DNA from: Maricaulis sp.
Lineage (GTDB): Bacteria; Pseudomonadota; Alphaproteobacteria; Caulobacterales; Maricaulaceae
Direction: 5' to 3'
NCBI GenBank assembly: GCA_002692855.1
Contig: NZMJ01000058.1
Location: 133,672 to 197,671 of the forward strand
DNA: 64,000 nucleotides
Shown: one piece after another, positions 1 through 64,000 of the stretch
Layout: the number at the start of each line of letters is the position of its first letter
Numbering within the stretch: the stretch's first letter is position 1
Program-made: the position numbers and the translations under genes
Notes under the pieces: generated by a model
The model's input: only the letters and a program-made list of their open reading frames with translations
Databases searched by the model: none
Told to the model about the DNA's origin: nothing

Positions 1-220
1 CCTGCCCGCCGCGATGACGGCGGTCGACGGTATTCTGGAAGCCGACGATGCCGCCGAACTGACCCTGAAGGCGATCGAGGACGGCCAGTTCCTGATTTAC
101 ACCCACCAGGTGACCGGCGAGCATTTCACCCGCAAGGCAGGTGACCGCGACCGCTGGCTGCATGGCATGCGAAAGCTGCGCCGCATGTTGATGGAGGCCA
201 ATGGTGGGCGCCCGATCTAG
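1..220 (+). CDS. Short-chain dehydrogenase, C-terminal fragment
   Basis: This is the last 72 codons of a gene that begins before the window; the frame is open from base 2. The visible part resembles the C-terminal tail of SDR-family oxidoreductases, where a phrase about residues 30-50 (QFLIYTHQVTGEHFTRKA, then DRWLHGMRKLRR) matches the usual pattern of a helix ending in a dimer-contact segment. The Rossmann fold and YxxxK catalytic motif would lie upstream and cannot be seen. It converges on the ferredoxin gene, with three bases between the two stop codons. The substrate cannot be inferred. Confidence 0.6.
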   Translation, partial: LPAAMTAVDGILEADDAAELTLKAIEDGQFLIYTHQVTGEHFTRKAGDRDRWLHGMRKLRRMLMEANGGRPI

Positions 221-223
221 GCG

Positions 224-565
224 CTAGTCGCCCTTGCCGGGCTTTTCCGAGAAATACTTGTCGAACTTGCCGGTTTGCTTGGCCATTTCGTCGGCGTCGG
301 CCGGAACGTCACCGATCTGGGTGATGTTTGGCCAGATCTTCGAGAACTTCGAATTGATCTCCAGCCATTTCCCGTCGGCATCGTCCTCGGTGTCGGGCTT
401 GATCGCCTCGACCGGGCATTCCGGTTCGCACACGCCGCAGTCGATGCATTCATCGGGATGGATGACGAGAAAATTCTCGCCCTCGTAGAAGCAGTCCACC
501 GGACACACTTCCACGCAGTCCATGTATTTGCAGCGCACACACGCGTCGGTGACGATATAGGTCAT
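224..565 (-). CDS. fdxA: Ferredoxin FdxA (7Fe-type, 3Fe-4S/4Fe-4S)
   Basis: A 113-residue cytoplasmic electron carrier. The N-terminus holds the classical cysteine pattern: C9, C12, C17, C21 followed by P22 and C25, and then [12 protein letters not shown] at 40-51, which together ligate one 3Fe-4S and one 4Fe-4S cluster in the FdxA family. The acidic C-terminal extension (residues 60-113) is typical of the Azotobacter FdI/FdxA type and absent from small clostridial ferredoxins. It is the last gene of the leftward helicase-S4-TerB run, 65 bp after the TerB-like gene. In many alphaproteobacteria fdxA directly follows the S4 gene and is followed by carD; here neither is so. Redox partners are unknown. 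Confidence 0.95.
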
Positions 566-630
566 GGGAATATCTTCACGCAGAACAGGAAATCACGACG
601 CGCCGGACATGTGCCGACGGGGCCGGATTG

Positions 631-1080
631 TCAACGCTTGCGGGCTGCGGCCTCTGCGCGCGAACGGGCAAAGACGCGCTCGCGGTCGTCGACGGCCAGC
701 AAGGGCGCGACGGTCCGGATGAAGCTTTCCTCGAACGGGGATTTTTCGCCGTCCGACAGGGCGACTGCCCACAAATGCTCGATCAGGCTGACTCGCTGGG
801 CCTTCGGCAGGCAGGCCTTCACCACCTTCGTGAACTGGTAGTGGTCGACGGCTGCCTCGGCGAGGTCCTCGGCTTCGGTGTGGATGCGTTCAGCCTCGTC
901 CTCGTCGAGATCGAAGGACGCCATCAGGATGGCGCGAATCTGCTCTTCCTCGATCCGGGCATAGACACCGTCGGCCAGCGCGGCTTCGACCAGCAATGCG
1001 GCTGCGGCCACCTGCGGGTCCAGTTCCGGGTGCGGTTTTGGCGGATCGCCGGTCAAAAGGCGTTTGAACGCGTCAAGCAT
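631..1080 (-). CDS. TerB-like (tellurite resistance-type) protein
   Basis: A 149-residue, mostly helical acidic protein. The core matches TerB/DjlA N-terminal-type domains: a hydrophobic helix (AAAALLVEAALADG, about residues 25-38), an EEE/DLDEDEAE acidic loop, and a second half-repeat ending with ALSDGEKSPFEESFI near residues 107-121. TerB-like domains bind divalent metal through such acidic residues, but the cellular role of stand-alone alphaproteobacterial copies is not established. The gene overlaps the end of the S4 gene by 8 bp, so it is translated from the same message. A link to actual tellurite resistance is not implied. Confidence 0.75.
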   Translation of the reverse strand: MLDAFKRLLTGDPPKPHPELDPQVAAAALLVEAALADGVYARIEEEQIRAILMASFDLDEDEAERIHTEAEDLAEAAVDHYQFTKVVKACLPKAQRVSLIEHLWAVALSDGEKSPFEESFIRTVAPLLAVDDRERVFARSRAEAAARKR

Positions 1081-1375
1081 CGCTCTCTCCTACGCCTGCG
1101 AGCATGGCTTCGTAAAGCGTTTGCGCCTCTGCAGGGGGGCCGCGGCGGGTTCCGATGGCGTTGACGGTGAGCCGGCGAACGCCCGATCTCAGCGACAATG
1201 TCAGGACGTCGCCGGGCCGGACCAGGAGCGAGGCACGCTCGATCCGCAGAGTCTGGCCGTTGCGACTGAGCCGGATACTTCCCTTTTCGACGAAGCGCGT
1301 GGCCAGAGTGCGGGTCTTGAAGAACCGGGCCCGCCACAACCAGACATCGACGCGGACACAATCTGCCTCGCTCAT
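1073..1375 (-). CDS. S4-domain RNA-binding protein (HslR-like)
   Basis: A 100-residue protein consisting essentially of one S4 RNA-binding domain (VRVDVWLWRARFFKTRTLA at about 7-25, then the KGSIRLSRNG turn and a GDVLTL strand). It resembles Hsp15/HslR, which binds stalled 50S subunits carrying nascent chains. The start is the ATG at 1373-1375, which overlaps the TGA stop of the helicase in an ATGA arrangement, indicating translational coupling. An upstream in-frame extension is only the antisense-like shadow of the helicase C-terminus. Genes of this kind follow Suv3-like helicases in many alphaproteobacteria, suggesting shared work in RNA metabolism. Confidence 0.88.
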   Translation of the reverse strand: MSEADCVRVDVWLWRARFFKTRTLATRFVEKGSIRLSRNGQTLRIERASLLVRPGDVLTLSLRSGVRRLTVNAIGTRRGPPAEAQTLYEAMLAGVGESDA

Positions 1376-3996
1376 GTCGCAGATGTATCTCCGGGCTTGG
1401 TCTTCGGCGGGCTTTCCGCCCGATTTGGGGTGCGCGGCTTCCTGCGTGCCCGCCGGGGCTTCGTCTTGGCCGGCCGTGCCGCAGGCGTCGCCAGCGCCGC
1501 CAGGGCGGCAAACGGGCTGTCGGGGTCGACCTTCACCGGCTCGGGGGCAGGCGCACGATGCTTGCGCTTGCGAACGTCCCAGCGTTCGCCTTCGGCCTTC
1601 TCCGGATCGGGACCCGTCTGGATGCGGCGATAGCCCAGCGCGTTGAGCACGCCGCGCAGATCGGCAACCGAGCACCCGAGGATGGACGTCATGTCGGCGG
1701 TCATGGCGAAGCCCGGCCCGTCATCGAGCGTACGCCCGTCACGGATCAGGTCGGCCAGCCGCTCCAGCATGTCGACACGCACGGCCAGGGGGCCGCAGCG
1801 ATGAAAGCCGGTTGCGGCGTAATCTCCTGCCTCGCGGCCTTCCTCGGCTGGAACCGTGACCAGCCCCGGCGCAGGCCGGAAGGGCGGCTGGCCATCACCG
1901 CGCATGGTGGCGCGCAGAAGCGAGGCCAGCCCCGCAGCAGCCGGCTTGGTCAACGCAGGCAGGAAGATGACATGCTCGCCCAGGCGCACGCCGAGCGACC
2001 GCAATTGCCGGCGCTCGACGGGCGACAAGGCGCGGATCTCTGTGAGGACATCGCGCCGCGCGATACATCCGCCGGCTTCTTCCAGGCGGTGTGCGATACC
2101 GCGTGCCATGCCGGTCAGCTTGCCGTCAGCCGCGGCAGCGCGCAGCGCCAGGAGCGGCGCGAGACGCGTCGTGATCTCGCCTTGCACGAACGCATCGATG
2201 CGCTTGATGGCGCGCTCGCGCGCTTCTTGTGCGCCCAATTCCCCGCCCGTCAGCGTTACGCCGGGCTTCATCAGGGAATCCCCGGCTGCCAGAACGGCCA
2301 CGTCCTGTTCGTCCTGCTGGATGCGGCCGTCGGCGGCGATGGTCAGCGTTTCGGTCTCGGCTTTGGTCAATCGTCCAAGTCTCCGGTTTACTTCCGGGCG
2401 CAGCGCCCGTTCAGCAGCCTGTCTCAATGCGCGCGCTTCCAGCGCCGCGCCGGAAATGTCCGGCACAAAGCGCAATCCTTCAAGATGCCCGACATCATGG
2501 CCTTCAACACTGACCCGTCCGTCGCTCGTGACGCCAGCCAGCAATTCACGGTCTTCGCGCAATCCCCGGATCAGCGCGCTGGTGCGCCGGTCGACAAAGC
2601 GCTGGGTCAGGCATTCATGCAGGGCATCCGACAGCCGGTCTTCGACCTCGCGTGCCCGGTCGCGCCACAGATGGGCATCCTCGGTCCAGTCGCCGCGATG
2701 GCTGACATAGGCCCAGGTGCGCACATGGGCGAGCCGCTGGGACAGGAGCGCGACGTCTCCGTCGATCCGGTCGAGCCGGTCGAGATGACCCGCCATGTAG
2801 TCCGACGGGATGCGTCCGTTCGGGCTCATCAGGTGATCGAGGATCTGCCGCACCAGCCGTGCGTGGGCATCGATCGTGATCTTGCGAAAGTCGGGAATGC
2901 GGCAGGCATCCCAGACCATCGACACGCCGTGCGGCGTGGCGGCATACCGCCGGACCGCCTCGTCGGAGGCCAGCACCTCAAGGACACGCTCGTCCTCCGC
3001 GCCGCGAACCCGCTCCAGTGCCGGGTCGGGTGACCGGCGGCGCAGCGACTTGTAGAGCGTGTCGAGCGAGCGCAGGTCGAGATCGTTGTTGCGCCATTGC
3101 AGCTTGTCGAGCCGGGCAAACTCGTGGTTTTCCAGCGCTTCGACCACTTCGCCCTCGAGCGGCCTGACATCGGCGGTCTCGCCAAACGTGCCGTCATCGC
3201 GAAAGCGTCCGGCCCGCCCGGCAATCTGCCCCAGCTCGGCCGGGGTCAGGGCGCGGCGGCGATGGCCGTCGAACTTGTTGATCTCGGCGAAGGCGACATG
3301 GTCGACATCCATGTTCAGCCCCATGCCGATGGCATCGGTTGCGACCAGGTAATCGACTTCGCCGGACTGGTAGAGGGCGACCTGCGCATTCCGGGTGCGC
3401 GGGCTCAGCGCCCCTAGCACCACGGCAGCTCCACCGCGCTGGCGCCGCAGCAACTCGGCGATTGCGTAGACGGACTCTGCCGAGAAGGCGACGATGGCCG
3501 AACGGCGGGGCAGCTTGGTGATCTTCGTCGGTCCGGCATATCGCAGGGTCGAAAATCGCTCGCGTTGCAGAATGTCGGCGTCGGGAACCAGCCGCCGGAT
3601 CAGGCCTTCAACGGTCGAGGCGCCCAGCAGCATGGTTTCTTCCGTGCCGCGCAGGTTGAGCATCCGGTCGGTGAAGACATGGCCCCGGTCGGGATCCGCC
3701 GCGAGCTGGACCTCGTCGACCGCTACGAACGCCACCCGCATGTCCAGCGGCATCGATTCGACCGTGCAGATGAAGTAGCGCGCCGAAGGCGGAGCGATCT
3801 TCTCCTCGCCGGTGATGAGGGCGGCCGCATTGCGGCCCTTCACCTTCACCACCCGGTCGTAGATTTCCCGCGCCAGCAGCCGCAGCGGCAGGCCGATCAT
3901 TCCCGATGACCGCGCAAGCATCCGCTCGACCGCAAGGTGGGTCTTGCCGGTATTGGTCGGCCCCAGGACCGCGGTCAGTTCGGAATAGGCGGACAT
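1372..3996 (-). CDS. Suv3-like superfamily 2 RNA helicase
   Basis: An 874-residue ATP-dependent helicase related to mitochondrial SUV3, which unwinds RNA for degradation. Motif I is GPTNTGKTH at residues 12-20, motif II is DEVQ at 94-97 (the Suv3 variant of DEAD), and the second RecA-like domain shows VATDAIGMGLNM at 218-229 and QIAGRAGR (motif VI) at 257-264. After the helicase core a long helical region follows, and the last 35 residues form a Lys/Arg/Pro-rich tail that may bind nucleic acid. It is the first gene of a tight leftward operon with the S4 protein. The start ATG at 3996 places motif I only 11 residues in, which is normal for this family. Confidence 0.9.
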   Translation of the reverse strand: MSAYSELTAVLGPTNTGKTHLAVERMLARSSGMIGLPLRLLAREIYDRVVKVKGRNAAALITGEEKIAPPSARYFICTVESMPLDMRVAFVAVDEVQLAADPDRGHVFTDRMLNLRGTEETMLLGASTVEGLIRRLVPDADILQRERFSTLRYAGPTKITKLPRRSAIVAFSAESVYAIAELLRRQRGGAAVVLGALSPRTRNAQVALYQSGEVDYLVATDAIGMGLNMDVDHVAFAEINKFDGHRRRALTPAELGQIAGRAGRFRDDGTFGETADVRPLEGEVVEALENHEFARLDKLQWRNNDLDLRSLDTLYKSLRRRSPDPALERVRGAEDERVLEVLASDEAVRRYAATPHGVSMVWDACRIPDFRKITIDAHARLVRQILDHLMSPNGRIPSDYMAGHLDRLDRIDGDVALLSQRLAHVRTWAYVSHRGDWTEDAHLWRDRAREVEDRLSDALHECLTQRFVDRRTSALIRGLREDRELLAGVTSDGRVSVEGHDVGHLEGLRFVPDISGAALEARALRQAAERALRPEVNRRLGRLTKAETETLTIAADGRIQQDEQDVAVLAAGDSLMKPGVTLTGGELGAQEARERAIKRIDAFVQGEITTRLAPLLALRAAAADGKLTGMARGIAHRLEEAGGCIARRDVLTEIRALSPVERRQLRSLGVRLGEHVIFLPALTKPAAAGLASLLRATMRGDGQPPFRPAPGLVTVPAEEGREAGDYAATGFHRCGPLAVRVDMLERLADLIRDGRTLDDGPGFAMTADMTSILGCSVADLRGVLNALGYRRIQTGPDPEKAEGERWDVRKRKHRAPAPEPVKVDPDSPFAALAALATPAARPAKTKPRRARRKPRTPNRAESPPKTKPGDTSAT

Positions 3997-4046
3997 GTCG
4001 CCCCGTACATAGGCCGGTCAGGCGCGGAGTGCGAGGCGGCGATGCG

Positions 4047-4856
4047 CTATTCGACGGAGATCGAGCGGGCTTCGACCGTGATCCCGCCAAAACCGGCATT
4101 GGCCCGGATGCGCACCGGGAAATAGACCGCGCCATCGGCGAACGGGGCCAGCCACAGCGTGACCGGCTCGGCGATGTCCTCGGCGGACGGCTGGTCTTCC
4201 GGGTCATACCCGGCAATCGGTTCGTAATAGCCGTTGCACACGATGGCTTCGCCGCGATAGCCGCGATTGCGCACCGTATCCAATCCGCCGCGCTCAAGTC
4301 GAAGATTGTATCGCGCCTTGCCGTCGAATACCGGGATGCGGCCCGTGCAGGGCTCGCCGCCATTGGATCGGAAGTTGAGAGCCAGCGACATCATGCCCGT
4401 CAGGGGGTCGATGGCGCCGGCCCGTTGCGCCGCGCTGGCCGGCGGTTCGCCCATCGATCCGAAGGGCGGTGTGATATTCGGTTCGGCCACGCGGTCGGGA
4501 AAATTGATCTCGATCACGCGGTTCTTTGAACTGGCATGGTTGCGGTGCCGGTACTGCCAGGGCTGCAGGTGCGCCCCCTCGTTATAGCCGCTCACGCCGG
4601 CCTCGATGTCGGCATCGGAGAACAGGGCAGCCAGTCCGGCGGCACGAAACCGCGCATTGGCTGAATAATTCTCATCGCCAATCTCGCTCGACACCTGGAT
4701 GCTGGCGACCTGGAAGATCAGCACCGAGCCGGTGTATTCGGCACTGATACGGATGGGTTCGGCCCGCGCGGGCGCCGTGGCTGCGTCGTCTGCCGATGCG
4801 CCGGCCGCACCGAGAGTGAGGGAAAGGGCCGCGAGGGCGAGCGTCAGTCTACGCAT
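4047..4856 (-). CDS. DUF3108 domain periplasmic protein
   Basis: A 269-residue exported protein. The chosen ATG at 4856 is preceded by AGGAGA about ten bases upstream, while an in-frame ATG nine codons earlier has no ribosome site. A signal peptide covers residues 1 to about 23 (MRRLTLALAALSLTLGAAGASA). The mature part fits DUF3108: alternating beta strands, the phrase DPLTGMMSLAL near the middle, and a repeated strand-rich C-terminal half. The family is widespread in Proteobacteria and thought to be an envelope beta-barrel-like or lipid-shuttling fold, but without proven function. It lies 50 bp downstream of, and reads towards, the helicase start, so it may share its transcript. Confidence 0.82.
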   Translation of the reverse strand: MRRLTLALAALSLTLGAAGASADDAATAPARAEPIRISAEYTGSVLIFQVASIQVSSEIGDENYSANARFRAAGLAALFSDADIEAGVSGYNEGAHLQPWQYRHRNHASSKNRVIEINFPDRVAEPNITPPFGSMGEPPASAAQRAGAIDPLTGMMSLALNFRSNGGEPCTGRIPVFDGKARYNLRLERGGLDTVRNRGYRGEAIVCNGYYEPIAGYDPEDQPSAEDIAEPVTLWLAPFADGAVYFPVRIRANAGFGGITVEARSISVE

Positions 4857-4964
4857 GGTGGTCAGGTCTCCTGCCTGGTTCAAACTCTACCGCCCCCGGC
4901 GCTACGCAGGTAATATACCACTCTACCCGTCTGCAAGATGAACAGATGTTCGCTGCGACAATGC

Positions 4965-4993
4965 TTGACGGGCGCGGCCCCTTTGGCTATCTC
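4965..4993 (+). promoter_or_regulatory. Candidate sigma-70 promoter for rpmB
   Basis: TTGACG at 4965-4970 and TATCTC at 4988-4993 are separated by exactly 17 bases. This is a good housekeeping promoter by alphaproteobacterial standards and lies about 85 bp upstream of the rpmB start. Predicted from sequence only. Confidence 0.5.
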
Positions 4994-5038
4994 GCCCGCT
5001 CCCGCATGGTCCGCCTGTTGTGGTCCTGCGAACAAGAT

Positions 5039-5066
5039 TGCCAAACAGGCAGAACTGCCAAACAGG
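5039..5066 (+). repeat. 11-bp direct repeat in the rpmB leader
   Basis: TGCCAAACAGG occurs at 5039-5049 and again at 5056-5066, a period of 17 bases, ending 10 bases before the rpmB start codon. The second copy runs into the ribosome-binding site (CAGGGAA). Transcribed with the gene if the predicted promoter is right. Confidence 0.6.
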
Positions 5067-5076
5067 GAATGTGGTC

Positions 5077-5373
5077 ATGTCGCGGCGCTGCGAACTCACC
5101 GGTGTCGGCCCGATGGTCGGTAACAACGTCTCTCACGCGAACAACAAGTCGAAGCGTCGGTTCCTGCCGAATCTCTGCGACGTGACACTCGCGTCCGAAG
5201 TTCTGGGCCAGTCCTACCGCTTCCGCATCACGGCGGGCGCACTGCGCTCGGTCGACCATGTCGGCGGCCTGGATGCCTTCCTTCTCAAGGCGCGCGACCT
5301 GAAGCTGTCGACCCGCGCCCTGAAGGTGAAGCGCAGCCTGAAGAAAAAGATGACGGCGACCGCTGCGGCCTGA
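5077..5373 (+). CDS. rpmB: 50S ribosomal protein L28
   Basis: A 98-residue basic protein of the large ribosomal subunit. The N-terminus [20 protein letters not shown] is the diagnostic L28 opening, followed by the [12 protein letters not shown] segment and a Lys/Arg-rich C-terminus. The start ATG at 5077 is preceded by AGGGAA; an in-frame ATG 19 codons upstream would add a non-family extension and is rejected. It is transcribed alone: a strong promoter lies upstream and a clear intrinsic terminator follows 26 bp after the stop. Monocistronic rpmB is common in Alphaproteobacteria. Confidence 0.97.
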
Positions 5374-5398
5374 TCGCGCGCCCGTTTCGAGTGAATCG

Positions 5399-5432
5399 AA
5401 CGCCCGCCGGTCTCCGGCGGGCGTTTTCTTTT
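5399..5432 (+). terminator. Intrinsic terminator of rpmB
   Basis: A perfect 12-bp stem (AACGCCCGCCGG / CCGGCGGGCGTT) with a 3-base loop at 5399-5425 is followed by TTCTTTT. It is a textbook Rho-independent terminator placed directly after the L28 gene. Confidence 0.9.
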
Positions 5433-5482
5433 GCCGCGCGGCCCGATAGGGTCCGCGCGATTTCGTTCTTGGGGGACTGACC

Positions 5483-7189
5483 ATGCGCCTGCTGTCCATT
5501 TTCGCTGCTGCCCTGATCGCGGCCTGCTCGCCCTCCCAGCCCGAACCGGATGCATTGCCGCAAGAGGCGGATCGCGCTGAAGCGCCCGCATCCATGATCC
5601 TGCATGGCGGACCCATCCACACCGCCGACGATGCTGCCGCGATGGTCGAAGCCGTCGCGGTGCGCGATGGCCGCATCGTCTACGCGGGCGACGAGGCAGG
5701 CGTTGACGCCTTCCGGGGCGACGAAACGCAGGTCATCGACCTCCAGGGCGCGGCGCTCTACCCCGGATTCACCGATTCCCATGTGCATGTTCTCGGCGTC
5801 GGGTCGCGCGAGCGCACCCTGAATCTTGAAGGCACGCTGTCGGTGACGGAATTGCAGGACCGTGTCCGCACCGCGGCCGAAGAATTGCCCGAAGGGGCTG
5901 TGCTGTTCGGGCGCGGCTGGATCGAGACCCATTGGCCTGAGGGGCGTTTCCCGAACCGGGAGGATCTCGACGAGGCAGCCCCCGGTCACGCCGTCATTCT
6001 CGTCCGTGCCGACGGCCATGCACTGGTCGCCAACTCCCTGGCATTGGAACGCGCCGGGATCACTGCCGACAGCGTTGCGCCCGATGGCGGCGAAATTCTG
6101 CACGGCGAGGACGGCGAACCGACAGGCATGCTGATTGATACTGCGATGGGCCCGGTTCGGGCTCTGGCAGGACGCCAGGAGGGGGACGAACGCGCCGACA
6201 CCTATGCCGAAGGCGCAAACGTCATGGCGAGCCTGGGATGGACCGGCGCGCACGACATGAGCGTGCCCTATTCGGACGTGGACATGATCGAAGGTCTCGC
6301 GGCGTCGGGCCGGTTGCCGATCAGGGTCTACGTATCGGTCGACCCCGACGGGCTTGCGGCTCTGGCGCGCGTCACCCCGCGCGTGGCCGATGATGGCCGC
6401 GTCATCACCCGCGCGGTGAAGATGTACATGGACGGCGCACTCGGCAGCCGGGGTGCAGCTCTGCTCGAACCCTATTCCGATGCGCCGGGCAATCAGGGCC
6501 TGATGCTGTCGCAGGAAGACGAAACCCTGTCGGCCTTCACCGAAGCCTTGCGTGCCGGCATCCAGATGAATGTTCACGCCATCGGCGACCGGGGCAATCG
6601 CCTGCTGCTGGACTGGGTCGAAGAGGCCTATGCGGTCGTTCCCGTCGAGGAAAGGGCGATCGCCGATCCGCGCTGGCGCGACGAACACACCCAGATCGTC
6701 GAACCATCCGACATTCCCCGCTTTGCCGAGCTGGGTGTGATCCCGTCCATGCAGCCGAGCCATGCCATCGGCGACCTGTTCTTTGCCCCCGACCGGTTGG
6801 GCGACGACCGTCTGGAAGGTGCGTATGCGTGGCGCGCCCTGATCGACAGCGGGGTCGTGATTGCTGGCGGTTCGGATGCGCCGGTCGAACGCGGTGATCC
6901 GCGCATCGAATTCTACGCGGCCGTGGCTCGCCGGGGCATGGACGGCACCCAGACCGAACAATGGCATCCCGACCAGGCCGTGACGCGCCAGGAAGCCCTG
7001 CGCATGTTCACCGCCTGGCCGGCCTATGCCAGCTTCCGCGAGGACGAACTGGGCCGTATCGCCGTCGGTCTGCGCGCAGACTTCACGGTCTTTTCCGAAG
7101 ACATCATGACCATTCCCGAGGCCGACATCCTGACGGTCGAACCGGTGATGACCATTGTTGACGGTGAAGTGGTCTATTCGTCCCGCTAG
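5483..7189 (+). CDS. Amidohydrolase-3 family lipoprotein (YtcJ-like)
   Basis: A 568-residue metal-dependent hydrolase. Residues 1-15 form a lipoprotein signal with lipobox IAAC (Cys15), so the enzyme should be membrane-anchored in the periplasm. The N-terminal beta segment leads to the first metal site TDSHVH at 98-102 (H100, H102); a later HAIGDRG and the near C-terminal GSDAPV supply the remaining ligands, as in N-substituted formamide deformylase and YtcJ-type enzymes. The substrate cannot be read from sequence; family members act on amides, formamides or cyclic amides. It starts 49 bp beyond the rpmB terminator, stands alone, and converges on bolA. Confidence 0.88.
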   Translation: MRLLSIFAAALIAACSPSQPEPDALPQEADRAEAPASMILHGGPIHTADDAAAMVEAVAVRDGRIVYAGDEAGVDAFRGDETQVIDLQGAALYPGFTDSHVHVLGVGSRERTLNLEGTLSVTELQDRVRTAAEELPEGAVLFGRGWIETHWPEGRFPNREDLDEAAPGHAVILVRADGHALVANSLALERAGITADSVAPDGGEILHGEDGEPTGMLIDTAMGPVRALAGRQEGDERADTYAEGANVMASLGWTGAHDMSVPYSDVDMIEGLAASGRLPIRVYVSVDPDGLAALARVTPRVADDGRVITRAVKMYMDGALGSRGAALLEPYSDAPGNQGLMLSQEDETLSAFTEALRAGIQMNVHAIGDRGNRLLLDWVEEAYAVVPVEERAIADPRWRDEHTQIVEPSDIPRFAELGVIPSMQPSHAIGDLFFAPDRLGDDRLEGAYAWRALIDSGVVIAGGSDAPVERGDPRIEFYAAVARRGMDGTQTEQWHPDQAVTRQEALRMFTAWPAYASFREDELGRIAVGLRADFTVFSEDIMTIPEADILTVEPVMTIVDGEVVYSSR

Positions 7190-7198
7190 CCCGGCGGG

Positions 7199-7462
7199 TC
7201 AGGGCGCTTCCACTGTCATGGTGAGGGCGTGAACCGGACCGGCCAGCTCGTCGGCGAGCACGGCATTGACCGCACGCTGGCGGTCGAGCCGGGATTTCCC
7301 GGCGAAGGCTTCTGACACGATCTGGACGTGAAAGTGGCTTTCCCCGCCCTCGGGCGCGCCTGCGTGACCGGCATGCATCGCCGACTCGTCGGTCACTTTC
7401 AGCTGCGACGGGGCGAAAGCCGATGTCAGCTTCGCCATGATGCGGTCACGCACTTCACCCAT
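7199..7462 (-). CDS. bolA: BolA family protein
   Basis: An 87-residue BolA-fold protein. Family members partner with monothiol glutaredoxins in Fe-S cluster trafficking or act in stress morphology. The conserved H-x-G near residues 33-35 and the ESHFHVQIVSEAFAGKSRLDRQRAVNAVL core are visible. Three start codons stand in a row (GTG 7468, ATG 7465, ATG 7462); AGGGG lies best spaced for the innermost ATG, which is used here. It is divergent from the DnaJ-like gene, with 53 bp between the starts. A CGYC glutaredoxin gene lies 20 kb away in this window, but is a dithiol type. Confidence 0.9.
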   Translation of the reverse strand: MGEVRDRIMAKLTSAFAPSQLKVTDESAMHAGHAGAPEGGESHFHVQIVSEAFAGKSRLDRQRAVNAVLADELAGPVHALTMTVEAP

Positions 7463-7515
7463 CATCACACCCCTGTTTATTGCCGCTTTACCGGTGCTGC
7501 CCCATATTCAACATC

Positions 7516-8139
7516 ATGGACGGAGCCTACAAATACCAGCCCCGCTTCCGGGACATCCGCATCAAGCCGCCGAAGGATGAGCCGGAACCCGAGGACCGCG
7601 TGTGCGAATGGCCGGGTTGCTGTTCAAAGGGCGACTCGCGTGCGCCCAAGGGGCCGGACCGTCTCGACGACTATCACTGGTTCTGCCAGCACCACGCCGG
7701 ACAGTACAACAAGAGCTGGAATTTCTTCTCCGGCATGAGCGATGGCGAAGTCCATGCGTTCAACAAATCGGCGCATTACGGACACCGCCCGACCTGGAAT
7801 TTCCGCGGCAATACCGGGATGAATGCCCGCTCGGCGCGCGCCTCAAAGGATTTTTCGAAAGGCTTTGACGACACGTTCGGCCTGTTCGGTCACAAGCCGG
7901 CCAATGACCGCCGCCCCGCCGAAGAGCGGGCTCCGCGCCGTTTCGGACGGTTGCAGGAAATGGCGCTGGAAACCATGCATCTGACCGGCGACGAGACCAA
8001 GGGCGAGGTCAAGAAGCGCTATGCCGAACTGGTGAAACGCTATCACCCGGATGCCAATGGAGGCGACCGGTCAAGCGAGGAGCAGCTTGGACGCGTCATT
8101 CACGCCTACCAGATCCTCAAATCCGCCGGCATGGGCTAG
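7516..8139 (+). CDS. J-domain protein with Cys/His N-terminal module
   Basis: A 207-residue cytoplasmic protein. The C-terminal 60 residues form a J domain: EVKKRYAELVKRYHPDANGGDRSSEEQLGRVIHAYQIL contains the HPD motif that stimulates DnaK ATPase. The N-terminal 80 residues hold a conserved-looking Cys/His cluster (CEWPGCC near residue 30, then WFCQHHAGQYNKSWNFF near 57-73) that could bind zinc. This architecture recurs in alphaproteobacteria as a stand-alone J protein, but no client is known. The upstream in-frame ATG at 7480 would start inside the bolA promoter region; 7516 matches the family start MDGAY/F. Confidence 0.85.
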   Translation: MDGAYKYQPRFRDIRIKPPKDEPEPEDRVCEWPGCCSKGDSRAPKGPDRLDDYHWFCQHHAGQYNKSWNFFSGMSDGEVHAFNKSAHYGHRPTWNFRGNTGMNARSARASKDFSKGFDDTFGLFGHKPANDRRPAEERAPRRFGRLQEMALETMHLTGDETKGEVKKRYAELVKRYHPDANGGDRSSEEQLGRVIHAYQILKSAGMG

Positions 8140-8163
8140 ACGCGGCCGGGCGTTCGCGAGTGA

Positions 8164-9285
8164 TCAGAGCCGTCCCAATATCTCCAGCATCGCATCGAGA
8201 TTGACTGCCCCCAGCTTTCGGCTGCGCTCCGGTGACCATCCCTGGTCGGGCTCGGGATGGTTGGCGGCGTCCTTGAACGGCATTTCCAGCGTCATGGAGA
8301 GGCATTTGAACCGGTCATAGACGTGGTGTGTCGCAATGCTCATTTCCGCACCGCCGGGCCGGTCGGGCGCATAGCCGAACTCGGTCTGAAAGTCTGGTGT
8401 CAGCCGCGCGAGAATGCCGCGATAGGCATCGAGCGTCTCTTGTGCCTTGGCGTCGAAGCCCGGCACGCCTTCTGCCCCGGCGATGAAGTTGTAGGGCAGG
8501 CCTTCATCGCCATGCACATCGAGGAACAGGTCGCAGCCCGTGCGTTCCATCTCGGCGCTGACACAGTGCACTTCCGGTGACTTTTCGTCGGAGGAGCGGC
8601 CCCATTCCCGGTTCAAATTTATGCCCTTTGCATTGGTGCGAAGGTGCCCGCGGCAGGATCCGTCCGGGTTCATGTTCGGCACGATGTGGAAGGTCGCGTC
8701 GCGTCGCAGCATGCGCGCCACTGGATCGGTCGTATCGGTAAGGCGTTCCAGGAAGCCTTCCATCCACCATTCGGCCATCGTCTCGCCGGGGTGCTGGCGC
8801 GCGGTGACCCAGATCGTCTTCGGACCATCCCCCACCGTCAGGCAGTCCATCGTCTGGCCTTCAAGCGTCTGGCCCAGCACGCGCAGCGTGACACCCGGCG
8901 CATTCTGGACATCGGCGATCAGGATGTTGTGACGTTCGACCGGGTAGGGCGCGAAATAGGCATACCAGACCGCATCTGCGTCCGGCGTGTCACGGATCAC
9001 CAGTTCGCCATCGTCATAGGTGGTCGGCACGCGGAACCAGAATTCGCGGTCGCTCGACGACACGGCGTGATAGTCGGTCCAGCCATCGGGATAGCTGGCG
9101 CCGCCGGCATTCATCAGCCGCAGCGTCAAGGCTGTGCCCTTCGCCCCGGAAACCCGGAAGAAGAACCACTGGTAATGCTCGGACCCGGCATCCTTGCGGA
9201 TATTCAACTGGACATCGGATGGATCGGAGGCGTCGACGATTTCGATATTGCCGCCATCGAAGGCAGCGGTGATGGACAGGGACAT
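8164..9285 (-). CDS. M14-type cytosolic zinc carboxypeptidase
   Basis: A 373-residue peptidase of the M14 family (PaCCP/AGBL-like subgroup). An N-terminal beta-sandwich (residues 1 to about 115) precedes the catalytic domain. Zinc ligands are H165 and E168 in QHPGE and H258 in DVHGDEG; the catalytic glutamate is probably E334 in TLEMPF. No signal peptide is present, so it acts in the cytoplasm. The bacterial relatives are close to eukaryotic tubulin deglutamylases, but their natural substrates are not established. The start ATG at 9285 has GGAG about eight bases upstream and gives the family N-terminus; an ATG 18 codons further upstream lacks a ribosome site. Confidence 0.88.
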   Translation of the reverse strand: MSLSITAAFDGGNIEIVDASDPSDVQLNIRKDAGSEHYQWFFFRVSGAKGTALTLRLMNAGGASYPDGWTDYHAVSSSDREFWFRVPTTYDDGELVIRDTPDADAVWYAYFAPYPVERHNILIADVQNAPGVTLRVLGQTLEGQTMDCLTVGDGPKTIWVTARQHPGETMAEWWMEGFLERLTDTTDPVARMLRRDATFHIVPNMNPDGSCRGHLRTNAKGINLNREWGRSSDEKSPEVHCVSAEMERTGCDLFLDVHGDEGLPYNFIAGAEGVPGFDAKAQETLDAYRGILARLTPDFQTEFGYAPDRPGGAEMSIATHHVYDRFKCLSMTLEMPFKDAANHPEPDQGWSPERSRKLGAVNLDAMLEILGRL

Positions 9286-9364
9286 GTCGGGACTCCGGAT
9301 CAGCTTGATCGAGAGGTAGCGCAAGCCAGCAAATCCCACAAACGCCGAACTTCCCCGGGCTTGT

Positions 9365-9475
9365 TTCTCCCCCCGCCTGCGGGGGGGGAGTGCCCCGAAG
9401 GGGCGAGGGGGGCTATTCCCCCCTCCGTCAGCTTCGCTGCCACCTTCCCCGTAAACGGGGGAGGAAAATCGCTAT
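9365..9475. repeat. Palindromic GC-rich intergenic repeat
   Basis: A run of short inverted repeats: CCCCCCGCCTGCGGGGGGG, GCCCCGAAGGGGC, and CCCCGTAAACGGGG, separated by CCCTCCGTCAGCTTCGCTGCC. The design matches the repetitive extragenic palindromes found in many alphaproteobacteria. A shorter relative of the last hairpin recurs at 55547-55572 and 39298-39316. It fills most of the 213-bp gap between two leftward genes. Confidence 0.7.
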
Positions 9476-9498
9476 GTTCAAACCGTTCCGGTTTGCCC

Positions 9499-10488
9499 TC
9501 ACTCGACGATCGCGAAGCTCAGCAGCAGCGTCTGCTGGGCGGGATTGTAATTGTCGTCGGACAACAAAAAGAGCCGGGTCTCGCCATTGACCGTCGCCAG
9601 CGCGGCGCCCTCGAGATTGTCGACCGTCATGTCCGGCGTGAATTCACCCAGGACGTCGGGTTCGATCACCGAGCCTGCCATGCGTCCTGCGTCGAGCGCC
9701 TCGGGCGAAATGCGCACCACGCGCACGCGGTTGCCCACATCGGGTGAGTAATACCGCTCGATCACGATCAGAGAGCCGCTGGCCTCGGTCGCGATGCTGG
9801 TCAGCCCAAAGCCGCGCGGAACCGCGACATTGTAGGACTGGTCAATCCCGCCGCCGGTGTGGATCTGCCAGATCGTGTGGGGCCGCCCGTCGATGATCGG
9901 GTCCTCGACGGCCATCCAGATGACACCGTTCACACCCGGACCCATGCCCTCGATCCCGCCATTGCCGCGCAGGCGCTCAATGCCCGGCGGCGCGGGCAGG
10001 GGGGTGGGCAAGGCTGTCTCGATACCCGACCAGTCGATGCCGATATCGTAGGCCAGCACCCGATGGTCACGTTCAAAGCTGACCGCGTACCGGCCCTCGC
10101 CAAGCGGGGCGAGTCCTTCTGCGTCCTCGTGATCGCCCCGCCATTTGCGGCCATCGGTGTCGAGCATGTCGGCCATTCGCGCGGCGCTGACACCGGTCAG
10201 CCACCCGTCATCAAAATCGAGCGAAGCGGTCAGCCAGTAGCCGCTGTCGGAAACGGCCAGCAGGCGCGACCCGTCCTCGCTGACTTCCAGTGCCGACAAT
10301 CCGCCGAAACGCGAATCGTCCGACCGCAATACCAGCCCGCCGCGATAGACCAGCGACCCCAGCTCCTGCCGCTCGGCGGCGTCGGGATAGAGTGCGACCG
10401 CTTCGGCCCGGATCTCGACCTCGCCAGCATCGCGGCCATCGCCGCAGGCGGCCAGGACGAGGAGGGAGGCGAGGATCAGGCGTTTCAT
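9499..10488 (-). CDS. Phytase-like esterase domain lipoprotein
   Basis: A 329-residue lipoprotein ([18 protein letters not shown], lipobox LAAC with Cys15). The rest fits the esterase-like activity of phytase family (Phytase-like beta-propeller): [24 protein letters not shown] near residues 62-85, the [25 protein letters not shown] blade and [23 protein letters not shown] near the end. Such proteins are periplasmic and often found with phosphate or TonB genes; no substrate is evident here. Its ATG overlaps the cobT stop by 4 bp, so it is coupled to cobT, an association with no obvious logic. Confidence 0.85.
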
Positions 10489-12395
10489 CGGCGGGTTCCC
10501 ACTCCTGCGAGATCGAGCCGTCTCAGGGCAGACATCGGCTCGGGCTTGTCATGCTGCCACGGTCGGCGGCGGTCATGACTTTCCGGGTCAAACAGGGCAG
10601 CAAGTTGTTCTGTGATCGCCCCGCCCAGTTGTTCCACATCGGTGATGGTCACTGCCCGGCGGTAATAGCGCGTCACGTCGTGGCCGATGCCGATGGCGAG
10701 AAGCTCCACCTCGCTGCGTTTCTCGATCATCCCGATGACTTCGCGCAAATGGCGTTCCAGATAGCTGCCGGCATTGGCCGACTGGGTGCCGTCATCGACC
10801 GGCGCACCGTCGGAAATCACCATCATGATGCGCCGCTGTTCGGGCCGCGAGACCATGCGCCGCCACGCCCATTGCAGCGCCTCGCCGTCGATATTCTCTT
10901 TCAGCAGGCCCTCGCGCATCATCAGCCCGAGCTTGTCATGCGCCCGCCGCCACGGCGTGTCCGCCGCCTTGTAGATGATGTGCCGGAGATCGTTCAGGCG
11001 GCCCGGATGGGGCGGCTTGCCCTCAGCGAGCCACTTCTCCTTCGCACGTCCGCCCTTCCAGGCGCGAGTTGTGAAACCGAGAATCTCGGTCTTCACGCCG
11101 CAGCGTTCCAGCGTCCGCGCCAGAATGTCGGCGCAGGCCGCCGCGACCAGGATCGGCCGTCCGCGCATCGAGCCGGAATTGTCGATCAGCAGCGTGACAA
11201 CCGTGTCGCGGAACTCGGTCTCCTGCTCCTGCTTGAAGGACAGCGGTACGCCGGGATCGGTCACGACGCGGGTCAGGCGCGCGGTGTCGAGCACGCCCTC
11301 TTCAAGGTCAAAGCTCCAGCTGCGCGTCTGCTGTGCCATCAGGCGGCGCTGCAGCCGGTTGGCGAGGCGGCCGACCACGCCTTCCATGCCTTTCAGCGCC
11401 TGGTCGAGATAGCGGCGCAGACGCACGAGTTCTTCTTCCTCGCACAGCTCGCCGGCCTCGATGATCTCGTCGAATTCGGTGGTGTAGACCCGGTAGGTCG
11501 ATGCCGGCATATCGTCCGGATTGACGAAGTGCGGGCGCATGGCGCGCTGGGTGTCGCCGCTTTCGTCGGTGGCTTCGACCTCGCCCTGCTTCTCGTCGGA
11601 CTGAAAATCGAGCTCGTCCTCGTCGGCGCTGGATCCCTTGGCGTCGGACGGGTCGGTGTCGTCGCCGCCATCGGGCTCCGAGCCATCGTCCTCGCCGGTG
11701 CGTTCCTCGCGATCAACGCCGGAATCGTCTTCCGTCTCGTCTTCGCTTTCTTCGGGGTCACCGCCCAACTCGTCGGCCAGGTCGAGATCGCGGATGACCT
11801 GACGCAGGCTCTTGGCAAAGGCGGGCTGGTCGTCGGCGCTCCTGGCCAGCTTGTCCAGCGCCTCGCCGGCCCGGTCCTCGATATTCTCGCGCCAGACCTC
11901 CATCAGGCCCTTGACGGATTCAGGCGCCGGACGGCCCGAAATCCGTTCACGGATCAGCATGCCCAGCGCTTCGGCCAGCGGGGCCTGCTCCTTGTTTTCA
12001 GCGCGATTCCAGCCCTTCTGCTCGGCGCGCACCGTCAGCGCGGCATCGAGATTGGCGGCAACGCCGCGCATTTCGCGCGCGCCCAGCCCCTCGACACGCG
12101 CCTGCTCGGCGGCGTCATGGATAGCGCGCGCCTGCGCGCCGGGCGGCAGGGCGCTGGCATGGCTTTCGTCGGAATGGTGCAGCATCCGAAGCGCCAGCGC
12201 GTCGGCGCGGCCGCGTGCGGCCTGCAGCTCCTTTGAAGTCATCCCGGCGGGCGGCTGGGGCAGGATCAGCTTGCCCTTGGTGATCGACGCCATCTCGCCG
12301 CCGAACTTCACTTCCAGCTCGCGGTTGCGCGCAATCGCCCGCGTGGCGATCGCGGTCGCGCGCTTGAAGGCTTCCTGCTGCGGCGTGTCAGTCAT
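10485..12395 (-). CDS. cobT: Cobaltochelatase subunit CobT
   Basis: A 636-residue subunit of the aerobic CobNST complex that inserts cobalt into hydrogenobyrinate diamide. It has an N-terminal helical domain, a very acidic linker (Glu/Asp-rich, about residues 200-275), and a C-terminal von Willebrand A domain whose MIDAS motif is DNSGSM at about residue 404. CobT works as an AAA+ activating unit with CobS, encoded just upstream in the same direction (20 bp gap). cobN, the large catalytic subunit, is not in the window. CobST also occurs in species that do not make B12 de novo, so pathway membership is uncertain. Confidence 0.93.
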
Positions 12396-12415
12396 GGGCG
12401 CCGCCCTTCTTCACT

Positions 12416-13417
12416 TTACGCCGCGCTGGCGGGTTTCGGATTGGCGGCCTTGATCGGCGCTTCGGGAAGCTCCTCGCCAAAGACGCGCTGATAGAATTCC
12501 GCCACGGTCGGGCGCTCCAGCTCGTCGCACTTGTTGAGGAAGGTGAGGCGGAAGGCGAGACCGACCTCGCCGAAAATCTCGGTATTTTCCGCCCAGGTCA
12601 GCACGGTGCGCGGGCTCATCACGGTCGACAGGTCGCCATTCATGAAGGCGTCGCGGCTGAGGTCCGCCACCTTCACCATGTCGGCGATAGTCTTCTTGCC
12701 GTCTTCGGTGGAGGCAAAGGACTTGAGGCGCGACTGCACGATGGCTTCCTCGGTCGCGGCCGGCAGATAGTTCAGCGTCACGACCATCGACCAGCGGTCC
12801 ATCTGGCCCTGATTGATCTGCTGCGTGCCGTGATAAAGGCCGGTCGTGTCGCCGAGACCGATCGTGTTCGTGGTCGAGAACAGGCGGAAATACGGGTTCG
12901 GGCGGATGACCTTGGTCTGGTCGAGCAGGGTCAGCGAGCCCGACGCCTCCAGCACCCGCTGGATCACGAACATCACGTCCGGGCGGCCGGCATCATATTC
13001 GTCGAAAAGAAGGGCGACCGGGCGCTGAAGCGACCACGGCAGAATGCCTTCCTGGAATTCGGTGACCTGCTTGCCGTCCTTCAGCGTGATCGCGTCCTTG
13101 CCGACCATGTCGATGCGGCTGACATGGCTGTCGAGATTGACCCGGATCATCGGCCAGTTGAGGCGCGCGGCAACCTGCTCGACATGGGTCGATTTGCCGG
13201 TCCCGTGATAGCCCTGGATCATCACGCGGCGGTTGAAGGCAAAGCCCGCCAGGATGGCCCGCGTCGTCGCCGGGTCGAACACATAGGCGTCATCCACCAC
13301 CGGGCAGTGCTGGTCGCGCATCGAAAAGGCGGGCACCTCGAAACCGGGGTCAAAACCAAACAGCTTTTCGCAATCGGCAACGGTATCGGGGGCGTCTAGC
13401 GGGAAGGACTCGGCCAT
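12416..13417 (-). CDS. cobS: Cobaltochelatase subunit CobS
   Basis: A 333-residue AAA+ ATPase (MoxR-like) that powers the cobalt chelatase. Walker A is GYHGTGKST at 69-77 and Walker B is LLFDE at 136-140, followed by the [11 protein letters not shown] sensor segment. The start at 13417 gives the standard family N-terminus ([11 protein letters not shown]... leading to [14 protein letters not shown]). An alternative ATG at 13510 would add 31 residues containing C-x2-C-x3-C; it has no ribosome site, and neither does 13417 have a strong one. The gene precedes cobT by 20 bp and both are co-transcribed. Confidence 0.93.
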
Positions 13418-13565
13418 CAAATCACTCGCATCGGGGGCGGTCAGGGTCTGGCCGTCAATGTCGGCCTCGGGCAGGGAAAGGCAAGCGCCTTCGCATCTGC
13501 GGCATAGCATGGGGGTGGAGGGCGGTTAAAGGGTGTTGGTTCCTGTTCGTCGGGGAAGACTGCGT

Positions 13566-13656
13566 TTCGCCCTCCCCCTTGAGGGAGAGGGGAAGAAACG
13601 CCGAACGAGATTCCCTCTCCCTGCAGGGAGAGGGTTGGGGTGAGGGGTCTTTATTC
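13566..13656. repeat. Palindromic intergenic repeat at a divergent promoter
   Basis: Two hairpin-forming copies of CCCTCYCCCT-(N)-AGGGAGAGGG: one at about 13568-13590, the second at 13612-13634, followed by TTGGGGTGAGGGGT. This sequence type is a widespread mobile-looking intergenic repeat. It occupies most of the space between divergent cobS and the DUF188 gene, so it must sit in or beside their promoters. Confidence 0.7.
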
Positions 13657-13685
13657 GGCGCAGAGAGCGCTCTAAAGCCCCTCCC

Positions 13686-14135
13686 ATGACCCTTTATATC
13701 GATGCCGATGCCTGTCCGGTGAAGGACGAGGCGATCCGGGTGGCCGAACGTCACCAGACCGAGATCAAGCTGGTGTGCGACGGCGGGCTTCGCCGTCCGA
13801 ACAGCGCCTGGGCGCAGCTGGTCATCGTGCCGGGCGGCCCCGACGCTGCGGATGACTGGATCGCCGAGCGGATCGGCGCGGGCGACATCTGCGTCACGTC
13901 CGACATTCCGCTGGCCGATCGCTGCCTGAAAGCGAGCGGTTCCGCCATTGATCACAAGGGCCGCGCCTTCGACGCCGACAATATCGGCGCGCTGCTGGCG
14001 TCGCGTAACCTGATGACCGACCTGCGATCCTCCGGAATGATGGAAGGCGGCGGCGGCAAGCCCTTCGGCCCCAAGGACCGCTCGGCCTTTCTCGACGGGC
14101 TTGAACGGATGTTCCAGAAGTTGAAGCGGGGATAG
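13686..14135 (+). CDS. YaiI/YqxD family protein (DUF188)
   Basis: A 149-residue protein of the UPF0178/DUF188 family. The N-terminus [23 protein letters not shown] is the family signature, giving a PIN-like/NYN nuclease-type fold with aspartates D6 and D8; the C-terminal half shows [21 protein letters not shown] and [16 protein letters not shown]. The biochemical role is unknown, although the fold suggests RNA processing. It begins right after a palindromic repeat and ends in another, so it is isolated from its neighbours. Confidence 0.92.
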
Positions 14136-14250
14136 GTCCCTCGTGCTTCGAGGCTCGCCCGGACCTTGTCCGGCCTCGCACCTCAGCATGAGGGACACTT
14201 GTTTTCCTCATCCTGAGGTGCCGCCGACAGGCGGCCTCGAAGGACGAGGA
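14136..14250. repeat. Long inverted intergenic repeat
   Basis: Two arms facing each other, GTCCCTCGTGCTTCGAGG...CACCTCAGCATGAGGGAC and TCCTCATCCTGAGGTG...CCTCGAAGGACGAGGA, each also containing a small palindrome (CCGGACCTTGTCCGG; GCCGCCGACAGGCGGC). It fills the entire gap between two convergent genes and may act as a bidirectional transcription end. A degenerate relative lies at 21060-21102. Confidence 0.75.
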
Positions 14251-14254
14251 AAAT

Positions 14255-15523
14255 CTAATCCGGACTTCTGGCGATCCGCATGCGGGTGATCTGGTTGCGG
14301 CGGCGTTCGAGGATCTCGAACCGCACCCCGTGGAAGCTGAAGACCTGACCGGTATCGGGAATGGTCTGTGCCTCGTGGATCACCAGACCCGCCACCGTCA
14401 CCGCCTCCTCGTCGGGCAGGCTCCAGTCGAGTGCCCGGTTGAGGTCGCGGATCGGCAGCGAGGCATCGACCACCCACACGCCTTCGGACTCGGGTTTGAG
14501 GCCTTCGACCGTGATGTCGTGCTCGTCCTCGATCTCGCCGACAATCTCTTCGAGGATATCTTCCAGCGTGATCAGGCCCATCAGCGCGCCATATTCGTCG
14601 ACGACCAGGGCGAAATGCTCGCGCTTTTCCTTGAACACGTTCAGCTGTTCGAGCAATTCGGTGGTCTCGGGTACGAACCACGGGTCACGCGCAACCGCTT
14701 TCACGTCGATCTTTGACGCGTCGCCGCCGCACTCGAGCAGCGCGCGCGCCAGGTCACGGGCGTGCAGGATGCCGACAATGTTTTCCGAATCGCCCTCGTA
14801 GAGCGGCAGCCGGGTGTGCGGGCTGGCCAGCGCCTGCGTGACCAGTTCGCCGGCGGGTGTGGCGACATCCATCATCGTGATGTTCTTGCGGTGTACCATC
14901 ACGTCATCGACGGTCAGCTCGCGCAGGTCGAGGACGCCGCCCAGCATGTCGCGGTCGTCCTTGACCACCCCGCCCTCGTGATGGTGCAGGTCGATATGGC
15001 CGCGGATCTCCTCGTGCGGTGAAAACAGCGGGCCGCTGACCCGCGCGCCCATCAGTTGCAGGGCCAGTCGGACAATCGCCTGCAGGCCCGCCACCAGCGG
15101 CCAGAAGATCGTGACGATGATCCGGATCGGCAATGACACGGCCAGCGCCATGCGGTCCGGATTGGACAGGGCATAGGTCTTGGGCAGCACTTCGGCGAAA
15201 ATCACCACCAGCAGGGTCATCAGGCCGGTCGCATAGGCGACGCCGATTTCGCCGAACAGGTGCAGGAAGACGGTCGCCGCCAGCGTCGAGGCGAGAATGT
15301 TGACGAGGTTGTTCCCGAGCAGGATCGCACCAATCAGGCTCTCCCGGTTGGCGGTCAGCCCGTTGACCCGGCGCGCGGCGTGATTGTCGTCCTTCTCGAG
15401 CGCCAGCATCCGCGCCCGCGATACGGCGGTCAGTGCGGTTTCCGAGCCCGAGAAAAAGCCCGACAGGAACAACAGGACGATGATGATGATGATGGGGGTC
15501 ACCAGACCCCAGGATTCGATCAT
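14255..15523 (-). CDS. CNNM/CorC-type (HlyC/CorC) membrane transporter
   Basis: A 422-residue inner-membrane protein. The order is an N-terminal DUF21/CNNM transmembrane domain (about residues 8-150, four hydrophobic segments, with the GSETALTAVSRARM motif at 27-40), two CBS domains (about 205-330), and a C-terminal CorC_HlyC domain. Family members are implicated in magnesium export or homeostasis; the hemolysin label is historical. Its start overlaps the aroB stop by 4 bp, a linkage seen in many alphaproteobacteria. A five-copy GAT tract at 15479-15493 encodes an isoleucine run in the first membrane segment. Confidence 0.9.
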   Translation of the reverse strand: MIESWGLVTPIIIIIVLLFLSGFFSGSETALTAVSRARMLALEKDDNHAARRVNGLTANRESLIGAILLGNNLVNILASTLAATVFLHLFGEIGVAYATGLMTLLVVIFAEVLPKTYALSNPDRMALAVSLPIRIIVTIFWPLVAGLQAIVRLALQLMGARVSGPLFSPHEEIRGHIDLHHHEGGVVKDDRDMLGGVLDLRELTVDDVMVHRKNITMMDVATPAGELVTQALASPHTRLPLYEGDSENIVGILHARDLARALLECGGDASKIDVKAVARDPWFVPETTELLEQLNVFKEKREHFALVVDEYGALMGLITLEDILEEIVGEIEDEHDITVEGLKPESEGVWVVDASLPIRDLNRALDWSLPDEEAVTVAGLVIHEAQTIPDTGQVFSFHGVRFEILERRRNQITRMRIARSPD

Positions 15524-16620
15524 GCGATTTGGTCTTCCAGAAAGTCTGCGAGGCGGGACGCCTCTATGCTGGGCTCGATATACGCGTTTCCGATGCCTTT
15601 CGCGAGGATCAGCGTGATGCTGCCGCCCGCATTCTTCTTGTCGTGGCGCATGCGCTCTGCCAACAGCGCCGCGTCGTATGGACCGCCGGCCAAATCCCTG
15701 ACCCGCGTCGGCAGGCCCACAGCGGCCAGGTGCGCACGGACACGGTCCGCGTCCGGGCCGGGACAGCGTCCCTCCTGCGCCGACCAGTCGAAGGCCAGCG
15801 CCAGTCCGAGCGCGACCGCCTCGCCATGCCGCACGCCGCCGCAGGCTTCCGCCTCGAACGCATGTGCGAAGGTATGCCCCAGGTTCAACAGGGCGCGCCG
15901 GCCTGCCTCACGCTCGTCTTCTGCGACAACCGCCGCCTTGAAGCGAACGGCATCCGCTATGGCTGATGCGATATGGTCAGGATCCAGAACACGGGCCCCG
16001 AGGGCCTCCAGCCGTCCAAACATCACTGCATCGCCGATCAGCGCCGCCTTGACGATCTCGGCATAGCCCGCCCGAAGCTCGCCCACCGCCAGGGTGGCGA
16101 GGAATCGCGTGTCGGCAACGACCAGGCTGGGCTGATGAAAGCTGCCGGCGAGATTCTTGCCGGCCTTCGTATTGATCGCAGTCTTGCCGCCCACGGAGGA
16201 ATCGACCTGCGACAGCAGGGTCGTGGGGATCTGGATGAACCGGATGCCGCGCATATAGACCGACGCTGCAAAGCCGGTGAGGTCCCCGATGACCCCGCCG
16301 CCGAAGGCGATGATCGTGTCGCCCCGCTCCACCCCCGCATGGGTCAGTGCGTCGACCAGCGCTTCCAGTCCCGAAAAGCTTTTCTGATCCTCGCCGGGAG
16401 GCGCGATGACCGGGTCAATCGCAATTCCCGCGCTGTCGAGGGCCAGCGTGAGCGTGTCGAGATGCAGTCCGGCAATCGTCGAATCGGTGATGACAACCGC
16501 GCGTGCGCCGCACAGCTCCCGGATGGCGGGCAGGGCGGAATCGAGCGCTCCTTCACCGATGACCACATCATAGCTTCGCGCTCCGAGCGTGACCGGAACG
16601 ATGTCAGGTTGGTCCGTCAT
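15520..16620 (-). CDS. aroB: 3-dehydroquinate synthase
   Basis: A 366-residue NAD- and zinc-dependent enzyme converting DAHP to 3-dehydroquinate, step two of the shikimate pathway. Visible signatures are GGGVIGDLTGFAASVYMRGIRFIQIPTTLLSQVDSSVGGKTAIN (nucleotide and substrate site, about residues 104-150) and the metal ligands E, H, H in EIVKAALI, NLGHTFAHAFE and RHGEAVALG. Length is normal. It sits between aroK and the CNNM gene with ATGA-type 4-bp overlaps on both sides, so the three are one operon. Confidence 0.97.
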   Translation of the reverse strand: MTDQPDIVPVTLGARSYDVVIGEGALDSALPAIRELCGARAVVITDSTIAGLHLDTLTLALDSAGIAIDPVIAPPGEDQKSFSGLEALVDALTHAGVERGDTIIAFGGGVIGDLTGFAASVYMRGIRFIQIPTTLLSQVDSSVGGKTAINTKAGKNLAGSFHQPSLVVADTRFLATLAVGELRAGYAEIVKAALIGDAVMFGRLEALGARVLDPDHIASAIADAVRFKAAVVAEDEREAGRRALLNLGHTFAHAFEAEACGGVRHGEAVALGLALAFDWSAQEGRCPGPDADRVRAHLAAVGLPTRVRDLAGGPYDAALLAERMRHDKKNAGGSITLILAKGIGNAYIEPSIEASRLADFLEDQIA

Positions 16621-17168
16621 GCCAGTCCCGCATTTCCGAGGGCCTCGAGGATGGCGTCGACCGTGATCGCGTGGCTGCCGCTCGAGGCATCAACCGCAAC
16701 ATCGGCCTGCGCATAGGCGCTTTCGCGACGCGCCATCAGGTCGGCCATGACCTTGCGCGGATCATCGGTCAACAGAAGCGGGCGCGTGTCGCGCCGCGAC
16801 ACCCGGCTCATCAGCGTGTCGAGGTCGGCCTTCATCCAGACCGAAATTGCCTTGTCCTTCACGATGGCCCGGGTGTTGTCATTGGCGAAGGCTCCGCCGC
16901 CCAGCGCGATCACGCAGGGACCGTTCTCCAGCAGGCGCGCGATGACCTTGCGTTCCCCGTCCCGGAAGGCTTCCTCGCCGAAATCGGAGAAAATCTCGAC
17001 CACGCTGCGATCGGCCGCAGCCTCGATCTCACGGTCTGCATCGAAGAATTTGACGCCGAGCGCCTTCGCCAGCCGCCGGCCGACCGTGGTTTTGCCCGCC
17101 CCCATCAGGCCGACAAGCGCGATGGGGCGGTCAATACGCGCCGGAAGGGGGGCACCGAAATCAGACAT
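16617..17168 (-). CDS. aroK: Shikimate kinase
   Basis: A 183-residue kinase that phosphorylates shikimate with ATP. The P-loop is GLMGAGKTT at 20-28, the shikimate-binding DADREIE follows at about 45-51, and ALGGGAFAN gives the GGG motif near residue 92. The ATG at 17168 is chosen; an in-frame ATG 25 codons upstream (17243) lies within the shared divergent promoter region and adds no family sequence. Directly upstream of the ATG, an imperfect hairpin (17169-17190, GGCGCGCA/TGTGCGCC) abuts the start codon and no clear ribosome site is visible. First gene of the aroK-aroB-CNNM operon. Confidence 0.95.
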   Translation of the reverse strand: MSDFGAPLPARIDRPIALVGLMGAGKTTVGRRLAKALGVKFFDADREIEAAADRSVVEIFSDFGEEAFRDGERKVIARLLENGPCVIALGGGAFANDNTRAIVKDKAISVWMKADLDTLMSRVSRRDTRPLLLTDDPRKVMADLMARRESAYAQADVAVDASSGSHAITVDAILEALGNAGLA

Positions 17169-17295
17169 GGCGCGCAGTGTAGTGTGCGCCGCAGCACGCC
17201 GGAAGACCGCGAAGGCGGTGAACACGTCTGGAATTTGCCGCAATCCCCACTACCCTGTGACCAAACGCAGCTTGCGGAAGAATGGGATAGCTTGA

Positions 17296-17436
17296 ATGCG
17301 CGGAATGCTGATCGGATTTCTGGTCCTTCTGGTTCTGCTCCTCGCGGGGTTTGGAACGCTGGTTTTCATGGCCGAGGGCATGGACCCCGGCACCGAGGAG
17401 GTTCGTGTTGAACTCGAAGACAACTTCCCGCGCTAA
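17296..17436 (+). CDS. Small single-pass membrane protein (46 aa)
   Basis: A 46-residue open frame: MRGMLIGFLVLLVLLLAGFG begins a strongly hydrophobic segment (residues 4-26), followed by an acidic tail ending in DNFPR. The composition, position and the overlap with the next gene support a real small protein. An A/G-rich stretch (GGAAGAATGGGATAG) precedes the ATG, but the ribosome site is weak. The C-terminal half contains the Shine-Dalgarno of the next gene, so the two are probably translationally coupled. Small proteins of this build are seen near xerD in other alphaproteobacteria in my recollection; function unknown. Confidence 0.6.
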   Translation: MRGMLIGFLVLLVLLLAGFGTLVFMAEGMDPGTEEVRVELEDNFPR

Positions 17437-19051
17437 CATGCTCGCCCGTGCCGGCGCCCTGGCCCTGATCCTCGCAGCCCCGGCGGCAGCGCAGGACATT
17501 CAGGTGCGTGAACTGGGCGCCCTGGATCCGCTCGAGGTCAATGTCGCAGAGCGGCCGCTGTCGAACGACATGTGGCGCAATTCCAATGCCGCGACGGCTG
17601 CGGCAGCGCTGCGCGCCCTGCCGGGGCCGGATGATGAAGGCTACGGCTCCGCCGCGGTCGCCGATTTCGCGGGCCGTGTCCTGTTGTCCGGGGGCAATCC
17701 TCCCGAGGGCGGCCGGGGCAATGAGGCGCTGGCGGTCTTGCGGGCCGAACGCGTCCTGGCGTCTACGGGACCGATTGCAGGCTATGCGCTGCTGGAGCGG
17801 ACACCCGGGCTGGAGCGCTTGCCGAATCTCGCCCGCTGGCATGCCGAACTGGGCTTCGCCCTGGGCGAGACGGCTTCGGCCTGTCGCACCACGAACGGTC
17901 TCGTCTCGGGCCGCAACCAGGCCTACTGGCTGCGCGCGCGCGCCTTCTGCCATGCCATCGCAGGTGAAGATGCCGCCGCTGAGCTGTCTGCCGATCTGGC
18001 GAGCGCTGCGGAACGCGACAGCGATTTCGACACGCTGCTCTATGCCGTGACCATCGGCCAGTGGAATGATCCAGACGTATCGATCGACACAGGACTGGAA
18101 CTCGCCCTGGCGCGTGTGGCTTCGGGCGAGGCGCAGCCCCAGCTGGATCTTTCGGATGCGCCGTCCTGGCTTGTCGAAGTCGCGGAAGTCACCTCCGAAC
18201 CGGTGGAAATGCCCGACGAGTTCGGCGCAGCCCTGACTTTCGCAGAAACCTTGCAAGGGGCGGAACGCCGCTCGGCTTGGGACCAGCTCATCCGCCAGGA
18301 ATACGACCGGATGACCGCAGGCTTGGCGCTCGGCCATGCGCTGGCGGATGCCGCGGAGGAAGACCGCTTCCTGACCGTGGCGCGGCGCTATGGCAGTCAG
18401 GTCAGTTCCGTACCGGTCACCCACGCGACCCTGGCGCACGGCCATCGCTTCGTTTTGGCGGCTCTGGTCGTCAACGACCTTGAGTCCGCGCGCCGCTGGC
18501 GCCGGGCGCTCGACGATGGTCCGCCGCGCCGCCGGATGCAGACCCCGGCGACCATCGACGATCTGATCGGCAAGGGACCCGACGAGGGTCCGGCGATGCA
18601 GCCGCAACCCGCATTCGAGGATGAACCCGTCTGGTCGCCGCCCGCGCCGCGCCTCCTGGTCGCGCTCGATCTGGCGATGGCCGTGGCGCAGAACCAGCTT
18701 GGCCGCGATTCGATGATTGCGATCACCGGTGCGCGTCTCGAAGCCGGGCCGCAGGGCGTCGGTGATGTGGCGATGCTGGCGCTCCTGGGCGCCCCGGTTT
18801 CGCCTGACTGGCGTGTGGCGCTTCTGGAAACCGAGGCTCAGGCCTCCCCGGCCCTGATGGGCATGGCGGCGGCTTCGGCATCGGGAGCCCACGGGGAAAC
18901 CGCGCTGTTCGCGGCAGCCGCCCTTCAGGACGGATTGACCAATGCCGCGCCCGGCACGCTGATGCAGGTTGTCTCGGCGCTCGACCGGGCCGGTCTCAGC
19001 GACGCGGCTCGCGACCTTCTGCTGGCGCGCATCATCGAGGAGACGGCGTGA
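17408..19051 (+). CDS. Secreted protein of unknown function
   Basis: About 547 residues. A TTG at 17408 has a perfect AGGAGG six bases upstream and gives a well-formed signal peptide (n-region with K4, R8; hydrophobic core LARAGALALILAAPAAA; cleavage near AQD). An ATG at 17438 in the same frame is possible but has no ribosome site. The mature part is Ala-rich and helical with a repeat-like spacing reminiscent of tetratricopeptide or superhelical proteins, and I recognise no domain. It overlaps the 46-residue gene by 29 bp and xerD by 4 bp (GTGA), so all three are one transcript. Confidence 0.75.
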   Translation: MNSKTTSRANMLARAGALALILAAPAAAQDIQVRELGALDPLEVNVAERPLSNDMWRNSNAATAAAALRALPGPDDEGYGSAAVADFAGRVLLSGGNPPEGGRGNEALAVLRAERVLASTGPIAGYALLERTPGLERLPNLARWHAELGFALGETASACRTTNGLVSGRNQAYWLRARAFCHAIAGEDAAAELSADLASAAERDSDFDTLLYAVTIGQWNDPDVSIDTGLELALARVASGEAQPQLDLSDAPSWLVEVAEVTSEPVEMPDEFGAALTFAETLQGAERRSAWDQLIRQEYDRMTAGLALGHALADAAEEDRFLTVARRYGSQVSSVPVTHATLAHGHRFVLAALVVNDLESARRWRRALDDGPPRRRMQTPATIDDLIGKGPDEGPAMQPQPAFEDEPVWSPPAPRLLVALDLAMAVAQNQLGRDSMIAITGARLEAGPQGVGDVAMLALLGAPVSPDWRVALLETEAQASPALMGMAAASASGAHGETALFAAAALQDGLTNAAPGTLMQVVSALDRAGLSDAARDLLLARIIEETA

Positions 19052-19971
19052 CACCAGGCCGGGCCACCGCGCTCTTTCTGGACATGATGGCTGCGGAACG
19101 TGGCGCAGCCGCCAACACGCTCGACGCCTACCGCCGTGACCTTGATGACGTGGCCACGCGCCTGTCGTCCGCCGGGTCCGACCTTCTGACCGCCGACACC
19201 GGCGATCTCGAAGCCGTTCTGGCGGGAATGCGCCGCGATGGGTTGTCACCCGCCACGTCCGCCCGCCGACTGTCGGCGGCGCGGCGGTTTTACCGTTTCC
19301 TGTTGTCAGAAGGCTTGCGCGGGGATGACCCGGCGGCTCCGCTGAAAGGTCCGGCGCGGGGACGCCCCTTGCCGAAAATCCTGTCGGAAGACGATGTCGA
19401 CGCTCTTTTCCGGGCGGCAGACACCCTGGAGGGACCCGCGGGCGTGCGCACCCGCGCGCTGATGGAAATCCTCTATGCCGGCGGATTGCGGGTCTCCGAG
19501 CTTGTCGGCCTGCCGCTCAACGCATTCTCGCGGGCCGAGGCCTGCATCCACGTCACCGGCAAGGGCGGGCACGAAAGGCTCGTCCCGTTGACCGGTGCGG
19601 CGCTCGACGCGGTCGCGGCCTACCGTGCCGTACGCGAGACCCACTTGCCCAAGGCCGGACCCAAACGCGCGCGCGCGGAGCGTTTCCTCTTCCCGTCGAC
19701 CAGTGCCGCATCGGGGCATCTGACCCGCGAGCAATTCGCCCGAATACTGTCGGCACTTGCGGGCGCGGCGGGGCTCGATGCGTCGAAGATTTCGCCCCAC
19801 GTCCTGCGCCATGCCTTTGCGACGCATCTCCTGGCGAATGGCGCGGATCTGCGTGCTGTCCAGTTGTTGCTGGGGCATGCCGATGTCTCGACCACCCAGA
19901 TCTACACCCATGTCCTCGAGGAACGCCTGCGCAGCCTTGTGGAAACCGCCCACCCGCTGGCACGGCGCTGA
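19048..19971 (+). CDS. xerD: Site-specific tyrosine recombinase XerD
   Basis: A 307-residue recombinase that resolves chromosome dimers at dif together with XerC under FtsK control. The SAM-like N-terminal core-binding domain occupies residues 1-90. Catalytic residues are R148 (GGLRVSEL), K172, H251 and R254 (HVLRHAFATHL), H277 (LLGHADVSTTQ) and the nucleophile Y286. Translation starts at a GTG whose last two bases overlap the TGA of the preceding gene. Length and motif spacing are those of XerD rather than an integron or phage integrase. Confidence 0.93.
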   Translation: MTPGRATALFLDMMAAERGAAANTLDAYRRDLDDVATRLSSAGSDLLTADTGDLEAVLAGMRRDGLSPATSARRLSAARRFYRFLLSEGLRGDDPAAPLKGPARGRPLPKILSEDDVDALFRAADTLEGPAGVRTRALMEILYAGGLRVSELVGLPLNAFSRAEACIHVTGKGGHERLVPLTGAALDAVAAYRAVRETHLPKAGPKRARAERFLFPSTSAASGHLTREQFARILSALAGAAGLDASKISPHVLRHAFATHLLANGADLRAVQLLLGHADVSTTQIYTHVLEERLRSLVETAHPLARR

Positions 19972-20063
19972 AACTCGCCTTTGACGCGGCTTGTTCCTTG
20001 CGTAAGGGGTGGTAGGTTGCCCGGCGCTTTAGCGGCCCTGAACGGCGTTACATAAGAGAATTC

Positions 20064-21047
20064 ATGTCCGACCCGACCCGCACCTATCTCGATTTTGAAC
20101 GTCCGATTGCTGAACTGGATGCGAAGATCGAGGAGCTGGAAAATCTGGCCCGCTCGAATGCCGCCGAAGGCCCCGACATGGCCGAGGAAATCGGCAAGCT
20201 GCGTCAGAAGTCTGCCGATCAGCTGGTCCAGCTCTACGCCAGGCTCGATCCGTGGCGGAAGACCCAGGTCGCCCGCCACCCGGACCGGCCGCATTTCCGC
20301 GATTACCGCAAGGCGCTGATCGAGGATTTCGAGGAGCTGTGCGGCGACCGCCGCTTCGGCGAGGATCACGCCATCGTCGGCGGTCTTGGCCGCTTCCGGG
20401 GCCGCTCGGTTCTGGTCCTGGGTCACGAAAAGGGCCACGACACGCAAAGCCGCCTGAAGCACAATTTCGGCATGGCGCGCCCGGAAGGCTATCGCAAGGC
20501 GATCCGCCTGATGGACCTCGCCGAGAAGTTCAAGCTTCCCGTTCTGACCTTCGTTGACACGGCAGGCGCCTATCCCGGCGTCGGTGCGGAAGAACGTGGA
20601 CAGTCCGAAGCCATTGCCCGCTGCACCGAGCGTTGCCTGACGCTGGGCATGCCGCTCGTGTCGGTCATCACCGGCGAGGGCGGTTCAGGCGGCGCGGTGG
20701 CACTCGCCAGCGCCAACAATGTCATCATGCTGGAGCATTCGATCTATTCGGTGATTTCGCCCGAGGGCTGCGCCTCGATCCTGTGGCGTGATAGCGCGCG
20801 GGCCAAGGATGCCGCCGCAGCGATGAAGATCACCGCGCAGGACCTGATCGGCCTGAAGATCATCGACCGCATCGTCACCGAACCGGTCGGCGGCGCGCAC
20901 CGCGATGCGCAATCGACCATCCGCCACGTCGGCGATGCGCTCGAAGCCGCTGTTGGCGCGCTCGATGGCCTGCCCGCCGATACGCTGAAGAAGAAGCGCC
21001 GCGAGCGCTTCTACGCCATCGGCCGCATGCAGGCGGGCGAGGGCTAG
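20064..21047 (+). CDS. accA: Acetyl-CoA carboxylase carboxyltransferase subunit alpha
   Basis: A 327-residue subunit that, with AccD, transfers the carboxyl group from carboxybiotin to acetyl-CoA, the first committed step of fatty acid synthesis. The N-terminal [19 protein letters not shown] helix is the AccA opening, and the crotonase-type core shows [23 protein letters not shown] and [17 protein letters not shown]. The gene stands alone, preceded by AAGAGAATTC as ribosome site, and converges on the GNAT gene across a degenerate repeat. Confidence 0.97.
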
Positions 21048-21059
21048 GGCCGCTTTTCT

Positions 21060-21102
21060 ACTGCCGTCCTTCGAGACGCGACCTGCCGGTCGCTCCTCAG
21101 CG
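21060..21102. repeat. Degenerate intergenic repeat
   Basis: CTGCCGTCCTTCGAGACGCGACCTGCCGGTCGCTCCTCAG contains CGACCTGCCGGTCG as an inner palindrome and is flanked by CCTTCGAG and CTCAG. It appears to be a worn member of the family at 14136-14250 and again sits between convergent genes. Confidence 0.5.
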
Positions 21103-21142
21103 CCCATCGCCGGGGAAAATGACGGGTGCAAAAGCGTGGCGC

Positions 21143-21613
21143 TTATATCTCCGCCTCAAGCCAGGGCAGCATCCGGCCTTCAAACACATCCGACGGGCGG
21201 TCGGTGATGAATACCGCGCCCATGCGTTCGTAGAATCCGCGTGCATCGGGGTCCGACAGGATGGTCATCTGCGTCTCGCCCGCCGCGCGCAGGCGTGCCT
21301 TTGCCCAATCGTAGAGCATACGGCCAGCGCCGGTTCCGATGGCGAAAGGTTCGATGAAGAGAAGGTCGAGTGTGCCCGCCTTGCCGCCAGGGTCGACCTG
21401 CACCACGCCGAGCGTCCGTCCGCTGGCGTCATCGGCCACGCGTACAAAATCGCCTGCAATCAGGGCTGGGTCGACTTTGAGATAGGGCGCGCACGCCGCC
21501 ACGAAGGCGGCGTCATAGCCCCAATGGGCCTTTGATCGCAGGCACAGCTCTGACAGCGCCGCGGCCTCGTCCGGCCGCGGGCTGCGCAGGGTCAGGTCAG
21601 GCGACGAGCGCAC
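21143..21613 (-). CDS. GNAT family N-acetyltransferase
   Basis: About 156 residues with a GNAT fold: [25 protein letters not shown] at the N-terminus, the acetyl-CoA loop region [27 protein letters not shown] near residues 92-118, and a C-terminal [10 protein letters not shown]. The acceptor substrate is unknown. No ATG fits; a GTG at 21613, overlapping the last five codons of secA, gives the expected family N-terminus, but has no obvious ribosome site and probably relies on coupling to secA. Confidence 0.8.
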
Positions 21614-24311
21614 CGTGGCAATGCTTGTATTTCTTGCCCGAGCCGCACGGGCACGGAGAATTGCGCGGCACCTTGCCCCACGTTTCCGGGTTCTTCGGGT
21701 CGATGTCGCCGGCATCGCCGAGCGCATCGCTCGCCGTTGCCATCTCGTTCTTTCCGGTCTTCGGATCGGTGTGGATGGCCTGCATCTGGCGCGGCGGTTG
21801 CGGCGCCTGCGGGCGCTGCTGGGCCTGGATCTGGATCGCCATGATGCGGCGCGTGAATTCCTCGCGCAGGCTCTCCAGCAGGTGGCCGAACAGGTTGAAG
21901 GCCTCGGTCTTGTACTCGTTCAGCGGATCACGCTGGGCATAGCCGCGCAGGCCGATCACCGAGCGCAGCGCATCAAGCTGCTGCAAATGCTCGCGCCAAT
22001 TGTCATCGATCGTGCGCAGGAGTTCGTATTTCTCGACCCGGCGCATCAGCTCGGGGCCGACTTCGCTCGCCTTCTCGGCATAGGCCTTGTCGGCGGCGTC
22101 GGTAATCCGTTCGCGGATTTCCTCGTCGGCAATGCCTTCCTCGGCCGCCCACTCGGCAATCGGCAGGTCGAGGCCGAACGTGTTGGCGACCTTTTCCTTG
22201 AGGCCCTCGACATCCCACTGGTCGGCAAAGGCCTTGGGCGGGATGTGTGCCTCGACCAGGTCTTCGGCCGTCTGGTGGCGCATGTCGCGCACGACTTCCG
22301 ACAGATCGGTTTCCGACATGAATTCAATGCGCTGCTCGAAGATCGCCTTGCGCTGGTCATTCATGACGTCGTCGTATTTGAGGACGTTCTTGCGGATCTC
22401 GAAATTGCGCTGCTCGACCTTTTTCTGGCTGGTCTCCAGCGCCTTCGACATCCACGGGTGCTCGATGGCTTCACCGGGCTTCAGGCCCAGCGTGCGCATG
22501 ATGGTGTCGAGGCGCTCCGGCGCGAAAATGCGCAGCAGGTCGTCTTCGACCGAGATGAAGAAGCGCGACTTGCCCGGATCGCCCTGACGGCCCGTCCGGC
22601 CGCGCAGCTGGTTGTCGATCCGGCGGCTTTCGTGGCGTTCCGAGCCCATGACATAGAGGCCGCCCGCGTCGAGCGCCTGCTTCTTCTTTGTCGCTATTTC
22701 GGCGGCGATCTGCGACCGCTGGGCCTTGATCTCGTCTTCGGTGGGTTCGGAGCCCTTCTGGCGTTCGCCATCAACCCAGTCGGCCAACTGGAAATCGACA
22801 TTGCCGCCCAGCTGGATGTCGGTACCGCGGCCCGCCATGTTGGTGGCGATGGTCACCGAGCCCGGGATGCCGGCCTGCGCGATGATGCGCGCTTCCTGCT
22901 CGTGATACCGGGCGTTCAGCACCTGGTGCTTGATCTTCTTCTTCTTCAGGACGTCAGCGAGCACTTCCGACTTTTCGATCGACACGGTGCCGACCAGGAT
23001 CGGCTGGCCGCGCTTCTGGCAGTCCTCGATCTCGGCGACGATGGCGTCGTATTTTTCGCTCGCCGTGCGATAGACCTGATCTTCATTATCGATCCGGGCG
23101 ATCGGCTTGTTGGTCGGGATTTCCGCGACGTCGAGCTTGTAGATCGAGAAGAATTCGTCGGCCTCGGTCGCCGCCGTACCGGTCATGCCGGCCAGCTTGT
23201 CGTAGAGGCGGAAATAATTCTGGAAGGTGATGGACGCCAGCGTCTGGTTTTCGGGCTGGATGTCGGTGCCTTCCTTGGCCTCGATGGCCTGGTGCAGGCC
23301 ATCGGACAGGCGGCGGCCCGGCATCATCCGGCCGGTAAACTCGTCGATCAGCACCACGTCGCCGTCCTTGACGATGTAGTCCTTGTCCCGCTTGAACATC
23401 TTGTGGGCCTTGAGGGCCTGGTTGATGTGGTGGACCACCGAGACGTTCTCGACGTCGTAAAGGTCGCCCTCCTCGATGAGGTTGTGTTCCCTCAGCAGGT
23501 TTTCGATGTGCTCGTTGCCGTCCTCGGTAAAGACGACAGAGCGGGCCTTCTCGTCGATCTGGTAATCTTCCTCGTCCAGGAGCGGGATGATGGTGTCGAT
23601 CATCTTGTAGAATTCGGTCCGGTCTTCGGTACGGCCGGAAATGATCAGCGGCGTGCGCGCCTCGTCGATCAGGATCGAGTCCACCTCGTCGACGATCGCG
23701 AAATGGTGTCCGCGCTGGACCATGTCATCCAGCGAATACTTCATGTTGTCGCGCAGATAGTCGAAGCCGTATTCGTTGTTCGTGCCGTAGGTGATGTCAC
23801 TGCCATAGGCTCGGCGGCGTTCCTCGTCCGACAGGCCGTGCAGGATCACGCCCGTTGTCATGCCCAGCTGGCGGTAGACCGCGCTCATCCACTCGGCGTC
23901 ACGCTTGGCGAGATAGTCATTGACCGTGACGACATGCACGCCGCGCCGGGTCAGGGCATTCAGGTAAACCGGCAGCGTCGCGACCAGCGTCTTGCCTTCA
24001 CCGGTCTTCATTTCCGAAATGCCGCCGTGATGCAGCACCAGCCCACCGATGAGCTGGACATCAAAATGCCGCATGCCGAGCGCACGCTTCGACCCTTCGC
24101 GGACCGTCGCGAAGGCTTCCGGCAGAAGCGAGTCGAGGCTTTCACCATCGGCAAAACGCTTGCGGAATTCGTCGGTCTTTGCGGTCAGCTCCGCGTCGGT
24201 CAGCTTTTCGAAGTCCGGCTCCATTGCATTGATCTTCGCAACGATGGGCTGGTACTTTCGGACCTTGCGGTCATTGGACGTGCCGAACAGCCTGCGGGCG
24301 ATAGAAAGCAT
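21597..24311 (-). CDS. secA: Preprotein translocase ATPase SecA
   Basis: A 904-residue motor that drives precursor proteins through SecYEG. Walker A is MKTGEGKT at 101-108, the DEAD-type motif is [14 protein letters not shown], and the second nucleotide domain shows [10 protein letters not shown]. The C-terminus ends in the zinc-binding SEC-C motif with C887, C889, C898 and H899, which binds SecB and phospholipid. The start at 24311 gives the standard [15 protein letters not shown] opening with AGGG upstream; an ATG 23 codons earlier is not family sequence. It is divergent from the peptidyl-prolyl isomerase gene. Confidence 0.97.
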
Positions 24312-24477
24312 GGAAGACCCTGAAACCAACTGATAGAACCGCGCCACTGGGCGGCGGCCCGGATACGGCAGACGCCGCATCGCAACAAAAATGTCCGGCT
24401 GACTTAGGATTGGCGGGATAAGGTGTCAATGAATGGGGACTGCGGCATCGTCGCCTTGTGGCCCCGGGAAGTTATTC

Positions 24478-25398
24478 ATGATCAGTCATTTGCGTCTCCT
24501 TGGCCTTTTCGCAGTTTTGTCGCTGGCCGCCTGCGGTTCCGAACCGGTCATTGAGGATGAAGATGTACCGCTTCCCGGCGACACCGTGCTGGCCGAAGGC
24601 GAGGACGCGGTGGCGGCCGAGGTCAATGGCACGCTGATCCGCCATTCCGACGTGCTGCGCGAAGCGGTTGCGCAGGGCGTGATCGCCCAGGGCGCCACCC
24701 TTGCCACGAATGACCCCTCCTATCGCCGGGTGCTGGACGAGCTGGTTGACCAGCGCCTTCTCGCGCTCGAAGCCCGCCGCCGGGGCCTGCGCGATACGCC
24801 CCAAGCCCGCCGCCGCATCGCGATGGCTGAAGAGCGCATTCTGGGCAATGTGCTGCTGGAAACGGTGATTTCCGACTCGATCACGGACGAAACGGTTCAG
24901 CGCGTCTTTGAAGAACAGAGCGAACTGGCCCAGCCCGCGACCGAAGTGCGCGCGCGCCATATCCTCGTCGCATCGCGCGAGGAAGCCGACGAGTTGAAGC
25001 GGCTGGTCGATGAAGGCGCGGACTTTGCCGAGCTTGCCGTGCGCTACAGCCTCGATACCGCCACCCGGCTCGAAGGCGGCGATCTGGGCTATTTCACCCG
25101 GCGCGGCGTGCTCCCGGCCTTCGCCGATGTTGCCTTCAGCACGCAGGCCGGCACCGTTTCGGACCCATTCCAGACCGAATCCGGCTGGCATTTGCTGAAG
25201 GTCGAGAACCTTCGGACGGCCAGCGGCCGGACGCTGGAAGAGATGCGTCCCGGCATCGTCCGCTTCCTGACCTTCCAGGAGATCGAGAACCTGATCACCC
25301 GCCTCGAAGAAGAGGCCGAGATCCGCCGCCGCGAACCGGTTGAACCCGGCGTCTTGCGCGCCGATGGCGACGAGGACGAAGCCTCGGACGGCGAGTAA
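24478..25398 (+). CDS. Parvulin-type peptidyl-prolyl isomerase lipoprotein
   Basis: A 306-residue PpiC/SurA-like folding factor. The signal ends in lipobox LAAC, so it is lipid-anchored in the periplasm. A SurA-like N-terminal helical region (residues 40-130) precedes one parvulin domain: VRARHILVASREEADEL, ADFAELAVRYSLDTATRLEGGDLGYFTRRGVLPAFADVAF and PFQTESGWHLLKVE. It would fold outer-membrane or periplasmic proteins delivered by SecA, encoded divergently 166 bp away. The C-terminal 25 residues are highly acidic. GGGAAG precedes the ATG at 24478. Confidence 0.9.
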   Translation: MISHLRLLGLFAVLSLAACGSEPVIEDEDVPLPGDTVLAEGEDAVAAEVNGTLIRHSDVLREAVAQGVIAQGATLATNDPSYRRVLDELVDQRLLALEARRRGLRDTPQARRRIAMAEERILGNVLLETVISDSITDETVQRVFEEQSELAQPATEVRARHILVASREEADELKRLVDEGADFAELAVRYSLDTATRLEGGDLGYFTRRGVLPAFADVAFSTQAGTVSDPFQTESGWHLLKVENLRTASGRTLEEMRPGIVRFLTFQEIENLITRLEEEAEIRRREPVEPGVLRADGDEDEASDGE

Positions 25399-25448
25399 CC
25401 CCCGCTTAACCACGCTTTCAAACCCGGAATTAAGGGAGATCGGTCATT

Positions 25449-25859
25449 ATGACTGACAAGCGCCCAGTGCTTTATGTCGCGGCTTGCGCGCTTCTCGATG
25501 CCGATGGTCGGGTGCTGATCGCCCGCCGGCCCGAGGGCAAGCCGATGGCAGGGTATTGGGAGTTTCCCGGCGGCAAGATCGAGCCGGGGGAAACGCCGGA
25601 ACAGGCCGTCACGCGCGAACTGCGTGAGGAATTGGGGGTAGAACCATGCGAGCGATGCCTGCATCCCTTCGCCTTCGTGTCTCACCCCTACGAGGCATTC
25701 CACATCGTCATGCCGCTCTTTCTGTGCCGGCAGTGGGACGGCTTTCCCCATCCCACGGAAGGGCAGGAGATTGCCTGGACGCGGCCGGCGAAGCTCATGG
25801 ATTTCAATCTGGCACCGGCCGACCGCCCTTTGGCGGCGGAGATACGCGATCGGCTGTAG
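25449..25859 (+). CDS. mutT: 8-oxo-dGTP diphosphatase MutT
   Basis: A 136-residue Nudix hydrolase that removes 8-oxo-dGTP from the nucleotide pool. The Nudix box (G-x5-E-x7-REUxEExGU) occupies residues 42-64 and is complete: G42, E48, R56, E57, E60, E61, G63. The N-terminal LYVAACALLDADGRVLIARRPEGKPMAGYWEFPGG is typical MutT. The stop codon at 25857-25859 lies only 8 bp before the presumed start of a pilin-like short gene, suggesting a shared message. Confidence 0.93.
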   Translation: MTDKRPVLYVAACALLDADGRVLIARRPEGKPMAGYWEFPGGKIEPGETPEQAVTRELREELGVEPCERCLHPFAFVSHPYEAFHIVMPLFLCRQWDGFPHPTEGQEIAWTRPAKLMDFNLAPADRPLAAEIRDRL

Positions 25860-25867
25860 GTCGTTTC

Positions 25868-26017
25868 CTGTCCCGCTTTGCCACTGAAACCTGGGGCGGC
25901 ACCAGCATCGAATACTCGGTCATCGCCGTCCTCGTCGCCATTGCCGGTGTGGCAGCGCTGGTGGCGATTGGCCCGACCGTGATGCAATATTTCACCGACG
26001 CGGCCGCACCGCTGTAG
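25868..26017 (+). CDS. Flp-type (class IVb) pilin-like peptide, non-standard start
   Basis: The frame encodes MSRFATETWGGTSIEYSVIA followed by a hydrophobic helix, 49 residues if translation starts at CTG 25868. This matches Flp pilins: a short leader, a prepilin cleavage site G|xxxxEY (here G|GTSIEY), then one membrane helix. No ATG, GTG or TTG lies between the mutT stop region and the leader; AGGT sits six bases before the CTG. The gene could therefore be a CTG-initiated pilin or a decayed one that lost its start. No tad/cpa assembly genes are in the window. Confidence 0.55.
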   Translation: MSRFATETWGGTSIEYSVIAVLVAIAGVAALVAIGPTVMQYFTDAAAPL

Positions 26018-26020
26018 GGT

Positions 26021-26944
26021 CTAACCCCCGGCCTTTTCGCCCGCCGATACTTCCTTGACCCCCAGCGCATCGGCCAGCCTGACGGTGGCAGAACCGGGCC
26101 GTTTCGGCCTCGGCTGGCCCGGGTGCGGGGCCCATCCCCCGGCATGGATGATCTCGAAGGTCGCGCGAACGCGCCCGTCGGGGTCGGCAAATCGCTGGGC
26201 ATGGATTTCGGCGGCTTTCACGAACAGGGCGCGCCGGGCTGGCGTTCGGCTGCGGCCCGACAGGACGCTGGTCTCGCCCATGCCACGCAGATCCTGCATC
26301 AGCCCGAACATCGTGTCGTAACGCACCGTGAACCGGTCGACGTCCGAAACCGGCAGCGCGAACCCCGCGCGCTGCAACAGCCCGGACAGGTCCTGGGCGT
26401 CGGCAAAGGGGGATACCCGCGCGCTCACGCCTTGCGACATTTCGCTCTCTGCAGCCATCAGGCTCTGGCGAAGTTCGGTCAGGCTCGCCCCGCCGATCAT
26501 GGCCGCTGCGAAGAACCCGTCAGGCGTCAGCGCCCGGTTGATCTGGATCAGCGCGCCGGGCAGGTCATTGGTCCAGTGAAGCGCCAGGGGCGACACGATC
26601 AGGTCAAAGCTCTCGTCGGCGAAAGGCAGGGCCTCCTCGTCGAGCGCGAGGGCCGGTGCCTGCGCGCTGGCGGCCCGTCGGGGCGACAGGTCGCTTTCGA
26701 CCCAATGCGCGGCCTTGGCGTATGCGTCCGGGACGACAGACTTCAACAGGTCCACCCCGCGCCCGCCCCCGCCCAGCATCAGGGCGCGATCAAAATCCCG
26801 CGACACGTCCAGCAGGCGTTCGCCAATGTCCTCGATTGTCCGCTTCAACACGAAGTCGTGCTCTGCCAGAGTGCGCGCGGAGCGATCGCGGCGTCGGCGC
26901 AGAAGGTCGCGGTCGAACAGGCGGGGAGGGGCGTTTGCAGTCAT
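26021..26944 (-). CDS. SAM-dependent methyltransferase-fold protein (NDUFAF5/BioC-like)
   Basis: A 307-residue class I methyltransferase fold. The N-terminus PPRLFDRDLLRRRRDRSARTLAEHDF is the opening of the alphaproteobacterial and mitochondrial NDUFAF5 group, whose mitochondrial member hydroxylates an arginine of complex I; BioC is the other relative. The SAM-binding loop is LMLGGGGRG near residue 55 and the LPFADESFDLIVSPLALHWTNDLPGAL segment follows. Activity of bacterial members is unproven. It is divergent from comF with their 5' ends overlapping by 10 bp if comF starts at TTG 26935. Confidence 0.8.
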   Translation of the reverse strand: MTANAPPRLFDRDLLRRRRDRSARTLAEHDFVLKRTIEDIGERLLDVSRDFDRALMLGGGGRGVDLLKSVVPDAYAKAAHWVESDLSPRRAASAQAPALALDEEALPFADESFDLIVSPLALHWTNDLPGALIQINRALTPDGFFAAAMIGGASLTELRQSLMAAESEMSQGVSARVSPFADAQDLSGLLQRAGFALPVSDVDRFTVRYDTMFGLMQDLRGMGETSVLSGRSRTPARRALFVKAAEIHAQRFADPDGRVRATFEIIHAGGWAPHPGQPRPKRPGSATVRLADALGVKEVSAGEKAGG

Positions 26945-27708
26945 GGGGTCGATATGCCCCCCTCGCGTGGGGAAGGGAAGCCATTCGGCATGCGGCCGAC
27001 CTCGTCTGGCCGCCGGTCTCGCCTGTCAGCGGACGCCGGGTCGACGGTCTCGGACGTCTGGATCCGGCGGTCTGGGCGAAGATCCATTTTCTCGACGCAC
27101 CCTGGTGCGCCCTGTGTGGCCTGCCCTTTCCTTATGCGGTGGGCGAGACCATGACCTGTCCGGCCTGCATCGCCCGTCCGCCGCGTTTTGCCCGCGCCCG
27201 CGCCGCCTTCGTCTATGACGATACGAGCCGGACGCTGATCCTCGATTTCAAGCATGGCGGGCGGGTTGAATGCCTGGACCAGTTTGCCGCCTGGATGGCG
27301 CGGGCCGGGGCCGACATCCTCGCGGATGCCGACGCCATCATTCCTGTTCCGCTGCACCGCCGCCGGCTCGCCAAGCGGCGCTTCAACCAGTCGGCCCTGC
27401 TGTCTCGCGCCGTCTCACGGCGAACCGGCGTGGCGTTCGAGCCCCACGCGCTCTACCGCGCCAGGGCGACCCCCAGCCAGGCGGGAAAGTCCGTCAGGGG
27501 GCGCCGCCGCAATGTGGCGGGCGCCTTCCGGGTGCGACGCTCGGCCATGAATCGCATTGCGGGCCGGTCGATCATTCTCGTCGACGACGTGTTCACCACC
27601 GGGGCGACGGCCGACGCCGCGGCCCGTGCGCTGCTGCGTGCAGGCGCTGCGGAAGTGAACGTGTTGGCGCTCGCGCGCGTTGTCAGACCAGTAAACCCGC
27701 TTACATAA
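26935..27708 (+). CDS. ComF family phosphoribosyltransferase-like protein
   Basis: A 257-residue ComF/GntX protein. The N-terminal four-cysteine zinc ribbon is CALCG...CPAC (around residues 57-82), and the PRTase domain carries the PRPP loop IILVDDVFTTGATADAAA near the C-terminus plus IIPVPLHRRRLAKRRFNQS. ComF proteins are needed for DNA uptake in competent bacteria; in most others the role is unknown. No ATG gives the family start. TTG 26935 has GGGGAGG five bases upstream and places about 18 residues before the conserved HAADLVWPP, which is why it is chosen. Confidence 0.82.
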   Translation: MQSWGRYAPLAWGREAIRHAADLVWPPVSPVSGRRVDGLGRLDPAVWAKIHFLDAPWCALCGLPFPYAVGETMTCPACIARPPRFARARAAFVYDDTSRTLILDFKHGGRVECLDQFAAWMARAGADILADADAIIPVPLHRRRLAKRRFNQSALLSRAVSRRTGVAFEPHALYRARATPSQAGKSVRGRRRNVAGAFRVRRSAMNRIAGRSIILVDDVFTTGATADAAARALLRAGAAEVNVLALARVVRPVNPLT

Positions 27709-27743
27709 GGGGCCGCTGCGCCGCCGACCGAGAGGACACGATC

Positions 27744-28007
27744 ATGGCCGACGTCACCATCTACACCCGCGAAATGTGCGGCTATTGTTCCCGCGCGCTG
27801 AAGCTTCTCAAGTCCAAGGGGATCGATTTTGAACAGATCGACGCCGGCATGAATCCCGAAAAGCGCAAGGAAATGATCCAGCGCGCCAATGGCGGCTCGA
27901 CCTATCCGCAGGTCTTCATCAAGGGCGAACACATCGGCGGCTCCGATGATCTGATGGCGCTGGAAAGAAACGGCGCACTCGACGCAATGCTGGGCAATGC
28001 GGGATGA
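27744..28007 (+). CDS. grxC: Glutaredoxin 3 (GrxC)
   Basis: An 87-residue dithiol glutaredoxin that reduces disulfides with glutathione. The active site at residues 12-15 reads CGYC instead of the usual CPYC; the cis-Pro region STYPQVFIKGEHIGGSDDL is intact. GAGAGGA precedes the ATG. It heads a three-gene run, overlapping the nitrilase by 4 bp, an arrangement common in alphaproteobacteria (grxC, nitrilase, DUF1178, ubiG). Confidence 0.93.
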   Translation: MADVTIYTREMCGYCSRALKLLKSKGIDFEQIDAGMNPEKRKEMIQRANGGSTYPQVFIKGEHIGGSDDLMALERNGALDAMLGNAG

Positions 28008-28828
28008 GCAAACTTCCCGTCGCCCTCGTCCAGATGCGGTCGGGCACTGACCCGCTGACCAATATCGATGATGCCGCGCGCCTGGTCGAGCAGGCGGTTC
28101 GGGGCGGCGCAAAGCTCGTCGTGACGCCGGAGTGTTCCAACATCGTCGAGCGGGATGCTGAGAAGCTGTTTCCCAAGCTGTTCGCGCCCGGAGAAGACCC
28201 GGCGGTGCTGGGCTTTGCCGACATTGCCCGTACCCACGGCGTCTGGTTGCTGGCGGGGTCCCTCGCGCAGAAGGTTGGCGACAACCGTGCCGTCAATCGC
28301 AGCCACCTGTTTGCACCGGACGGCAGTCTCGCGGCGACCTATGACAAGATCCACATGTTTGATGTCGGGCTCGGCGGCGGCGAGACCTATTCGGAATCGA
28401 CCAATTACAAGCCGGGCAGCAAGGCGGTCATCGCCGATGCTGCGGGCATGAAGCTCGGCCTGACCATTTGCTATGATGTGCGCTTCGCGTCGCTCTACCG
28501 CCGGCTGGCCCAGGCCGGTGCGCAAGTCATTGCTGTCCCGTCCGCCTTCACGCGGCCCACGGGGCGCGCGCATTGGGAAATTCTTCTGCGTGCCCGCGCC
28601 ATAGAGACAGGCAGCTATATTCTCGCCGCCGCGCAGGGCGGCCATCACGATGACGGCCGCAATACGTGGGGCCGGTCCATGGTTGTCGGGCCTTGGGGCG
28701 AGATTGCCGGCGTCCTCGACCATGACGAACCGGGTGTGTTGAATGTCGAAATTGATCTCGACGCCGTGGCTGACGCCCGCACGCGCATCCCGTCGCTGCG
28801 GCATGACCGGGAAGTCACCGGGCCATGA
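28004..28828 (+). CDS. Carbon-nitrogen hydrolase (nitrilase/Nit family)
   Basis: A 274-residue nitrilase-superfamily amidase with catalytic triad E43 (VVTPECSN), K115 (YDKIHMFD) and C156 (LTICYDVRF). The close relatives are the Nit1-type enzymes that hydrolyse deaminated glutathione, which would suit its coupling to grxC, but substrate assignment is inference. It starts 4 bp inside grxC and ends 4 bp inside the DUF1178 gene, so the three proteins are made from one transcript. Confidence 0.9.
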   Translation: MSKLPVALVQMRSGTDPLTNIDDAARLVEQAVRGGAKLVVTPECSNIVERDAEKLFPKLFAPGEDPAVLGFADIARTHGVWLLAGSLAQKVGDNRAVNRSHLFAPDGSLAATYDKIHMFDVGLGGGETYSESTNYKPGSKAVIADAAGMKLGLTICYDVRFASLYRRLAQAGAQVIAVPSAFTRPTGRAHWEILLRARAIETGSYILAAAQGGHHDDGRNTWGRSMVVGPWGEIAGVLDHDEPGVLNVEIDLDAVADARTRIPSLRHDREVTGP

Positions 28829-29247
28829 TCCGCTACGCACTCATCTGTGACGGCGAACACGAATTCGAGGCGTGGTTCCGCAACTCGTCGGATTTCGATG
28901 AACAGGCCGAAGCGGGTCTGGTCGAATGCCCCTTGTGTGCATCAACAGCGGTGAAGAAGGCGGTCATGGCCCCGAACATCGCCTCGCCGAAGCGCCGCAA
29001 GGACAGTCCGCAGGCGATGATGATGGAAGTCGCCGGCAAGGTCCGCAGCCATATCCGCGACAATTTCGATTATGTCGGAAACAAATTCGCCGACGAGGCC
29101 CGCGCCATGCATGACGGCGACACGCCGCACCGCGACATCTATGGCGAAACGACGCCGGAGCAGGCCAAAGCCCTGGCCGAGGACGGCGTGCCCTGCTCGC
29201 CGCTGCCCGCGCCTTTCGCGCCGGTCCCGCCGAAGCTGGTGAACTAG
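28825..29247 (+). CDS. DUF1178 family protein
   Basis: A 140-residue protein. The opening MIRYALICDGEHEFEAWFRNSSDFDEQAEAGLVECPLCAS is the DUF1178 signature, with C9 and CPLC at about 36-39 forming a probable zinc ribbon. The second half is helical and ends with PEQAKALAEDGVPCSPLPAPF. Function is unknown across the family, but the location after a nitrilase gene is conserved. Its TAG stop shares a CTAG with the stop of the convergent ubiG. Confidence 0.9.
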   Translation: MIRYALICDGEHEFEAWFRNSSDFDEQAEAGLVECPLCASTAVKKAVMAPNIASPKRRKDSPQAMMMEVAGKVRSHIRDNFDYVGNKFADEARAMHDGDTPHRDIYGETTPEQAKALAEDGVPCSPLPAPFAPVPPKLVN

Positions 29248-30011
29248 CCCGCCCGTTTCGCGGCCATCATGTAGTTCACGCCGGTATCGCCGGTGATCGA
29301 GAACTGGTCGTTCAGCGGGTTGTAACTCACCCCGACCGGCTCTGCGGGCACCATCCCGGTGCCGTTCAGCGCGGCGCGGATCTCGTCCGGCTTGACCAGC
29401 TTGCGGAAGCGGTGGGTGCCGCGCGGCAGCCAGCCCATCACCCATTCAGCGCCGAAGATCGCCGTCGCGAAAGCGCGCGGGGTACGATTGATCGTGCCCA
29501 CGACCATCATCCCGCCCGGCTTCACGAGGGATGCGCAATCCTTCAGGAAGGCCTCGGGATCGGCGACGTGCTCGACGACTTCCAGGTTCAGCACCACGTC
29601 GAACAATGCCTCGCCCGATTCGATCAGCTGCTCCGCCGTGCCATGCCGGTAATCGATGGAAAGTCCCATCTCCTCGGCGTGCACCATCGCGGTCTTGATA
29701 TTGGGCTCGGCTGCATCGACCGCAGTGACGGTCGCGCCCAGGCGCGCGATCGGCTCGGAGATCAGTCCGCCGCCACAGCCGATGTCGAGCACGCGCAGTC
29801 CCTTGAACGGCTCGGCTGATGCCGCATCCAGCCTGAAATGCGCCGTCAGCGTCGAGCGCAGCCAGCTCAGGCGTGCCGGATTGAATTTGTGCAGCGGCTT
29901 GAATTTCGACTCCGGGTCCCACCATTCCGCCGCCATCTTCGAGAACTTCTCGACCTCTTCGGCATCCACGGAAGGGCGGGAGAGGGTGTCGGGCGCGGCG
30001 GCATGGGCCAT
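29244..30011 (-). CDS. ubiG: Ubiquinone biosynthesis O-methyltransferase UbiG
   Basis: A 255-residue SAM-dependent enzyme performing both O-methylations of ubiquinone synthesis. The N-terminal EVEKFSKMAAEWWDPESKFKPLHKFNP is the UbiG signature; SAM motif I is LDIGCGGGLISEPIARLG near residue 72, and the GTHRFRKLVKP membrane-association segment follows later. The ATG at 30011 gives the standard N-terminus; longer in-frame extensions are not family sequence. It is divergent from lysC, separated by 137 bp. Confidence 0.95.
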   Translation of the reverse strand: MAHAAAPDTLSRPSVDAEEVEKFSKMAAEWWDPESKFKPLHKFNPARLSWLRSTLTAHFRLDAASAEPFKGLRVLDIGCGGGLISEPIARLGATVTAVDAAEPNIKTAMVHAEEMGLSIDYRHGTAEQLIESGEALFDVVLNLEVVEHVADPEAFLKDCASLVKPGGMMVVGTINRTPRAFATAIFGAEWVMGWLPRGTHRFRKLVKPDEIRAALNGTGMVPAEPVGVSYNPLNDQFSITGDTGVNYMMAAKRAG

Positions 30012-30148
30012 GAAGTTGTTCCGTTCTCGCATTGCGTGTGGTGCGCTGCCGTAATATGGCCCCGCTGGCCGCAATGATCGAGACCATTGGGCCGGGGCGC
30101 GACAATTGGCGCGCTTTCCCGGGGACAAGATAGGCGAGGGACGCCCGT

Positions 30149-31378
30149 TTGGAACGTGTGGTGATGAAATTCGGCGGCACGTCGGTCGGCACGTCCGACC
30201 GGATTCGTGCATCCGCCGCCCGCGTTGCCGCCGAGGCTGCGAAGGGACACCCCGTGGCCGTGGTGGTTTCGGCGATGGCAGGCGAAACCGACCGTCTCCT
30301 CGCTCTGGCCGGCGAACACGGCGGCGCGCTGGGCCAGGTCGAGACCGACGTGGTGCTGACCGCCGGCGAACAGATCTCTGCGGCCCTGATGGCTCTGGAA
30401 CTGTCCCGGCTGGGCCTGAAGGCGCAATCCTTCCTCGGCTGGCAGGCCCGGATCGAGACCGAAGGCCCGCCGGGGGCCTCGCGGATTTCGGCCCTGGATG
30501 CTGCACCGATTGTGGCGGCGCTCGACCAGGGGATTGTGCCGGTGATGGCGGGATATCAGGGAATTGGCGCGGACAACCGCGTTCGCACGCTGGGGCGAGG
30601 CGGCACGGACCTGTCGGCCGTGGCGCTGGCTGCGGCGCTCGACGCGCGGTGCGACATCTATACGGACGTTGACGGTGTCTACACCACGGACCCCAGAATC
30701 GAGCCGCGCGCGCGCCGTATTCCTGCGATAAGTTACGACGAGATGCTCGAACTGGCTGCGCAGGGCGCCAAGGTGCTCCAGACCCGGTCCGCCGAAATGG
30801 CCAAGGCCCGCGGCGTCCGGCTGCGCGTGCTGTCGAGCTTTCTGGAGGGCGATGATGCCGAAGGGACTGAAGTGATGGACGCAGACCTCATTTCCGAACG
30901 CCGGATCGTCTCGGGTGTCGCCTATGCCCGCGACCAGGCGCGAATCGGTCTTCTGGGCGCGTCGGATCGGCCCGAGGCCGCCGCCGAGGTTTTCGGTGCG
31001 CTGGCGGATGCGGAAATCGGCATCGACATGATCGTGCAGGGCCGGTCGCGCGACGCCGGGACAGTGAATATCGAATTCACCGTGGATCGCCGGGATCTCG
31101 ATGCGGCGCTGAATGTGATAGACTCCGTCTCGAAGACGTGCGGCGTACGCGAGATTGTCCATGAAACCGGGCTGGCGAAGGTCTCGATCGTGGGGATCGG
31201 CCTCAACCGCCGGGCAGACGTCGCCCGCATCCTGTTCCGGGCCCTGGGCGAAAAGAACATCGCGGTGAAGGTCATCGCGACGTCGGAAATCAAGATCAGC
31301 GTTCTGATTTCTAACGAGTCTGTGGAACTTGCGGTACGCGCACTCCATTCAGCATACGGACTGGACTCTGCCGGTTAG
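30149..31378 (+). CDS. lysC: Aspartate kinase
   Basis: A 409-residue kinase making aspartyl phosphate, the entry step to lysine, threonine and methionine. The N-terminal VMKFGGTSVGTSDRI binds ATP, and GRGGTDLSAVALAAALDA and DVDGVYTTDPRI form the substrate site. Two ACT domains in the last 145 residues provide feedback control. Translation appears to start at a TTG (30149) preceded by GCGAGGGA; the ATG five codons later would begin inside the first strand. It is directly followed by ptsP, as in most alphaproteobacteria. Confidence 0.95.
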   Translation: MERVVMKFGGTSVGTSDRIRASAARVAAEAAKGHPVAVVVSAMAGETDRLLALAGEHGGALGQVETDVVLTAGEQISAALMALELSRLGLKAQSFLGWQARIETEGPPGASRISALDAAPIVAALDQGIVPVMAGYQGIGADNRVRTLGRGGTDLSAVALAAALDARCDIYTDVDGVYTTDPRIEPRARRIPAISYDEMLELAAQGAKVLQTRSAEMAKARGVRLRVLSSFLEGDDAEGTEVMDADLISERRIVSGVAYARDQARIGLLGASDRPEAAAEVFGALADAEIGIDMIVQGRSRDAGTVNIEFTVDRRDLDAALNVIDSVSKTCGVREIVHETGLAKVSIVGIGLNRRADVARILFRALGEKNIAVKVIATSEIKISVLISNESVELAVRALHSAYGLDSAG

Positions 31379-31398
31379 CGAAAGGGTTATTGCGAGGG

Positions 31399-33699
31399 AT
31401 GACAGCGATCGAAGCGTTTCCGCCGGGTCCCCGGCGACTGTTGTCGCGTTTGCGCGCGCTCATGGCGGCGCGTGAGGACGCGCAGGAAAGGCTCGATCAC
31501 CTCACCCGCCTGATCGCGCAGGAAACCGGCGCGGACGTGTGCTCGATCTACCTAGCCCGGCGCGGCGGTTCGCTGGAATTGTGCGCCACCCACGGCCTGA
31601 AGCAGGAAGCGGTCCACAGCACCCGGCTTCAACCCGGCGAGGGCCTGGTCGGACTGGTGGCCCGTCAGGCGCGGCCGCTGGCGGTTTCAGACGCACCCTC
31701 CCATCCGTCCTTCTCCTACCGGCCTGAAACCGGCGAGGAGCCGTTCAAGTCCTTCGCCGGTGTTCCCATCCTGCGCGGCGGCCGGCTGGTCGGCATCCTG
31801 ACCAGCCAGACCCTGACGGCGCGTGATGTGGGCGATGACGAGATCGAGACGCTGCAGACCGTCGCGATGATCCTCGCCGAGATCGTCGCATCCGGTGACA
31901 TCATTTCGACCGAGGAAATGGCCGGCCTCGACGTTCGCCCCACCAAGTCCGAGCGGTTTCAGGGTGGAGCATTCTCGCCCGGGCTCGCAATCGGTGTCGC
32001 GGTCGTCCACGAACCGCATGTCACGTCGCTGCGCCTGATCGCTGACGATCCCGATGTCGAGGAGGAACGGCTCGAGACCGCCATCGGAAGCCTGCGCCGC
32101 TCGGTGGACCAGATGCTCGACAGCGGCCGCGTGCCGTTTGGCGGACCCACGCGGGACGTGATCGAAGCCTACCGCATGTTTGCGCACGACCGGGGCTGGC
32201 TGAACCAGCTGCGCGAGGCCGTTCGCCAGGGCCTGACCGCCGAAGCGGCGGTGGAGCGCGTTCGAAACGAGCACCGCGCCCGGCTCATGCAGGCCCGCGA
32301 TTCCAATTTCCGCGAGCGGCTTCACGATCTCGAGGATCTCGCCAATCGCTTGCTGCGCCATCTCGACGGCCAGTCCTCCACGGCGCGCACCTTGCCGGAA
32401 AATGCCATCCTGATTGCGCGGTCAATCGGTCCGGCTGAACTGCTGGACTATGACCGGGACCGCTTGAAGGGCGTTGCGCTGGAGGAAGGTTCGGCGTCGA
32501 GCCACGCCGTTATAGTGGCCAAGGCGCTCGGCATTCCGCTCGTTGGCCGTGTCGAGGGCGCGCTCGACCGTATCGAGGAGGGAGACCCCGTCATTCTCGA
32601 TGGCGAGTTCGGCCTCCTGCATATCCGTCCGGCCGAGGACGTGGCCGAAACCTACCGCGAACGCACCGAGGCACTCACCGAGCGCCGCGCCATGTTCGCG
32701 CAGCTGCGCGATGCACCCTCCCGGACGGCCGACGGCCTGCCCTTCGAACTGCACCTGAATATCGGCCTTCTGATCGAGCTGACCCGGTTGGCCGAAACCG
32801 GCGCGGCCGGCATCGGCCTGTTTCGCACCGAATTCCAGTTCATGGTCTCCGACACGCTGCCGCGTCTCGACGAGCAGGCGGAGCTCTACCGCGCGGTGCT
32901 GAACGCCTCGAACGGACATCCGGTGGTGTTTCGCACGCTCGATCTGGGCGGTGACAAGGTCACGTCCTACGCGCCGTCCACGCGCGAACCGAACCCGGCG
33001 CTGGGCTGGCGGGCCATCCGCATGGGTCTCGATCGGCCGGGCCTGCTGCGCTACCAGCTGCGCGCCTTGATCCACGCAGCCGGGGAGCGGCCCTTGAAAG
33101 TTCTCTTCCCGATGATCGCTGCGCCGTGGGAGTTCCGCGCCGCCAGGGACATGCTGCTGAAAGAGGCCGAGTATTTCCGCCGCCGCGGGCGTCCCGTTCC
33201 CGAACGCATCGACGTCGGACTGATGCTGGAAACCCCCGGCATCGCCTGGGCGATCGAACAGGTCCTGCCTGAGGCCGACTTCGTCTCGGTCGGGGCCAAC
33301 GACCTGATGCAGTATTTCTACGCCGCCGACCGCCAGAATGCGCGCGTATCGGATCGCTATGACGTGCTCGCGCCGGCCTCGCTCCAGATGTTCAAGTCGA
33401 TCCGCGATGCATGCGCCCGTCACGACGTCCCGGTATCGATCTGCGGCGAACTGGCGGGCCGCCCGCTCGAGGCCTGCGTATTGATGGCCTTGGGGTATGA
33501 CCGCATGTCCATGGCAGCAGGCAGTATCGGCCCGGTGAAGCGCGCTCTGGCTTCGCTTGACGCCGCCAGGCTCGGCACGTGGCTTGCAAGTCACATGGGC
33601 GACGACGCGCCCTCACTTCGGGACAGTCTTATGGATGCCGGGGCTGCTGCAGGACTTCATTTGGAGGCTGTTGATAACTCGGGGTCTTTAAGGGTATGA
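31399..33699 (+). CDS. ptsP: PEP-protein phosphotransferase PtsP (EI-Ntr)
   Basis: A 766-residue nitrogen-PTS enzyme I. A GAF domain (about residues 20-165) senses small molecules, glutamine in studied relatives. The PEP-utilising domain carries the phosphorylated histidine H369 in GSASSHAVIVAKALGIPLVG, and the C-terminal PEP-binding barrel contains GIGLFRTEFQFM, LDLGGDK and ICGELAGRP. It phosphorylates NPr, feeding potassium, nitrogen and stringent-response control. The ATG at 31399 is used; an in-frame TTG three codons earlier is equally plausible and neither has a well-spaced ribosome site. The downstream promoter for the RodZ-like gene overlaps its stop. Confidence 0.94.
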   Translation: MTAIEAFPPGPRRLLSRLRALMAAREDAQERLDHLTRLIAQETGADVCSIYLARRGGSLELCATHGLKQEAVHSTRLQPGEGLVGLVARQARPLAVSDAPSHPSFSYRPETGEEPFKSFAGVPILRGGRLVGILTSQTLTARDVGDDEIETLQTVAMILAEIVASGDIISTEEMAGLDVRPTKSERFQGGAFSPGLAIGVAVVHEPHVTSLRLIADDPDVEEERLETAIGSLRRSVDQMLDSGRVPFGGPTRDVIEAYRMFAHDRGWLNQLREAVRQGLTAEAAVERVRNEHRARLMQARDSNFRERLHDLEDLANRLLRHLDGQSSTARTLPENAILIARSIGPAELLDYDRDRLKGVALEEGSASSHAVIVAKALGIPLVGRVEGALDRIEEGDPVILDGEFGLLHIRPAEDVAETYRERTEALTERRAMFAQLRDAPSRTADGLPFELHLNIGLLIELTRLAETGAAGIGLFRTEFQFMVSDTLPRLDEQAELYRAVLNASNGHPVVFRTLDLGGDKVTSYAPSTREPNPALGWRAIRMGLDRPGLLRYQLRALIHAAGERPLKVLFPMIAAPWEFRAARDMLLKEAEYFRRRGRPVPERIDVGLMLETPGIAWAIEQVLPEADFVSVGANDLMQYFYAADRQNARVSDRYDVLAPASLQMFKSIRDACARHDVPVSICGELAGRPLEACVLMALGYDRMSMAAGSIGPVKRALASLDAARLGTWLASHMGDDAPSLRDSLMDAGAAAGLHLEAVDNSGSLRV

Positions 33700-33700
33700 T
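33671..33700 (+). promoter_or_regulatory. Candidate sigma-70 promoter for the RodZ-like gene
   Basis: TTGATA at 33671-33676 and TATGAT at 33695-33700 with an 18-base spacer; both hexamers are one base from consensus. It overlaps the final codons of ptsP. Confidence 0.45.
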
Positions 33701-33713
33701 TAACCGGTTGTCA

Positions 33714-33731
33714 TGTGACTGAATTGTCACA
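33714..33731. promoter_or_regulatory. Palindromic operator-like site TGTGAC-N6-GTCACA
   Basis: A perfect 6+6 inverted repeat lying roughly at +7 to +25 relative to the predicted promoter start, upstream of the RodZ-like gene. The identical arms and spacing occur before clpB (44420-44437). A dimeric regulator is the natural reading. Confidence 0.55.
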
Positions 33732-33782
33732 GGCACGGGGTGGGGTGACAGGGCGTCCGCGTAGAGAGACGCAGGAGTAGAC

Positions 33783-34640
33783 ATGACTGAGGGGCGCAAT
33801 CCGGGTGGATTTGTGCCGGTCGATGCCATTTTCGCCGGTTCAGGTGCCACATGTGTACAGCATTCCGCGGGTGAGAAACTGCGCGAGGCGCGCGGCCGTC
33901 TGGGCCTGACGCTCGATTCCGCAGCAGCCCGCACGCGCATCCGCCGCGATTATCTCGAAGCGCTTGAGACCATGGATCCGCGCGGCCTGCCGTCGCGCGC
34001 CTACTGCATCGGTTATCTGCGCACCTATGCCCAGTTTCTCGAACTCGACGATGCCGCCATCGTGGAACAGTTCAAGCACGAGGTCGACACCCAGACCGGC
34101 CGCGCCGTGCCGACCGCGCCCAAGGAAAAGCGCGAGATCAAGTTGCCGCGCGGAGCTTTCGGTGCCGTGCTCATCCTCGCCGGTGTTGCGGGCGTGGCCT
34201 GGTGGTACGCCAACACGGCCTCCGGCGAAGGGGCCTTCGCCGATGTTCCGCCGCCGCCGGATGCTGAATTGTCGATCCTCGAGGACGGATTGCTGACGCC
34301 GGGGACTGACTGGTCCGTCAACGAGGTGTGGCGCAATCTGCCGCCGCCGGGCTCCACGGTCGAGGAAGTGGTCCTCGTGGCCAGCGAAGCCACCTGGGTC
34401 GAAGTCCGCGACGGGTCGGGCCGGCTGCTGTTCTCGCGCGAACTCGGCGCAGGTCAGCAATTTCGCGGCATGTCGGAACCGGGCCTGACCGTGACCACGA
34501 CCGACGCCGGACTGATTGAGGTCTTCATCGACGGAACGTCATACGGCCTGCTGGGCGAGCCCGGCATCGGGGTCGATGAATTCCCGGTCGATGCCGAGGC
34601 GTTCGCCGTCGCCGAGCTCGATCCCGAACTGGCGGGCTGA
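33783..34640 (+). CDS. RodZ-like helix-turn-helix membrane protein (DUF4115)
   Basis: A 285-residue bitopic protein. A Cro/C1-type helix-turn-helix occupies about residues 31-100 (GEKLREARGRLGLTLDSAAARTRI...YCIGYLRTYAQFLEL), a single membrane helix is at 126-143, and the periplasmic C-terminus has the DUF4115 beta domain (VVLVASEATWVEVRDGSGRLLFSREL). RodZ links MreB filaments to the elongation machinery; the N-terminal domain binds MreB. GGAG precedes the ATG. It comes before ispG, as in many alphaproteobacteria, but has its own promoter and operator-like palindrome. Confidence 0.87.
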   Translation: MTEGRNPGGFVPVDAIFAGSGATCVQHSAGEKLREARGRLGLTLDSAAARTRIRRDYLEALETMDPRGLPSRAYCIGYLRTYAQFLELDDAAIVEQFKHEVDTQTGRAVPTAPKEKREIKLPRGAFGAVLILAGVAGVAWWYANTASGEGAFADVPPPPDAELSILEDGLLTPGTDWSVNEVWRNLPPPGSTVEEVVLVASEATWVEVRDGSGRLLFSRELGAGQQFRGMSEPGLTVTTTDAGLIEVFIDGTSYGLLGEPGIGVDEFPVDAEAFAVAELDPELAG

Positions 34641-34740
34641 AACGCCGCGCCTGTAGCGGTCGAATCCGGCCACATTTCACGCTATATGCTGTAGGGACAC
34701 CGGCAACGGACGCACAGCGCGTCCGGCAAGGAATGCAGCC

Positions 34741-35868
34741 ATGCACGAACAGCATCGTGAAGTCCGCCCCTGGCGCATGATCGAACGGCGCGAGAGCCGG
34801 CGTATTCATGTCGGCAAGGTGCCCGTCGGTGGCGGAGCGCCCATCGCTGTCCAGTCGATGACCAACACGCCGACTTCGGACGCCCAGGCGACCATCGCCC
34901 AGATCCGCCAGCTCGAAGAGGCGGGCGCTGATATCGTGCGCGTGTCATGTCCGGACGAAGACTCCACGGCGGCCTTCTCCACCATCGCGAAGTCCGTGTC
35001 GGTCCCGCTCGTGGCGGACATCCATTTTCACTACAAGCGCGGCATCGAAGCGGCCAAGGCCGGCGCAGCCTGCCTGCGGATCAATCCGGGCAATATCGGT
35101 TCGATGGACCGGGTGAAGGATGTTGTCTCCGCCGCCCGTGATCACGGCTGCTCGATCCGCATTGGCGTCAATGGCGGCTCGCTGGAACGCCATCTGCTTG
35201 AGAAATACGGCGAGCCCTGTCCCGAGGCGATGGTGGAAAGCGCGCTCGACCATGCCCGCATTCTCGAAGACCTCGACTTCCGGGAATACAAGATTTCGGT
35301 CAAGGCGTCCGACGTTTTCCTGACCGTCGCAGCCTACGCCGCGCTCGCAGAAGCGACCGATGCCCCCTTGCATCTCGGCGTGACCGAGGCGGGCGGGCTG
35401 CGCATCGGTTCGGTCAAGTCTGCCGTCGGTATGGGCAACCTCCTGTGGGCTGGGATTGGCGACACGATCCGCGTCTCGCTCTCTGCCGACCCGGTGGAGG
35501 AAATCAAGGTCGGCTTCGACATTCTGAAATCCCTGGGCCTCCGGACGCGCGGTGTGAACATCATCGCCTGCCCGTCCTGCGCGCGTCAGGGCTTTGACGT
35601 GATCAAGACGGTCGAAACGCTCGAAGCGCGGCTCGCCCACATTTCCGAACCGATCTCGCTTTCGATCATCGGCTGCGTCGTGAACGGTCCGGGCGAAGCC
35701 ATGTTCACCGATCTCGGCTTCACCGGCGGGGGCAAGGGTGCAGGCAAGATGTATGTCTCGGGCAAGCCCGACCACAACGTCTCGAACGAGGAGATGGTCG
35801 ATCACATTGTCGGCCTCGTCGAAACCCGCGCTGCCCAGATGCGCGCCGCGAAGGAAGCGGCGGAGTGA
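34741..35868 (+). CDS. ispG: 4-hydroxy-3-methylbut-2-enyl-diphosphate synthase IspG
   Basis: A 375-residue 4Fe-4S enzyme of the MEP isoprenoid pathway. The TIM-barrel part shows [14 protein letters not shown] and [30 protein letters not shown]; the cluster ligands are CPSC at 277-280 and the cysteine in [12 protein letters not shown]. This is the short (two-domain) bacterial form. AAGGAATGCAGCC precedes the ATG. Confidence 0.96.
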
Positions 35869-35984
35869 GGGTGGCGACACCCGCCCGGCTAAGCTCCCCT
35901 AAAACGGACGACTACACTCACCAGCCTTGAGCCGCTCGCCCGCCTCGACTAGTCCGTTGCCGACGGAATGAAGGAGGCCCGCCC

Positions 35985-36332
35985 ATGACCACGCTCTACG
36001 GCATCAAGACCTGCGACACCTGCCGCAAGGCGATGAAGGCGCTGGATGCGGCGGGACGCCCCTACACCTTCGTGGACCTGCGCGCGGACGCCGACGTGAA
36101 GGCACTTGCGCCGAAATGGATCGCGGCGGTGGGCACGGAAAAGCTCGTGAACCGCAAGTCGACGACCTGGCGGTCCCTGTCCGATACCGACAAGGCGAGG
36201 GCGGATACCGATGCGGGTGCGGCGGAATTGCTTGCGGCGAACCCGACCCTCGTTAAACGCCCGGTCATCGAAACCGGCGGCGACATCTTCGTGGGCTGGA
36301 CAGGCGAGGTCCGGGAGAAGGTTGTGGCGTGA
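35985..36332 (+). CDS. ArsC/Spx/MgsR family protein
   Basis: A 115-residue thioredoxin-fold protein of the YffB/ArsC type. The N-terminal YGIKTCDTCRKAMKAL has a CxxC pair (C11, C14), and VNRKSTTWRSL plus NPTLVKRPVIETGGDIFVGW are the conserved later blocks. Most such proteins are not true arsenate reductases and their role is open. AAGGAGG precedes the ATG. First gene of the accessory block between ispG and prfA. Confidence 0.88.
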   Translation: MTTLYGIKTCDTCRKAMKALDAAGRPYTFVDLRADADVKALAPKWIAAVGTEKLVNRKSTTWRSLSDTDKARADTDAGAAELLAANPTLVKRPVIETGGDIFVGWTGEVREKVVA

Positions 36333-36335
36333 ACC

Positions 36336-36412
36336 CGTCATTCCCGCGCAGGCGGAAATACATGACGTCCGTCAATCTGGACCCCCGGCCTTCGCGGCGG
36401 TGCCGAAGGGGC
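36336..36412. repeat. Degenerate CATTCCCGC-type intergenic repeat
   Basis: GTCATTCCCGCGCAGGCGGAAATACATGACG plus CCCCCGGCCTTCGCGGCGG resembles the common CGTCATTCCCGCGAAGGCGGGAATC extragenic palindrome, in worn form. A clearer member lies at 58977-59046. It fills the gap between two convergent genes. Confidence 0.5.
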
Positions 36413-36414
36413 AA

Positions 36415-37503
36415 TCACTCCACCAGTATCAGGACCGGGACATCGACCTGCACGCTGTCCCCGTCACGCTGACGGGTCAGGGTAACGGATGACGCGCCGT
36501 CCAGATCGCCGCAGCCGCGCTCGCGCACCGGGCGTCCGTTCCAGTGTGTGACGATGTCGCCTTGGGTGATGTCGACGCTTTCGTCAAAGCCGTCGAGAAC
36601 CGCTTCGACCTGCAAACCGTCCCGCACGGGCCGGTAGGCGAGCCCCAGCGAGCGTTCCGGCGGGAATTCGACTGCCGCGCCTTCGATCGGTTCGATCCTC
36701 ACGCGGTCATTGTCGGTATCGAACGTCCAGGCGAAATATTGCATCACCAGCCCGCCGATGATCTCGGTTTCAGGCACCTCCTCCACTTGCGGCGAGGGCA
36801 GGGTGAAGGGGCCGAGCCGGGCATCGCCGTCGAGCCGTGCGCCGTCGCGGTATTCGATCCGCCGGAAGCGGACCGACGCCCCGACCTGACGCGGCGGCGT
36901 GATGGTCGGATAGCGGTCCAGCCGGTTCACTGCCAGCACGGTCTGCGCAGCCCCGGAGTCGATCAGCATCCGCCGGGTGCGGCCCGGAAAGTGGACATCG
37001 ATCCACGGGCGGCTGTCGCGTCCGCGCGCGGAGAACACCGTGTCGCCATCGGGCCGCGGCAACTCACCGGCCTCCAGCCGGATGGAGTGGTCGGAATAGT
37101 CGAGTGTCACGAGGTATTCGCCGAACGCCTCATAGGCGAGGATGCCGTCGATCTCCCGCCCGAGCGCGATCGACAAATGGTCGAGCTCGGTCACGCGGGC
37201 CGGCAGCCGGTGATAGGTCACCTCGCCCGCCGTCGCGTCGACGATGTCGACCCGGTTCAGGCCGGAAAAGTCACGGTTCGACACGCGCGTCAGCGAGTCG
37301 GGATCGACATGCGTGGTTGAGGCTCCGGTGTCGTAGAGGAACCAGAGGGTCCGGTCTTCGGGATAGCCGTCGCGCGGGCTCAGCGTGATCGGCACGAAGA
37401 AATAGCCCCGGCAGTTCTCAGTCGGGACATCGATGGGGGTTGCCAGTGCCGCGCCGCCCGTCAGCAGCGCCGCGCCGCACGCCCATGTCATGATGATCCG
37501 CAT
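36415..37503 (-). CDS. Exported retropepsin-like aspartyl protease with PDZ domain
   Basis: A 362-residue periplasmic protein. Signal peptide to about residue 22 (ending AALATP). Two retropepsin-like active-site motifs are visible: FLYDTGAS around D58 and MLIDSGAA around D182, the usual arrangement of two aspartyl-protease half-domains in one chain. The last 85 residues form a PDZ domain (GLAYRPVRDGLQVEAVLDGFDESVDITQGDIVTHWNGRPV). GGAGGGAAAG directly precedes the ATG at 37503. Substrates are unknown. Confidence 0.82.
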   Translation of the reverse strand: MRIIMTWACGAALLTGGAALATPIDVPTENCRGYFFVPITLSPRDGYPEDRTLWFLYDTGASTTHVDPDSLTRVSNRDFSGLNRVDIVDATAGEVTYHRLPARVTELDHLSIALGREIDGILAYEAFGEYLVTLDYSDHSIRLEAGELPRPDGDTVFSARGRDSRPWIDVHFPGRTRRMLIDSGAAQTVLAVNRLDRYPTITPPRQVGASVRFRRIEYRDGARLDGDARLGPFTLPSPQVEEVPETEIIGGLVMQYFAWTFDTDNDRVRIEPIEGAAVEFPPERSLGLAYRPVRDGLQVEAVLDGFDESVDITQGDIVTHWNGRPVRERGCGDLDGASSVTLTRQRDGDSVQVDVPVLILVE

Positions 37504-37589
37504 CTTTCCCTCCGCCTTTTCCCGCACCACGCTAGGCTAGCACCGGTTCCGACTCGCGGGACCGGGAACAGGGCAGGGCCAATACCTCC

Positions 37590-38696
37590 ATGACGGACAG
37601 GGACGCACTCAAGGCCGCTTGCGATGTCACGGTCGGCTTTCCCCACGATGGCGACACATTGCCGGGAGACCGCCTGCGCGCCATTGCCGCCTTCATGGAC
37701 GCGCGCGGCTGGGGCGATGACAGCTACATGACCGGCGCGCCCGCCCGGGAGCTCGAGGACATGACCGCCGCGCTCGTCGGCCAGGAAGCGGCACTGTGGT
37801 TTCCGACCGGCACGATGGCGCAGGCTGCTGCGGCGCGCATCCATGCTGCCCAGACCGGGCGCGACACCTTGCTGCTGCACCCCAGCTCGCATCTCGAACT
37901 GCACGAACGGCACGGCTATCGCGAGGCGCACGGCCTCAGAGCCGAGCTGACGCCGGACTGGCGCACGGTGCTGAACGCGAAGGATGTCCGCACCGCCCAA
38001 GGCGACCCCGCCGCCGTCTTCCTCGAAATGCCGGCACGGCACTCAGGCGGCGCCTTGCCCGGCTGGGACGAATTGATCGCCCTGCGCGAGGCCTGCCGGG
38101 AACGTGGCGCGCCCTTGCACTTTGATGGTGCCCGCCTGTGGACCTGCACCGAAGCCTATCCCGGCCGGTCCCTTGCCGAGATCGGCGCGATGGCCGACAG
38201 CGTCTATGTCTCCTTCTACAAGGATATCGGCGCACTCGGCGGCGCGGCACTGGCGGGATCAAAAGCCTTCATCGAGCAGGCGGTGATCTGGCGCGAACGT
38301 CTCGGCGGTCTTGTCATTCGCGGCTGGCCGCAGATTGCCGACACGCTGCGCCTGTTGCCCGAACGCCTGGCGCGCATGCCGGCCTACGTGACCCGGGCGC
38401 GCGAACTTGCAGCATTGATCGGCGCGGCATCGGGGTTCGAGATCGAACCCGCCTCGCCGAAAACCGCGATGTTTCATGTCCGCATGCCGATGGGCGCGGA
38501 CCTCGTACTCGCTGCGCGCGATCATGCGGCGAAGGAAACCGGCGTCTGGCTCGCCAATCGCTTCTGGGATATCGAGAGCCCGAAAATCCGGTCGGCGGAA
38601 ATCACCGTCGGCGAGCGTGTCATGGCGGTTGACCCGCAACGGATCGCGGACGCGTTCGCAGCGATGGCACGCTATCAGCGTGGAGAGGGCGTATGA
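37590..38696 (+). CDS. Threonine aldolase-like PLP-dependent lyase
   Basis: A 368-residue beta-eliminating lyase-family enzyme (fold type I). The PLP lysine is in SFYKDIGALGGAALAG near residue 212, preceded by LHFDGARLW, the aspartate that binds the pyridine nitrogen. The N-terminal VTVGFPHDGDTLPGDRLRAIAAF differs from low-specificity L-threonine aldolases (which start with LRSDT), so the exact reaction is uncertain; cleavage of a beta-hydroxy amino acid is likely. It overlaps the next gene by 4 bp. Confidence 0.82.
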   Translation: MTDRDALKAACDVTVGFPHDGDTLPGDRLRAIAAFMDARGWGDDSYMTGAPARELEDMTAALVGQEAALWFPTGTMAQAAAARIHAAQTGRDTLLLHPSSHLELHERHGYREAHGLRAELTPDWRTVLNAKDVRTAQGDPAAVFLEMPARHSGGALPGWDELIALREACRERGAPLHFDGARLWTCTEAYPGRSLAEIGAMADSVYVSFYKDIGALGGAALAGSKAFIEQAVIWRERLGGLVIRGWPQIADTLRLLPERLARMPAYVTRARELAALIGAASGFEIEPASPKTAMFHVRMPMGADLVLAARDHAAKETGVWLANRFWDIESPKIRSAEITVGERVMAVDPQRIADAFAAMARYQRGEGV

Positions 38697-39274
38697 GATC
38701 GGTCTGTATCTATTGCGGGTCCAGCCCCGGCAACCACGCGGATTTTGCCCGAGCCGCCAAGGCGATGGGCCGGACCCTGGCCGAGCGGGGTATCACCCTG
38801 GTCTATGGCGGCGGCGCGGTTGGCCTGATGGGCCTGACGGCAGACGCCTGTCTTGAAGCCGGCGGCCGGGTCATCGGGGTGATTCCGGAATTCCTCGCCA
38901 TCAAGGAAGTGGCCCATTCCGGTGTTTCCGACATGCGCATCGTGGCGTCGATGCATGAACGCAAGGCGATGATGGAACAGCTTTCGGACGCCTTCATCGC
39001 CCTTCCGGGCGGCATTGGCACGATGGAAGAACTGTTCGAGATCTGGACCTGGGCGCAGCTCGGTCAGCACAGGAAGCCGGTGGGCCTGATGAATGCGGCC
39101 GGGTATTTCGACGGGCTTCTCGAATTCCTCGACCGCATGACCGATACCGGTTTCGTCGGCAAGGGCACGCGCTCGATGCTGCATGTGGGTGAAACGCCGG
39201 GCGCCCTGCTCGACGCATTCCAGGGTTACGAGCCGCCGGCCACCGGCGTGCATATCAAGCTGCGCCAGACCTGA
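38693..39274 (+). CDS. LOG family protein (TIGR00730)
   Basis: A 193-residue Rossmann-like protein. MRSVCIYCGSSPGNHADF is the family opening and LPGGIGTMEELFEIWTWAQLG contains the PGGxGTxxE motif of cytokinin-activating phosphoribohydrolases (LOG). Bacterial members hydrolyse nucleoside monophosphates such as AMP. It is translationally coupled (ATGA) to the lyase gene upstream. Confidence 0.92.
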   Translation: MRSVCIYCGSSPGNHADFARAAKAMGRTLAERGITLVYGGGAVGLMGLTADACLEAGGRVIGVIPEFLAIKEVAHSGVSDMRIVASMHERKAMMEQLSDAFIALPGGIGTMEELFEIWTWAQLGQHRKPVGLMNAAGYFDGLLEFLDRMTDTGFVGKGTRSMLHVGETPGALLDAFQGYEPPATGVHIKLRQT

Positions 39275-39297
39275 ACCGATCACGCGCTCTTTTCATT

Positions 39298-39316
39298 CCC
39301 CCGCGAGCGGGGGAGA
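39298..39316. repeat. Short hairpin repeat
   Basis: CCCCCGCGAGCGGGGG is a small palindrome 24 bp after the LOG stop codon. It resembles the last hairpin of the repeat at 9365-9475 and may assist transcription ending. Confidence 0.4.
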
Positions 39317-39424
39317 ACAGCGGCCCTGGAAAACAGGTCATGCAACCCATCCATTCATTTTTTGCCCTTCCCCCCGCGTTCGCGGCGGACCAGCATGGGG
39401 ACATCAAAACCAGAGGGATGAAGC

Positions 39425-39844
39425 ATGAACACCATTCTCGCGCCGCTCGTGGTGCTGGTCGGCTGGACCTTCGTGATGTGGGTCTGGATGTACGCCACCC
39501 GGATTCCGGCCATGTATGCCGCGCGGATCAATGCCGCGAAGATCAAGCAGAAATCTGATCTCGATCCGCTGCCGATCTCGGTCAAGCAGATTGCCGACAA
39601 CTACAACCACCTCCACGAACAGCCAGTCCTGTTTTACGCCGTCGCTCTGGCACTCGCGCTGACCGGCGGTGCCGGCGTGATCGCGCTCGCCCTGGCCTGG
39701 ATTTATGTCGGCATCCGGATCGCGCACTCCGTGGTGCAGGCGACATCGAACTACACGCCCGTGCGCTTCTTCATGTTCGTCGGGGCGTCGGTCGTCCTGT
39801 TTGCTCTGTGGGCCGTGTTGGCGCTGCGCGTCTTCGCGGGCTAG
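39425..39844 (+). CDS. MAPEG family membrane protein
   Basis: A 139-residue four-helix integral membrane protein of the MAPEG type. The hydrophobic segments are about 4-25, 62-82, 83-103 and 115-136, and the conserved NNYHHLHEQPVLFYAVALAL-like stretch (here DNYNHLHEQPVLFYA) and YVGIRIAHSVVQATSNYTPVRF are clear. Eukaryotic members are glutathione transferases or leukotriene synthases; bacterial substrates are unknown. Its stop shares CTAG with the convergent Sel1 gene. Confidence 0.9.
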   Translation: MNTILAPLVVLVGWTFVMWVWMYATRIPAMYAARINAAKIKQKSDLDPLPISVKQIADNYNHLHEQPVLFYAVALALALTGGAGVIALALAWIYVGIRIAHSVVQATSNYTPVRFFMFVGASVVLFALWAVLALRVFAG

Positions 39845-40602
39845 TTCCGGTAGATCCACACATTGCGGTCGATCCAGCCGGCGATTTCCAGATTGCGCGG
39901 CAGGCTGTGCCCGCGCTTGAGGCGGTCCGAAATCTCTTCAAGGCTGTCCGCATAACAATCGGCAGCGGCGTCGAGATAGGCTTCGAGCGCGGCGTCGCCT
40001 GCCGCGACACCGTCAGGCGGATCAATGGTTCCTGCCGCGTAGAGGTCGGCGAGATTGTGTGTGGCGATCGGGTCACCGCCTTGCGCGGCGACGCTCAGCC
40101 ACCGCGCGCCTTCATCGATATCGACGTCGAAGCCAAGTGTTCCCTGAATGCGGGCAAAGCCAACCTCCTGAGACGCGATGACACTGCCTTCCTCGGCGGC
40201 TTGCACCATCCAGCGCCCGGCGGCATCCATCGCGTCTTCCCCGCCCCGATTGGCGAGATGAAAGGCGAGGAGTTCCATCGCCGTGACGTCGCCATTCCCG
40301 GCGCGGCTCTCGATTTCAGTGACCGGCAGGGATCCGTCACCGAGCGCGTTGTAGTCCGCGATCCATTGGTTCTCGAGCCCCTCGGCGATCGTCATGTCAT
40401 AGACGGTGCAGCGTGCGGCGCGCATCAGGCGTTCGTCTTCCAGGAAGATCGGCCCCGTCGAGGTGTCGGCCTCCTTCTCTTCCTCGGTCGGCGGAATGTA
40501 GCCGGCATCGACGATTTCCGGCACGCGCGTCATCTCGACCCAGCCGATGACCGCACCCGCGATCACGAATGTCGCGACCAGGATCCAGAACGCCCTGAAC
40601 AT
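39841..40602 (-). CDS. Membrane-anchored Sel1-like repeat protein
   Basis: A 253-residue protein. Residues 5-23 form a single membrane anchor or uncleaved signal. The middle contains Sel1-like tetratricopeptide units, for example AAGRWMVQAAEEGSVIASQEVGFARIQG and EGARWLSVAAQGGDPIATHNLADLYAAG, suggesting a protein-protein scaffold facing the periplasm. No catalytic motif is seen. GACGGGGG precedes the ATG. It is divergent from prfA and convergent with the MAPEG gene. Confidence 0.7.
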   Translation of the reverse strand: MFRAFWILVATFVIAGAVIGWVEMTRVPEIVDAGYIPPTEEEKEADTSTGPIFLEDERLMRAARCTVYDMTIAEGLENQWIADYNALGDGSLPVTEIESRAGNGDVTAMELLAFHLANRGGEDAMDAAGRWMVQAAEEGSVIASQEVGFARIQGTLGFDVDIDEGARWLSVAAQGGDPIATHNLADLYAAGTIDPPDGVAAGDAALEAYLDAAADCYADSLEEISDRLKRGHSLPRNLEIAGWIDRNVWIYRN

Positions 40603-40723
40603 CCCCCGTCTTCCTCTTCGGCCCTCGCTTTCCCCATGCGCACTTTAACGCACAGATTGCGGCTGGCGAGTCGCTGCACGAAACGCGTTTCGCCCGGCTT
40701 CAATTCTCGCTATCAACACCGCC

Positions 40724-41790
<1,067 letters not shown>

Positions 41791-41794
<4 letters not shown>

Positions 41795-42549
41795 CCGGCC
41801 GGGTTGCCGCGCTCGCCCGCCATCCGGTCAAGGGCTTCACGCCCGAGCCTCTCGATCACGTCACGCTGAACGAAGGTGCCCACTTTCCCGGCGACCGCAT
41901 GTTCGCGGTTGAAGACGGCCCGGTCGGATTTGACCCGGCGGACCCGCAGCACGTTTCCAAGATGCGCTTCACCGTTCTGGCCCGCCTGCCCGAACTGGCG
42001 GCGATCCGGACGCGCTATGTCGATGACACCGGCGAACTGGTCGCCTGGCATCCCGATTTCGGCGAGATCACGGTGGAGATGGACGGCGAGACCGGGCGGC
42101 ACATGTTCGCCGTCTGGCTGAAGGGCGTTCTGGGCGATGCGGTCAACGGACCGCTGAAAGTCCTGGTGGCCCCTGATGCCTTTCGCTTCATGGACAGCCG
42201 CTCGGGCTTTGTGTCGATCATCAATCTGAACACGATCCGCGCCATCGCCGAGGCGGTTGGCAAGCCGGTCGATCCGGCGCGCTTTCGCGGCAATGTGATG
42301 GTGGAAGGCTGGCCCGCCTGGTCCGAATTCGACCTGGAAGAAACCGATTTCCGGATCGGCGCGGCGACGCTGACCGGCATCAAGCGCATCCAGCGCTGCA
42401 CCGCGACCCATGTGAATCCCGGCACCGCCAGCAGCGACATCGACATGGTCCCTGAATTGATGCGCCATTTCGGGCATCCCCATTGCGGCCTCTATGCGCG
42501 TGTGAAGAGCGGTGGACGGGTCGCAGTCGGGGATGCCGCAGCGCAATGA
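41791..42549 (+). CDS. MOSC domain-containing protein
   Basis: A 252-residue protein with an MOSC beta-barrel. The N-terminal [31 protein letters not shown] is the MOSC_N strand set, and the C-terminal half shows [48 protein letters not shown] with the conserved cysteine (RC) that binds molybdenum cofactor sulfur in relatives. Roles in Moco metabolism or N-oxide reduction are inferred only. It is inserted between prfA and prmC with ATGA-type overlaps at both ends, so it is made with the termination factors. Confidence 0.88.
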
Positions 42550-43403
42550 CCTCGATCAACTCGGCACGCCGTGACCTGGCGGCACGTCTTGAAGCGGCGG
42601 GCATCGACGATGCCGCGCTGGAGGCGAAGCATCTCGTCGCTGCGGCGACAGGCCTGACAGGTGCCAGCCTGATCGCGGAAGGGCAGCGCGACCTGACCGA
42701 AGCGGAAGCGGGCCGTCTGGAAGGCGTCGCGTCGCGCCGTCTCGCTCGCGAGCCGCTGGCGCACATCCTTGGAACCCAGCCATTCTGGACGCTCGACCTG
42801 GCCGTGTCAGCGGACGTTCTTGTCCCCCGCGCTGATACCGAGACTTTGGTTGAAGTGGCGCTGGACCTGATGCCGGCGTCGACACCGGGCATTCCGCGCA
42901 TTCTCGATATCGGCACCGGATCCGGAGCGATCCTTCTGGCGATCCTGAAGGAACGCCCGAACGCCTATGGCATTGGAACGGACATCAGCCCCGAAGCCCT
43001 AGACATCGCGGAGCGCAATGCGGCGGCGAACGGGCTCGATGGCCGCTCCAGCTTCCGTCACACCAAATGGGCAGACGGTCTTCCCGATGCCAGCTTCGAT
43101 CTGGCCGTCTCCAATCCGCCCTATATCGCGAGTGCCGTGATCGAATCGCTTCAGCCCGAAGTGCGCCTGCACGACCCGCGCCTGGCGCTCGACGGCGGCG
43201 CGGATGGCCTCGACGCCTACCGGGTCCTGCTTCCCGAATTGATGCGCGTCGTAAAGCCGGGCGGCGCGATGGCGGTCGAGATCGGCTTCGATCAGCGTGA
43301 TCCGGTCAGTGAACTGGCCGTACAGGCAGGCTTTGACAAAGTGACCGTCCGGTCGGATCTCGGCGGAAACGATCGCGTAGTATTCGCGCGCAAGCGCTCG
43401 TGA
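42546..43403 (+). CDS. prmC: Release factor glutamine methyltransferase PrmC
   Basis: A 285-residue SAM-dependent enzyme that methylates the glutamine of the GGQ motif of release factors. The N-terminal helical domain contains REPLAHILGTQPFW, SAM motif I is LDIGTGSGAILLAIL, and the catalytic NPPY is at 190-193. The ATG at 42546 overlaps the MOSC stop; an in-frame ATG 21 codons upstream is inside the MOSC gene and adds non-family sequence. Confidence 0.96.
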   Translation: MTSINSARRDLAARLEAAGIDDAALEAKHLVAAATGLTGASLIAEGQRDLTEAEAGRLEGVASRRLAREPLAHILGTQPFWTLDLAVSADVLVPRADTETLVEVALDLMPASTPGIPRILDIGTGSGAILLAILKERPNAYGIGTDISPEALDIAERNAAANGLDGRSSFRHTKWADGLPDASFDLAVSNPPYIASAVIESLQPEVRLHDPRLALDGGADGLDAYRVLLPELMRVVKPGGAMAVEIGFDQRDPVSELAVQAGFDKVTVRSDLGGNDRVVFARKRS

Positions 43404-43639
43404 ATGAACGGCTAAAAAGCCTTGTCATTCCTGATCAATGCAGTTTAGGAATGAAACCGAGCAGGCGGTACGCGCCAGACGGGGGACTGTCGCGGTCGGA
43501 CAATGCGCCGACCTGCTAGTAGTCCGGCCCAAACATTTCGAAACAACCGTCGAATTATCAGCGTACCGGTTTCCGCGCGATTTGAAGCGCGGAGCCTTAA
43601 GCTAAGAACAGACAGCCTAATCGACGAGGTCAGGCAGGT

Positions 43640-44398
43640 ATGAAGCGTCAACGCGGTCGAGGCCGGGGCAAACCCGGCGGTGGAAACCAGTCCAATCGTT
43701 CTTACGAGAGCAATGGTCCGGAAATCAAAATCCGGGGAAATCCGCCGACCATCTACGAAAAGTACCTGCAGCTCTCTCGCGACGCGATGTCGTCCGGGGA
43801 CCGGGTCCGGGCCGAGAACCTGCTGCAACATGCGGAGCACTATTTCCGTATCATGCAGGCCAGCCAGCCGCCGCAGCGTCAGAGCCGCGACGACAATGAC
43901 GACGATCGTCAGGGCGGAAATCAGAACGATCAGCAACAGGGCCGCAGCAATCGGGGCCGTGACGATGATGATCGCGACGATGACGACAACAACGACAACG
44001 CCCAGAACAATCGCGGCAACCGCAACCAGAACCGCAATCGCCGCGATCGCGACGACACGGGCGGCAATGACGACAATGGCGGCGGCAAGACTCGCAGCCG
44101 CTCGCGCTCGAACGACGACGACGCCAGCACGGGCGAGGACGATCGTCCGCGCCGTGGCCGCCGACCGCGCGCCCGCGATGAGGGCAATGATCCGCTGAAA
44201 GTCGTGGACCCCGAGGCCGAACAGTCCGGCTCCGCGTCGGCCGACACCGACACGCGGGACGAAGGCGAACAGCCCAAGCCCAAGCGCCGGACCCGCCGCC
44301 CGCGCGGCGAGACGGCCAAGGACGAGGCCCAGCTTGCGCTCGACAACGCCAGCGATGCCGCTGACGGGTCGAAACCCTCGGCAGACGAAGCCGCGTAA
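43640..44398 (+). CDS. DUF4167 domain protein
   Basis: A 252-residue protein. The N-terminal 75 residues are the conserved DUF4167 domain: MKRQRGRGRGKP, then NPPTIYEKYLQLSRDAMSSGDRVRAENLLQHAEHYFRIM. The rest is a low-complexity tail of Asp, Asn, Arg and Gln with several RRPR/RRGRRPR basic clusters, suggesting RNA binding or disordered scaffold behaviour. It is found after prmC and before clpB throughout Alphaproteobacteria; function is unknown. The 236-bp gap upstream holds a small hairpin (CATTCCT/AGGAATG, 43426-43453) and otherwise no feature I recognise. Confidence 0.9.
   Translation: MKRQRGRGRGKPGGGNQSNRSYESNGPEIKIRGNPPTIYEKYLQLSRDAMSSGDRVRAENLLQHAEHYFRIMQASQPPQRQSRDDNDDDRQGGNQNDQQQGRSNRGRDDDDRDDDDNNDNAQNNRGNRNQNRNRRDRDDTGGNDDNGGGKTRSRSRSNDDDASTGEDDRPRRGRRPRARDEGNDPLKVVDPEAEQSGSASADTDTRDEGEQPKPKRRTRRPRGETAKDEAQLALDNASDAADGSKPSADEAA
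43950..44115 (+). repeat. Low-complexity Asp/Asn/Arg coding tract
   Basis: Within the DUF4167 gene a stretch of GAC/GAT, AAC/AAT and CGC codons repeats with little variation, giving DDDDRDDDDNND-type and NRNRRDRDD-type peptide. The DNA is repetitive enough to be slippage-prone in steps of three. Confidence 0.7.
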
Positions 44399-44415
44399 AT
44401 TTGCGTCGCCTGCCT

Positions 44416-44444
44416 CTTGTGTGACCCATAAGTCACACCTAAAT
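44416..44444 (+). promoter_or_regulatory. Candidate heat-shock (sigma-32-like) promoter of clpB
   Basis: CTTG at 44416-44419 and CCTAAAT at 44438-44444, 18 bases apart, resemble the CTTG / CYTATNT pattern of alphaproteobacterial RpoH promoters. It is about 85 bp before the clpB start. Confidence 0.45.
44420..44437. promoter_or_regulatory. Palindromic operator-like site TGTGAC-N6-GTCACA
   Basis: Identical arms and spacing to the site at 33714-33731; here it extends to GTGTGAC/GTCACAC (44419-44438) and lies between the predicted -35 and -10 elements of clpB. A related GTGACCCGTAGGTC follows at 44450-44463. Confidence 0.55.
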
Positions 44445-44528
44445 CCAGCGTGACCCGTAGGTCCGCCGTGCCCGAACGGGGCGGCGGCCTTCATCGTTTC
44501 TTGCCGTTTTCCGGGAGATACGTCCGCA

Positions 44529-47150
<2,622 letters not shown>

Positions 47151-47159
47151 CCAACCCGC

Positions 47160-47185
47160 CGGGGTCCCCGTCATTGGGGACCCCG
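47160..47185 (+). terminator. Hairpin after clpB
   Basis: GGGGTCCCC (47161-47169) and GGGGACCCC (47176-47184) form a perfect 9-bp stem with a 6-base loop ten bases after the clpB stop. No T-run follows, so it may be a weak terminator or message-stabilising stem. Confidence 0.45.
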
Positions 47186-47237
47186 CACCGGCCTCCGCCT
47201 TCGTCGACGGACGGATCAGGCTGCGCAAGGAAAATCG

Positions 47238-47675
47238 ATGAGCGACCTCTATGACCGTGACGGCATCGCGCCCCGGCTCGCATTGACCTGTCCGTCATGC
47301 GCCGCCGAAGCACGGTTTGAGAGCCGCTACGGTGACCACCGTCTGCCGGTCCAGGTCGATGACGGTCAGGGCGGCGCCAGGCCGTCCTGGGCGGGCCGGA
47401 TTTCATGCGCAGGCTGCGGCCTCGACCGCGATCACGACGTCGACTGGCCCGAAGAGGCCTTTTATCGGATCGCTTACCGGCGCGCCGAATTGTGGGCCTG
47501 GGATCGGTCGATGATGGAAGCGATCAGGAATTTCATCGCGGCGGGCGCTGACCGCGACAAGGTCCGTCGCGCCAGCCCCTATGCGCTCGAACTGATGCGC
47601 CTTCCAAAGGACGTTCTCTCCGGCCGCGCCCGTCCGAAAGTTCTTGCGAAAATAGACGCGTGCCTGAAGCGCTAG
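47238..47675 (+). CDS. Uncharacterised protein with split zinc-ribbon cysteines
   Basis: A 145-residue cytoplasmic protein. Two CxxC pairs (C18/C21 in TCPSC and C57/C60 in SCAGC) 35 residues apart could form one zinc ribbon. The part between them is strand-like and Gly-rich; the C-terminal 75 residues are helical and basic (RSMMEAIRNFIAAGADRDKVRR...LPKDVLSGRARPKVLAKI). I recognise no family. AAGGAA precedes the ATG. It lies 87 bp after clpB and may be read from the same promoter. Confidence 0.6.
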   Translation: MSDLYDRDGIAPRLALTCPSCAAEARFESRYGDHRLPVQVDDGQGGARPSWAGRISCAGCGLDRDHDVDWPEEAFYRIAYRRAELWAWDRSMMEAIRNFIAAGADRDKVRRASPYALELMRLPKDVLSGRARPKVLAKIDACLKR

Positions 47676-47683
47676 CGCGCTCG

Positions 47684-47711
47684 CCCCGGCTCCGCGATTG
47701 CGAAGCCGGGG
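47684..47711. terminator. Hairpin between convergent genes
   Basis: CCCCGGCT-CCGC-GATT-GCGA-AGCCGGGG folds into an 8-bp outer stem plus an inner CGC/GCG stem. It stands between the stops of the genes at 47675 and 47724 and probably ends transcription from both sides, although no T-tract is present. Confidence 0.5.
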
Positions 47712-47723
47712 CTAATGCTGACG

Positions 47724-48179
47724 CTACTGGGCGCGTTGCCTGACGACATCCAGCACCAGGTGCGGTGTGCCGTCAGACGTGTGCGCCGGGGAAATCCCGT
47801 GCGCGTCGACTGTGCCGTTCACGCGCTTGCGCAGCGCAGAGAAGCTCGCAAAACGCACCACGTCGACCGCCTCATCGAGGGCAAGCGACACGCGAAAATG
47901 CGTGCCACCGCCAAGCGAGGTCAGGCTGAGAATGGTCGCGGTGAACGGCTGACCCAGATAGGCGCCTTCCACCTTCGACCCGACGGCCAGCTGGCCGCGC
48001 GGCGCATTGCCGACGGCTGCGTGCAGCGCGTTCCAGTCGCGATAACCGTATTGCGCGGCGATGAATTCCAGCGCCTCGCCATGCTTGATGAAATTGCCCT
48101 CTGCTTCGAGCGTCGAACGCAGATTGCGCGCCTGCGCCTTCAGCGCATCGAGCGGGGGAAGGGGGGATGCATGTGTCAT
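47724..48179 (-). CDS. Glyoxalase-related N-terminal-type protein
   Basis: A 151-residue protein. The segment LPPLDALKAQARNLRSTLEAEGNFIKHGEALEFIAAQYGYRDWNALHAA (residues 6-54) matches a small helical domain annotated as glyoxalase-related that usually precedes a glyoxalase fold; the C-terminal half (VGSKVEGAYLGQPFTATILSLTSLGGGTHFRVSLALDEAVDVVRF) is strand-rich and different. Function is unknown. The ATG at 48179 has AAAGAGA upstream; a longer frame to 48371 is not supported. The 224-bp divergent gap to the next gene shows nothing clear beyond short dyads. Confidence 0.7.
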   Translation of the reverse strand: MTHASPLPPLDALKAQARNLRSTLEAEGNFIKHGEALEFIAAQYGYRDWNALHAAVGNAPRGQLAVGSKVEGAYLGQPFTATILSLTSLGGGTHFRVSLALDEAVDVVRFASFSALRKRVNGTVDAHGISPAHTSDGTPHLVLDVVRQRAQ

Positions 48180-48403
48180 GTCAGTCTCTTTCCACGGACA
48201 TCCGCGTGAGACAAAGGGGCTCGCATTGCCTTCGTTTCGGGATGCCACCGGAAGTGACCGAAACAGGGTATTGAACGGGAAGACTTCACCATCGACGTTT
48301 CCGCCGCGCGAACGGCAGGTGTCTTCCAGACCCGAGGCGCGGCATTTAGGAAGTGTTCGAGCCCGCGTCAAGCGGGCGCCGGGCGGATACCGAGGAGGGC
48401 GCC

Positions 48404-48856
48404 ATGAACTGGGACCTGATGGACTACATTGTCGCGGGCGGGCTGGTCGGCGTTCTCGTCGCCCTGGCTTTCGTCGTCATCCTTCGCGGACCGAACCTCT
48501 TCTACATGGCCGGGGCCGGCCTCGCTGCCCTCACTGGTTTCGTGATGATCTGGGCGAGCCTCGCGGTCGGCATCATCGGGGCGGAAGGGGATGCGGCCAA
48601 CCTGATGTTTGCGGGCGTGCTGGTCATTGCCGTGCTGGGTGCGCTCTGGTCCCGCTTCCGGTCTGCCGGAATGGCAAGGGCCATGTTCGCCGCGATGCTG
48701 GCCCAGCTCCTGGCGGGCGGTGTCGCCCTGGCGGCAGGCTGGGGCGCAGACAGCGCGAGATGGCCGTTCGACGTGCTGGCGGCGACTGCGGTGCTGGCCG
48801 TGATGTGGCTGGTATCCAGCTGGTTGTTCCGCGCGTCGGCCTGGAAACAGGGCTAG
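48404..48856 (+). CDS. Four-helix membrane protein of unknown function
   Basis: A 150-residue integral membrane protein with hydrophobic segments at about 8-27, 32-56, 61-80 and 87-107 plus a C-terminal one near 118-140. No motif or family is recognised. GAGGAGGGC precedes the ATG at 48404, a strong ribosome site. It stands alone and ends before a hairpin. Confidence 0.65.
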   Translation: MNWDLMDYIVAGGLVGVLVALAFVVILRGPNLFYMAGAGLAALTGFVMIWASLAVGIIGAEGDAANLMFAGVLVIAVLGALWSRFRSAGMARAMFAAMLAQLLAGGVALAAGWGADSARWPFDVLAATAVLAVMWLVSSWLFRASAWKQG

Positions 48857-48869
48857 GCGGACGACCAAA

Positions 48870-48900
48870 GAAAGCGGCCGGAGCATTGCTCCGGCCGTTG
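48870..48900 (-). terminator. Intrinsic terminator of the M23 peptidase gene
   Basis: CGGCCGGAGC (48875-48884) and GCTCCGGCCG (48888-48897) make a 10-bp stem. On the leftward strand the stem is followed by CTTTCTTTGG, a usable T-rich tail, so it chiefly ends the M23 gene; it may also stop the rightward membrane-protein transcript. Confidence 0.75.
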
Positions 48901-48923
48901 TCATTCAAAGAGAGGTCGCAGCG

Positions 48924-50381
48924 TTACTGCGCGCCGTGTGTACGTTCACCCTGCGCGACCAGTCGCGCGGCGGGGACTTGCGGTGTGCCGGCTGCCGGAA
49001 TGGCGGCGTCACGGATGGCCATCAGGCGGTCACGCTCGGCTTCGAAGGCCGGGATCTCGCTGGCTTCCAGTGTGCGGCCTGTCGGCAGGTCGAGCGACAT
49101 CGGATTGACCTGCGAGTTGTTCAGCAGCACTTCGTAGTGAAGGTGCGGACCGGTCGAGCGGCCGGTGGTGCCGACATAGCCGATCGTCTGGCCCTGACGG
49201 ACACGCGTTCCCGCCGTTACGCCGCTGGCGAACCGGTTCAGGTGCGCATAGGCGGTTTCATAACCGTTCGAGTGGCGGATCCGCACGTAATTGCCGAACG
49301 AACCAAAGCGGTTGGCGCGGATAACGACGCCATTGCCGGCGGCATAGATCGGGGTGCCGCGCGGGGCTGCGAAGTCCGTGCCGCGGTGCATGCGGTTGTA
49401 TCCGAGCACCGGGTGGCGGCGCATGCCGAAATGCGAGGACAGGCGCGCACCGTTGATGGGCGTTGCCATCAGGAAGCGCTCGGCGCTCTCGCCTTCACCG
49501 TTGTAATAGCCGGGGCCGTCGCCCGGATCGTAGAGATAGTATTCCAGCGGACGGCTGCTGCCCGAATAGTTCACATAGAGGATGTCGCCGGTGCGCACGG
49601 TCTCGCCCGAGGACGACACGAAGCGCTCATACACCACGTCAAAGGTGTCGCCGGGCTGGATGGAGCGCTGGAAGTCGACGGCGTAACCCAGGACACCGGC
49701 CAGTTCGACCACGATGCGGTCGGTGGCACCGGCGGCCAGCGCATCGACATAGAGGCTGGACGTGATCGTGCCCTGCGAGCGGACAATCTGGCGCTCGAGC
49801 GAAGCGACCAGTTCACGGGCGCGGAAGCTGCCGTCAGCCTGGCGCGCCACGGTGATCGTGCGGTCGCTTTCCGGTCGGAAGGAGAAACCCGCCAGGCGGC
49901 TGCCCTCATCGCTGCGCGTCGCGATCGGCTGCATGCGGGGGGTTTCAAGGTAGATCGTCATGTCTTGCCCGGCGCGCAGGTGGCGCACGGGATAGATCGG
50001 GTCGAGGGCGTAAACCGCGCGGTTCAGGTCGTCGCTCTGGGCGCCGGCCTGGGCCAGGACACCGGCGAGCGTTCCGCCGCGCGGCACCGTGATCGCCACC
50101 GTTCGGCGCTCGGCCGGACAGGCGGTGCAGCCTCCGGCGAAGACGGCGTCCTCGCGGAATATGGCGCGCTCATAGACTTCGCCTTCGGGCGTCGTCGGTG
50201 TTGCGGTGAGTTCCGCCAGGGTCGGCGAATACGGTTCGGATGTTCGTTCCGCGGCGCTGCCTTCGCTTGCCCGGCTGATCAAAAGACCCGCCAGCAGAAC
50301 GATGGAAAGAACAAGACTGGCCCCAATCGCAATCCCGTGACGGCGTGCGGTATCGGCAGATTTCACATCAAATCCGGACAT
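48924..50381 (-). CDS. M23 family peptidoglycan endopeptidase
   Basis: A 485-residue membrane-anchored periplasmic hydrolase. One membrane helix at about 16-36 precedes an OapA/LysM-like region (about 92-135, IPVRHLRAGQDM), a long beta linker domain, and the C-terminal LytM peptidase. Zinc ligands are H and D of HRGTDFAAP (about 332-336) and the HLH motif at 413-415; the family-typical GYVGTTGRSTGPHLHYEV is complete, so it should be active rather than an EnvC-type activator. GGGGAG precedes the ATG. It is divergent from chpT. Confidence 0.9.
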   Translation of the reverse strand: MSGFDVKSADTARRHGIAIGASLVLSIVLLAGLLISRASEGSAAERTSEPYSPTLAELTATPTTPEGEVYERAIFREDAVFAGGCTACPAERRTVAITVPRGGTLAGVLAQAGAQSDDLNRAVYALDPIYPVRHLRAGQDMTIYLETPRMQPIATRSDEGSRLAGFSFRPESDRTITVARQADGSFRARELVASLERQIVRSQGTITSSLYVDALAAGATDRIVVELAGVLGYAVDFQRSIQPGDTFDVVYERFVSSSGETVRTGDILYVNYSGSSRPLEYYLYDPGDGPGYYNGEGESAERFLMATPINGARLSSHFGMRRHPVLGYNRMHRGTDFAAPRGTPIYAAGNGVVIRANRFGSFGNYVRIRHSNGYETAYAHLNRFASGVTAGTRVRQGQTIGYVGTTGRSTGPHLHYEVLLNNSQVNPMSLDLPTGRTLEASEIPAFEAERDRLMAIRDAAIPAAGTPQVPAARLVAQGERTHGAQ

Positions 50382-50412
50382 AGTCTCCCCTTAAGGGATG
50401 GCTAACGCTGTT

Positions 50413-50425
50413 ACACTAGCAGTGT
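50413..50425. promoter_or_regulatory. Small inverted repeat between the M23 gene and chpT
   Basis: ACACT-AGC-AGTGT, extendable by two bases per side with one mismatch, lies 32 bp from the M23 start and about 170 bp before chpT. Possible operator; no regulator can be named. Confidence 0.3.
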
Positions 50426-50592
50426 GAGCAAGAACCGCGCCGAGCGCGGTGGATCCCGTTTTTCGTGCCTCGCGAGCGAGACAATGACCTGACGGAATTA
50501 AGTTGCCAAGTGCTTACTCGCAGCAGGCGTATCTGATGCTGCGTCGAATGGAATATCTCACCAATCAGCAGGAATCAGGTATCAATACGGAC

Positions 50593-51282
50593 ATGATGGA
50601 CACGAATTCCGCCGAAAATTTGGCCCCCGTAAGTCTGGAACCGGAACACCTTGCGGCGCTTCTGTGCGCGCGCTTGTGCCACGATCTTGTCAGCCCGGTT
50701 GCGGCCTTGGGTGCTGCCTTGTCGGTGCTGGATGACGAGGATGCGGCCGACATGCGCGACGACGCTCTGGAGCTGGTGCGCGAAAGCGCCAAGCAGGCTC
50801 AGGCCAAGCTGGAATTCGCCCGTCTCGCCTTTGGTGCGGGGGGCTCGGCCCCGGGCATGATCGATTGTGTCGAGCTGAAGCGCCTGGCGACCGGCCTGTT
50901 CAACACGGTCAAGCCGGACCTGGTCTGGAAGGTCGCTTCGCCGTCCCTTGAGAAATCTGCGGCCCGCCTGCTGCTCAATCTGTGCATCCTGGGGATCGAA
51001 GCGGCGCCGCGCGGCGGCACCGTGACCGTCGAGGCCACGGAAAGCGGCGGCGGAGCCCGCATCCACGTTCTCGCCGAAGGCCTGAAAGCCAAGATCGATC
51101 CCAAGCATTCCGCGGCGCTCGAAGGGGCCAAGCCGGAAGACGGGTTCGATGGCCGTTCGATCCAGCCCTACTATGCCGGCCTGATCGCACGCAGCACCGG
51201 CGGACGTGTCACCGCCAGCAGCGCCGAAGACCGGGTCGAGTTTGTCGCCCTTGTCGCCGGCCCGGCGCAGGTCGCAGCCTAG
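50593..51282 (+). CDS. chpT: Histidine phosphotransferase ChpT
   Basis: About 229 residues. ChpT accepts phosphate from CckA and passes it to CtrA and CpdR in Caulobacter. The phosphorylated histidine is H30 in LCARLCHDLVSPVAALGAAL, the DHp-like helix pair follows, and the C-terminal part is a degenerate Bergerat-type fold (LLLNLCILGIEAAPRGGTVTVEA) lacking ATP-binding motifs, as expected. Start choice is uncertain: two ATGs stand together at 50593 and 50596, and earlier in-frame ATGs exist at 50536 and 50548. A GAATC (GANTC) site lies at 50572-50576. Transcribed with the response regulator downstream. Confidence 0.88.
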   Translation: MMDTNSAENLAPVSLEPEHLAALLCARLCHDLVSPVAALGAALSVLDDEDAADMRDDALELVRESAKQAQAKLEFARLAFGAGGSAPGMIDCVELKRLATGLFNTVKPDLVWKVASPSLEKSAARLLLNLCILGIEAAPRGGTVTVEATESGGGARIHVLAEGLKAKIDPKHSAALEGAKPEDGFDGRSIQPYYAGLIARSTGGRVTASSAEDRVEFVALVAGPAQVAA

Positions 51283-51365
51283 CTCTGCCAACCCCCCGTT
51301 AACCAAAGCAGTCTCACTCTGATCTCCGGGACGGACGCATCGACCGCGTCCGACGGAGACGTGTG

Positions 51366-51731
51366 ATGAAAAGTTGCCTTGTCGTTGATGACTCGCGGGT
51401 GATCCGCAAAGTCGCCCGCCGGATTCTCGAAGGGCTGGAATTCAGCTGCGACGAGGCGGGCGACGGTGCCGTGGCACTCGACAAGTGCCGCGCCTCCATG
51501 CCGGACGCGATCCTGCTCGACTGGAATATGCCGGTCATGAACGGCATCGACTTCATGACGGCGCTGCGCAAGGAGCCGGGCGGCGAGAGCCCGGTCGTCG
51601 TGTTCTGCACGACCGAAAACGACATGCAGAAGATCACCGAGGCGCTGAGGGCCGGGGCCGACGAATACATCATGAAGCCCTTCGACAGCGAAATCCTGCA
51701 ATCGAAACTCGAACAGGCCGGCCTGATCTAG
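51366..51731 (+). CDS. Single-domain CheY-like response regulator
   Basis: A 121-residue receiver domain with no output domain. The acidic pocket is D8 and D9, the phospho-acceptor is D52 (ILLDWNMPVMNG), the conserved Thr/Ser is at T82-T83 and the lysine is K104 (YIMKPFD). Its position between chpT and cheR suggests either motility control (as with Cle/CheY-type proteins that bind the flagellar motor) or a role as ChpT target; the sequence alone does not decide. GGAGACGTGTG precedes the ATG at 51366; a GTG one codon earlier is less likely. Confidence 0.93.
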   Translation: MKSCLVVDDSRVIRKVARRILEGLEFSCDEAGDGAVALDKCRASMPDAILLDWNMPVMNGIDFMTALRKEPGGESPVVVFCTTENDMQKITEALRAGADEYIMKPFDSEILQSKLEQAGLI

Positions 51732-51749
51732 GCCCGGGAGGGGATGCAT

Positions 51750-52580
51750 ATGGTTTCCGCCGAAGACGTCATGTCGATCGCCAGTGAGGCGGGCCGCATC
51801 GCCGGTCTCGCCATCCGTCCCGAACAGGGGGCGATGATCGAAAGCCGTCTGGCCGGTCTGGCCCGTGCCGAAGGCTATGACAGCGTCAATGCGCTGATCT
51901 CGGCACTGCAGACCCGGCGGGACATCAAGCTGACCGGCGCGGCGGTCGAGGCGCTCGCCGGTCGCGACACGTGGTTCTTCCGGCTGCGCGAGCAGTATGA
52001 GCTGATCCTGAGCGAGCTCTTGCCCGTCCTGGCGCGCGCTCGCGGTCGCACCCGCCCGATCCGCATCTGGTCGGCGGGGTGTTCGACCGGACAGGAAGCC
52101 TATTCGATGGCCATGAACCTGGCCGAGGAAACCGGACTGATCGGGGATCTCCAGGTCGAGATCATCGGCACCGACATTTCGCGGCGCGCGGTCGAGCGCG
52201 CCCGTGCCGGCGCGTTCTCGCAGTTCGACGTGCAGCGCGGCCTGTCGATCCATCGCCTGGTGAAGCACTTCGAGCAGTCGGGCAAGGACTGGCGGTTGAA
52301 GACGCCGATACGGTCCGCTGTCCGGTTCGAGGCTGACAATTTGCTGAACCCGTCCGACACGATCGGGCAGTTCGACATCATTTTCTGCCGCCATGTCCTG
52401 TCAACACTGACGCCGGACGCGCGAAAGCGCGTCATCGGCAATCTGGCGGCGCGCTGCGCCCCTGACGGATATCTGCTGCTGGGCGAGGGGGAAGCGGCTT
52501 ATGCCGCCGGTCCCTTTCGCGCCGTGCGCGGGCAAAAGGGCATTCTCGCCCGCGAAACAGTGACCGAGATGGCGGCCTAG
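51750..52580 (+). CDS. cheR: CheR-type protein-glutamate methyltransferase
   Basis: A 276-residue enzyme that methylates chemoreceptor glutamates with SAM. The helical CheR_N domain (about 1-75) precedes the catalytic core with WSAGCSTGQEAYSMAMNLAEE (SAM-binding) and DIIFCRHVLSTLTPDARKRVIGNLA. No cheA, cheB, cheW or receptor gene is nearby, so this is an orphan paralogue. GGGAGG eight bases upstream favours the ATG at 51750 over the one at 51744. A strong terminator follows. Confidence 0.9.
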   Translation: MVSAEDVMSIASEAGRIAGLAIRPEQGAMIESRLAGLARAEGYDSVNALISALQTRRDIKLTGAAVEALAGRDTWFFRLREQYELILSELLPVLARARGRTRPIRIWSAGCSTGQEAYSMAMNLAEETGLIGDLQVEIIGTDISRRAVERARAGAFSQFDVQRGLSIHRLVKHFEQSGKDWRLKTPIRSAVRFEADNLLNPSDTIGQFDIIFCRHVLSTLTPDARKRVIGNLAARCAPDGYLLLGEGEAAYAAGPFRAVRGQKGILARETVTEMAA

Positions 52581-52602
52581 ACCTGCGGTTCGGATACCAA
52601 AG

Positions 52603-52636
52603 GAAAAAAGCCCGGGAGCTGATCCCGGGCTTTTTC
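52603..52636. terminator. Bidirectional terminator between cheR and ctrA
   Basis: AAAAAAGCCCGGGA ... CCCGGGCTTTTTC is a G/C-rich stem flanked by an A-run and a T-run, so it can end transcription from both the rightward cheR and the leftward ctrA genes. Confidence 0.9.
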
Positions 52637-52659
52637 AATTCTGGCGAGGGGCAGGGACG

Positions 52660-53355
<696 letters not shown>

Positions 53356-53560
53356 GGATCAAGCCTCCGCCCCGCTTGCAGCCCCCGCGAATCAATGGTT
53401 TGCGCGGTTGGCTCCATGGTTAACCTTGTTCGCACGCTAGGTGGAAACCCTTAATGAAAGTTAACCGGGTGTGATGAGACTCAGGGATCAATAAGGAACG
53501 ATTCTTCGCAAACGCTAAGGGTTTGTTTTGGATTCACTTTTGAGTCCGGTGAGTCTTGGG
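53356..53560 (-). promoter_or_regulatory. ctrA upstream region with GANTC and TTAA sites
   Basis: Five GANTC sites (53478, 53500, 53531, 53542 and 53551, first base) fall within 78 bp, while one per about 256 bases is expected by chance. TTAA occurs at 53420, 53451 and 53461; the last two form TTAA-N6-TTAACC, one base shorter than the canonical CtrA site TTAA-N7-TTAA. The region is noticeably richer in A+T than the rest of the window. It fits a CcrM-methylation- and CtrA-controlled promoter as known in Caulobacter, by inference. Confidence 0.6.
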
Positions 53561-53724
53561 TGCAACAGCTGCAATTTTCTTCTCAAAAGCGTTTTTTTGT
53601 AGGCAGCGAGCGCCTTGTTGGTCGCCGCATTGCCGATTTGCCGCCCCCGCGATGTGACCGGGCCTGACAAATCACCGCCGCGTTTACGGGACAGCAACCG
53701 CGTTCGCTTACCTTTCGCCTTCAT
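53515..53724 (-). CDS. Small basic open frame upstream of ctrA, doubtful
   Basis: A 69-residue frame (MKAKGKRTRLLSRKRGG..., many Lys and Arg). Codon third positions are G or C in about 70 percent of the first 40 codons but only about half of the last 28, below the neighbouring genes. There is no good ribosome site, and three GANTC sites fall in the 3' end. It could be a real small nucleic-acid-binding protein or chance coding in a 421-bp regulatory stretch between ctrA and fliI, the longest gap in the window. I recognise no family. Confidence 0.35.
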   Translation of the reverse strand: MKAKGKRTRLLSRKRGGDLSGPVTSRGRQIGNAATNKALAAYKKTLLRRKLQLLHPRLTGLKSESKTNP

Positions 53725-53776
53725 CTGTCATGTCTCGTGACGTGGATGGGCAGCGCAGGATGCGCGAAAGGCTGTG

Positions 53777-55117
53777 ATGCAAGGCTTGATCGACCAGGTA
53801 AGGGAGATGGATCCGCGCGTGCTCTCCGGGCGCGTGACGGCCGTCAACGGCCTGATGATTGCCGCGCAGGGCCCCAGGTCCGGCTTTGTGCTGGGCGCGC
53901 GGGCCTGGCTTGATACCTCCAGTGGCCGGACACCGTGCGAAGTCGTCGGCTTTCGCGGCGAGACCGCTGTGCTGATGCCGTTTGCGCCGATGGACGGTGT
54001 CGGTCCGGGCGCTGATCTTCGCCTCGAGCCTCAATTGGCCACCGCCCGCCCCAGCCATGCCTGGCTGGGCCGTGTCATCGACAGCTTTGCCCGGCCGCTC
54101 GACGGGCTGGGGGCGCTGCCCGAGGGCGCGACCGCCTATCCGATCAAGGGGCAGCCGCCCTGCGCGCACCAGCGGGCACGCCTCGGCGAGCGCCTCGACC
54201 TCGGTGTGCGCGCCCTGAACAGCTTCGTGCCCATGCGCCGCGGTCAGCGCCTCGGCATCTTCGCCGGTTCCGGCGTCGGCAAGTCGGTATTGATGTCCAT
54301 GCTCGCGCGCGGTTCGGACGCGGACGTGATCGTGATCGGCCTGGTCGGTGAACGGGGCCGGGAAGCGCGCGAATTCGTCGAGGATGTCCTGGGACCGGAA
54401 GGCCGCAAGCGCGCCGTCGTCATCACCGAGACGTCCGACGCGCCGGCCCTGGCACGGCGCCAGGCCGCCCACCTCACCATGACGGTGTCTGAGTATTTCC
54501 GTGACCAGGGCAAGGACGTGCTGTGTCTGATGGACTCGGTCACCCGTGTCGCACTGGCCCAGCGGGAGATCGGTCTGGCGGCGGGCGAACCGCCGACCAC
54601 GCGCGGTTACACACCGTCCGTCTTCTCCGAACTGCCCCGCCTTCTGGAACGCGCCGGACCCGGTCCCGAGCGCACCGACGGCGGCAAGCAGGGATCCATC
54701 ACCGGCCTGTTCACGGTCCTGGTGGACGGCGACGATCACAACGAGCCCGTTGCTGACGCGGTTCGCGGTATTCTCGACGGTCACGTGGTGATGAGCCGCG
54801 CCATCGCCGAGCGGGGACGTTTCCCCGCCATCGATGTGCTGCGCTCGATCAGCCGGACCGCACCGGAAGTTTATGGCGACGGCGAAGCGGACATCGTCCG
54901 CACCGCCCGCGCCGCGTTGTCGGACTATGCCGACATGGAAGAATTGATCCGTCTGGGCGCCTATGCCCGCGGGTCGAACCCGGCGACAGACCGGGCAATT
55001 GCCCTCAACAAACCGTTGGAGGCATTTCTCGCTCAGGGAAAAGACGAAGCGGCGTCAATTGGCGACACCTTCGCAACCCTGGACGGGATTTTGGGTGGTG
55101 ATGGAGGTGTATCATGA
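53777..55117 (+). CDS. fliI: Flagellar export ATPase FliI
   Basis: A 446-residue ATPase related to the F1 beta subunit that energises flagellar type III export. Walker A is AGSGVGKS at 163-170, Walker B is VLCLMDS near residue 250, and the FliI-specific [11 protein letters not shown] and [22 protein letters not shown] segments are present. The ATG at 53777 has AAAGG six bases upstream; a GTG one codon earlier is less likely. It overlaps fliJ by 4 bp. Divergent from ctrA. Confidence 0.95.
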
Positions 55118-55530
55118 CGCGCTCACACGAGCCGCTGATCAGACTGGCCCGCTTCAAGGTCGAGGAATTGCAAAAGCAGATGGCCGAGATTGATCGCGCC
55201 CGCGCTTCGCTCAACGACCAGATTGCGCGCCTCGAAGCGTCGGTCCCTGAAGAGCAGGCCGAAGCGGCGAAATCCCGCGACGGTTTCCTCGCCTATGGCA
55301 GCTATGCCCAGGCGGTGATCAAGCGCAAGGACAACATCCGCGCTTCGCTGTCCGAGGTGGACGGCCAGGCCGATGCGATCCGGACCCGGCTGGAAACGGC
55401 CTTCATGGAACTCAAGAAGTACGAGTTGCTTGAAGAGCGCCGGCTGGCCCGCATCGAGGACGCGGTGCGGACCGCCGAGCAGGCCGAGCTGGACGAGATC
55501 GCCCAGATGCGCGCTGCGCGGGCACACTAG
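55114..55530 (+). CDS. fliJ: Flagellar export chaperone FliJ
   Basis: A 138-residue, almost entirely helical coiled-coil protein ([29 protein letters not shown], then [39 protein letters not shown]). FliJ recycles export chaperones and acts as the stalk of the FliI ring. Assignment rests on length, coiled-coil heptads and coupling to fliI. It ends 50 bp before the convergent TonB receptor gene, with a small hairpin between. Confidence 0.88.
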
Positions 55531-55546
55531 GTCCGGCATGCCGTCT

Positions 55547-55572
55547 TTCTCCCCCCGTGAACGGGGGAGGAA
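55547..55572. repeat. Short GC hairpin between convergent genes
   Basis: CTCCCCCCGTGAACGGGGGAGG is a near-perfect palindrome, close to the CCCCGTAAACGGGG unit at the end of the 9365-9475 repeat. It may terminate fliIJ and the receptor gene. Confidence 0.6.
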
Positions 55573-55580
55573 ACCCGATT

Positions 55581-57686
55581 CTACCAGTTCTGAGACCAGC
55601 TGAGGTCGATCCGCAGACCGCGGCCGGCTTCGCTCGCCCCGGCAATGGTGCGCGAGTAGTCCTCGTCGAAGACGTTATCCACGCCTGCCGAGACCGCCAG
55701 GCCACGATCGGCGAATGGGCGCCAGCGTCCGTAGAGATCCACCACGGCATATCCGTCCCGTTCCAGCGCCGGGTCATTCGTCTTGTCGAAATCGCCAGCG
55801 AATTCGGCCCGGGCGCCCAGCGTCAGGCGCGGCGCGTCGAACGTGTAGCGGCCATCGACGAACAGCCGGATCGGGGTCAGCGAGCCCAGCGGATCACCGG
55901 TCGCGTCATTCTCCCCATCGACATCAGACAGCGCGGCGTTCAGTTCGAACCCGTTGCCCGACATGTAGTGCAATTGCGCTTCATAGCCGGTCAGCGTCGC
56001 CGCAGAGATGTTGGCCGAATTGGTCGTTCCGGCGCTGCACGGCAGGAAGGGCGGCGCGAAGCAGCTGCCCGGGAAGGTGAAGTTTACCGACAGATTGATC
56101 AGGTCCTCGGCCTGGGTCTGGTAGGCGGATGCCTTGAATTCCAGCCGGTCGCCGGGACGGAAGGAATCCCGGAAGGACAGGCCAATGCCTGCCTCAATCG
56201 TTTCAGTCGACTCCGGCCGGAGATTGGGGTTGGCGATGAATTCGTTGGTGATGAAGACGGGCGGTCCCAGAACGGGGTGGGGCAGGGAGAAGTGCGTGCC
56301 GTCAAGATAGAGCTCGTTCACGGACGGCGCGCGGAAGGCCTGCGCCCAGTTGGCGAACACCCGGAAAGTGTCATTGGGAGCATAGGTCGCCCCGAACCGG
56401 CCGGAGAGCTGGTCGTCCGAATTCTCCGCTGCCAGGACTGACGCGCTTTCGAACGAGTCCCAGCGCACGCCCGGCAGCAGGACGATTTCGCCCGGCAGGC
56501 CGAACGGCGCCGCACCGGTCAGTTCCAGCTGCGTGAAGACGCCCTGGAATGTCGACCGGGCATCTGGAACCCCGCCGCGCGTGCCGCTCGGGTCGGTGCT
56601 GTCATAGCCCGTTTGCTCGTCCTCATACATCTCGCCGCCGACCGTCAGGCCCGCATCGAACGCGCCAAGCGTGAACGCGAAGCGTTGGTCGACACGCAGG
56701 CCCCAGCTGTCGAGCTGACGGTCGATGATGCGGCCACTCGCGGTCTCGCGTTCGTACACGCCTTGCTGGCCAGTATAGGCGACGACCCGCAGGTCCAGCA
56801 GCGACCCGGCGGGCGCAATGTCGGCGTTCAGCTGGAAGGTGTCGCTTGTGACGTCTTTTTCGACCAGCGGATTGAGCCCGCCCACACCGGCATTGCCCTG
56901 GCCGTTATTGGGTTCGGTCACGTCCGACCGGAACGCCTGCCAGCTCAGCTCGCCGCGAATGCCGGGCGCCAGGTCGGCACCCAGTTTCAGCAATCCGGCG
57001 ACGCTCTCGTCGTCGGCGGGCAGGTCATTGCCGCTGCCCAGGCGGATGTCCCCGCTTTCGCGGCGTGTGACATGGCCGAGGATGTCGAACACCTCGCCAC
57101 GGCCATACGCCGTCAGACCCGCGCGAAATTCGTTGTCCACCGACCGGTGACCAGCGACGGCGCCAATGCCGAAGGTTTCGCCCGCACTCAGAAGGTCATC
57201 GGGGTCCGCCGTGCGCAGGGCAATCACACCGCCGGCCGCGCCCGATCCGTAGAGGGCCGAGGCCGGTCCGCGCACCGCGTCCACGCCGGACAGGATCATC
57301 GGGTCGACATAGACAACGCCGTCATGGGCCGAGTTGAAATTCTGGCGCGCGCCATCGAGCAACAGGGTGACATTCTCGCGGCTCAGGCCCCGCATCGACA
57401 GGGTCTGGCCCGTGCGGCGCGGTCCGCCGGCGACTTCCACGCCCGGCAATTGCTGGAGCAAATCATCGAGCGAGGCCGGTGCCGTCAGGGAAATTGTCTC
57501 CTTGTCGATGGCAGACGCCATGCCCGGATAATCGAAGGCCGGGATCTCGGTGCGCGTCGCAGTGATGATCAGCACGTCCTCGACTTCGGTTTCGGCAACC
57601 GCGTCCGCGTCCTGGGCGAGAGCGGGCGACGCGGTGGCAAGGGCGAGCAGGCTGACGCCGGCGATGAGGCAGGATGTTCGAGACAT
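55581..57686 (-). CDS. TonB-dependent outer-membrane receptor
   Basis: A 701-residue beta-barrel transporter. Signal peptide 1-24 (ending SPALAQ), TonB box-like EVEDVLIITATRTE at about 33-46, plug domain with LPGVEVAGGPRRTGQTLSMRGLSRENVTLLLDGARQN, and a C-terminal barrel ending in an aromatic residue (SQNW). The overall look is of the hemoglobin/transferrin/lactoferrin-type or heme receptors, so iron or heme is a reasonable but unproven substrate. GGGGGAA precedes the ATG. It is divergent from a DUF6607 lipoprotein gene, and a palindrome lies between the two. Confidence 0.88.
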   Translation of the reverse strand: MSRTSCLIAGVSLLALATASPALAQDADAVAETEVEDVLIITATRTEIPAFDYPGMASAIDKETISLTAPASLDDLLQQLPGVEVAGGPRRTGQTLSMRGLSRENVTLLLDGARQNFNSAHDGVVYVDPMILSGVDAVRGPASALYGSGAAGGVIALRTADPDDLLSAGETFGIGAVAGHRSVDNEFRAGLTAYGRGEVFDILGHVTRRESGDIRLGSGNDLPADDESVAGLLKLGADLAPGIRGELSWQAFRSDVTEPNNGQGNAGVGGLNPLVEKDVTSDTFQLNADIAPAGSLLDLRVVAYTGQQGVYERETASGRIIDRQLDSWGLRVDQRFAFTLGAFDAGLTVGGEMYEDEQTGYDSTDPSGTRGGVPDARSTFQGVFTQLELTGAAPFGLPGEIVLLPGVRWDSFESASVLAAENSDDQLSGRFGATYAPNDTFRVFANWAQAFRAPSVNELYLDGTHFSLPHPVLGPPVFITNEFIANPNLRPESTETIEAGIGLSFRDSFRPGDRLEFKASAYQTQAEDLINLSVNFTFPGSCFAPPFLPCSAGTTNSANISAATLTGYEAQLHYMSGNGFELNAALSDVDGENDATGDPLGSLTPIRLFVDGRYTFDAPRLTLGARAEFAGDFDKTNDPALERDGYAVVDLYGRWRPFADRGLAVSAGVDNVFDEDYSRTIAGASEAGRGLRIDLSWSQNW

Positions 57687-57762
57687 GGTATTCCCCCGTA
57701 TTGCGAACAGTTCTTAATTGCAGTTGATGCCTTCCTGCCCCTTGCCAAACGCGAATGCAAGT

Positions 57763-57775
57763 GCGAATTGTTCGC
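57763..57775. promoter_or_regulatory. Palindrome GCGAA-TTG-TTCGC in the receptor/DUF6607 promoter region
   Basis: A perfect 5+5 inverted repeat preceded by another GCGAA (57751) ten bases upstream, and by GAACAGTTC at 57706-57714 closer to the receptor start. The A/T centre and G/C ends recall alphaproteobacterial Fur/Mur-type boxes. Candidate iron-responsive operator serving both divergent genes. Confidence 0.4.
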
Positions 57776-57828
57776 GACAAGCAGTAATGATCTGCTGCTC
57801 AGGCGAACGAATCTCTCGGAGGGGTCAC

Positions 57829-58872
57829 ATGCGCGCACTCATCATCACCGCAGCAGCCGGCATCGTTCTGGCAGGCTGCGCCACGGGAAATGGCTATGTG
57901 TCCGGAGGCGCCGGAACAGGCGGAATCGCTGCGTTGCCGGCGCATACCGAAGCCGAGTTCGAACGCGACCGTCAGGCCATCCTTGCCATGACCGGCGAAT
58001 ATGACGTGACCTTCGACTTCCGCGAGATCGTACCGCTGCGCGCGGGGTATGAACTGGCCGAGCCGAAAGTTTCGGGCGCCTGGGAGGTCGTGCGCGTCAT
58101 TGAGGATCGCGGCGATTTCATCTCGCTGCAGCACTTCCTGCTGGTCGGCGATGACGAAGACAACCCGATGGTCATCAAGCATTGGCGCCAGGATTGGGAA
58201 TACGAGCCCGCGCGCATCATGGACTATGACGGGAATGACGACTGGCACATGATCGACCTGACTTCGGCCGAGGCCGCCGGAACCTGGTCGCAGAGCGTCT
58301 ACCAGGTCGATGACAGCCCGCGCTATGCCGCCGTCGCCCGCTGGACCCATGACGATGACGGTATCTCGACTTGGGAGCCGGACGTGTCCAACCGTCCGCT
58401 GCCGCGGCGGGACGACACGACACGCAGCGACTACCAGGCCATTCAGGCCGTGAACCGCCACGTCATCACGCCGTGGGGCTGGGTCCACGAACAGGACAAC
58501 ACCAAGATCATCATCGACGAAGCCGGCGAGCATCCGCTCGTCCGCGAAGTCGGGGTGAACACCTATGTCCGGACCGATCTGGCGCGGGACGATGCCGCAG
58601 ACGATTACTGGGCCGCCACGGCGGACTACTGGACCCATGTCCGCGCCTTCTGGGACAATCTTGAAGCCACGGCTGACACCTTCCACGTCGCCGACGACGC
58701 CGAAGGCACGCTGCTCTATGGCCCGATGTTGTCGGCCTCCATGCGCATCGCCTTTGGCGCGTCGGACACGGCCGAGGCCTGGGAAGAAGCCGAAGCGCTC
58801 CTGGCGTCGCAGGTCGCCATCAACGGCGAGCCGGTCTCGACCGACTTCATCGAGTTGGCGGCTGCAGAGTAG
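57829..58872 (+). CDS. DUF6607 family lipoprotein
   Basis: A 347-residue lipoprotein (MRALIITAAAGIVLAGCATG, lipobox LAGC). The mature protein fits DUF6607: EYDVTFDFREIVPLRAGYELAEPKVSGAWEVVRVIEDRGDFISLQHFLLV near residues 63-112, and DWEYEPARIMDYDGNDDWHMIDL after it. The family often lies beside TonB-dependent receptors in marine proteobacteria, suggesting a surface or periplasmic helper in iron or heme uptake; no activity is known. CGGAGGGG precedes the ATG at 57829. Confidence 0.82.
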   Translation: MRALIITAAAGIVLAGCATGNGYVSGGAGTGGIAALPAHTEAEFERDRQAILAMTGEYDVTFDFREIVPLRAGYELAEPKVSGAWEVVRVIEDRGDFISLQHFLLVGDDEDNPMVIKHWRQDWEYEPARIMDYDGNDDWHMIDLTSAEAAGTWSQSVYQVDDSPRYAAVARWTHDDDGISTWEPDVSNRPLPRRDDTTRSDYQAIQAVNRHVITPWGWVHEQDNTKIIIDEAGEHPLVREVGVNTYVRTDLARDDAADDYWAATADYWTHVRAFWDNLEATADTFHVADDAEGTLLYGPMLSASMRIAFGASDTAEAWEEAEALLASQVAINGEPVSTDFIELAAAE

Positions 58873-58976
58873 CAACTGCTGTTCGACGTTTCCCGGACGC
58901 GCGTCAGCGCGATCCGGGATCCGGACTGGACCCCGATCTTCACTTCGCGAAACCGGGGCGCGTAGTTTCCCCGCTG

Positions 58977-59046
58977 CGTCATCCCGGCGAAAGCCGGGAT
59001 CCAGTTCAATCTGAAAATCTGAATTCCGGCTTTCGCCGGAATGACG
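58977..59046. repeat. Inverted CGTCATCCCGGCGAAAGCCGG repeat
   Basis: CGTCATCCCGGCGAAAGCCGG at 58977-58997 faces TTCCGGCTTTCGCCGGAATGACG at 59024-59046, and each arm is itself a hairpin. It is a classical extragenic palindrome pair between convergent genes. The 58873-58976 stretch before it is similar GC-rich sequence without a gene. Confidence 0.8.
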
Positions 59047-59052
59047 GCGTGC

Positions 59053-59370
59053 TTAACGCCAGTTCCGCTTCCTGAGAACGAACAGGCCGTAGATCGCGGC
59101 GAAATAGATCGCGATCCGCGCCAGCACGACCAGACCGCCACGATCATCGAGCCGCGCCAGCATCAGGTCGAAGGCGAAATCGGGCGGACTGCCCGTCGCC
59201 CAGCGCCAGAAGAAGGGCGATATCGCGTCCATGATGAAGGCGAACGTGACCGCGCCCACCAATTGGCCGGAGCGCCGCATGATCAGGGCCGTCACCAGCG
59301 ACCACAAAAGGATCATCCACCAGTCGAAACCGGTGAATCCGTCCGCAAGCCGTTCGAATATCCTGTCCAT
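59053..59370 (-). CDS. Small membrane protein next to flhG-like gene
   Basis: A 105-residue protein with three hydrophobic segments (about 15-31, 36-52 and 79-98) and short charged loops, starting with an amphipathic MDRIFERLADGFTGFDWW. No family recognised. It is the last gene of the leftward flbD-flhA-flhF-flhG-like run, 11 bp after it, so it is very likely co-transcribed with flagellar genes. Confidence 0.65.
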   Translation of the reverse strand: MDRIFERLADGFTGFDWWMILLWSLVTALIMRRSGQLVGAVTFAFIMDAISPFFWRWATGSPPDFAFDLMLARLDDRGGLVVLARIAIYFAAIYGLFVLRKRNWR

Positions 59371-59381
59371 AGCGAAACAGC

Positions 59382-60188
59382 CTAAGCTGCCTTCTGCCCC
59401 TGCGCGAGATAGCCGGCGAGTTTTTCAACGTCGCGGAACGCCTCGCAATTGGGGTGGCGCTGGGCCAGCGGCATCTGCGCCCGGATCGAGTCCGGAATGG
59501 CCATGTCGTGCGCGATCGACCCGACCATTTGCGGCGTGAAGCCGAGGAAGCTCTCGCACGTCTTGCGGAAAGCGCCATAGGCGGACAATGCCGCCTCTTT
59601 CGACGGGGCGTTGTTGACCACGACCAGCGGTGCGGCGCTGTCGTCGCGGCGGCGCAGCGTTTTGACAAAGGCATAGGCGTCGGTCAGCGAGGTCGGCTCG
59701 TCATTGATGACGATCAGCACGTCGTCTGCCGCCATCGCGAGGCGCATGGTGGAATGGTCTGCTCCGGCGGCGAGATCGAGGATGGCGCGGTCATAATAGA
59801 GCGACAGCGCCGCGACCCCTGCAGCGAGCTTGCCCACCGCTTCCGGCTTCAGATCGGACAATGCGCCCGAGCCCGAACGTCCGGAGATCACGTCAAAGCC
59901 GCCTGCGCGGATCGCACCGCCCATGACGCGCTGGACAGCGTCTTCCAGCAGGACTTCACCGGCCAGGACAGCCGCGAGATCGGCATCCGGCTGGAGACCG
60001 AGCTGGACGTCGATATTGGCCATCCCCAGGTCGCCATCGATCAGCAGGGTCTGTTCGCCCTTGCCAGAAAATGCGCTGGCGAGCGCCGAGGACAGGACGG
60101 TCTTGCCGACCCCGCCCTTGCCCGACGCGATGGCCAGCATGCGCCCGGCGGGACCGGTCGAAGATGTGTTTACAGGAATGCGCATCAT
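59382..60188 (-). CDS. MinD/ParA-like ATPase, probably FlhG/FleN
   Basis: A 268-residue P-loop ATPase. The deviant Walker A ASGKGGVGKTVLSSALA is near residues 21-37, followed by LLIDGDLGMANIDVQLGL, the FlhG/MinD hallmark. FlhG proteins control flagellar number together with FlhF. The N-terminal DQA(x)xLR-type helix of classical FlhG is not evident, so the name is based on context: it overlaps flhF by 4 bp. Confidence 0.83.
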   Translation of the reverse strand: MMRIPVNTSSTGPAGRMLAIASGKGGVGKTVLSSALASAFSGKGEQTLLIDGDLGMANIDVQLGLQPDADLAAVLAGEVLLEDAVQRVMGGAIRAGGFDVISGRSGSGALSDLKPEAVGKLAAGVAALSLYYDRAILDLAAGADHSTMRLAMAADDVLIVINDEPTSLTDAYAFVKTLRRRDDSAAPLVVVNNAPSKEAALSAYGAFRKTCESFLGFTPQMVGSIAHDMAIPDSIRAQMPLAQRHPNCEAFRDVEKLAGYLAQGQKAA

Positions 60189-61183
60189 GCATCTCCTTCG
60201 GAGGCATTCTGGGGCAGGTCGCGTTCATCGAGCAGGGTGCGCGCTAGCCGCAGCGAGGTCGCCGGCGCCAGGCCCGTCCCGATATAGGGGCTTTCGGAAA
60301 TCTGCGCGAAGGCGAGTCCGGCTTCGCCCGCTGCGATCATCGCGCCGAGCCGGCGCGCGCTGTCGAGCTTGGTCAGCACCACCCGGTTTGCACCGATGGC
60401 GGCAAACATCGCGGCGGCATCTCCGGCATCCTCGGCGGACTGCCCCCCATCGATCACGGCCAGGATCTCGGCGTCCGCGGGGGCCGCAAAGGCGTGCAGC
60501 ATGTCCAGATCATCGATGTCGAACGGATTGCAGGCCGGCGCATCGATCAGCAGGGGCTGACCGTCATGCAGGTCGGCGAGCTTCGAGAGCTCGCGCGGAT
60601 CATCGCAGGCTTCGAACTGAAGCTTCAGCTTGCCGGCGAGTTCGCTGAGACGTGCCTCGGCCCCGGCACGTTCGCAATCGGCAGAAATCAGGACCGGCTG
60701 GGCGCCTTCCGCGACACCGCGCGCGGCAAGCTTGGCCAGAACGGAGGTCTTTCCGGCGCCGGGCGGTCCGGTGATCAGCAGAGGACGCTCGGCCACTGGC
60801 GGGCAGGGCCGGAAGCGGTATCGGGCGTCCAGCGCCGCAGCGAGGGCGGCCGTGCCGCCCCGGTCCTCGAACTGGCGGGCAGCCTTGACCAGCGCTTCGG
60901 CGGCGCGTTCCGGAACGCAGTGAAAGGCCAGGATCTGGGCCAGGTGGTCGTCGTCTTCCCGTGCTGGCCTCGCGCGGCGCTGGGCCTCGCTCTCGCGGCT
61001 GGCGCGCAGGCGCGGCGCATCCTTCACATCCCCGAAACGCGGACCTTCCGCGGCAGCGCGCACCTCAATGCCGCCGCCCGGCCGGTTGCCCGTGGAAATG
61101 ATGACGGCATCCGGCCCGAGGTCGCGGCGCACCTGCGCCATCACCTCGGTCAGTGACGTTCCGGAAAAGGTCATCAGCCGCAT
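60185..61183 (-). CDS. flhF: Flagellar SRP-like GTPase FlhF
   Basis: A 332-residue SRP-family GTPase that sets flagellar position. The opening MRLMTFSGTSLTEVMAQVRRDLGPDAVIISTGN is the FlhF B domain, and the G1 loop is GPPGAGKTS at about residue 138. Motifs further on (DSARRLG, TKLDSA) fit the NG fold, but the DTAG element reads IDAPACN, a deviation. It is shorter than most FlhF (often 380-450), mainly in the linker. Lies 3 bp after flhA. Confidence 0.88.
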   Translation of the reverse strand: MRLMTFSGTSLTEVMAQVRRDLGPDAVIISTGNRPGGGIEVRAAAEGPRFGDVKDAPRLRASRESEAQRRARPAREDDDHLAQILAFHCVPERAAEALVKAARQFEDRGGTAALAAALDARYRFRPCPPVAERPLLITGPPGAGKTSVLAKLAARGVAEGAQPVLISADCERAGAEARLSELAGKLKLQFEACDDPRELSKLADLHDGQPLLIDAPACNPFDIDDLDMLHAFAAPADAEILAVIDGGQSAEDAGDAAAMFAAIGANRVVLTKLDSARRLGAMIAAGEAGLAFAQISESPYIGTGLAPATSLRLARTLLDERDLPQNASEGDA

Positions 61184-61186
61184 CGC

Positions 61187-63298
61187 TTACACATGCCCCA
61201 TCGTTTTCAGGCGCGCCGTCGGATGGATTTCGTTCTGGCTCATCACGATTGTCTGCGGTCTGAAGCGCTCGACCAGCGACCGGACGAAGGGTCGTGCGGT
61301 CGGGCTGGTCAGGAGGGCGGGAGTCTGCCCCTGTTCGGCAGCGCGTTCGAAGGATTCGCGCACCGAACCCACAAATTCATGCAGCTTGGACGGGGCCAGG
61401 GCGAGCTGGCGGCGCTCGCCATCGCCAATCATTGCTTCGGCAAAGGCCTGTTCCCACTGCGGTGACAGGGCGAGAACGGGCAGAAGCCCGTCCGGTCCCC
61501 GGTTGGAATGGCAGATCTGGCGCGCCAGCCGGGTGCGGACATGTTCGGTCACGGCATCGAGGCTTTGCGTATGTGAACTGGCCTCGGCGATCCCTTCGAG
61601 GATGGCGGGCAGGTCGCGGATCGAAACGCGTTCCTTCAACAGGTTTTGCAGGACGCGCTGGATACCGGCGCGCGAGATCTGCGACGGGGTGATGTCCTCG
61701 ACCAGCTTGCGATGTTCCTTTGACAGACCCTCGATCAGCTTCTCGACCTCGGCGTAGGACAGCAGGTCCGGCATGTGGTCGCGCAGCGCCTCGGTCATGT
61801 GCGTGACAAGGACGGCAGCGGGGTCGACCACGGTATAGCCCCGGAACGCTGCTTCCTCGCGCAGGTTCTCGTCGATCCACGTCGCGGGCAGGCCGAAGGC
61901 CGGTTCCTTGACGTGATCGCCCGGCAGATCGATCTGGACACCCTGCGGGTCCATGACCAGCAGCTGCTTCAGGCGCACTTCGCCGCGCCCGGCTTCCATT
62001 TCCTTCACGCGCAGTACGTATTCGTTGGACCCCAGGCGCATGTTGTCGACGATCCGCACCGACGGCATCACGAAGCCGGTGTCCTGCGCCAGCGTCCGCC
62101 GCAGGGCGCGGATCTGATCGGTCAGGCGGCGGCCTTCGACATCATTGATCAGCGGCAACAAGGCATAGCCGAGTTCGATCTTCAGCTCGTCAATCGCCAG
62201 GGACTCCCCGATCGGCGCCTCTTCGGGCTCCACCGCCGAGGCTTCTCGCTCGGCCGCGACCTCGGCCTGTCTGACGGTATTTCTCTGGTTTCGTACCGCA
62301 GCCCAGGCCAGCCCTCCCGAACCGGCAGCCATCAGGGCGAAGGGGATGATCGGCATGCCCGGCAGAAGGCCGATCACCAGCGCGCAGCCGGCAACCATGC
62401 CCAGCACCTGCGGATTGGCGCCCAGCTGGGTCGCGAGCGCCTTGTCGGCCTGTCCCTCGACACCGGCCTTCGAGACCAGGAGGCCCGCAGCGACCGAGAC
62501 GATCAGCGCCGGGATCTGCGAGACGAGACCGTCACCGATGGTCAGCGTCGAATAGGTGCTGGCAGCGTCGGCAAAGCTCATGCCCGACTGCGCGATGCCG
62601 ACAATCATGCCCCCGATCAGATTGATCACGGTGATCATCAGGCCTGCCATCGCGTCGCCGCGAACGAATTTCGAGGCACCATCCATGGCACCGAAGAAGT
62701 TGGATTCGCCTTCCAGCGACTTGCGCCGTTCGCGCGCCTCTTCCTCGGAGATCAGACCGGCGGACAGGTCGGCATCGATGGCCATCTGCTTGCCGGGCAT
62801 GGCATCGAGGGTGAAGCGGGCGGCAACTTCGGCGATCCGGCCCGAACCCTTGGTGATGACCACGAAGTTCACGATCACCAGGATGATGAAGACAATGACG
62901 CCGATCACGACATTGCCCTGCATCACGAAGGCGCCGAACGCCTCGATGATGTCACCGGCTGCGTTGGTGCCCTGCGCCCCGTTTGACAGGATCAGGCGCG
63001 TGGAGGCGATGTTCAGGCCCAGCCGCAGCAGGGTCGTGATCAGCAGCACGGCCGGGAATGCGCTGAACTCCAGCGGCTTCTTGATGAACAGCGACGTCAT
63101 CAGGACCAGCACGGCCAGCGAGATCGAGATCGCCAGCGCCATGTCCAGCAGGATGCGCGGCATCGGCAGGATCAGCATCACCAGGATGCCCATGATGCCG
63201 ATCGCCAGCGCGACATCGCCGCGCATTCCCATCATCAGGAATTTGCGCAGGTCGAAGCCCTGACCGGTCTGGCTTGCGGAGGCGGTCGTGTCTGCCAT
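61187..63298 (-). CDS. flhA: Flagellar biosynthesis protein FlhA
   Basis: A 703-residue export-gate protein. About eight membrane helices fill residues 25-320, interrupted by the conserved cytoplasmic FHIPEP-type loop (RIAEVAARFTLDAMPGKQMAIDADLSAGLISEEEARERR). The C-terminal 350 residues are the cytoplasmic FlhA_C domain that docks FliI, FliJ and chaperones. Length and motifs are normal. It starts 9 bp after the flbD stop, in the same order as the Caulobacter fliF-flbD-flhA cluster. Confidence 0.96.
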   Translation of the reverse strand: MADTTASASQTGQGFDLRKFLMMGMRGDVALAIGIMGILVMLILPMPRILLDMALAISISLAVLVLMTSLFIKKPLEFSAFPAVLLITTLLRLGLNIASTRLILSNGAQGTNAAGDIIEAFGAFVMQGNVVIGVIVFIILVIVNFVVITKGSGRIAEVAARFTLDAMPGKQMAIDADLSAGLISEEEARERRKSLEGESNFFGAMDGASKFVRGDAMAGLMITVINLIGGMIVGIAQSGMSFADAASTYSTLTIGDGLVSQIPALIVSVAAGLLVSKAGVEGQADKALATQLGANPQVLGMVAGCALVIGLLPGMPIIPFALMAAGSGGLAWAAVRNQRNTVRQAEVAAEREASAVEPEEAPIGESLAIDELKIELGYALLPLINDVEGRRLTDQIRALRRTLAQDTGFVMPSVRIVDNMRLGSNEYVLRVKEMEAGRGEVRLKQLLVMDPQGVQIDLPGDHVKEPAFGLPATWIDENLREEAAFRGYTVVDPAAVLVTHMTEALRDHMPDLLSYAEVEKLIEGLSKEHRKLVEDITPSQISRAGIQRVLQNLLKERVSIRDLPAILEGIAEASSHTQSLDAVTEHVRTRLARQICHSNRGPDGLLPVLALSPQWEQAFAEAMIGDGERRQLALAPSKLHEFVGSVRESFERAAEQGQTPALLTSPTARPFVRSLVERFRPQTIVMSQNEIHPTARLKTMGHV

Positions 63299-63306
63299 TC
63301 AGCCCG

Positions 63307-64000
63307 TCACGCCGCGCCGGCGCGGGATTCGCCCGGACCGGGAACCGTGATGCCTTGCTCGTTGTAGAGCTTCAGCTTGTTGCGCAGGGTCCGGATCGAG
63401 ATGCCGAGAATGTTCGCGGCATGGGTCCGGTTGCCGAGGCAATGGTCGAGCGTGTCGAGGATCAGGTCCTGCTCAACGTCCGCCACCGTCCGGCCGACCA
63501 TGTCACGTGCGGCCGTATCAGCGGCCTCTGCGGCGCGGCTGGCAACGCTGCCCGACGGTCCGCCCGAGAACAGTGAGCCGTCCGGCATGCGGATGGCCTC
63601 GGGGCCGATTTCGTTGCCGGAAGCCAGCAGGACCGCGCGGTGCATGGTGTTTTCCAGCTCCCGCACATTGCCCGGCCACGGACGCGCGGTCAGCGCGGTG
63701 CGCGCGGACTCGGAGATCGGACGATCGCCGATGCCGTTGGCTGTGGCGTATTTGCGCGCGAAGTGTTCTGCCATCGCCAGGATGTCGGCAGGACGCTCGC
63801 GCAGGGGCGGAAGCGCCAGGTTCACGACATTCAGGCGGAACAGCAAATCCTCCCGGAAAATGCCGTCGGCGACAGCCTTCTGCAGATCCCGGTTGGAGGT
63901 GGCGAGCACCCGGATATTCACCTTCACCGGCTGCGATCCACCGACGCGGTCAATCTCGCGTTCCTGGAGGGCGCGCAGCAGCTTGGCTTGCAGGCGGGCG
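63307..64000 (-). CDS. flbD: Sigma-54 response regulator FlbD, C-terminal part
   Basis: The frame is open to the window edge, so only about 230 C-terminal residues are seen. They include the end of the AAA+ sigma-54 interaction domain (DRVGGSQPVKVNIRVLATSNRDL, NVVNLALPPLRERPADILAMAEHF, RPWPGNVRELENTMHRAV) and a Fis-type helix-turn-helix (NRTHAANILGISIRTLRNKLKLY). FlbD activates late flagellar genes with sigma-54 in Caulobacter. Assignment as FlbD rests on position upstream of flhA; the receiver domain is outside the window. Confidence 0.88.
   Translation of the reverse strand, partial: ARLQAKLLRALQEREIDRVGGSQPVKVNIRVLATSNRDLQKAVADGIFREDLLFRLNVVNLALPPLRERPADILAMAEHFARKYATANGIGDRPISESARTALTARPWPGNVRELENTMHRAVLLASGNEIGPEAIRMPDGSLFSGGPSGSVASRAAEAADTAARDMVGRTVADVEQDLILDTLDHCLGNRTHAANILGISIRTLRNKLKLYNEQGITVPGPGESRAGAA

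Follow-up and report, generated by a model that had tools for sequence, protein, structure and literature searches.

A group of five GANTC sites next to an N6 CtrA box upstream of ctrA in a Maricaulis genome

Caulobacter ctrA promoters and the Maricaulis locus

The firing of ctrA is the textbook example of gene timing by the passage of the replication fork. In Caulobacter crescentus, GcrA acts with RNA polymerase at methylated or hemimethylated sites and CtrA then swaps the starts (available passages of PMC4287350, PMC3667746 and PMC8116508). The P1 promoter has a single GANTC site in the available text of PMC3667746, and its published layout, with GANTC at -29 and TTAA at -14 (PMC4287350, in part), agrees with GATTCGCAAATCAGATTAACC, by which Caulobacter P1 can be recognised in Caulobacteraceae loci. 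When this GANTC was abolished, promoter activity (PMC3667746) and phenotype (PMC3973325) were unchanged, as far as the accessible sections of these papers go. There is thus a contrast: ctrA is timed by the fork, yet its methylation site was dispensable in C. crescentus in the tests excerpted here. The P2 reporter was among those least affected by low CtrA (excerpt of PMC3751295). The ctrA promoter of Hyphomonas neptunium is bound by CtrA and also has a GcrA site (available part of PMC7200025). Up to six GANTC in the 300 bp upstream of ctrA have been counted in Caulobacterales (PMC8116508), so that the multiplicity of these sites is already known; the portion of that paper available gives numbers only, without their arrangement and without the alternative of a GANTC inside P2 that we describe below. 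The portions of the literature that our search covered hold no description of the arrangement of such a cluster, of its exclusion of a P2-internal site, or of a conserved leader TGATTCG.

The stretch that we analysed, called the window, comprises 64,000 nucleotides of Maricaulis sp. and contains ctrA and a divergent fliI, which have a 418-bp intergenic region in common (Table 1). A ctrA phosphotransferase gene is a near neighbour: chpT matches NF046025 at 251.7 bits (cut-off 225) within window 50503-52580, where a CheY-like receiver frame and a frame resembling CheR by eye also adjoin ctrA. By hand reckoning, ctrA is 23-28% of the chromosome away from dnaA, used as the origin mark, in three genomes (G054, G158 and G148), which places it mid-arm, and ccrM is 24-29% away in the same three.

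Table 1. Features of the ctrA upstream region and the flanking genes, in window positions
Feature	Position	Strand	Remark
ctrA CDS, 231 aa	52660..53355	-	NF045991 CtrA equivalog, 429.9 bits, cut-off 350
GANTC in presumed ctrA leader, TGATTCG on ctrA strand, YGAKTCK	53389..53393	-	starts 38 bases before ATG
TTAA of CtrA-like half site, GTTAACCAT on ctrA strand	53420..53423	-	from alignments; 41 bases downstream of box start
CCTAGCG, candidate -10 of P2-like promoter	53435..53441	-	inferred from position; alignments
GGGTTTCC, one base from GGGATTCC	53443..53450	-	place of P2-internal GANTC in 22/59 f1 genomes
CtrA box TTAACTTTCATTAA, TTAA-N6-TTAA; TTAATGAAAGTTAA on + strand	53451..53464	-	counterpart of C. 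crescentus ctrA-P2 site; starts at -109
Cluster GANTC 1, TGAGTCT, YGAKTCK	53478..53482	-	starts 18 bases before CtrA box; GANTC at same offset in G215
Cluster GANTC 2, AGAATCG, YGAKTCK on other strand	53500..53504	-	40 before CtrA box; GAATCGTTC at same offset in G215
Cluster GANTC 3, TGAATCC	53531..53535	-	71 before CtrA box; GANTC at same offset in G215
Cluster GANTC 4, GGACTCA	53542..53546	-	82 before CtrA box
Cluster GANTC 5, AGACTCA, YGAKTCK on other strand	53551..53555	-	91 before CtrA box
fliI, divergent from ctrA	53774..55117	+	TIGR03498, 589.1 bits, cut-off 587.45

The region shares with C. crescentus P1 a GANTC that precedes a TTAA half site upstream of ctrA, in a genome with CcrM and GcrA. 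It differs in that there are five such sites instead of one, and in that the TTAA, which in C. crescentus is separate and upstream of the box, is here part of the full box. The distance from GANTC to TTAA, 15 in Caulobacter, is 18 in the window and its relative G215 and 14 in the relatives G148 and G009; P1 geometry, with its spacing of about 15, is therefore found inexactly, which counts against the mechanism proposed below. The region is also like the GANTC-dependent, CcrM-activated promoters of C. crescentus mipZ and ftsZ. The two juxtaposed GANTC of mipZ (available text of PMC3667746) can be compared with GACTCGATTC in genera related to ours; ftsZ differs, its activity being suggested to peak at full methylation (PMC3708114, in part).

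Both regulators are encoded in the genome and matched over nearly their whole length. CcrM matches the RAMA domain PF18755 at 69 bits (cut-off 35.2) and, over residues 6-353, NF050803 at 606.4 bits, short of the cut-off of 830; GcrA matches PF07750 at 183.8 bits (cut-off 26.9) and NF050816 at 220.1 bits, below that model's cut-off of 280. Each was found in 70 of 71 genomes (40 of the window's family, f1, 29 of f5 and 2 of f4), and each miss is an f5 draft of more than 300 contigs.

Upstream regions were compared in 138 genomes of f1 to f5. All 200 genomes of an evenly drawn order-wide sample match CtrA at E 0.001, a threshold loose enough to admit other response regulators as well. Regions were obtained from 40/40 f1 genomes of this first draw, and a second draw of 20 added the 19 with a ctrA match at 1e-90 (f1, n=59). 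For f2 the best 30 of 39 were used, G195 being left out for its weak best match; for f5, 30 were taken and L052, whose contig ends 94 bases upstream of ctrA, was dropped (n=29); f3 and f4 (n=10 each) were hand-picked from the listed matches and are not random. A further set holds 79 named alphaproteobacterial loci, one of 80 having been dropped for less than 300 bases upstream. The best CtrA matches of G142, G189 and G195 are weak (1e-38 to 1e-42) and G206 has none at 1e-90; in these four, ctrA is missing, split or at a contig end. The ctrA start codon is apparently GTG in L061 (G114) and TTG in L066 (G025), both of f5.

The CtrA box and the leader site

The original prediction had noted the TTAA element and given its N6 spacing correctly, but its reading of the element as one base off the canonical spacing and hence weak does not hold, since the C. 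crescentus ctrA-P2 site is TTAA-N6-TTAA as well (PMC3751295, available section) and exact N6 occurs within 200 bp of ctrA in 60/138 genomes (32/59 f1, 16/30 f2, 10/10 f3, 1/10 f4 and 1/29 f5), against 0/138 for exact TTAA-N7-TTAA. Among the 79 named loci, N6 is found in 20 and N7 in 0. The spacing written for ctrA-P2 in the part of PMC4287350 available is N7, contrary to the sequence in PMC3751295 and to the loci examined here; in Caulobacter loci the corresponding site is TTAACC(A/T)GTCTTAA. Because the box of ctrA is N6, ctrA itself would escape any CtrA target search that requires N7. The exact pattern leaves uncounted a variant second half in many f1 genomes (GATTT in g3, g8, g11 and g12).

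The likeness to P2 extends to the distance from the ATG, -109 in the window and -103 to -105 in four named Caulobacter loci. The further TTAA that lies 1 bp downstream of the C. crescentus box, according to the excerpt available, is absent here; the next bases are GGGTTTCC, and the next TTAA is that of the half site (Table 1). A half-site TTAA is found 41-43 bases from the box start in 57/59 f1 genomes, in a script search confined to 41-44. No sigma-70-like promoter was found by consensus in the ctrA upstream region, which likewise counts against the mechanism proposed below.

The sixth GANTC, at 53389, falls within the interval of the original prediction and was missing from its list; among the methylation sites upstream of ctrA it is the most conserved in f1. 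A YGAKTCK site at most 55 bases from the ATG is present in 52/59 f1 genomes (any GANTC, 55/59) and in 30/30 f2 genomes; f3 (n=10) has 1 such leader site, f4 (n=10) 7 and f5 (n=29) 1. The extended motif that GcrA is believed to use for gene activation is TGATTCG, or more broadly YGAKTCK, and no such preference was found in B. subvibrioides (both from the available part of PMC7987155). Owing to its distance, the leader site is unlikely to be an ordinary element of the ctrA promoter.

RNA structure was considered as the main cause of this conservation and is not supported, while it may play a role in a subgroup. In g1, g4-g7 and g9, a possible hairpin of at least 5 pairs has GATT in its loop in 21/25 genomes, and 12/25 reach P 0.05 or lower when compared with the shuffled flank; in other f1 genera a stem occurs in 1/13 site-bearing genomes, none at P 0.05. 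In f1 the leader shows no lower folding energy than shuffles do (mean z -0.25; control stretches -0.04 and -0.26), and all Rfam matches in 52600-54000 are below cut-off and outside the leader. The stems of the possible hairpin (window 53360-53410, L002-L016) vary, for example CCGGGCG/CGCCCGG and CCGAACG/CGTTCGG.

The GANTC group and its persistence in relatives

The five GANTC sites named in the original prediction are all present at the positions it gave and span 78 bp (53478-53555). Read on the ctrA strand, these five and the leader site begin at -200, -191, -180, -149, -127 and -38 relative to the ATG. The prediction's expectation of about 0.3 sites was fair, since the intergenic density gives about 0.25 per 78 bp. 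The genome avoids GANTC, with 90 in the 64 kb against 338 in dinucleotide shuffles; by rough gene calls, its density is 3.0-3.5/kb between genes and 1.6-2.0/kb in genes. When the local 82-bp stretch was shuffled, the mean was 0.58 GANTC and five were reached in 1/20,000 shuffles; for the whole 418 bp between ctrA and fliI, 3/5,000 shuffles reached six.

The scan for similar clusters covered 780,713 bases, window included, which is about 1/5 of the 4,072,573 bases of the assembly; 690,758 of those scanned belong to the high-GC contigs C99 and C8. In this sample the ctrA cluster is the only place with five GANTC in at most 80 bp, and three further places have four. By hand arithmetic with the density of C99 and C8, about 0.04 chance clusters of five would be expected in this sample and about 0.2 per genome. 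The density alone is therefore modest evidence, and the case is carried by the place of the group and its conservation. The same genome also has eight GANTC in 173 bp between convergent frame ends (L206:4233-4405; G000:C99:64233-64405), often built of TTGAATCAA-like words, and one flanking frame has a start that looks GltX-like by eye; no similar DNA was found in 45 other genomes of the family. As no promoter is expected in such a convergent gap, dense GANTC alone is no proof of promoter function. The small contigs C1-C4, C6, C7 and C9 have 32-42% GC against 64% in C99 and C8 and are probably foreign to the genome, for which 5.89% contamination is listed.

The original prediction had staked itself on the recurrence of the cluster in close relatives, and it recurs in all four sampled genomes of the genus (g1): the window, G148, G009 and G215 have 5, 5, 5 and 6 GANTC in 78 bp. 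At least five in 78 bp are found in two more f1 genomes outside g1, that is, in 6/59 of the family. Over the stretch from -230 to -106, 25 genomes of six genera (g1, g4, g5, g6, g7 and g9, our own included) hold 90 GANTC, against a maximum of 28 in 300 rounds of shuffling, or on average 3.6 against 0.67 per genome. In the remaining 15 first-draw genomes of f1 there are 8 (shuffle maximum 13). In the other families, f3 with 29 and f4 with 24 are clearly above their shuffle maximum of 13 each, f2 has 16 (maximum 34) and f5 has 22 (maximum 21). The excess, found in six f1 genera, f3 and f4 and not in f2, is thus neither limited to the genus nor order-wide. Counted over the 300 bp upstream of ctrA, GANTC numbers range from 0 to 7 in the 138 genomes.

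The number stays high in the genus, with positions that partly differ. The offsets of the sites from the CtrA box are -91, -82, -71, -40 and -18 in the window, -84, -77, -71, -40, -29 and -18 in G215, and -99, -66, -44, -32, -27 and -14 in G148 and G009, so that 3/5 of the window's positions are kept in G215 and 0/5 in G148/G009. A core of GACTCGATTC, eight bases, GAGTC, nine bases and TTAAC is found in g4, g5, g6 and G148/G009; the window is without this GACTCGATTC and GAGTC pair. In g7, a GANTC at -26 from the box is kept in 12/12 genomes. A helical phasing of the group was considered and is treated as chance: the window's spacings (9, 11, 31 and 22) are near multiples of a helix turn, and those of G148/G009 (33, 22, 12, 5 and 13) are not.

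The shared intergenic region, present in the window and in 20/59 f1 genomes, raises the question of whether the cluster could serve fliI instead of ctrA. When the DNA upstream of ctrA in the 59 f1 genomes (1500 bp in 57 of them) was searched by tblastn with the window's FliI, fliI was absent from G148, G009 and G215, which nevertheless carry 5-6 sites in 78 bp, and from 15/29 f1 genomes with at least two GANTC before the box. Since three members of the genus keep the sites without fliI, the cluster goes with ctrA, and a role for fliI is highly improbable. We give as little credence to the idea that the sites are shielded from CcrM, making a hypomethylated patch that serves some other purpose. 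The available text of PMC7987155 reports 27 unmethylated GANTC in C. crescentus, some of them bound by MucR1/2, but such sites are rare (35/7800 strand-wise in B. subvibrioides, same text), and no pointer to protection was found in our analysis.

The number of sites may have no graded meaning. One methylated GANTC near the start may suffice for GcrA, the extra sites coming and going under weak selection; we regard such redundancy as a substantial possibility, if short of an even chance. It agrees with the turnover of several positions within the genus and between genera, with the presence of CcrM and GcrA also in family members that have one or two sites, and with the dispensable P1 site of C. 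crescentus (partial texts cited above). On the other hand, 5-6 sites in 4/4 genomes of the genus and the average of 3.6 against 0.67 over 25 genomes are more than free drift would be expected to leave.

The original prediction favoured a graded timer, whose output would track the number of hemimethylated sites; several GcrA molecules would bind jointly in such a timer. This we consider doubtful. A high number is kept even though the positions differ from those of G148/G009, which fits redundancy as well; in vitro, GcrA covers a larger stretch of fully methylated than of hemimethylated ctrA-P1 (PMC3667746, available section). The extended motif YGAKTCK, on either strand, is matched by 3/5 cluster sites, which can be set beside a genome background of 300/1415 GANTC; it is also matched by the site at 53389. 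That it is only mildly commoner in f1 upstream sites (34/115), and rare among those of f2 (5/61), counts against the mechanism proposed below. However, five sites within 78 bp turn hemimethylated almost together when the fork passes, so cooperative binding or staggered remethylation would be the only sources of a grade, and the 3/5 positions kept in G215 need no reading by dosage. Natural variants, a genus with 5-6 sites and related genera with one P2 site, would let dosage, redundancy and position be separated.

A probable multi-site form of the ctrA switch and a second arrangement in the family

The cluster is a distinctive and evolutionarily kept version of the known ctrA switch, located beside a self-regulation site. 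Of the original prediction, the link of the sites to ctrA and CcrM stands, given that CcrM and GcrA are encoded and the cluster is present in all four genomes sampled from the genus; its view of the N6 element as off-spaced and weak does not. We think it probable that the region controls ctrA transcription in response to CcrM and GcrA, in a multi-site form of the Caulobacter P1/P2 kind. That C. crescentus does without its P1 GANTC speaks against this reading. The sites and their conservation, the box and the genes for CcrM and GcrA are observed, and a plausible order of events can be drawn from them by analogy with C. crescentus. CcrM would methylate the GANTC sites, which replication would turn hemimethylated. 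The methylated or hemimethylated upstream group may then recruit GcrA together with sigma-70 RNA polymerase, and the recruited polymerase would begin to transcribe ctrA early and weakly from a start close to the CtrA box. Newly made CtrA would bind the N6 box and shut this early start, as the box would sit at its -10. From the same place, with the box at -35 and CCTAGCG as -10, bound CtrA would drive the strong P2-like start. The leader TGATTCG may serve as a further mark for CcrM and GcrA. Methylation state, GcrA binding, start sites and the sequence of steps are thus all put forward as likely features of the Maricaulis region.

A second arrangement is found in the family. In 22/59 f1 genomes a GANTC lies inside P2, about 24 bases before the half site. 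At least two GANTC in the 110 bases before the box are present in 0/22 of these and in 29/37 of the genomes without the internal site, among which the box is weakly placed in 3/37 (L261, L267 and L275, the last P2-internal by eye). The exclusion has a Fisher p of 8e-10, a value that ignores relatedness. A ctrA DNA tree of 43 rows (40 f1 and three f2; 13/40 inner branches with less than 80% support) places the P2-internal form in one large clade and in g2, beside the f2 rows, with losses inside g3. As the independent changes are few, the mutual exclusion of the P2-internal GANTC and the upstream group in the family is suggestive and not proven. The place of the internal site reads GGGATTC in g2 genomes and GGGTTTCC in the window and in most of g7; in the window this sequence may be a relic of a P2-internal GANTC.

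From these patterns one could speculate that the family (Maricaulaceae-like) can couple ctrA to replication by either of two interchangeable designs: a single GANTC within the CtrA-driven P2 at fixed spacing, or a homotypic group of 2-6 GANTC upstream of the box, of which the number would be selected more than the place. In the second form, the early promoter would also use the box as its -10, and the group would be a cooperative methylation sensor. We hold this general scheme only tentatively and as rather unlikely in its entirety.

Two genomes, G024 (L038) and G168 (L046), are without the P2-internal site and without the leader YGAKTCK. Loss of CcrM or GcrA was considered as the cause and rejected, both genomes having CcrM and GcrA. 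Pairs of GANTC also occur elsewhere: 22 pairs with a 9-base spacing are found in the 79 named loci, two of them at other places in Phenylobacterium and Asticcacaulis, and many Rhizobiales loci (e.g. L136, L145, L161 and L167) have GANTC-N4-GANTC, often GAGTC-N4-GAGTCG, about 220-270 bases before ctrA.
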